Assembly: GCF_949628215.1 (NCBI RefSeq) | Contig: NC_134280.1 | Span: 50,990,621-51,054,620, forward strand | Length of the DNA stretch: 64,000 nt | From: Phalacrocorax aristotelis | Taxonomy: Eukaryota > Chordata > Aves > Suliformes > Phalacrocoracidae | Reading direction: 5' to 3' | In this document: piece after piece, positions 1 to 64,000 of the stretch | Position numbering within the stretch: the stretch's first letter is position 1 | How the letters are laid out: every line of letters begins with the position of its first letter | Notes under the pieces: generated by a model | Databases searched by the model: none | Told to the model about the DNA's origin: nothing | The model's input: only the letters and a program-made list of their open reading frames with translations | Made by a program: the position numbers and the translations under genes

Positions 1-83
1 TTAGCTCAGTACTTCTTTTAATGCTGGAGGGGAAATGTCCAGATACATACTGAAAAACTTAATTGTTTGCTTGTATGCCATAG

Positions 84-3000
84 CTCCACTTCCTAGAAAA
101 TCAGCGAATGATTCAAGAGTGGATGATGGTTCAGGACATAACATCCAACTGAGTACAGTGCACTCAGGGACCACAGCAAGCAGCTCCATTGCTGGACCTT
201 CAGTTTCCTTGGGGCTGAGTACTCGCACCAGACCCTCCTCCTCAAGCCTGTTTTCGTCGCCTCCACCCTCACTAAGCAGGATTGAGCCTGCAGCAAACCC
301 TGCACAGACTATGTCAGAAAAGGCAACTGTAAAATCAGAATATTCAATGACACCCAGGTCTGTTCAGGCTCAGAATATAGCTACTTTGAGCAGGTATGGC
401 TCCAAGGTAGAGGAAATGCCCAGATTTAATGGAAACGCTAAAAACTTTGCCCCCACTGAGTCATCATCAAAGCTGCTGAGCTGTAACTTGAATTCTGGCT
501 CAAAATCTGTAACTGTGAGGCAGCCGTTAAAACCACCTCCCAAGAGAGTTGACATCTTTGAGCTTCCCAGGATACCAAAGATTAAAAAGGAAACCAGCAG
601 CAAGCAGGTGGAGCCAGAACCCTCAGGGAGCCAAAGCTGTGACATCCCCAGCTCCTGTATAACCCAGCTGACTGGCAAAGAGAGCACTAATCAGCCAGGA
701 AAGGGTAGCAAGGTGGAAAGTCAGAAGTCAAATGCCAAGGAGTCTCAGCAACAAACACGTACAAGCGGGGTGTCTTTTTCTACCAATACAGGCGTGTATA
801 GCAGTTCATCACTGCTGGGCACTTCAAGGACCAAAGGGCCAAGCTCTTTCGAGAGTTTTAAAATCAATATTCCTGGAAACGCAGGGCATCCCAGCAGACT
901 CTCTAACCCAGGATTCTGTAACACCTTCCGCCCTGTGGATGACAAAGTGCAACAGAAAGAGGGTCCTTCACCTCTTTTCTCAGTTAAGAAAAAGCAGGTC
1001 AAAAGTGAAATATATGATCCCTTTGAGCCAACAGGATCGGACTCGAGTTCAGCAAGCAGCAGTCCTGAAAGGCTTGGCTCAGGGATCCCATTAACTAATA
1101 TTACCAGGACTATTTCCATCGAAAATCCAAAAGTTCAAACGTTTCAAACTGTCCGTCGTTTCACCCCTTACATGGTAGAAAATATATTTGGGTCTGGGGC
1201 TGACTCTGATGTGCCATCTAGTAACACAGGGTCTCGTGATGACGTGACAGTAGAAAGCAGGATTGTAGAACAGATCTCTGATATAGAGGAGCGAGACAAT
1301 ATGGATGAGGAAGACTTTCTAAGCAGTCCTTGCACTTCATCTACTGTTAAGCAAATTTCTAATGCAGAGTGTTTAAAGGAGGAAAGCAGAGAGGGCCCTA
1401 ACGTGTTCTTTAATGCTGAGGAATTGATTAGACCGAATATTAATGTGAAACTCGAACCAGATAGTCCCTCAAAGAATGATGAGCAGCAGGAAGTCCAAAA
1501 GGTGGAACAAACAGAGAGGCGATCACGTTCCAGATCCTGTTCGAACTCCAGCTCCCGGAGCAAGAAGAAGATGAAAAGGAAAAAGGCATTTGTCAAAGAG
1601 CATAAGAGATCCCGATCAGGGTCTAGGGATAGAGCACACTCAAGGGACCGAAGCTCCAGATCTACCTCTTGGTCAGGTGGAGAAGAGCATAGCAAAACAC
1701 ACACATTGAAACCCAAGAGCAGGAGGTCTTCCACTGATCGTTCTAGCAGTCATGAACGATCTAAAAAAAAGAAAATGAAGGATAAAACCAAGGATAAAAA
1801 GGCAAAAACTTCCTGGTCTAGGGAGAGAAGGAAATCTAGGTCATGTTCAGGTAGTCCTGGAAGTACTTCTGAGTTTTATGAAAATAGGAAAAAGAAAAGA
1901 CGGTCTCGATCAAGATCAAGACGGAGGGAACATTCCCGATCAAATAGCATTGAGAGGACTAAAAGGCGGAAACACAGGAGAGACAAGAGCTACGAGAGGT
2001 ATGATAAAGATAATAGCTTGAGGTCAAGGGACAGAAAGAGATCAAGATCCAGGTCTCGGGAGAGGAGAAAGTGGAGATCTCGGTCTCGGTCTGCATCTCG
2101 ATCTCAGGAGCACAAAAGCAGCAGATCAAAGGAAAAAAGACCACGGTCAAGATCATGTTCCAAAGAAAGAAAACACAGATCAAAAGAGACCTCACTTCCT
2201 CCTCCACCAGAAAAGGATCAAAAGCCTCCAGCTGAAAATGTGTCCAGGTGTCTGGAGCACCCCCATTCCTTCAAACAAGAGCCAAAGGAGGAGCTAGTAC
2301 TAGAAGAGCTTTCCATAACCATCCAACCAAATGTCAAACTTGAGGAAATACACACGGAGACCCCAGTTCAACTGAGAGAGGTTCAAGAAACTATAAAGGT
2401 AGAACCCATCTGCCAGGAAGTGACCAGTGAAACTGCATTCCCTGTGCCAGAGATCACAAACATTTGTGTTCCAATTGGCAGTGTGGATTCTTTCACTGAA
2501 ACAGAATTAATGAATAGTAGTGATCCAGCAGTGCTTGGTAGCTGTAGCAATACAAACCTTGAGATTACAGTTAAAATAGAAAATACTGCATTATGTCCAC
2601 CTCTGATGGAACCGCCCCCAAAGAAGGAAGTTACCTTGCACATGCTGACTGAGGCTGCACCAATTCAAAGCTCATCCAAAAGCAAAATAATAGATTGTGT
2701 GACAGAGGTTAAAGATGAGTGCCTTGTGTCAGATGAGAAAATCAGTAATTTCAGTAAGCCTGAACTGGAGGTGGTACCTCGGGGTCCTGCGCTGAAATCA
2801 AAAGCACCAGTGAAAAGAGTTACCTGGAATCTTCAAGAGGAAGAGAGCAGCACGTTGTCTGCCGGAAAAGCTCCAAGTAAGTCTCTCTTCAGGAAAACAA
2901 ACAGCAGTTGAAGCAGGCTGTATAAGGTTTAGGGTTTCAGTGTTTGGCTAAACCTGGTTGTAGTGTAACAGCTCTGTCATCTGAGCCGGGGTGATCCTGT

Positions 3001-6000
3001 GGTTTCCAATCCCGAGAGCTGGCATTTTGCACTTGTTGAAATCGTGAGGTGAGTTGTGTTAATGAATCAGGGAGGACGTGCTGTCAGCGCAGCTCAGCTA
3101 GTCAGCGGCAACTCATTCAGCCATGAAGCGCATATTTGCAACCTGATCTCTGAACTGGCAGCCCACATTCCGCCCTTCCTGCAGTTAACTAGAATGGCTG
3201 TTTTGCCTTCAGAATTTATAGGTATTTCTTGGAACCAAGGAGCGTGACAAATCTCTGTAGCTCGCTCCTATGAGCTCTGCTAAGCCAAAGCTGCTAGAAG
3301 CAGTTTGGCTTGGGACCCTGTGCTGTGTGTGTTGACAGAGTTGCTTGTGTGATTCTCCTTGGTTACTCAAAATGGAAACCCAATGAAATGCAATTGCTCA
3401 AGGGGGTGATAAGTCCTCTGTTATCAGAAGCTTTAAAATGTTGATGACTGCTAAACAAAATCCTTTTATAGCTAGCTTTGTTAGATCCTTTTAATTTTTT
3501 AAAAATATAATTGGCTTTGCATCTTTGATCCATTAGGTTTATTTTGTTCTTAAATGTTTTTTTTTCCTTTCCTTGGGGAACCTAGGGATGCCATTTTACA
3601 AACTTCAGCGTGCAAAAGAAGGGACCTGGAAAACAGAGGACTTGAACCAAACGTTAAATCAGGTGCAGTTAAATGAGCCTCCTCCAACCAATTATATGAT
3701 TCCTGAGCCTATGTTTCCTGATCTAGATTCCTCTCAGGTTGGTTCCTATTCTGGCACCCAAGTGTCATGGAAGGCATCCCACCTCATCTGTGCCCTTGTG
3801 CAACACCCTCCTCATGGCAGAGTTCGCCTTCCTCTGCGTGTGGTACATTTCATATAGCCCGTACACCTCAGCAATCCTCTAATCATTTAATCTCTCAGGT
3901 GGTCATCACAGTTGAAGAAGCACATTTTCTTTTTAATTCTGCTCTATACATGCAACTTCTGTTTTCAGCAGTAACTTGAGGAAATATGGTGCTGTTTGAG
4001 AAGCTGTGAGCTTCTACCTGATTGTGATCAGGCTGTAAAAATTGGCCTGGTGACACTGGTCCGTGCCATCAGTCTGTGCTATCCACCAGCTGAAAGGTGA
4101 GTGGGGCTGGTGCTAGCTACTGACACACAGAGACCTAGTTGAGGGCTGGGATGTTAGCCTCCCTGGTTTAAACTGGTAATTACTTGCCTGTTTGAGTGGA
4201 TAAAAGGTGCTCAGAAAATCTTGATCTGGTGCTCTCTTGTACTTACAAGCATTTACAAAATTATATCTATTTTACAGGTGTATTGTCAAAATATACCTTT
4301 GACGCCACCTCTGCCCTCAAGCCTTCCTCCCTATGCCCCTGTCAGCCAGCCCACGGTTCAGTTTATCATGCAGGGTAGTCTTCCAGCGCTTGGCTGCGTG
4401 GCAGGACAGAGCCTGACTCCAGAGCCGGGCAGCCTGGCTACTGCATCTGAACCGGGAATCCAAGCTGCATCTGTTGGAAATGCAGAAGAAAAGATCAAAG
4501 CACCCAAAGCTCCAGTGGATAAAACAAAAAATGAGGAAGTGAGTGAATGCTATCAAGAAGCAAATGCATAACATTAATGAGCTGTTTATTTGAACTTTTA
4601 AAGTTTGGGTTTTTTTAACTTTCTCTATACTGTATTTTCCCAGCCCCTGTTGTCACTGTTGTTTTTGGTCACTGACTATACTAACCCAGGAGCGGCCGGC
4701 GATCACTTCTTGGAATTCTTTTGGGGTTTACTCCATTTGATGGTTCCACTGCTTCATCACGATAAAGACAGGGAGGGATTAAAGCAACTAAAATACATTC
4801 TTGAAGTTCTGAAGCTTTCTTGCATGAATGTTTGGAGGGGACTTCCCAGAAGCCAGAATGTCCACATTCCTCTGGGCACCTGGTTTCTTCCTTTGCGCTC
4901 CAGCTTTGAAATTAATGTCAATTCTCATAACAGTCCTATAGAGAAGTAGGACCGTATCTTGCTGCTTATCAGTGCTGAAAATGCAGAGATAGTAAAATAC
5001 TCTGGAGATTTTTTGCCTTGCTGCCGAATTTCAGTTTTGCTGTACAGACCATCTGCTCTAAGCATAGTAAATGTGACCACAAGAACAAAAACTTCTTAAT
5101 CATTTATTTTACTTTCTACCACAAAACAAGACAAGATTCTTTCCCCACCAAACCTGCATTTATGAGCAGCAGTTTTTATGAACCTGTTTTGATAGAATAT
5201 GTTCTGATGTCATCTGTAATCCTTAATTTATAGGCAACTCTGCAATTTTCAGAATGTCTTTAGAGCTACCTGAAGCTTTATATTCACAGCTATGACTTGC
5301 TGCTTTTAGAATCCGTTGCCTTTGGATGGATGGATGTTTACTTCTGAGCTGTTGGAAGGGACGGAGGAGGCCAGAATTAATAAGTGGACATTGTAGTCAC
5401 TTACTTAAAACACGTTCCCTAAGGCATAGAATAAATGTACACAAAACAAGGGTTCCCCATAGCGTGAACTGGTATTTCTTTGAAGACTGCAATTTATAGT
5501 ACGGGAAATAACTTTGAGATTAGCTTTTACTTGGGTCGTTGAAACTGTGAAATGTCTATTTTCATTGTTAGAGCATTTCTAAGAAAAACAGATCCAGAAA
5601 CCATTCCCAAGATAGCGCAAGGTAATGCACTTCTCTTTGCTGTGCAGTACATGAAGAAACTTCACATGCAGGAAAGGGCTGTGGAAGAAGTAAAACTTGC
5701 TATTAAACCTTTTTACCAGAAGAGGGAGATTACAAAGGAGGAGTACAAGAACATTCTCCGAAAAGCAGTGCAAAAGGTAAGGTGTCAGTCAAATGAAATG
5801 GAGGAGCTGTGCAGGTCGCTAAGTAAGTGGCAGTACTTTGGATTACACTTGCCAGCTTCAACAGTTACTTGCTGTACTGAGTAGCAGACCTTTGGACTCT
5901 GACTCATACCCTGCAGTCCGGTGGTGAAGCAGTAGTGGCTTTAAGCAGGACTGAGTGGTGCCATTGATGAGAGTTGTCAGACTGTTCCTTTTAGAAGGTC

Positions 6001-6721
6001 GCGTTTACATGGTCCAGATCATTGCTAAACTTAAGCTGCCCAAGCTGAAATGTTCCATGGTACATGGCTTGGGCCAGAATGGTCAATTCTGCCTCATTAA
6101 GAACTTTGGCTAGAATCATCAAGCTGTTTCTGATAAAGTGAGAAGATATTTTGTGCGTTACTCCCTTGAGCATCCGTGCTGTCCCTGAACTTTGGATGAG
6201 GGCCTTTTAATTTGACTGATGTTCGCTTTCATCTCAACTCTTAGTGCTGACCAGATTGTGCCTAAAAAAGACCTGATCAGCAGGTAAATGTTGTCCTCTG
6301 AGAGCAAGCAATGCTTTTGTGTAAAGGCAGTTAAATGATGCCCTGGAGAGTTGTATTCTTTCCCTGCTCTGCATTCTTGCTGGGCTATTTCTGGAATGCT
6401 TGAAGTAAAGCATTACCCTTATCCTTGTTGAGTTTTCTGCTTTATGTATCCTGCTATGAGACTCAAAGGCCTATGGAGGAATCAATTCCTCTGGGATGCT
6501 TAGGGCTTCTCTGTCATTTGTCTGTTGCCTCCCTGAACTGCTGTAATGCTCTTAATTGACTGAATGCCTTTTCTAATCCCTTGTAGATCTGCCACAGCAA
6601 AAGTGGAGAAATCAACCCTATGAAGGTAGCTAATCTGGTGAAGGCATATGTGGAAAAATACAAACATATGAGGAAACATAAGAAATCTGATGGTGAAGAT
6701 ACACATGAAGTGGAAAACTGA
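84..6721 (+). CDS. PHRF1: PHRF1, C-terminal part (PHD and RING finger domain-containing protein 1)
   Basis: Coding exons are 84-2876, 3586-3737, 4278-4538, 5648-5776 and 6587-6721 (stop TGA 6719-6721). All junctions are GT-AG with matching phases (1, 0, 0, 0). About 1156 codons are present; the PHD and RING domains lie off the left edge. The large first exon encodes a long disordered linker: a DPFEPTGSD motif shared with SCAF-type proteins near 1015, an arginine/serine-rich block at about 1520-2190, and a tail with repeated VKxE motifs. The last two exons encode an SRI (Set2-Rpb1-interacting) domain beginning [16 protein letters not shown], which in this family binds the phosphorylated C-terminal domain of RNA polymerase II. 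PHRF1 is a nuclear E3 ligase implicated in TGF-beta signalling (family knowledge). The acceptor at 82-83 is my choice from the pyrimidine-rich run before it and is the least certain boundary. The tail-exon assignment is very secure because of the SRI domain. Confidence 0.94.
2877..6586 (+). other. PHRF1 introns in this window
   Basis: Four introns: 2877-3585, 3738-4277, 4539-5647 and 5777-6586. All start GT and end AG after pyrimidine-rich tracts. I see no further coding exon, RNA gene or recognisable transposon in them. Short open frames inside are not conserved in any way I can recognise. Confidence 0.8.
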
Positions 6722-9700
6722 GAGCAAGCCATGGCCAGCATGACTTGGACTGAACTTATTCTGGCTGCGAACACTATGCCAGAGGGAATAATAGATCTGC
6801 AGTTGCATCGCATTGAAAATAAAATGCAGAAAAGCAAGATTATAATAGGGCTTATCTGCAGAACCTTCTTTTGAATTGTTTCCATATGGGAATGAACTTG
6901 GGTTGGGTTGGGTTTTGTTGGTTTTTGTTTTCTTTGTTTTTGGATGACCTACTGTAGAACTAAATAACAATCAAACGCCTCAGACCAGCAGAGTAATTCG
7001 AGGGGAAACACAGAAGAGATTAATGTTCGGGACTCCCGGATTGCCACAGTTTTCAGGGTTACTTTGATCACATTTTTGGGCTGTGTACCTGTCTTGCTAA
7101 AAGTTTGAAACTGGACACCACTTTTCATATACAGTATATTGAGAGCTGTATACTGTTTCTCTTGTGTTTATTTATCAAAATATGGATTGTCTTTAGAAAC
7201 TTCTGATTTAATACTTGAAACGTATTTTTAGCCCATTCGATGGTGAGCGAAGCTTTATTCGCTCTGTCATTTGGGGATTGGAGAATTGAGCTAACCTTTA
7301 TAAACTGACTTCAGAAGCACTGCTCAAGCCATGTTGTTTATTTACATTCTGTTGGAAGTATCTTGTTAGTGAAAAGTTTAATTTCGGGGTGGGAGACTGT
7401 GTTGCACTTCTGTAAATAATGCACTGATGGCTGGTTTTGTGTCTGCCTTTCAGGAAAAAATGAAACAAAAAGGAAGCATTGTGATTTTTTCAGTAACAAG
7501 CTGGAGGGATAAAGTTGAACTGATGTACAAAGCAGAAATGTGACAGAATTTATAAAGTTATTTTGAATGGTTTTAGTTCTATAGCAGGTGTCATTTCTTT
7601 GTCTCAGAGCTGCCTCTTGCCCTGGCTATTATCTGTAAGCCTGCACACTTGGCTCTTAGGTAAGGAATGCTGTGTTTCTAGAAGAGGATTGAAGTTGGAT
7701 AAGTAATTATTCCTCCTCTGTAGGAGGACTGGTTTTCCTATCAAGAAGCAAAGGAGTCCAGCACACGTACTGACTTCATCTTGCTTTCTTTAAAAGCACT
7801 CCCTGTCTGCATGTACTGCAGAGCAACTGAACTTTTAAGTGAGCATCTGAAATAGTCATAAATATATTTAGCACCCCTGAACCTGACAAAAACATCCTTC
7901 CCCATCTAACAGTATCTGGGAGAAGACATTTAAGAGGGAAGCTGAAGAGAAAACCAGTAAGTTACAACTTAGAATCTGGCTTTCCTTTCAGTGGGAACTG
8001 AACGTACATGGCCTGTTGGACCAGACAGCAGCAACATGTGTTACGTGAGGGCTTTCCCAGCCTCTTAGGGTGCACTAGGAAACTGCCCTCTTCAAGAATA
8101 GTCTTGCTGCTTGTCTTGAAAGAGAAGACAATTGGGCTCCTTGGGGTGAGTTTTATAAAGCGAATAACTGCAGCTCTTACTCTTTTTCTTCCTGGTGATT
8201 GTGGAACAACTCACAAATAGCAAGACCTTTGATCCCTTGCTGGCATTCTGAAGTTTTCAGTGAATTCTGATTTCAATTGCAGGATTTTTGTCTCCATGCT
8301 GTAATTTTGGCTGTGGTTGCAAGTAGCTAGTCTGGGGCTTTGTTTGGTTTTTTTTGTTTTGGGTTTGTTTGGGTTTGATTGTTTGGTTTGTTTAAAGAAA
8401 CCAAAACAACAAGAAAACAACACAAAACAAACCTCTACACCAGTGTTGTCTGGACTGGCAAAATGCTTTGCTGCCATTGTTCACCATCCTACAGAAGTGT
8501 TTATGGATGAGCCCTGAGCATTTTGGAGTTAACCTTCCTTAGTTCTGTCTCCTTCCTGTGTGAAAGTGCAGCCCGAATGGAGTATTAGGGACTGATAACT
8601 TTGGGCTTTCTTTGGAGATTTGGGAACAAAGGCTCACTATGGCTGAAAAAGAATAGCTGGAAGAGAAGCTTTAGTTTTAAAGCTAGACTTATATATTTTA
8701 GCTACACCTAGCAGATGCATGTGGGGTTGTAAATACAAACACTGCGGATGATAGATTTCTTGACAAAATAAAGTTCACAAACTTTTTATGACACTGTTGA
8801 CACAAGATGGAGAGAGTGGGATCTAGTTGTGAAGACACTTTGGCTGGAAATTGAACACCTTTGGATGTATCAGAGGAACAATTCTGGAATAACCTGCTTG
8901 CATGAGTGCAAAAGGGTAGGTGGTGTGAAAAACCAAAGCTTGACCAAATAGTAGGAGCAAGCATACTGTCACCCAGGAAGACAATGTGAATCAGACTGAT
9001 TCACGGCTTTAAATTCTTGGTTGGCATTAGCCTGGAATTAGCAGTGAAGATAACAGCCTGCTGCAAGACGTGCACAAGGAGTGCATGTACTGTAAGGAGT
9101 GTTAAATTCTAGTTGGCTCTGTACTTGCCATTGCCTGGAGGAGCAATGAAGCTGAAAACTATGCCTTCTGCATGTGCTTTCTGCTGGAGTTATGTGAACA
9201 AGAATATTTTCTTATTTATTAAAAATAAGTCCATCAAAGTGTAAGCTGCCCCTTGGGAAAGGCAATGAAAAATATACCTAAAAACACCTTTTCCAGCATG
9301 TGCTAGAAAAGGTTTTTTAGTATGCTGGGTATGCTACTTGCATTCCTTTTTTTTTTTATCTTTCTGATCTCTTGTATCAGATGCTGCCATCTGTTTAAGA
9401 GAAAAAATCTTATTTAGCATATGCAGTAGTTCGGTAGTAGCATAACCTCTTGTTAGTGTCCTTTCCCTCCTCTGTAACAGTGGTAACACCAAATGCTGCT
9501 CCTTTAGCAAATGCAGGGACGCTGCTGTAAGAAGTTAATGCAGGAGCTACTCTGCCACCTTCTTTGTCTCACAGGTGACCTAGAGCTGCTTTTGGGACAT
9601 ATCCATGCCCCTGGTGTCTGGCCAGAGGTGGTTGGGTTGTCACGCGCTGCTCTGAGGATGGATGGAGAAAGAGGGTGGGGTTCCTGGGCAGAGCTTGGGG

Positions 9701-9782
9701 AGGCGGGGAGCAAAACGAGGAGGAAACCACTGGAGAAGACTGAGCAACTGGGAGGATCTAGCTAGCGCCACGCTGCAGGGCC
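6722..9782 (+). other. PHRF1 3' UTR and spacer before the ROCO gene
   Basis: No gene is recognised. Sequence after the PHRF1 stop is AT-rich and carries AATAAA at 6818-6823 (only about 100 bases after the stop) and at 8767-8772, so the 3' UTR may end near either or at both. A T/G-rich run at about 6899-6945 and a T/G then A/C block at about 8336-8430 are low-complexity. The stretch becomes GC-rich after about 9500, approaching the first coding exon of the next gene. Confidence 0.6.
6818..6823 (+). terminator. Candidate proximal PHRF1 poly(A) signal AATAAA
   Basis: A canonical hexamer lies about 97 bases after the PHRF1 stop codon. A second one is at 8767-8772. Which is used cannot be decided from sequence alone. 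Confidence 0.4.
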
Positions 9783-12700
9783 ATGACCCAGCCCAAAGCC
9801 TGTGAGTACCTGCCCCAGCTCTTCACCGCTCTGGTTCAGCGCAGTGGTGGGAGCCCTTTGGCTTGTCTCTGATGGTGCTGGAGGAGAGACCGGGCATGTG
9901 GGAGAGGGTGAAAGATTGCTTTCCGGCTGGACTCATTGCACGTCCCAGGTTTAGATGGTGGTGGTGAGAACTGATAATGAGCCATCCTGAGCAGGGTGCC
10001 TTGCGCAAGGGGAAGCTGCGCGCAGTGTCATCGGGTGAGGAAGTGAAACAAGGGAGAAGAAAGCAAATCTGGCTGTGTTTTGTCCTGGTATTGTGTGATC
10101 CCCATCCCGCATCTTCCCAGTGCTTTTCTCACCTGCAAACTTCTTTGCTCTAAACACCTTCCTTTTGGGGAAGTTCTCAGCCATCACTGGGTCCCCTCGT
10201 GTGTGCCCTGTCCTGCAGGGAACCACACTGTCCCTGCATTATTTCCCCAGTCTTATGGGACTGGAAACATCTCTGTGGGGAATTGCAGTGTGCATCTGGA
10301 GCAGGGGGAGGATGTGAGAGAGGAAGTGTCTGAACTCACTAGCCCTGGCCTCAACACGTCTCCCTAGCTGTGGTTGATTGCTGAGGGTGGGCTGGGCAAG
10401 TTATTTGGAGAGCAGCTCTCCTCCTGATGTCGGCTGTGCCCTACCAGCCCGCTGCTGGGATTAGAAACCTGCCGGTTTCAGGGTAGATGCATCTGCGGCT
10501 GGAGCTCTCACGGTGCTTTAATGAGAGCAAAGCTGTTAACTTGATGCTTGGGCTACAGGTCAACCTCTGGTGGGCACCGTTTCTCCCAGTGTCTTCAGGC
10601 CCAGGCAAGACCCTTGTGCCTCAGCTTTGGTTCCTCTCTTGAGAGGGCACAGGAGCTGCTCAAGCAGCAGCTGTGGTGTGTTTTGCCTCTGCTTTTCCTT
10701 GCTGGCTGAAATGATCCTGAAGTTGTGCAGAGCTCAAGGGAAAATATGGTCTGCAACCTAAAGGATGAAAGTCTCTTCTAATCACCTTCCCTGTCTCATG
10801 TGTCCAGGTCAGGAGCAAGATGATGTTTTGCGTGAAGTGACTCTCTCTACCCAGAGACTGCGCGTGCTACCTCCAGCGGTCCTGAGCAACCCCACACTGG
10901 AGAGCCTTGACCTCGACAGGAACAAGCTCAGGAGCATCACAGGCATTTCTAAGCTTTGCAACCTGAAGAAGCTTGTACTGTCCAAGAATGAGATTGTAGA
11001 CTTTCCCAACGAAATCCAGAGCCTGGTCTGTTTAGAAAAGCTTGAGCTGAATCAGAACCAAATCCGGGTCATCCCAGAGGGGGTTTTCTCCCGTCTCCGC
11101 AGGCTTAAACACTTGCGGCTGAACAACAACCGTCTCAGTGCCCTTCCCAAGGACCTGGCAGCTTGTCAAGGCAGCCTTCAGTACCTCAACATTTCCAACA
11201 ACCTGTTCCGGACTTTGCCCCCGCCCATCCTGCAGCTGGCACACTTACAGGAGCTCCACGTGCAGAATAATGCCCTTCGCCAGCTTCCTAGAGAGCTCTT
11301 CCAGGGGCAATGCCTAAAAATGTTCAAGGCCAATGGGAACCCACTCCGGGAGCCACCCAGTGAAGTGTGTGCTGGTGGCATCCAGCAGATACGGAATTAC
11401 TTCAACCAGCTTCAACACAGTTTGGGGCAGGAGGACAAGAGGGTCAAGACCATGTTCCTGGGGGCCTCACTGGCAGGGAAATCCACCATCTGCAAAAGCC
11501 TGAAACAAGGGCAAGCCAAACTGGTGCCCAAGGAAGAGCGAACGGTTGGAATAGAGATCAGTGAGTTCCAGATCAAAGACTTCACATTTCTCTTCTGGGA
11601 CTTTGCCGGCCAGCTGGAGTACTACATGACTCACCATGTGTTCATCACCCCACAGGCATTTGTCATCCTTGTCATCAATCTCCATATGTAAGTGCTGGCC
11701 TGGTTTGGATTCGAAGTGGAATGGGAGAAGAAAAAAGGGGCTGAGGAAACTTTCCCCTGCACAGGTTCACACCATTTCCATTGGATCTCAATGGCTTGTC
11801 TTCTCACTGCTGGAGTAGCTAGCTGTCCCTCTCCTTTGTAGGTCACTCTTAATAAAGCCACTAGATTTGTCCTCACCTTACCAAAGTCCTCTGTTTTGAG
11901 GGGTTAGATGAGCACTAGCTCCTTACGTGATAATTGATGCCCAGCTAAATCGCTTTGCTTTCTGCCTTGGAAATATGTCTAGGATCTCTCCTGTACCTTG
12001 TGGTGCTCCCTGAACATGGAGGGAGCATGAGGCTTGGGCTTTGTGGTACAGAGGGATGCTCCCATCCACAGCACGGATGGACTCTGCTACACCCCATAGC
12101 TTTAACTGGTTTCACTTAAGGATGGGAAACTTAAGGATGAGCGTGGATATGGTCCTTGACAGCTTAGGAGATCTGAGCTCTTCTCCAGTAAGCCCATGGG
12201 ACAACACAGGGTGCATTGTCAGGCCTGTGCTGGGGAAAGTTGGCTGGCGATCTGAAGGGTTAGATGTGAATTTGGGCTTTTCTTTCTCTTCCTCCCCAGG
12301 TACCAAAATAATGACAAGACTTTCAAGGAGCTCGTTGGTTTCTGGATCAACAACCTGTCCATGCGCGTCCCAAATTCAGTGGTGCTTCCTGTGGGAACCC
12401 ATGTGGACTACTGCCAGAAGGAGGAGGTGGAGAAGAAGAGGCACGACATCATGGCTAAGATCACGGCCATGCTCGTGGAGAGGAAAAGCAACCTTGCTCA
12501 CTTCATCAACAACCTGGAGGGCAGTGAGGAGCCTGAGTTTTACGTGGACCAGTGGGAAAGGCTGAAGGAGATGGAGAGCTGCACGTTAACCGTAGGGCTG
12601 AGATTGCTGTGGTTCTTTGCTCTCTGTGGTCACCCTGTTGTCTCTGGCAGCCCACGTGCTACTGGTGATGGTGACCTAGTGCCAAAGCATCAGGCTGCTA

Positions 12701-15700
12701 TTGCAGCCACTTCCTGAGGCTGGGGTGGACCTGATAACCCCTGGGTGTGACCTGCTGGGTCCTTGTCCCTGCTCAGTGATGGGCATCTCCTCCTGTGGTT
12801 TGTGGCAAGTATCTGGGTAGGAGTGGGGAAGAGTGGAAAAGAGTGGAAAGGGGCATTTACTGTCCCCAGGTGATTCTCTGGGAACTGCTGCAGGGCAAAA
12901 GTGTGAACGAAGCACCCTCTGAAGCTGAGCCAGTGGTGTGTCCCATCCTTGGTGACCTCCTTGGTCCTTTACTTCACAGGCTAAAAGATACCGCTGGATG
13001 TGCTTTTGGCAGGTGTGTGCTTTCTCTCTTTCAGATCTTAAACTTAGTTGCTGTCAACTGCACCGATCACCGTGATATCAAAAAGCTCGAGGCTACTATT
13101 CTAGAGCATGTGAAGAATGAGGAGCTCTTCCCTGAGGTCATCCGAGTGCTGCCGCCTGTCTACAGGCAGGTGGAAGCTGCCATCGTAGATATTGCACAGA
13201 GTGAGGAGGTGGCAGACCATGGTGAGTGGTCCATCAGCCCCGCTGCCTTCCTGGGAGGACCTACTGTCCTGCAGCTGAGACAGGCTCTCCAGTGCTTGCT
13301 GTGCCTTCGTGTGGTGGTGGGGTCGCTGCTGAACACCTCACAGCATTACTGCTGGAGCATTAATTGCTGCTACCAAACTCTGTCATTATGAGCCTCTGCC
13401 CCCATGGCAGGTGCCTAGGGAAAAGCATAAAAAAAGGCAAGGGTGTCCTCACCAGGAGGCTTTCCCAGAATCTACCAACCTGTGCTTGGAGGTACCCTGA
13501 GCTGGCCACATTATCTGGTTTGTTTCTTTCCAGTAACATTGGTCTTTCTCCCCTTTGCCTTGTATAAGCAATTAAAAGATCTTGCAGGAAGGGTCTTCAC
13601 AGCTTTAATGCTTCTGTGTTGTTTCCAAACCTATGTCCTGCTAACTTTATTTAATGGTCCCTACACCTCCCTAGCCCCCTCTCCATGTCTCCTGTGACTT
13701 AGCAGGACTAGCAGGCAGCCCTGGCTCCTCGTTTACATACCTAGAGCAGGTATGAACAGCACCAGCATCCAGTGTCATCTCTGGCCCCCCCCCCCCCATG
13801 CCTCTGTAGGATTAGAAGATGAGGAGCAAATGCTTCTCTTTTGTGAGATAAGCCAGGTTTTGTTGCCTGTCTTGCTGCATGACTAAATGACAGTCTGAGG
13901 TGGAACTGGCAATCTGAGGTTTTCTGGGTGGAAACAAACCTGCTCTCTCTATCAATGAAAAAAAACCAGTATTAGCCTCATTTTTCAGATGCTCCATTGA
14001 GGTCCTGGCAGGCTGTTGGCACCGCTGAAGCAAGGCAAGACCATGGGAGCTGCAGGGTGGCAGTGGGGCAGCTAAGAATGGGCAAAGCATTTTGGGCCAC
14101 AGCCACCAAGCATCACCCTGGTCACAGGGACTGTATGGGTGATATTGGGTGCTGCTGGTATTTGTTGGCTGTGTAAAGCATCTGCCTTGGAACGCTGGTG
14201 TCCAAGAGATGTATGCTGAGCTCCCAAGTCTACCCCTAGGCATGATGGACCTTCAGTACCTGCTCAGCAAACTCTCCCAGTGGGAGCACCTGGCCAACCT
14301 GGACAGAGAACTTCTCCAGGACATCTTGCGGTACCTCCACCGTATTGGGCTTGTCGTGTGGTACGAGGAAATCAAGCACCTGGAAAGCACTGTTTTTCTC
14401 CAGCCTACCTTCCTAATAACTATGTTCAGGGTGAGCATGAGGATCAGGACCATCTTCTCTGCAGGGCCCAAGGTCTTCAGCTTTGCTGGACTCCTCTCAT
14501 TGCTGCCTCTTCTGCTCTTCCCACCCAGCTCCTTGTGAGGTACCAGCTAGTCCAGCAGCTCGAGAGCATCTCTTTGGACACACTGATTGGAGAACATGCC
14601 ACCCTCAGAGACAGGTCCAACTGGGTGTGGACCTTCAAGTCAAAGGCAATGCTGTGCCACCGGGCTGTGCGTGCCTTGGTGAAGCACCAGCTCTTTTCAG
14701 AGGGGCTGCGGGATGTCTTTGAGGAAATCATGGGGGACATGCCCCACAGAGGGAGAGGGAAGCTCTTCAGCCTCCTGGAGCACTTTGAGCTCTGCCTGGA
14801 GGTGAGGCATGCTGAAGTGCTCAACCCACAGGCCAGTGAGTTTGTGCCTGGGAAGCCATGGGAGACAACACGGGGCCAAGGCGAGTCCTGGTACTTGTTC
14901 CCAACCTATCTGAACCAGACGGAAGAGGTCTCTGAGGTGTGGGGAGGAGATCACCACGAGGACCTCCACATCCGTGCCTACTTCTCACCTGAAATACCTG
15001 AGGGTTTTTTCCAGAGGTAAGCAGTTGGTTCCAGCCCTCGATGAGGTTGTGCGGTTCAGGGTTTGCTCAGCACAAGGCCAGCATGACTGTCAGCAAGCCC
15101 TTGGCCGTTGAGACCATATCAGCTGAGGCATGAGGCTGGGACTCAGGAGACCAGGGTGGCTTCTCAACTCCACCACAAATGTGGAGCCCTGGATGAACCA
15201 TTTCAATGTTTACTCCCTGGATGTGAGCAAGACCTACGCTCCCCCTGGTTCACTTTTCATCTAGGGTGGGTTTTGGCTAGTCTGTGCCCATCCAGGCAGT
15301 CAGAGGTCTCCCAGTCCCACCTGAGGATGGTTCAGTTTCTACGGGTGCTGGGACTGTTCCAGTTTCTGGAAGCTCTCCTTTCCTGTTGGGGGGTCTTGAC
15401 ATGTGTCCAGAGTTTTATTTGATGGCCAGCTCTAGAAGCAGCTCTTGGCTTAAGAGGCTGCTCCTACTGCTTGAGATTTCAGTAGGGCAGGGTCCTCATT
15501 TGGTGTCTGCCTCTGTTTTTACTGAAATTGGATTAATATTTTTCAAGTCCACCTGGTGCCACACTTTCTCCCAGTGTTAGAGATAAGTGGGGAGGAGGGT
15601 GGTAAAAGCCATGGGCAATCTCCTTGCAGGTTCCTGGTAAAAGCTTGCTCCTTCTACTCCACATACTGGGTGGCCAAGGCTACCTGCTTGCTCATATGCA

Positions 15701-17450
15701 ATGGCAAACCTCTGCTGATCAAAGAGAATAACGAGAGGGCCTACAGCTACCTGGAGCTCCGGTGCAGAAAGCCAGCAGGAAGGACAGGTAAGGATCCCTG
15801 ATCCTTATTTCATGACTCCCAACCCGAGGTCTCTCCTTACTCCACCCCACCCACCTCCACCCCTCTGGGCAGAGACTCAGAAGCTTCTGCCACATGTTCT
15901 AGTCTGGCCAGGGTCCACCAGCTGTTCAATTAAAGATTCCCCCTTTCTCCATGCAACATGGTCAGAATTCCTTTCACGATATCACATGAAAGTGGAAAGT
16001 CAAGTTCTCAGACTTCTTATGGAGCAAATGGGTCACCCTTCCCCTTAAGGTTCCAGCAGAGTATAGGCTCAGAGTGGGTCTTCAAGTGACAAGCAAAAGG
16101 GCCATCCAAGCTGGGGAGGTATTCCAACATATCTTAAATTCCCTCTGAAGGCTGATGGGCTTTGGTTAACTTGAGAAACAGAGCTGGGCCAACCATTCTG
16201 GCTGTGGCCTGGTGGGCTAGAAGCAATGCGTGCAGCATCTCTGGGGCTGCTGTAGCTGGGTGGCTATGAATAAGCAAGTTGTTCTCCTTTTTTCCTGGAA
16301 GGTTTCCAGGTTGCCTGGGACTTCCTCATGGCAGTTGTGTTCATCGTTCAGAAGCTCGCCGAGGAGTGGCCGGGGCTGCACGTGTGTGTGAAAACTCCTT
16401 GCCGAACAACCGGCTGTCCCGCAGAGTTCATCTGGCCAGACATGGAGGGCACAAATGCCATGTACGTACGTGCTGCACCTCTCCAAGCCAAGGGCTGGAG
16501 CCCAGTGGTTGCTACGGCAATGCTGGTGGGGCTGTCAGCTTCTAAAAGCCATGTAAAGTTAGTTACAGAACTTGCCAGGCACTATGTTGCCCTTCTGACC
16601 ATAGCAGCCTGTGTCCCACGTGGTGTTAGCATTTACTTGTGTGGGAAATTTAAGCGTGGACAGAAAGGTGAAAAAGTTGAGGCTCTGGGGCTCAGGCACA
16701 TCACGTCCACTCTGGCCAGGTGCCCACACGTCCCCAGTTTCATGAAGAGCTGAAGGTGCTCAGGCACCTGGGAAAGCAGCAGCTGTCCCACCAACAGCAG
16801 GACCTCAAGTCAGGGTAGAAAGAGGGACCCTCTTTCATCACCTTGGCATCATCTTCCATGGGAAGTGCTGAGGGCAGCTCCTGCGCTGCCTTCTTCTTGG
16901 GGCTTTTTCCTCCACAGGACAAAGGAAAACGTTAAAACCTGTGGAACGTGCGGGCACCGCTTTGGCACAGAGCTGCTCCTGCCCAAAGGTGAGCCCAATG
17001 GTCCTGGGTTCACGTCACAACAGTGCTTGGGGGGAGGAGGGCTGAGGGTTTCAGGGCACTGAGGTGCTGACAATGTCCCCCCAACCCTGCAGTGCCCAGG
17101 CAGCTGGAGGAGCCCCTGGTGCAGCCCTCTGCTCACTGCTACATGACACACTATGGGACCATGACCTTAAGGCCCAGCAGCATCCATGCCAATCAGCAGG
17201 TAAGGAGGCTGCCACCTCCCCTTGCCCAGGGTCCAACACTGACGGCCAGGCTCATCCTCTCCACTCACCCCTGAGAAATCAGGGGGTGCAGTTGCTTCCA
17301 GCCCAGGGAGGGAACACCCCATCTCTGGGCACTGCTCTGGTTGCCACCCTCCTCCCTGAAATACTACCATCTCTGCACCTCAGAGCTGAGGTCTGGGTGC
17401 TTCGTGCTGTAGTTACTGCCTTATTTTTCCAGAACACCTCAAGTGAGTAA
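9783..17450 (+). CDS. MFHAS1-like ROCO protein (LRR-Roc-COR, no kinase)
   Basis: I assembled 11 coding exons with consistent phases: 9783-9801, 10808-11687, 12300-12591, 13035-13221, 14240-14430, 14529-15016, 15630-15787, 16302-16461, 16918-16988, 17093-17199 and 17433-17450 (2571 nt, 856 residues). The start ATG at 9783 has an in-frame upstream TAG about 21 bases before it. Residues ~17-200 form about eight leucine-rich repeats. A Ras-like Roc domain follows: P-loop GASLAGKS (225-232), switch II DFAGQ (271-275) and THVD (333-336) as the G4 motif. The COR-like region follows. The C-terminus has paired cysteines C772/C777 and C800/C803. The architecture matches MFHAS1 (MASL1), which in mammals modulates Toll-like receptor and NF-kB signalling. 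Unlike human MFHAS1, whose coding sequence is nearly all in one exon, this gene is split many times, so it is a paralogue or a separate ROCO lineage. The third donor (after 12591) and the tiny last exon are the weakest calls. Confidence 0.85.
13785..13797 (+). repeat. Poly-C tract
   Basis: A run of 13 C in the fourth intron of the ROCO gene. It is low-complexity and may be an assembly-sensitive site. Confidence 0.9.
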
Positions 17451-17568
17451 CTCTGGGCCAGCGGCGAGGCGCTCGCTGAAGAAACAAGTATTATTTTTGT
17501 TTAGCCAAAGCCAAGCTCTCCTCAACATGCTTTGCTTTCAACTCATGTTTGCATCCTTAAGGCATGGA

Positions 17569-17574
17569 AATAAA
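17569..17574 (+). terminator. Poly(A) signal of the ROCO gene (AATAAA)
   Basis: A canonical hexamer 119 bases after the ROCO stop codon, on the coding strand. A second AATAAA further downstream, near 17836, is an alternative. Confidence 0.6.
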
Positions 17575-17797
17575 TGCATCCCTTCATGCATGGGGAAGTC
17601 ACCTCATTTACACAAATATAAGGGGGAGAAGGTGCTGACAAGCACTCTGGCATGAGCCCTGTGCCCGCAGAAGCTTTGCTGGGACAAGGCTGGCCACAGA
17701 CCCCCATGGTTTTGGGGGACAGGGGGAGGTGAAGGTCTCAGGCTGATAGTGGGGCAGGTATCTGGGCAACAACAGCAAGCTGGAAGCACCTTTCCAT

Positions 17798-17814
17798 ACA
17801 TATATATATATATT
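17798..17814. repeat. Short TA microsatellite
   Basis: An alternating T/A run between the converging 3' ends of the ROCO gene and IRF7. Confidence 0.85.
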
Positions 17815-17992
17815 TAAGCTTAAAAAACTTAAGAAAATAAATCTGTAAATGATCACACTCCACAAAGATACACGTTAGCAGGTGACAGAGGCAGGAAAAC
17901 AACAGTTCAGCTCCGGGACCGGCCGGTGAAGCTGTCCTTGGGATGGGGGGAATGGAGGAGGAAGGATCCGTGGGGAGTGGCATGGGTGGGGG

Positions 17993-20900
17993 TCAGTCTA
18001 TCTGCATGTTACACTGCTCGATGAGCTCGAAGAGGCTGAAGGAGTCGGAGAGCTGCAGGCTGACGGTGCCACTGTCAAGGGAGGAGGCTCCCTCCCGCAG
18101 CACCTGCTCATACCAATACTCGCAGAACTTGGGTACCAGCTGCAGCAGCAAACCATCAGGGTTATGGGAAGGGCTAGGGGAAGCTGACTGATGTGGCTGC
18201 AATGCCCTGCATGGCCCCGTCCTCCTGGAGCAGAGGAAGGAGGGGTGCAGGGCACTTCCCCCCAGCCCCTGAGGGTCCCCATCCCTGGGCAGCTGCCTCC
18301 CACTCCATCCTGCCCAGCCCCTAAGGGTCCCCTGACCCAGGCAGCTGCCCCCCGTCTAGGGTGGCCCTCCCTGGACTCATGGCCACTGAGGTTTCCCTCC
18401 CAGCCGCATGCCCCTGGTATTTTCCCTACTCCCCAAGAGTTCCCCTCCCTGGGCACCTAGCCCTGCTCCCATCCCTGAAGGTCCCAGTGCCTGCATCCCC
18501 ACTGGTCTCCAAGGGTCCCCTTCCCCTGTCACTCAGTTCCCCCATCTTGCCCAGCCCCCAAGGTATCCCTTCCTCGGGTACCCAGATCCCCATCTGCTCC
18601 AGACCCTGAGGGTCTCCCTCCTCGGGCTCTCAAACCCCCAACTCCACTGGATGCCGAGGGTCTCCCTTCTTGCGCACCCAGACACTCATCTCCCCTGACC
18701 TCTGAGGGTCTCCCTCCCCAGAACGTGATGAGCCCTTATCTCCCCTGTACCCCAAGGGTGCCCCTCCCCAGGCACCCTGGCTGATGAGAGTCCCCCTCCT
18801 TGGGCACCCAGCCCACACTTCCCCCCAGCCCCTGAGGGTCCCCCTTCTTGGGCACCCAGACCGCAGTTGTCCCCCTCCTCAGGCACCCAGAGCCCCATCT
18901 CCCACAGACTTCCAGGGTCCCCCTCCTCAGGCGCCCAGACCCCCACTATCCCCTGGTCCCCAAGAGTCTCTCCCTCCCTGGACAGTAGTGGGGCAGTGGT
19001 GGGTGTTGGCCCCCGCACCTTGACCAGGATGAGCTTAGAGTCCTTGGGCTTGGCCTTGGAGAAGGACTGCCCGAAGCAGAGGTAGATGGTGAAGTCAGGG
19101 GACCGCTGCCTTTGGCCATTGCGGAAGTCCCTCAGCTCTGCGAGGGGAGACAGGGCTTAGTTTTGGGGTGAGCCTGGGGGGGACACAGAGGGGCTGGGAG
19201 GGTTCAGATGCTTGTGACATCCTGGAGCTGGCTTCCATGAGCCCCAAAACCAGGATGGGGGTGGAGGAAACGGGGGACAAGACACCCCTGCCTACCTGTG
19301 CAAAACTCACTGAAGTCAAAGATGGGGGTTTCCTGGTCCCGGCAGAGCGGGTCGGGTGGTGGGTGCCCGACACCCTCGAGCTGCTGGGACAGGGCCCAGA
19401 AGACCTTGCACTTCTTCAGGCGGGTGGCAAAGAGCTTACCAGTGCGTTGCTCCAGCTGCAGCCCTGCGCTGCCCAGCAGCTCCTCGGTGAAGCGTCGCTG
19501 CTTGCTATCGGCCAGCTCGGCGGGGCTGGGGAAGCGCACCAGGCGCCCAGGGCGCAGGGCCACCGCCGGGTCTGAGGGCTGGTATGCCAACAGGCACTGG
19601 CTGCCCCTCACCTCCTCCTGGTGGAAGAGCTTCCCTCGGTAGTAGATGCTGATGTCCAGGATGCGGATGAGGGCATCTGCACCAGACAGTGATCAGCAGC
19701 AGCATCTGCCAAACCCAAACACTCCCCCTCCTCAAAACACTCCCCCCCCCCAGCGTTAATGACTATTAATAACCATATATGCTATTTTTATTACTAACTA
19801 TAATAATTATTTATAGCTACTCATAATTAACCCCTTTACCTGTGTTATCCTCTGGTGGTGGTGGTGCAGGGCTGGCAGTGGAGGCGAAAAGCATTGCCTC
19901 CCCTGGGGATGTCATGGGGACTGTGACCTCCGGCGGATGGCATGGCAGTGCCATGGCCCCTGAGGCAGGAGGCAGGCAGCGTCAGCATGAAAATTTATGG
20001 TGCAGTGAGGTGGGGTTGCTTTGGCATGGGGTGCACGTGGCAGCACCCCACCTCTTCCCACCCTGCCCCGTTATGGCGTTCCCATGCCCAGGACTGGATC
20101 CTGCCCCACAGCACCCACCTTGCTCCTCCAGCAGCATGGAGTCCGGGGACCTGTAGGTGCCCAAGGCGGGCTGCTCCGCCGTGGGCACCCATTGCTGATA
20201 TGCCACTGAGGGGAGGCAGTTGCTTTGGCTGGGGTCTGGGTGAGGCTGGAGCAGGGTGGCCTGGTGGGGAGCATCCTCTGCAGAGAAATCACCAGTGGGA
20301 TGGGGGTAGAGGTCATCCACCCATGGTGCCATCCACCCTGCAACCTGCAAGCAGGGCCAGCTCACCTGCAGGCGCCCAGGATGGGGTCGGGGAGCCAAGG
20401 TTGCGGGAAGAGATGTCACACTGCTGCAGCACCCACTGCAGCATCTCCAGGCCCTCCAGCATCGGGGGCTGAGCGGGGTTGGTGCTGCCTGAGGTGGGGC
20501 ACAGTGGTTGGGAAGTCTCACAACCCCAAAACCAGCCACGGCTGAGCCTACCAGGATGCCCCACAAAAAATTGGGGGATCAGCACCTACCTGTGAGGGTG
20601 ATTTCTGGAGCCACATCTTGGGGGTCGAGCTCTGCCTGCAAAGGGAAGTAGAATGGGGTCTTACCACTTTGGACGGGGGGCACCAAGCCTCCCCCGCCCC
20701 ATGTTTTGATCGGGTGCTGGACTCCATCTCAGGAGCACCCCAAGAACATAGAGGTGCAATGTCTGAGCAGCAGCAGCAGGGACATTCCCCCAGAGCCCAC
20801 TGTGCCCGCTCTGGTACCTGTGTCTGCTGATGCAGTGGCTGCTGTTCCACCACAGGGTCAGGGCTGCTGAAATCTCCCTCCTTGCCATGACAGAGGACAT

Positions 20901-22063
20901 CTGGAAGGACAGCAACGTGAGCAGAATGCCCTGAGATAGCCCACCCCACGAACACAGGCCCCCCTATGGGGACAGGCTCACCTGAGGCAATGGCAAAAAC
21001 TTTGTGTGGGTCATCACCAGACTTGGAGCGGTCCTCCAGCAGCACAAACATCCGTGTGCTCCTCAGGGCACAGCGGAAGTTGGTCTTCCACTTGGCCGGG
21101 TCCTCGGGGCACCCCTCATATCGCCCACTCGCCATTGCCCAGGCCTAGGGGGGTGTGCGTGCGTGCACACGCGTGTGTGTGTGGAGGGGGTGAGTGAACA
21201 TGGGGACCTTGGCTCCATAAGCATGGAGGTTTTAGGGATGCCTGGTCTCTACACCCACTCTCCAATTCCCACATCCCACCCACGCTGATGAACCTTGGCT
21301 CACCACCAGTGACCTCCCCCATCCCACCCACCTTGACGACCCCCGGCTCACCACCAGTGACCCCCCCCCCATCCCATCCACCTTGACGACCCCCAGCTCA
21401 CCACCAGTGACCCCCCCACATCCCACCCACCTTGACGACCCCCAGCTCACCACCAGTGACACCCCCCCCATCCCACCCACCTTGACGACCCCCAGCTCAC
21501 CACCAGTGACCCCCCCCATCCCACCCACCTTGACGACCCCCAGCTCACCACCAGTGACACCCCCCCCCCATCCCACCCACCTTGACGACCCCCAGCTCAC
21601 CACCAGTGACCCCCCCCCCATCCCACCCACCTTGACGACTCCCGGCTCACCACCGGTGAACCCCCATCCCACCCACCTTGATGACCCCCAGCTCACCACC
21701 AGTGACCCCCCCCCCCCATCCCACCCACCTTGACGACCCCCGGCTCACCACCAGTGACCCCCCGCACCCCACCCACCTTGAAGATCTCCAGATCGCTGCT
21801 GGTGACATCTTTCCTAGCGTTGTGCTTCCAGGGGACGCGGAAGATGCTGCGGCCCGGGTCAGTCCAGCACAGCCCCTGGTAGCTCCCGCTGCTGATGGCG
21901 TTCACCAGCCAGGGTCCGAACCGCAGCTTCTGGGGCTCCCTGCGGGCGCGGGGCCGTCACCACGCGGACCGGGGCCACCCGGGGACGGCGACCGGGGGTG
22001 GGGGGGGCCCACGGGCCAGAGAGGCCGTGGTGCTGCTTACCCCTCGCCCTGCAGCGCTGCCAT
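17993..22063 (-). CDS. IRF7: Interferon regulatory factor 7
   Basis: Eleven coding exons on the minus strand: 22041-22063, 21777-21939, 20982-21144, 20818-20900, 20590-20635, 20366-20488, 20119-20277, 19840-19959, 19296-19676, 19019-19137 and 17993-18139 (1527 nt, 508 residues, stop TGA at 17993-17995). All junctions are GT-AG and in phase. Residues ~8-116 are the IRF DNA-binding domain with its five tryptophans (FGPW, GLCW, RVPW, AWAM, KWKT). Exons 4-8 encode a proline- and glutamine-rich linker with activation and autoinhibitory roles in this family. Exons 9-11 hold the IRF-association domain (from about 295) and a C-terminal serine cluster (EGASSLDSGTVSLQLSDSFS) of the kind phosphorylated by TBK1/IKK-epsilon. 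IRF7 turns on type I interferon genes after nucleic-acid sensing. Birds lack a separate IRF3, so this gene covers both roles (established knowledge). Introns are 81-182 bases except introns 2 and 10, which hold minisatellites. Confidence 0.97.
18237..18985. repeat. Degenerate minisatellite in IRF7 intron 10
   Basis: Tandem imperfect units of roughly 55-60 bases repeat a core like CCTGAGGGTCCCCCTCC followed by TGGGCACCCAG, about a dozen times. The array fills most of the 879-base intron 10. The IRF7 coding strand is G-rich here. No coding potential beyond the repeat is seen. Confidence 0.8.
19742..19835 (-). other. AT-rich island with poly(A) signal in IRF7 intron 8
   Basis: A stretch of about 75 bases is almost pure A/T inside an otherwise GC-rich gene. 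On the IRF7 strand it contains AATAAA (plus coordinates 19787-19792), followed downstream by a G-run and GT-rich sequence, the layout of a cleavage and polyadenylation site. Whether it is used is unknown. Confidence 0.5.
21267..21776. repeat. Minisatellite in IRF7 intron 2, unit 46-52 bases
   Basis: About ten tandem units run from roughly 21267 up to the exon 2 boundary. Each has CCCACCCACCTTGACGACC, then CAGCTCACCACCAGTGAC and a C-run of variable length that accounts for the length differences. On the IRF7 strand every intact unit contains GTCAAG followed by GTGGGT, nearly the same as the true exon 2 donor TTCAAG/GTGGGT at 21777/21776. The long open frames across it on both strands are repeat translations and not genes. 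Confidence 0.92.
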
Positions 22064-22139
22064 GGTGCCGTGGGGTGCGCGGCGGGGCCCGGCACGGGTG
22101 GGTGACCTCGACTCGGGGCGCCGCTGCCACCCGCCCGCC

Positions 22140-22147
22140 CCTTTTAT
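22140..22147 (-). promoter_or_regulatory. TATA-like element of IRF7 (ATAAAAGG)
   Basis: Minus-strand ATAAAAGG lies about 80 bases upstream of the IRF7 start codon, which would place transcription start near 22110 and give a 5' UTR of about 50 bases. Confidence 0.5.
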
Positions 22148-22169
22148 CCGCCCCCCGCTACCCGCGCCC

Positions 22170-22184
22170 AGTTTCCTGGAAACT
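22170..22184. promoter_or_regulatory. GAS-type STAT site in IRF7 promoter
   Basis: AGTTTCCTGGAAACT is a palindrome around one central base and contains TTCCTGGAA, a TTCN3GAA gamma-activated sequence for STAT factors. It lies between the TATA-like box and the ISRE. Confidence 0.55.
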
Positions 22185-22190
22185 ACGTCA
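22184..22190. promoter_or_regulatory. CRE/ATF-like site in IRF7 promoter
   Basis: TACGTCA on the plus strand (TGACGTA on the IRF7 strand) abuts the GAS palindrome. It resembles an ATF/CREB half-palindrome. Evidence is motif and position only. Confidence 0.4.
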
Positions 22191-22197
22191 CCATTCC

Positions 22198-22210
22198 GAA
22201 AGTGAAAGTG
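22198..22210. promoter_or_regulatory. ISRE / IRF-binding element in IRF7 promoter
   Basis: GAAAGTGAAAGTG fits the GAAANNGAAAN IRF-binding consensus and resembles the IRF elements of the interferon-beta enhancer. About 135 bases upstream of the IRF7 ATG, it would make IRF7 interferon-inducible and self-activating, as in other vertebrates (inference from motif and known biology). Confidence 0.65.
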
Positions 22211-23640
22211 TGGCCGGCGGCACCCCCAGCGGGGGGGCGGGGAAGGCCGCAGGCGCTGGTCCCCGCCGGTCCCAGCGGTGCCCCGGCCTGGGGGGTGTGT
22301 TCCGCCCCCCCGGAGGATGCCGGCTGCGCGACACCCACCGCCCCCAAATTAACAATAATGACAAACCCCCGCATCGATCCAGACTGAAACCTGGCCCTGC
22401 CCCGCTGCGGGCTGCAGACCACGCTGGGCAACGGGCAGGATCAGGCCCCGAGCTCTGAAGGAGGGGGCGAAATGCCTGTGACCCCACTCTGGCGTTGTTT
22501 CCCACGGGCCCCGAAAGTGCCGGTGCGGGACGGCTTCACCCCGAAATTAACGCGGGTTTCCAAAGAGGAAGGGGCAGGTCGGCGGCAGGGACCCCCCCTA
22601 AAATGCTTGAGCTCGGCCCAAAAGCAGCTGCCACCGGGGCTTTCCGGGGTGCACCGGTGGTGCAGCCCAGGCACGCAGGGCTGGAAACTCCCGTGGCTTC
22701 TGTATTTACTTTTTATATTTATTTTAATCCTTCTCCTTTCAGGCTGCCTTGGTTTCCACACTAAGGGCACACTATAAAAATCTAAAAAAACAAAAGCAGA
22801 ACGCAGGAGGGCAGCGGGCGCTGGCCGCACCCACTACATCTTGCCGGCGCTCCCGTGGGCCTGGTGCTGCGCCGGGCACTGCAGCTGCTCCCGGCTTCTC
22901 AGGCTGAACATCCGCAGAGGCAGGTGTCGGAGCACCCAACCGCCCCGGCCGCGCAGGAGAGGGGCTGGAGCCGCCGGCCCGCCGTTTCTGTGCCTCGCAG
23001 CTGCCTCGGCGGGATCTGGGGAGCGCTCGGGGTGCCGAACGGGCGTCACGAGCACCTCCGGTGCTGCTGTCCGGCACGGCGGCACCGCAGTTTTATGCAA
23101 AAAAGAAAAGGAAAAAAAAAAAAAAAAAATGAAGGGGGAAAAAAAGGAGGAAAACCAACCCCATGGTCGTGCATCAGCCCTGCGTGTGTGTTTTAGGGCC
23201 AGCACCACCCTTGCAAAGGGATGAACCCTGTGGGGGTCCCCGCCGGCCATGCCGGGTCCCGAGCGTGAGGCGGGGAGCGGGTGGAGGTGGGAGCGGGTCC
23301 TGGTGCCCGGTGCACAGCGGCAGCGCATCCCCCCACTCCGGAAAGGGGAAGCGGCGCCCGGCCGGGGCTGCAGCTGACTTCCAGTAATGCGGGTCCGCGA
23401 CGCGGCCGCCCATGATCGAAAACGGTCCCCTTGTGCCTCGGACCATTGCGGTGCAGGTTACGTACATTTTTGCATTAACTTAGAGGAAAATTAGCAAATA
23501 ACCATGATTTCAGGCAGCGCTCACCCTCGTTGCTTTTCCTTGAGCCCATCTGAGCTCTGCAGGGAGTGGTAAAACAAACGAAAAAACCCTGAGATTTGCA
23601 GTTTTACAAATTCACTACCCAAGGACTAGAGGGGTGGTCA
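22211..23640. other. CpG-rich upstream region of IRF7
   Basis: GC- and CpG-rich sequence continues about 1.3 kb upstream of the IRF7 promoter. It holds a plus-strand TATAAAAA at 22773-22780, an uninterrupted A-run at 23112-23129 in a purine-rich stretch, and open frames of 90-165 codons that look like by-products of low stop-codon density. I recognise no gene here. Confidence 0.5.
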
Positions 23641-23689
23641 GTAGGGCTGAAGCACAGGATTTTGGCCTCTTTCCCCCTATGCTTCTTGC

Positions 23690-24470
23690 ATTTGAGGAAA
23701 TTTCCCCTTCTTTCCAGGGACTTCTCCCTACTGCTTACTAGGACCTCCTGCATGATTTTCCAGGAAATTTCTCCCTTCCTTCCTAAAAAATCCCCCTATC
23801 ACTTTGTAGGAATTTCCTCCATCGCTTTCCAGGAAACTTCCCTCTCACTTTGCAGGGAAATATTTTTTCCTGGGAAATTTCCTTGTTGCTTTCTAGAGTC
23901 CTCCACTGCTTTCTAGGATTTTTTTCTCTGCATTACAGGACTTACATTGCTTGCTAGGAAATTTCCCCAAGACTATTGCCCCCTGGCATGCAATAAATTA
24001 TTTCCCAAGAAATGCCATTCTTCCTGTCCAGGAAATTTCCCTTTTGATTTCCAGCAATTCCTCCTTTGCTTTCTGGGAAATTTCCCCTCTAGGAAATATC
24101 ACTGTTACCTTCTTAAGAAATGCCACTTTTGCTTTCAGGAATTTCCCTGGTATTTAAGGTAATTTCCAACCTGCTTTCTAGGAGTTTTCCTCCTCTAGGA
24201 ATTTCTATCTCCTATGGCCTTCTAGGAAGTTCCGCCATTGCTTTCTACAAAGTTCCAGAGTATTTCCCCCTTTGCTTTTGAGGAATCCCCCCTACTGCTC
24301 TCTAGAAAATTCCTACATTGTCCTGCAGTAAATCACCCCTTCATTTTCCAGGATATTTTACTGTAGCTTTCTAGGATGGTTTCCTATTGGTTTCCTTTCC
24401 AGGAATCCCACCCCTCCACCACCCACCGGACTTTAGTAAATTTCCTCCTTACATTCCAGGAAGTTTCACC
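23690..24470. repeat. Degenerate tandem array of TTTCCAGGAAATTTCC-like units
   Basis: Irregular short units repeat variations on TTTCTAGGAAATTTCCCC through about 780 bases. The exact palindrome GGAAATTTCC occurs at 23696, 23873, 23957, 24031 and 24076. TTCN3GAA occurs at 23758, 23827, 24071, 24220, 24397 and 24454. The array begins about 1.5 kb upstream of the IRF7 promoter. No coding function is seen. Confidence 0.75.
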
Positions 24471-27316
24471 AGCCAAAACCGACCCACCTGCCTGAACCCC
24501 TGACAGGGGTATATGGAACCTCCCCCAAAACATATTTAAGGTCAATAAACCCCACAAAACCCAAACTAGAGGCACAGGAGCCATGGTCAGGGCAGGAGCA
24601 CAGGACAGGGGTGACATGGGAAAGGTATGACTGAAAAGGGCCTGGAGTCAGCGGAGGACCCTACAGCAGAAGGACCAGGTAGGACACACAAGGAGTTGAC
24701 CCCATGCTGGCTCTTGTCCCCTGCCCTGGGGACAAGGTGTGTTTCTCTAAGTGTATTTATTTACTTTCATCCCTCAATATGGCAATTAAGGCTTAGACGT
24801 TTCTGTCAATTAAGTTTACAGGAATTCTCCCCTTTTAAACGCTTATTTTCTTGGCCAGCAGCAGCATGCCTGTCTGAGGGGCTCCCACAGGGCCACAGTC
24901 ACTACCCCCCTGCCACCTCCTGCTGCCCTCCTCACTCAGGGACATGCCCAAGCAGCTAAAAAACAGCCCCATTCAGGTCACCACCTCCAACATGGTGGAA
25001 GAGCTGGAGATGGCAGGAGGAGCAGCCAGTTTTACAAAAAGGTTTTTAAAAGCATCCAGAAGGACAAGGAGAGCTTTCCTGGAACCTCAGCCCTTCACAG
25101 CACCAGATTTTCCTCCAAACATAACCCCACACTACAAACCTGCATCCCACGCACCCCCCTGCAGCTGCGAGTCACTCAGCTTAAAGGGGCAATCCTTGCA
25201 GGCAGAAGGGCAAGCAGAAAACCTCCCCCCCCAACTTTTTATCAGCAGGGTTTCTTTTGGGGACCCTCCTTGTAAATCACAAAGCAGCAAGGAACAGGGC
25301 ACCTTAAAAAAAGAAAAAAAAGAATCTCTTTTAATCCACCCAAGGGAATTCCAGAGCAAGAGCAGCATCACAGCACTACACACAGCACAGACATCTACCA
25401 TCATCTTTGCACAGATTCCTTCCCAGATATACAGAGAAGTCATTAAGAAAGAAAGAAGGAAATAAAGGAAATTATTCACATATGCAAAGTGACAAGTTAA
25501 CAAATCAGCCATAGACCAACTTTTTCAAGAGAAAAAGGATGCATCAAAGAAGAAGCCCCTCAACATACAGGTTCTGCAAAAACCTAACCCAAGAACATTG
25601 AAACAGAGGTGGTTTTCTTTTAAACATTAAAAACAGAGATTTTTTTAAAATTAATTTAAATACACATTTGAAACACAAACACCAAGCAAGTGCCTGGAGA
25701 ACAAAGTGAAAATAAGAAGGAATGAAAAGTTAATTTGATCAGTTTAATTGAAACACCAAAGTCGGGTGGATTGCACCAAATGGAATAAATAATGGAGAAG
25801 ATCACGCTTGGTTGGTAGATCTTGCACTTTAAACTAAAATTAATTACACAGCCCAAAAGAGTACTGAACGAGGAAGTCACCTGACAGGTGACGTTAGCTG
25901 GGGCAGCGTTCCTTTGGCAGAGTGGGTTGTAGGTGTGGCTTTGCCCCCTGCCACCCAACAGCAATCACCGCCCCAGAAGCGAGCAGGATGATGGGTTTTC
26001 GCAATCCAGAGTACTCCACCCTGTAACCACATACGTGCAAACACCTCCTCGCTCAGGGTGCGGGAACCTTCTGCCTCTTTAACACCAGCTGACTCCAAAC
26101 ACGCCCAAGTCAAACACCAAAGCACAACCAGACCTTGTGTTTTCACCGGGCAAGGTGAGCACACAGGCGCAGCATTTCTAGCATGTCTCCCCGAGGTTGG
26201 GCACCGCAGAAGCGGAGCCAGCACCTCCTTTCACACACCTGAGGCCAGGCTGGAAAAAACTAAAAATCAGCTAATCTACACATGCAGCCTCCGCTTTATC
26301 ACCCTGGGGGCGGGCAGGCTGAAGGAATGTAAGTGGTTTCTTGTTGTTTGGTTTCCCCTCCCCATAACCCTGCATTAAAAAAATAAAACCCAACCACCAC
26401 CCCAATCCCCCACCCCCCACCCCCCCTCCCCCCCCAAAAAAAAAGAACACTGAACAAAAATAACTTGATTCCAAGTTCCTCTCCCTCCCCTGACTGTAGC
26501 CAAGCAGTGAAGCACCTCTGGACATTCACGTGATCCCAGACATGTTCCCTACAGAGCAGACATCTCATCTCTGCACCTCACCCAGATGTGCCTGTGACAC
26601 CTAGTTAGGAGGGACATCCCTTTGCTTTAAAACAAAAATAATTATAAAATCAACAGTAACAATCCCCTTTCCCTTCCCCTGATCTCCAAGAAGTTCATCT
26701 AAGTCCAACTCGTTTTCAGAAAGGTAGAAGGGAGGGGTGAAGGTTTCCAGGCCAAGGAACTTGCTGGATCCAGCATCCTCCGCACCGTGCCTCCAGTGAC
26801 GATGAGATGAGCTCCCTTTGCGCACTGCCCGCTCTCAACCTGGGGCCAGCAGAGCTGAGGAGGGGTAGAGGGGACACAGCTGCCCCCCCAGCTCCTTCTC
26901 AGATAGTTGGAAACTCCAGGAAGAAAGAGGGGACCTGGGGTGGATGAGGGTTCAGGTTATTTCTTTCCCATCCCTCTTCCTCCTCAAGGCTGGCAGGAGA
27001 CTTCTGGGTCTGCAAGCCCAGTCTGTGCTTACCAGTATCCTTAAGAATGACAATTTTAAAACAAAAAAAAAAAAAAGAAAGGAAAAAAATGCATTATTAG
27101 GTATTGTCCGTGGAAGGAGCAGGAGGGGACAGGTTCCAGACCGAGACAGAAAAGGGACTGCCTCCCTCCCAGCGTTTACTCGTCTGGAGACCATGTCCCC
27201 TCAGCATCCCTGCGCGAACCCTTTGTGCTGTTGCTCTGACACCAATCGACAAGGATGATGAACACAACGAATTCGGCATGGCAGAGGGTGGGACGGCACA
27301 CGCAAGTGTGCTGGAG
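24471..27316. other. Spacer and probable SLC25A22 3' UTR
   Basis: No gene is recognised. SLC25A22 is transcribed towards lower coordinates, so part of this stretch is its 3' UTR. On the minus strand AATAAA lies at 24756-24761 and the variant ATTAAA at 25743-25748. A C-rich then A-rich block sits at about 26396-26445 and an A-run near 27060. I looked for CEND1, which follows SLC25A22 in mammals, and did not find it. Confidence 0.5.
24756..24761 (-). terminator. Candidate SLC25A22 poly(A) signal
   Basis: Minus-strand AATAAA about 2.6 kb after the SLC25A22 stop. The ATTAAA variant at 25743-25748 is an alternative. There is no direct support for either. Confidence 0.25.
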
Positions 27317-56517
<29,201 letters not shown>

Positions 56518-56613
56518 TTAATTCAAACTTGATCGTGTTAATAAATGAATCTGTTCCTTCAAATCGTTCCTTAATTTCTTCTTCAGTCACTTCTTTCTCA
56601 CTTCAGTTTCTTC
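56518..56613 (-). other. 5' UTR part of SLC25A22 coding exon 1
   Basis: Upstream of the start codon the minus strand reads back to a strong acceptor: a T/C-rich tract ending TTTCCCAG, with exon start at 56613. This makes the exon 56498-56613 with 96 bases of 5' UTR. It implies at least one earlier non-coding exon. Confidence 0.65.
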
Positions 56614-59600
56614 CTGGGAAAGAAGAGAAAGACACCAAGGAGACAAAGTTGAGACACTTACAATCTTCCCGAAGCTCAGGTCCTACTGGGCAAGCTGCAG
56701 GGTGAGGCCAGCTGAGGAACAAATGGCTTAAGGGTGCACCTGGTCTCTTCAGAGAGGAGACTAAGCTCCAGAGGGAGCTTATAAATGTCTGTGTCTGTGT
56801 GTATATGAATATACAACCACATATGGAGGGAGGAGCTGCCAGAGCCATCAGGCTCCAGCAGCATGTAAGGAAGGGCAGCAGCCAGGCAGTGCATGAGCTC
56901 TGCCCAGCATCCAGGACAGCAGTACCCATCACAGCTCTCGAACTCCAGGGAGCATTTCACACCACACCACGTGGACCTCCAATCCTCTGCAGGTCCACCC
57001 AGTCCCCACAAGACAATCATGCACCATCACAAGACCCGTTCAGCATTTCCCTCCACACAAACGTGCTGTTTCTAAAGGACAGTCTTCAAAAACCTGCTCC
57101 TCTATTTCCCAGACCACGCTCAGCTGTGCCAACATGCACACACGCACTATCGTACATGGCACATCTTGTACAACACACAATCTTGTGCCAACATTGTCTT
57201 TTAAGTAGTGCCTCTCCCTCCCCAAGCTATTGATGTGACTGCCCTTTGGACCCCCCCTTTCAGCTCAGTGCCTACTGGCACAGCACTGAAGCTCCAAGTC
57301 TGCAGGAAACAGTTCTCTCTAGGACTCCTAATTGCTGCTATTTAATGAGAGCCAGTAGAAGTCACCACACAAAGAAATCCAGACACTGGAGAAAATTTCA
57401 GAAGCAGCCACAGCCTTCAGCTTTCTGGAGATGTCCTTGTCTTCTCCTCACCTCCAACCTGGAAATCAGATGCCCCTTGCTTCCATCAGGCATCTCAGCA
57501 GCACCCAGCCACTCTCCTCCCTCCCCTCTTCCAGCTGCCACATGGGTGGCAAGCCAGAAGTGGAGGAGATATCTTTGCCCTTTGTCTCTGGAATGAAGTC
57601 TGCCCCTTAATTGCAGTTTTCCTAAGCCACACAGAATCTCACATCCAAAAAGGTGGCACACACTTCTGCTCTGGAGATAGAACCTGAGGGGCAGAGGCAT
57701 TTCCGAGAATAAAAGGTCCCTGATAGTGTAAAGAGCTGGTGATGGTGCCAACAGGTACAGGAAGGAGAGGGGGTGAGGTTACGCACAGTTCAGCACTGGC
57801 CTGCTCCCCAACCAGTTACACCAAGAGCCAAGGATAGGGCAGTATGAAAGCATCTGCACAGTCCCATGCTTGGATGACATGAGACTAAACCTGCCTTTTC
57901 TGCAGACCCACATCCAGCCAAATGAGAGACCAGTACATGGAGCTCACTAAGGAAAGGGGTTCCTCTCTAAAACACTGTACACGAACCTCACCCACTACAC
58001 TATTACACCACCCATGCCTCTGGTGACCCCCCTTCAGACAATTTACCTAATATGAACTAATCCGTTGAAGCAGACACTAAAAATCTCCAGATCAGCTAAG
58101 TCTGCACTTTCTGAGTGAAAATCACTTACACCTTTTGCTGAGTGTGCTTTCATATGCATGTCCACAAGAGTAATTTGTTTCAGGTTAATCTCATTCTCTC
58201 TCAATTTAACCAGAATAAGACCAAAATATAAAAATATAGGGAGACCAGTTGCTGAAAGCCTGTAATGCTGGCATAAATAAGCCCTGAACCATGAAAATTC
58301 ACTTTATATAGTCTATACCCTCAACAGGATATTTGTGTTTATTGAGGCAGCGGCTCTGACAGAGTACATGCACCGAGTGGTCCTGACCCCCTGCTCCAAG
58401 CTCTGGGAAACTGCCTCCTTGTTGCCCCTGCTGCACCCATCCCTGTGGAGAGGCATCCAGGAGTCCAGGCACCCATCACAAAGGGCAACCCAAGAGAAGA
58501 CAACGAGGTTGCTAATATTCACACTGACCAGTAGCCCAAAGAGTGAGAGAGACCAAGATGGACACACAAACGTACCGCAGGGCTGTTTCTTACCTGCTGA
58601 CACAAGTAGAGTGATGGGAGTAGAAGATGGTACCACACCAAGAGGAACTTGGGATAGCTGGGTTTAGCTCTCTCCTCCCTTTTTTCCTACACAGCCTGGA
58701 CACTGCTTTTGGCTTCAGCTCTCCACCTGCCCGGTAACTGCTGAGCCCTCCCTAGCTGTCTGACCCAGCTGGAAAACTGCTGCTGCTTTCCACTAAGGAA
58801 CGGATGCTCCTGCTGCAGCTGCACAGCATGAAGGGGTAAAATCTATCTTCCTGGGTTTAAAACCAGGCAAAGTTACAGGCTTCCTTAGTGCACAAAGGCC
58901 CATCCAGGCAACAGGCTGTACAGCCAGCAAATGACAGGACTAGTATCATCTTCCCTAACAAAAGCTACTCAACTCGCAGACAAACGAGGGGAAGCAAGCG
59001 ATGTGATCTTTTTACAGCAGACACCAGCACTTGGTAACTGTTTATACAGCACCTGGCACAGCAGAGGCCTGAATGTCCGTGGTCAGGGGATTTTAATGCA
59101 TTATGGGATTTTAACGCACTGAAGTGGAAAGCATATTTGAGCTCTGTTTGTTTAAACAGAGCTCTAGCAAACAACCATTTGCAAAACAAACTCAAAGCCA
59201 TGGCAAACTATCTACAGAACTCCCCGATTCCCTTAAAAGATGGTCAATGATGAAGCCTCTGGCACCCTGGCCAGGGAGCTCCTGGGGACAGCCAGATCCC
59301 AGTCCCTCCCAAGGCAGGAAAATAGCTGCTACAGTCCTGCAGTCTGAGAGGAGGAAAAACACACACTGGGAAGAGAATGGTGCCAATTTTATAGGATATT
59401 TAAAAAATAATTCCAGAACAACATCATGCGTTTAATCTAGAAAGGAAAGAGATTAAACAGAGACCTAAGTATATTTCACCAGAAATGTGGTGCTTTCAGG
59501 AGCCAAAAAGTGCAAACAAAAGCAGGCAAGCAAAGCTTCTGCAACCAAGCAGGTGTGTAGCTCCAGGGCTTCCTATGGGAGCACAGCTTGTATCTGCCCA

Positions 59601-62600
59601 GGAAATCTCCCATCAGCACCTGCACTGGGGCAGCAGGCAAGCTAGCAGCACCAAAAAGGTACTGATGCCTCACAAAGTCTCCGTACAGTTAAAATTCACG
59701 GCCAGGTGCTGCTGGAACTGGGAACTTGCATGGCACAAGCGGCAGGGAAGAAACCAGTAGTGGGTGGGCAGGGGAAGCGAGATCTGCCAGAGACCTACGT
59801 GAAAGCTGAAGAGGCTGAGCAGCTCTCACAGAAGGGAGGACCTAAATCGTACATTCCGTAATTAAGAAAGCAAAAGCTGCATGGGCAATGAATTACATGG
59901 CGTTAATTCCTTCCTAGAGTGCTGTTTGCACAGCTAGGCATGGATTAATGCCCCATTACTCACACACCAGGACATCCCCTCTACTTTTATTGAAATGATC
60001 AAGCAAATTAGTTTCAGAGCAACACGTGCACTGCAGCACATGGAATTACCTCCATGCTAGGTGGAGATGCAGTGCAAATGGCCCAAAGCCCACACTGCAG
60101 CATGTAGATAGCCCAGGAGCCTCCTCAACCCAGCCTCTCCCTTTTCCCAGCTCCCAAAACCCAACTCCAGAGAGCAACAGACTGGGGGTACTATAATGCA
60201 GACCTCGCCAGCTTTGGATGTATCTGGTCCTCACAGCCTTGGCCACTGGCAAAATGGTCCTGATTTGCTCCCCTGCCTTGCCACACACACTCATACACCT
60301 ATGCTACCCAGACGGTAAGGTTTTCTTCAGGATGGCCAACCTTTGCATACCGTGGACCTGCTGCACTCCTAACCAGCCTGGGGCATGGGGCTGGACTCTT
60401 AACCTTCACTTCTCACCTTATCACCTGAAGAAAAAGTGCTTACCAGAGTATCACATCTAGCCTGGGGCATGGAGGGCAGCACACAGTCTCATCACATGCC
60501 ATGTGCACATGAGACCAGCTCTTCACTTCTGCCCTCCCTCAGCCCTCCCATTTTCCAGGCTCCCCCCTTCCCAGCAGCCCCACTCTGCAGCTGAGCACAG
60601 CCTCTCGAGCACAGAATGTCAGATATGCCGATTTATCTCAGTGCACGCAGGCTGCCATTTTGATTGAAGACCTTGAGCCAACATCAGATGATGCTTTGGC
60701 TGAAGGAAGCAATCCCATCCTCTCCCTACACCCAGACGTGTTCCTATCCCCACTTTTGTGCCAGCACAAACATTTGTGCAGAGCAGTCAGACAGGGATGA
60801 GACAGAACTGGTGGCCAGCACATGCTGGAGCTGTCAATGAAAGCAAACATTCAAACTACAACCTTGACTTGAAAATAAACAGCAGAAGGGGAAGACAAAA
60901 CTCCCTTCCACATATTTCCATTTGTCTTGAGAGCAGACAAACTCAACGTCCCAGCCAGAGAAGCCAACATCAAGAAGCAGGGCTCAGAGGGTTAGAGGAG
61001 GGAGCAAAGCTGTACCAACATCCACTGTGTCAAGGGGACACAGCCGTGAGACCGATCGCAGTCAGAGAAGGGGCAGGGAGAAGCAATCAGCAACTAACAT
61101 CCGCTGGGAGAGGGGAAACCCTCTGGGATCAGCATACTGCTTTCCTTCACAGTGCAAACCCATTCGAAGGTGTGCACACCCTGCCACGTTTTTCTAACAA
61201 CAGAAGCAAAGCTGCTATCGCAACAGTAAGTTTTAAGGAGTGCAAACTAAACTGCAAATATTTCCTGAGAGAAGCTGCTCTCTAGATGCATGCCAGGCAC
61301 AAAGCGCACAAGCAGGTCAGCACCAGGAAATCTCACCTGGGGGAAGCTGTTGACTTGGCTCCCGCCTGCCCAAGGCATTTTGGCATAGAGGGGATGGAGG
61401 GAATTGGTGGTAGTTTCTTCTCTGCTGCTTGCTTGCCCTTAGGCTCTCAAAAGCAGGGACTGCCACGAACTTCCCTACAGCACCAGGCAGAGCATTAGTC
61501 CTAACTAAAACAAAGCAGCTCCCAAGCATGCTGGCAGTCACTCCCTCACCGTCACAGACTGTCACCTCTCTGGCTGCGTAGTGGGACAACGTGGCCCCTT
61601 CATACTGTTCTGCCATCAGGCAGAAGCCCTGGGGCTGCAGACGCAGACTCACCTGCCTCGTGGTCAGTGGCTGACTGTCCCCGTAGGACACTGGGCTTTG
61701 AAAGCACCAAGCCCAGGGCAGGTCCCCTCCTTGCCTCAGGTGAAAAAAGGCCAAAGTCCCAGAGGGGAGGTGCCACGCCACCTGCCTGCACCATTGGCTG
61801 CTCGCACCCCCATGGGGACAGCGCCCACTCAGTTTACAAGACAGCAGGGATGCTGAGCCCCAGTATGCAGGGCACCTGGTTCTCCTTTCTGACAGCTCCC
61901 TGCAAGAGCCCTCAGCTCCTGCAGCTCCTTCAGTCCTCCACGACTTACCTCTGCCTTGTCCACCTTCATTCCCACTGGCTACTTGGGATGGGTGTCCCCC
62001 AGGGCCCTTCTATCTACAGCCAAAAATGCCAGAGCACATTCGCAGTGACCACAGTCAGGCTGGCACCTTGCAAAACAGCAGGCAAACTTTGCCCCCATAT
62101 CTGGCTTCCACGCTCCTTGCAAACTGGGCTCAGCCTGGGGAACCTGAACTTCATGCTGCGAGACCCTGTGATGACAGAACACTTCAAAACATCTCCCTCA
62201 TGCCACAAAGCAACAGGCAAGCTAGTCCTCAGGCTGAGGGCATGTTATAGAGGTGTTTGGCTTTGCAAACATGGGTGGTGGCTGTACAGATTTACCTGGA
62301 TGCCCACAGAGGGGAAAAAGAGAACCAAAACTCCCGATTAGCAGCAAACGTTCCTGATCTCTCATTCCAGCTCTGTTGCTGGCTTGCCGTTTACCTTCAG
62401 ACAGGCTATCCACCCACAACTGGCAGTCTGAGGAACACCCTGCTCCAGCTTTCCTAAGCTTCCAGCTTAGGAAAAAGCAAGCCATGAACAAAACTAGTGC
62501 AACATCTTAGCAGAGGCACCTGCCCACCACATCCTTTACCCATCCAGACCAGCGTAGTTGTCCAGAACATTGCGACAGAAGAAGAGCTGCAACAAGGCCA

Positions 62601-64000
62601 CGGTGGAGGTGTTACATGGCACAATCCTGCAAGTCCCTGGAACTACAGCAATGTTCTACATTCTGATACTGCACACACAGTGTCGCAGCTATCCTCTCCC
62701 TGGGGATTTATTCGAGATTACAGGAAATTCAGAGACCTCACTTACCTTCACACAACAGCAGTCAAGAAGGCAAAACAGAGACAGCACAGACTGGCCTTGG
62801 AAATGCAGCCACCTCCACCGAGGAAAGAGAGGGCTCAGCACTTGAGAGCTTCTTTTGAGTTGGTTCAACCGACCCTCCCATCTCATGGACAACTGTCCCA
62901 CCGTGTGCCAGAGGCAGCTCTTTCTCTCTCTCTCTCCCCCCACCTCTCCAGATCTGCCTGCTGGCCTCAGTCACCAGGGCCACTTCAATGAGAAGCAAAT
63001 GAGTTACCGAAGACATCAGACAGAGATTTTACTACACCTAGCAACAGTCTCTCTGTCTGCTTGGCCTCAGCCATGCTGGGAAAAGCCAACCTAGCTGCCG
63101 ACTCCAAAGCAAGGATCAGAGTGAGTGCAGCAGCAGGTATGACTGGAAAGGAAGGGGACAAAAAAGCACTAAGGAGGTGGGGATCATCCTGTCTCTGGGC
63201 AGTAGGAACAGAAGAAAAACACCCAGTTTTCCCATGCTCTCCCCTCTGGGCTCTCCATCCTGCTGGAAGTGACAGGCTGGCCCCCCACTCCCAGTACAGT
63301 GTCATGCAACTTTGCCTGTTTTGCTGAGAAACCTTAAGCAATAACTCAAGACAACAATCATTTTCTGTTACCTCTGTGAGAGCTAAGGCTTGGTGAAAGG
63401 CCTCCAAAAGGAACTGTAAGCAGCCAGAGAAGTGCCTTCCTGACTTGGAGAGCTTGTCAAGGCCATACAACCAGAAACTTGCTTAGGTTAGTGCAGAAGC
63501 TGTTTGCCATATTGCTTAACGGGGAAGTCCCATGGAGGCCTCTCCTTGCATCAACATGAACTCTCTCCCAGATGACTCTCCCACCCCTCAGCTCTAGCCC
63601 AGGACAGCTCAGAAAACAGAGTCCATCCAGTTCATAGGTCAGATCACACTCCAGTTACCAGAGCCCAGTTCATAGGTTCATAGGTCACATCACACTTCAG
63701 TTGCCAGAGCCCATCCCACTTCAGCCAGGCAGAAAGGTTTGCAAAAGGGCAATTGCTCAATGCCAAGCCATCTGCATTTGAGTCAGATGGAAAGACTTGA
63801 GGAGCAGGCCTCTGCCGACCTGGACCAAATACCAGATATGCCCTTCAACTTTGCATGTGTTGGGAAACTGCCCTGGATTGAGAGCCTGAAGACTGACACT
63901 CATCTTGAAGCTGGACTTGGGCATCAGCACTGGAGCACACCAAGAGGCCCCAGTGCAGATCTGGGACTGCAGAGACCTTTAGTCAAGGACAGTCCCTCTC
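56614..64000 (-). other. SLC25A22 5' UTR intron or upstream sequence
   Basis: No gene, RNA or clear transposon is recognised in 7.4 kb. Open frames up to 224 codons (61667-62341, plus) lack domains and supporting context. There is no CpG-rich promoter-like stretch, so the SLC25A22 promoter probably lies beyond the right edge. Confidence 0.6.
63631..63712. repeat. Two-copy direct duplication
   Basis: A segment starting TTCATAGGTCAGATCACACT at 63631 is repeated at 63677 with a few substitutions, 46 bases apart, each ending CCAGAGCC. It looks like a small local duplication. Confidence 0.8.

Follow-up and report, generated by a model that had tools for sequence, protein, structure and literature searches.

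Most of intron 2 of the IRF7 gene of Phalacrocorax aristotelis is occupied by one tandem array, which includes the splice junction itself (21268-21781, minus strand) and whose unit joins a copy of the end of exon 2 to a copy of the start of the intron. In our assessment, this array is most probably a junction-derived intronic minisatellite of the exon-stuttering kind, i.e., a by-product of repeat instability that the gene tolerates.

As for the gene itself, the minus strand of the window (the whole 64-kb stretch of DNA that was analysed) carries a complete IRF7, whose eleven coding exons, placed by us and joined using the donor at 21777, encode an uninterrupted 508 residues in an exon model with first-donor splicing. 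When spliced, exons 1-3 match the Pfam family IRF (E=2.4e-36), as well as the DNA-binding domains of the solved IRF7 and IRF3 structures. Exon 2 (21777-21939, minus strand) encodes the first half of this domain, as supported by the Pfam match and the 508-residue coding sequence, and its 3' end (21777) serves as the array's copy zero. It is followed in the gene model by a 632-nt intron 2 (21145-21776, minus strand) and by exon 3 (20982-21144, minus strand), which begins AWAMASGR and, according to the gene model and the solved-structure match, encodes the second half of the domain.

TRF and the alignment of the units together define a single junction-derived array with a period of ~50 bp, 10.4 copies and 89% matches. 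The true exon 2 donor at 21777 reads AAG/GTGGGT (the slash marks the exon-intron border), and this 9-mer recurs unchanged at eight decoys, with exons that would end at 21729, 21677, 21631, 21581, 21529, 21481, 21431 and 21332. A ninth decoy, at 21382, is weakened to AAG/GTGGAT, and the sole difference in the one at 21677 lies upstream of the core (ATCAAG). There is also a tenth, degenerate copy at 21284 (minus strand) that has lost its donor (AGC/GTGGGT), so that the true junction is followed by ten junction copies, nine of them donor-grade. A first-pass annotation of this DNA had described a tandem array of near-perfect copies of the exon 2 donor and listed ten exon ends, the true one and nine decoys, all of which prove to be right. 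Absent from it were the exon-tail half of the unit, with 21 of 30 bases shared, and a second, weaker donor-like series, GTG/GTGAGC, present in ten copies on the minus strand (21749, 21697, 21651, 21601, 21549, 21501, 21451, 21402, 21352 and 21304). Scoring of the donors, which the first-pass annotation had proposed, gives 5.7 for the true donor and for each of the eight decoys with the identical 9-mer, which is why they score alike, and 3.9 for the second series. Similarly, the pairing energy with U1 is -11.0 kcal/mol for the true donor and each of the eight exact decoys. The donor frequencies and U1 sequence behind these values are general background knowledge. In the 1.28-Gb genome (one assembly), the array has one identical locus, at ~51 Mb on contig C5.

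The unit of the array consists of 30 nt of exon tail and 16-22 nt of intron start. Its exonic half corresponds to the last 30 nt of exon 2 (GTCACC...TTCAAG, encoding VTSSDLEIFK; 21777-21806, minus strand). When this tail (GTCACCAGCAGCGATCTGGAGATCTTCAAG) is set against the unit consensus (GTCACTGGTGGTGAGCTGGGGGTCGTCAAG), 21 of 30 bases are identical, ungapped and in register, and 16 of 25 remain identical once the five junction bases are left out. Shuffling the exon bases, with those junction bases excluded, yields a match as good with p 3.5e-5 in one run and 1e-5 in a repeat run, and 25-mers of the window outside the array that match the unit equally well number seven among 63,324 on the minus strand and four on the plus strand. 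With junction bases included, local alignment of the exon 2 tail with intron 2 scores 33, compared to a maximum of 29 for shuffled sequences (0 of 300 shuffles as good). Among the 20 IRF7 exon edges compared with their own introns, the end of exon 2 alone beats all 300 shuffles, the runner-up being the start of exon 3 against intron 2, which is matched by 14 of 300; in this comparison the edges beyond exon 4 were shifted by one base, which leaves the exon 2 result unaffected. Moreover, 14 identical bases span the exact junction, TCAAG/GTGGGTGGG, and the homology between exon and unit crosses the border, from -30 to about +9.

On these alignments, the array is shown to have begun as a duplication across the exon 2/intron 2 splice junction: the exon-tail homology is in register and continues into the junction core, which argues for such a start, with intronic copies that have since drifted and been homogenised together. 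This agrees with the first-pass annotation, in which the array was thought to have grown from the exon-intron junction; the donor core points this way, as do the unit's exonic half and other genes with like architecture (see below). In the mechanism we propose, a segment over the boundary, with ~30 nt of exon and 16-22 nt of intron, would have been duplicated in tandem, after which the intronic copies would have expanded and homogenised among themselves while G and T accumulated in their exon half. Each of the nine differences between exon and unit is a change to G or T. We set aside the idea that the donor core has been specially protected relative to the exon half since duplication, because A-to-G and C-to-T changes account for seven of these nine, and just three bases of the core are A or C. 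A degenerate G-rich 23/48-bp minisatellite in IRF7 intron 10 (18539-18939) was considered as a second junction array and rejected, since 213 of 300 shuffles were as good for the donor side and 130 of 300 for the acceptor side.

A different origin, in which an ordinary G-rich minisatellite has come to resemble the junction by G/T-rich convergence, is almost certainly not the explanation. Eleven other places in the genome do match the IRF7 array at 65-68%, and a G-rich array on contig C18 (L015) contains AAGGTGGGT with no exon recognised by eye. Convergence would nevertheless have to produce the 14 identical bases across the exact junction and the in-register homology to the exon tail, and it sits poorly with sister genes in which the exon copy is plain, a MUC1-like gene matching at 20 of 20 bases and a gene on contig C6 at 34 of 35.

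The junction-derived array has a published counterpart. Hron et al. (2026, Genome Biol Evol, PMC12954441) describe sequence stuttering in chicken, including exon stuttering, in which a lateral part of an exon and its donor or acceptor are copied through the adjacent intron. The article reports 236 such introns in 115 chicken genes, with 190 of the 236 on dot chromosomes (a dot location is not required), ranges of 1-44 copies and 20-187 bp of exon length, and variable length in 183 of 192 typed introns. In the portion of the article drawn on here, potential alternative transcripts are noted and no splicing test is reported, and its main text does not name IRF7; titles and abstract beginnings among the literature matches listed likewise contained no description of an IRF7 intron array. 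The IRF7 array shares several features with it: in GC-rich sequence of a bird, a lateral part of a coding exon and its donor have been copied tandemly into the adjacent intron from the exon border, and its 10 copies and 30 bp of exon fall inside the ranges given in that article. There are also differences, which weigh against assigning IRF7 to this class. The array lies on a 71.7-Mb contig (C5), unlike the 190 of 236 introns found on dot chromosomes, and its exon half has diverged to 70% identity, although the donor core is kept in eight of the nine donor-grade copies. This divergence matters for the published screen (PMC12954441), which uses blastn-short and requires a match of 20 nt or more with a score no lower than 42.1 bits. 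We re-ran it with each exon against its adjacent intron on the plus strand, the MUC1-like exon being cut to 100 nt and the introns of the APBB-like and C6 genes being partial. The best match of IRF7 exon 2 to intron 2 is 7 nt and 14.4 bits, below both 42.1 and the shuffled maximum of 18.3. Because it falls short of this threshold, the IRF7 array is, as read from its sequence, a diverged variant of exon stuttering and not a screened member of it.

The 1.28-Gb genome was then scanned with patterns in which a donor word occurs three times at spaced intervals, with reversed patterns as controls. Donor-word matches exceeded reversed-control matches in two of the five pattern sets (13 versus 0 and at least 153 versus 18), did not clearly do so in two others (3 versus 6 and 5 versus 4) and were far fewer in one (at least 91 versus 3,069). 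Since these totals do not beat the controls everywhere, the evidence rests on individual loci. We describe 15 array loci besides IRF7: L002, which came from a similarity match, and L015, L020/L055, L024, L056, L063 and L066-L074, which came from donor patterns, L073 being the flank of an array only. These loci are part of the pattern matches and the words searched resembled known donors, a strong sample bias because of which we claim no rate. A coding exon is recognisable as the source in five of the 15, a sixth locus is a candidate, and inspection by eye recognised none in the other nine.

One of these loci is the ITGA5 region (L055 4228-4560 and 6669-8343, contig C26, minus strand), which contains an array of the transmembrane exon and an array of an exon further upstream. 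Its identity is supported by a match to integrin alpha-5 in the PDB (E 2e-23), and the spliced protein aligns without gaps to solved integrin across the junction. Downstream of the transmembrane exon lie ~5 junction copies reading ..GGCCTCTACAAG/GTGGGT, of which three have the exact donor 9-mer; upstream of it are 71-bp acceptor-side copies (L055 4709-5070), which were excluded from the donor-copy, frame and quadruplex analyses and from the donor-anchored shuffle test. The upstream exon (..PTSPYTL) is followed by ~30 units of 55 bp with GTCAGT donors, 28 of them exact donor copies; it has no Pfam match and is assigned to ITGA5 by position and orientation only. In an HMGN1-like gene (L056 1850-3326, contig C1, plus strand; Pfam HMG14_17, E 4e-10), a 33-nt exon is followed by 34 exact donor-junction copies with a 42-bp unit, and all 34 extra donors shift the frame. 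A literature search for multiple mRNAs from chicken HMG-14a found no match. Three exon-junction copies with the exact donor occur in the MUC1-like gene (L069 275-465, contig C25, plus strand), a locus picked up by luck via an opposite-strand donor word, and three in the C6 gene (L067 about 759-955, contig C6, plus strand), where use of any of the three extra donors would leave the frame intact and open. An APBB-like gene (L072 about 700-1080, contig C1, plus strand) has three exon copies by BLASTn, the best of 26 nt at 96% and 44.1 bits, and one of its four exact donor 9-mers, at +91, ends such a copy. The names MUC1-like and APBB-like are putative and reflect the look of the encoded proteins. 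Finally, L063 is a first-exon-like candidate (1377-1768, contig C20, minus strand), with seven 54-bp units in a GC-rich region, each with an ATG (MARSA) and a GTGAGT donor.

When shuffling is anchored on the donor, p is 4.5e-4 and 4e-5 for the two integrin introns, 1.8e-4 for the HMGN1-like gene, 2.4e-4 for the MUC1-like gene and <1e-5 for the C6 gene; in the APBB-like gene it is 0.15, so that this gene fails the test, which counts against placing it in the class. In the BLASTn screen, the upstream exon of the ITGA5 region, the APBB-like gene and the C6 gene score above 42.1 bits. Several others fall below this threshold, as IRF7 does: the HMGN1-like gene (28.2), the MUC1-like gene (40.1), the ITGA5 transmembrane exon (40.1) and the acceptor-side copies (30.2). 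Screens by exon similarity can therefore miss junction arrays whose exon half has drifted, and a donor-anchored search can find such arrays.

What would follow if a decoy were used depends on which one it is. Decoy 1 (exon end 21729, minus strand) lies exactly 48 nt beyond the true donor, in frame and open through exon 4, as the first-pass annotation had it, and its use would insert 16 residues, VGGVRGVTGGEPGVVK, between FK and AWA. The signature of the IRF family is reported as [DE]-x(2)-[LIVF]-F-[KRQ]-x-[WR]-A (PMC2885996), and the insert falls within it, breaking F-[KRQ]-x-[WR]-A. We therefore infer that the DNA-binding domain would be disrupted and that the protein made from decoy 1 would lack normal DNA binding. 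As for decoys 2-9 (exon ends 21677, 21631, 21581, 21529, 21481, 21431, 21382 and 21332, minus strand), their offsets are not multiples of 3, in line with the frame shift noted in the first-pass annotation. Yet the frame hardly matters, because each of them reads, before its own donor, the same premature TGA in the exon 2 frame (21695-21693, minus strand). This stop, also read by the degenerate copy and by a retained intron 2, yields an 89-residue product. Nine IRF7 exon junctions lie downstream of it, so that transcripts using decoys 2-9 would probably be subject to nonsense-mediated decay. Since decoys 2-9 and the retained intron share one TGA, a change in array copy number would alter how many donors compete, not the kind of product made.

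These predictions bear on whether the array regulates IRF7. The first-pass annotation suggested that copy number could tune how much functional IRF7 is made. In such a scheme, the decoys could compete with the true donor for U1, array length setting the fraction of unproductive IRF7 mRNA and hence the antiviral set-point. Such a role is conceivable, with eight decoys sharing the 9-mer, score and U1 energy of the true donor and decoys 2-9 all leading to a premature stop, but we consider it unlikely. One precedent is the minisatellite of human IFI6 (6-16), also interferon-induced, which gives multiple donors and in which two downstream repeat units are reportedly used (Turri et al. 1995, cited in PMC4526556). 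IRF7 resembles it in having tandem units with splice donors downstream of the first in an interferon-induced gene; it differs in that use of the downstream donors is reported for IFI6, whereas those of IRF7 are known from sequence alone. Another precedent is retention of IRF7 intron 4, countered by BUD13, which reportedly ends in decay and lowers IRF7 (Frankiw et al. 2019, via the review PMC8306335). There, as would be the case here, whether an IRF7 transcript is productive or decays depends on how one intron is spliced, but the intron and mechanism are different, the species is not this bird, and the part of the review concerned describes no array.

Several observations speak against regulation. 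Across nine donor-grade units and 44 aligned columns, G runs left aside, 9 of 396 cells deviate from the consensus, and the donor bases show no detectable excess of conservation over the other bases of the unit (1 of 81 cells versus 8 of 315; Fisher p 0.69). Furthermore, the in-frame decoy 1 would break the IRF signature, the outcome is identical whichever of decoys 2-9 is used, and unrelated genes have the same structure, which points to a mutational process rather than a regulator of IRF7. We regard as improbable the proposal that intron 2 is a copy-number rheostat, in which array length varies between birds, decoys send transcripts to decay and length shifts the interferon set-point. Were it true, a splice-junction minisatellite would be a heritable regulator of the antiviral response.

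The G-rich array might also aid splicing if G runs or RNA quadruplexes downstream of the true donor favoured its choice and quadruplexes masked most decoys; we think this very unlikely. A canonical quadruplex motif starts from donor base +3 in six of the eight exact decoys and is absent from the true donor. Best folds that allow quadruplexes, computed in 100- and 160-nt contexts, predict that all nine decoys have donor bases in a quadruplex or stem, with seven of nine bases free at the true donor. However, a G-run jitter test indicates that lengthening the run behind the true donor by one G would give this donor the motif as well and remove the contrast, which makes the model fragile. Long G runs are error-prone in assemblies. 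In addition, bases +1 to +3 of the true donor are predicted to be paired in the shorter fold context, decoy donors are predicted to be about as free as the true donor when quadruplexes are switched off, and four of the seven donor-side introns analysed lack a sense-strand quadruplex motif.

We thus return to the tolerated junction minisatellite. The 5'-most junction keeps an intact coding sequence and donor, and the intact reading frame suggests that this first donor is the one normally used. Duplications of the junction would be tolerated because this copy still makes the protein. Decoy use, if any, would be unproductive; decoy 1 keeps the frame too, however, so frame alone does not exclude its use. 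By analogy with the published exon-stuttering class, array length probably varies between individuals.

These arrays are natural experiments in splice-site choice, with up to 35 identical 9-base donors per pre-mRNA in the HMGN1-like gene. Judged by protein frames, the first of many identical donors appears normally to win, and the score of the 9-base site cannot account for this: the choice among equal donors cannot be read from the donor itself. Candidate explanations are order of synthesis, exon definition and flanking elements. As for IRF7, its product is a transcription factor with an antiviral role, so that any use of decoys would be expected to have consequences that can be measured.

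Upstream of the ATG at 22063, the minus strand carries TTTCACTTTC (22196-22210), which we take to be ISRE-like, and TTCCAGGAA, which we take to be GAS-like (together 22173-22210), immediately upstream of a TATA-like element (22150-22141). As read from sequence motifs, this cluster at 22141-22210 is consistent with an inducible promoter. A few hundred bases past the promoter, the sense strand of the array (21268-21781, minus strand) is very G-rich, with a GC skew of 0.67. Six of its units read GAGCTGGGGGT, which we take to resemble immunoglobulin switch repeats, and the array is a possible R-loop region. Elsewhere in the window, open frames on the plus strand (51636-52043 and 52665-53063) look by eye like pieces of a non-LTR retrotransposon reverse transcriptase.
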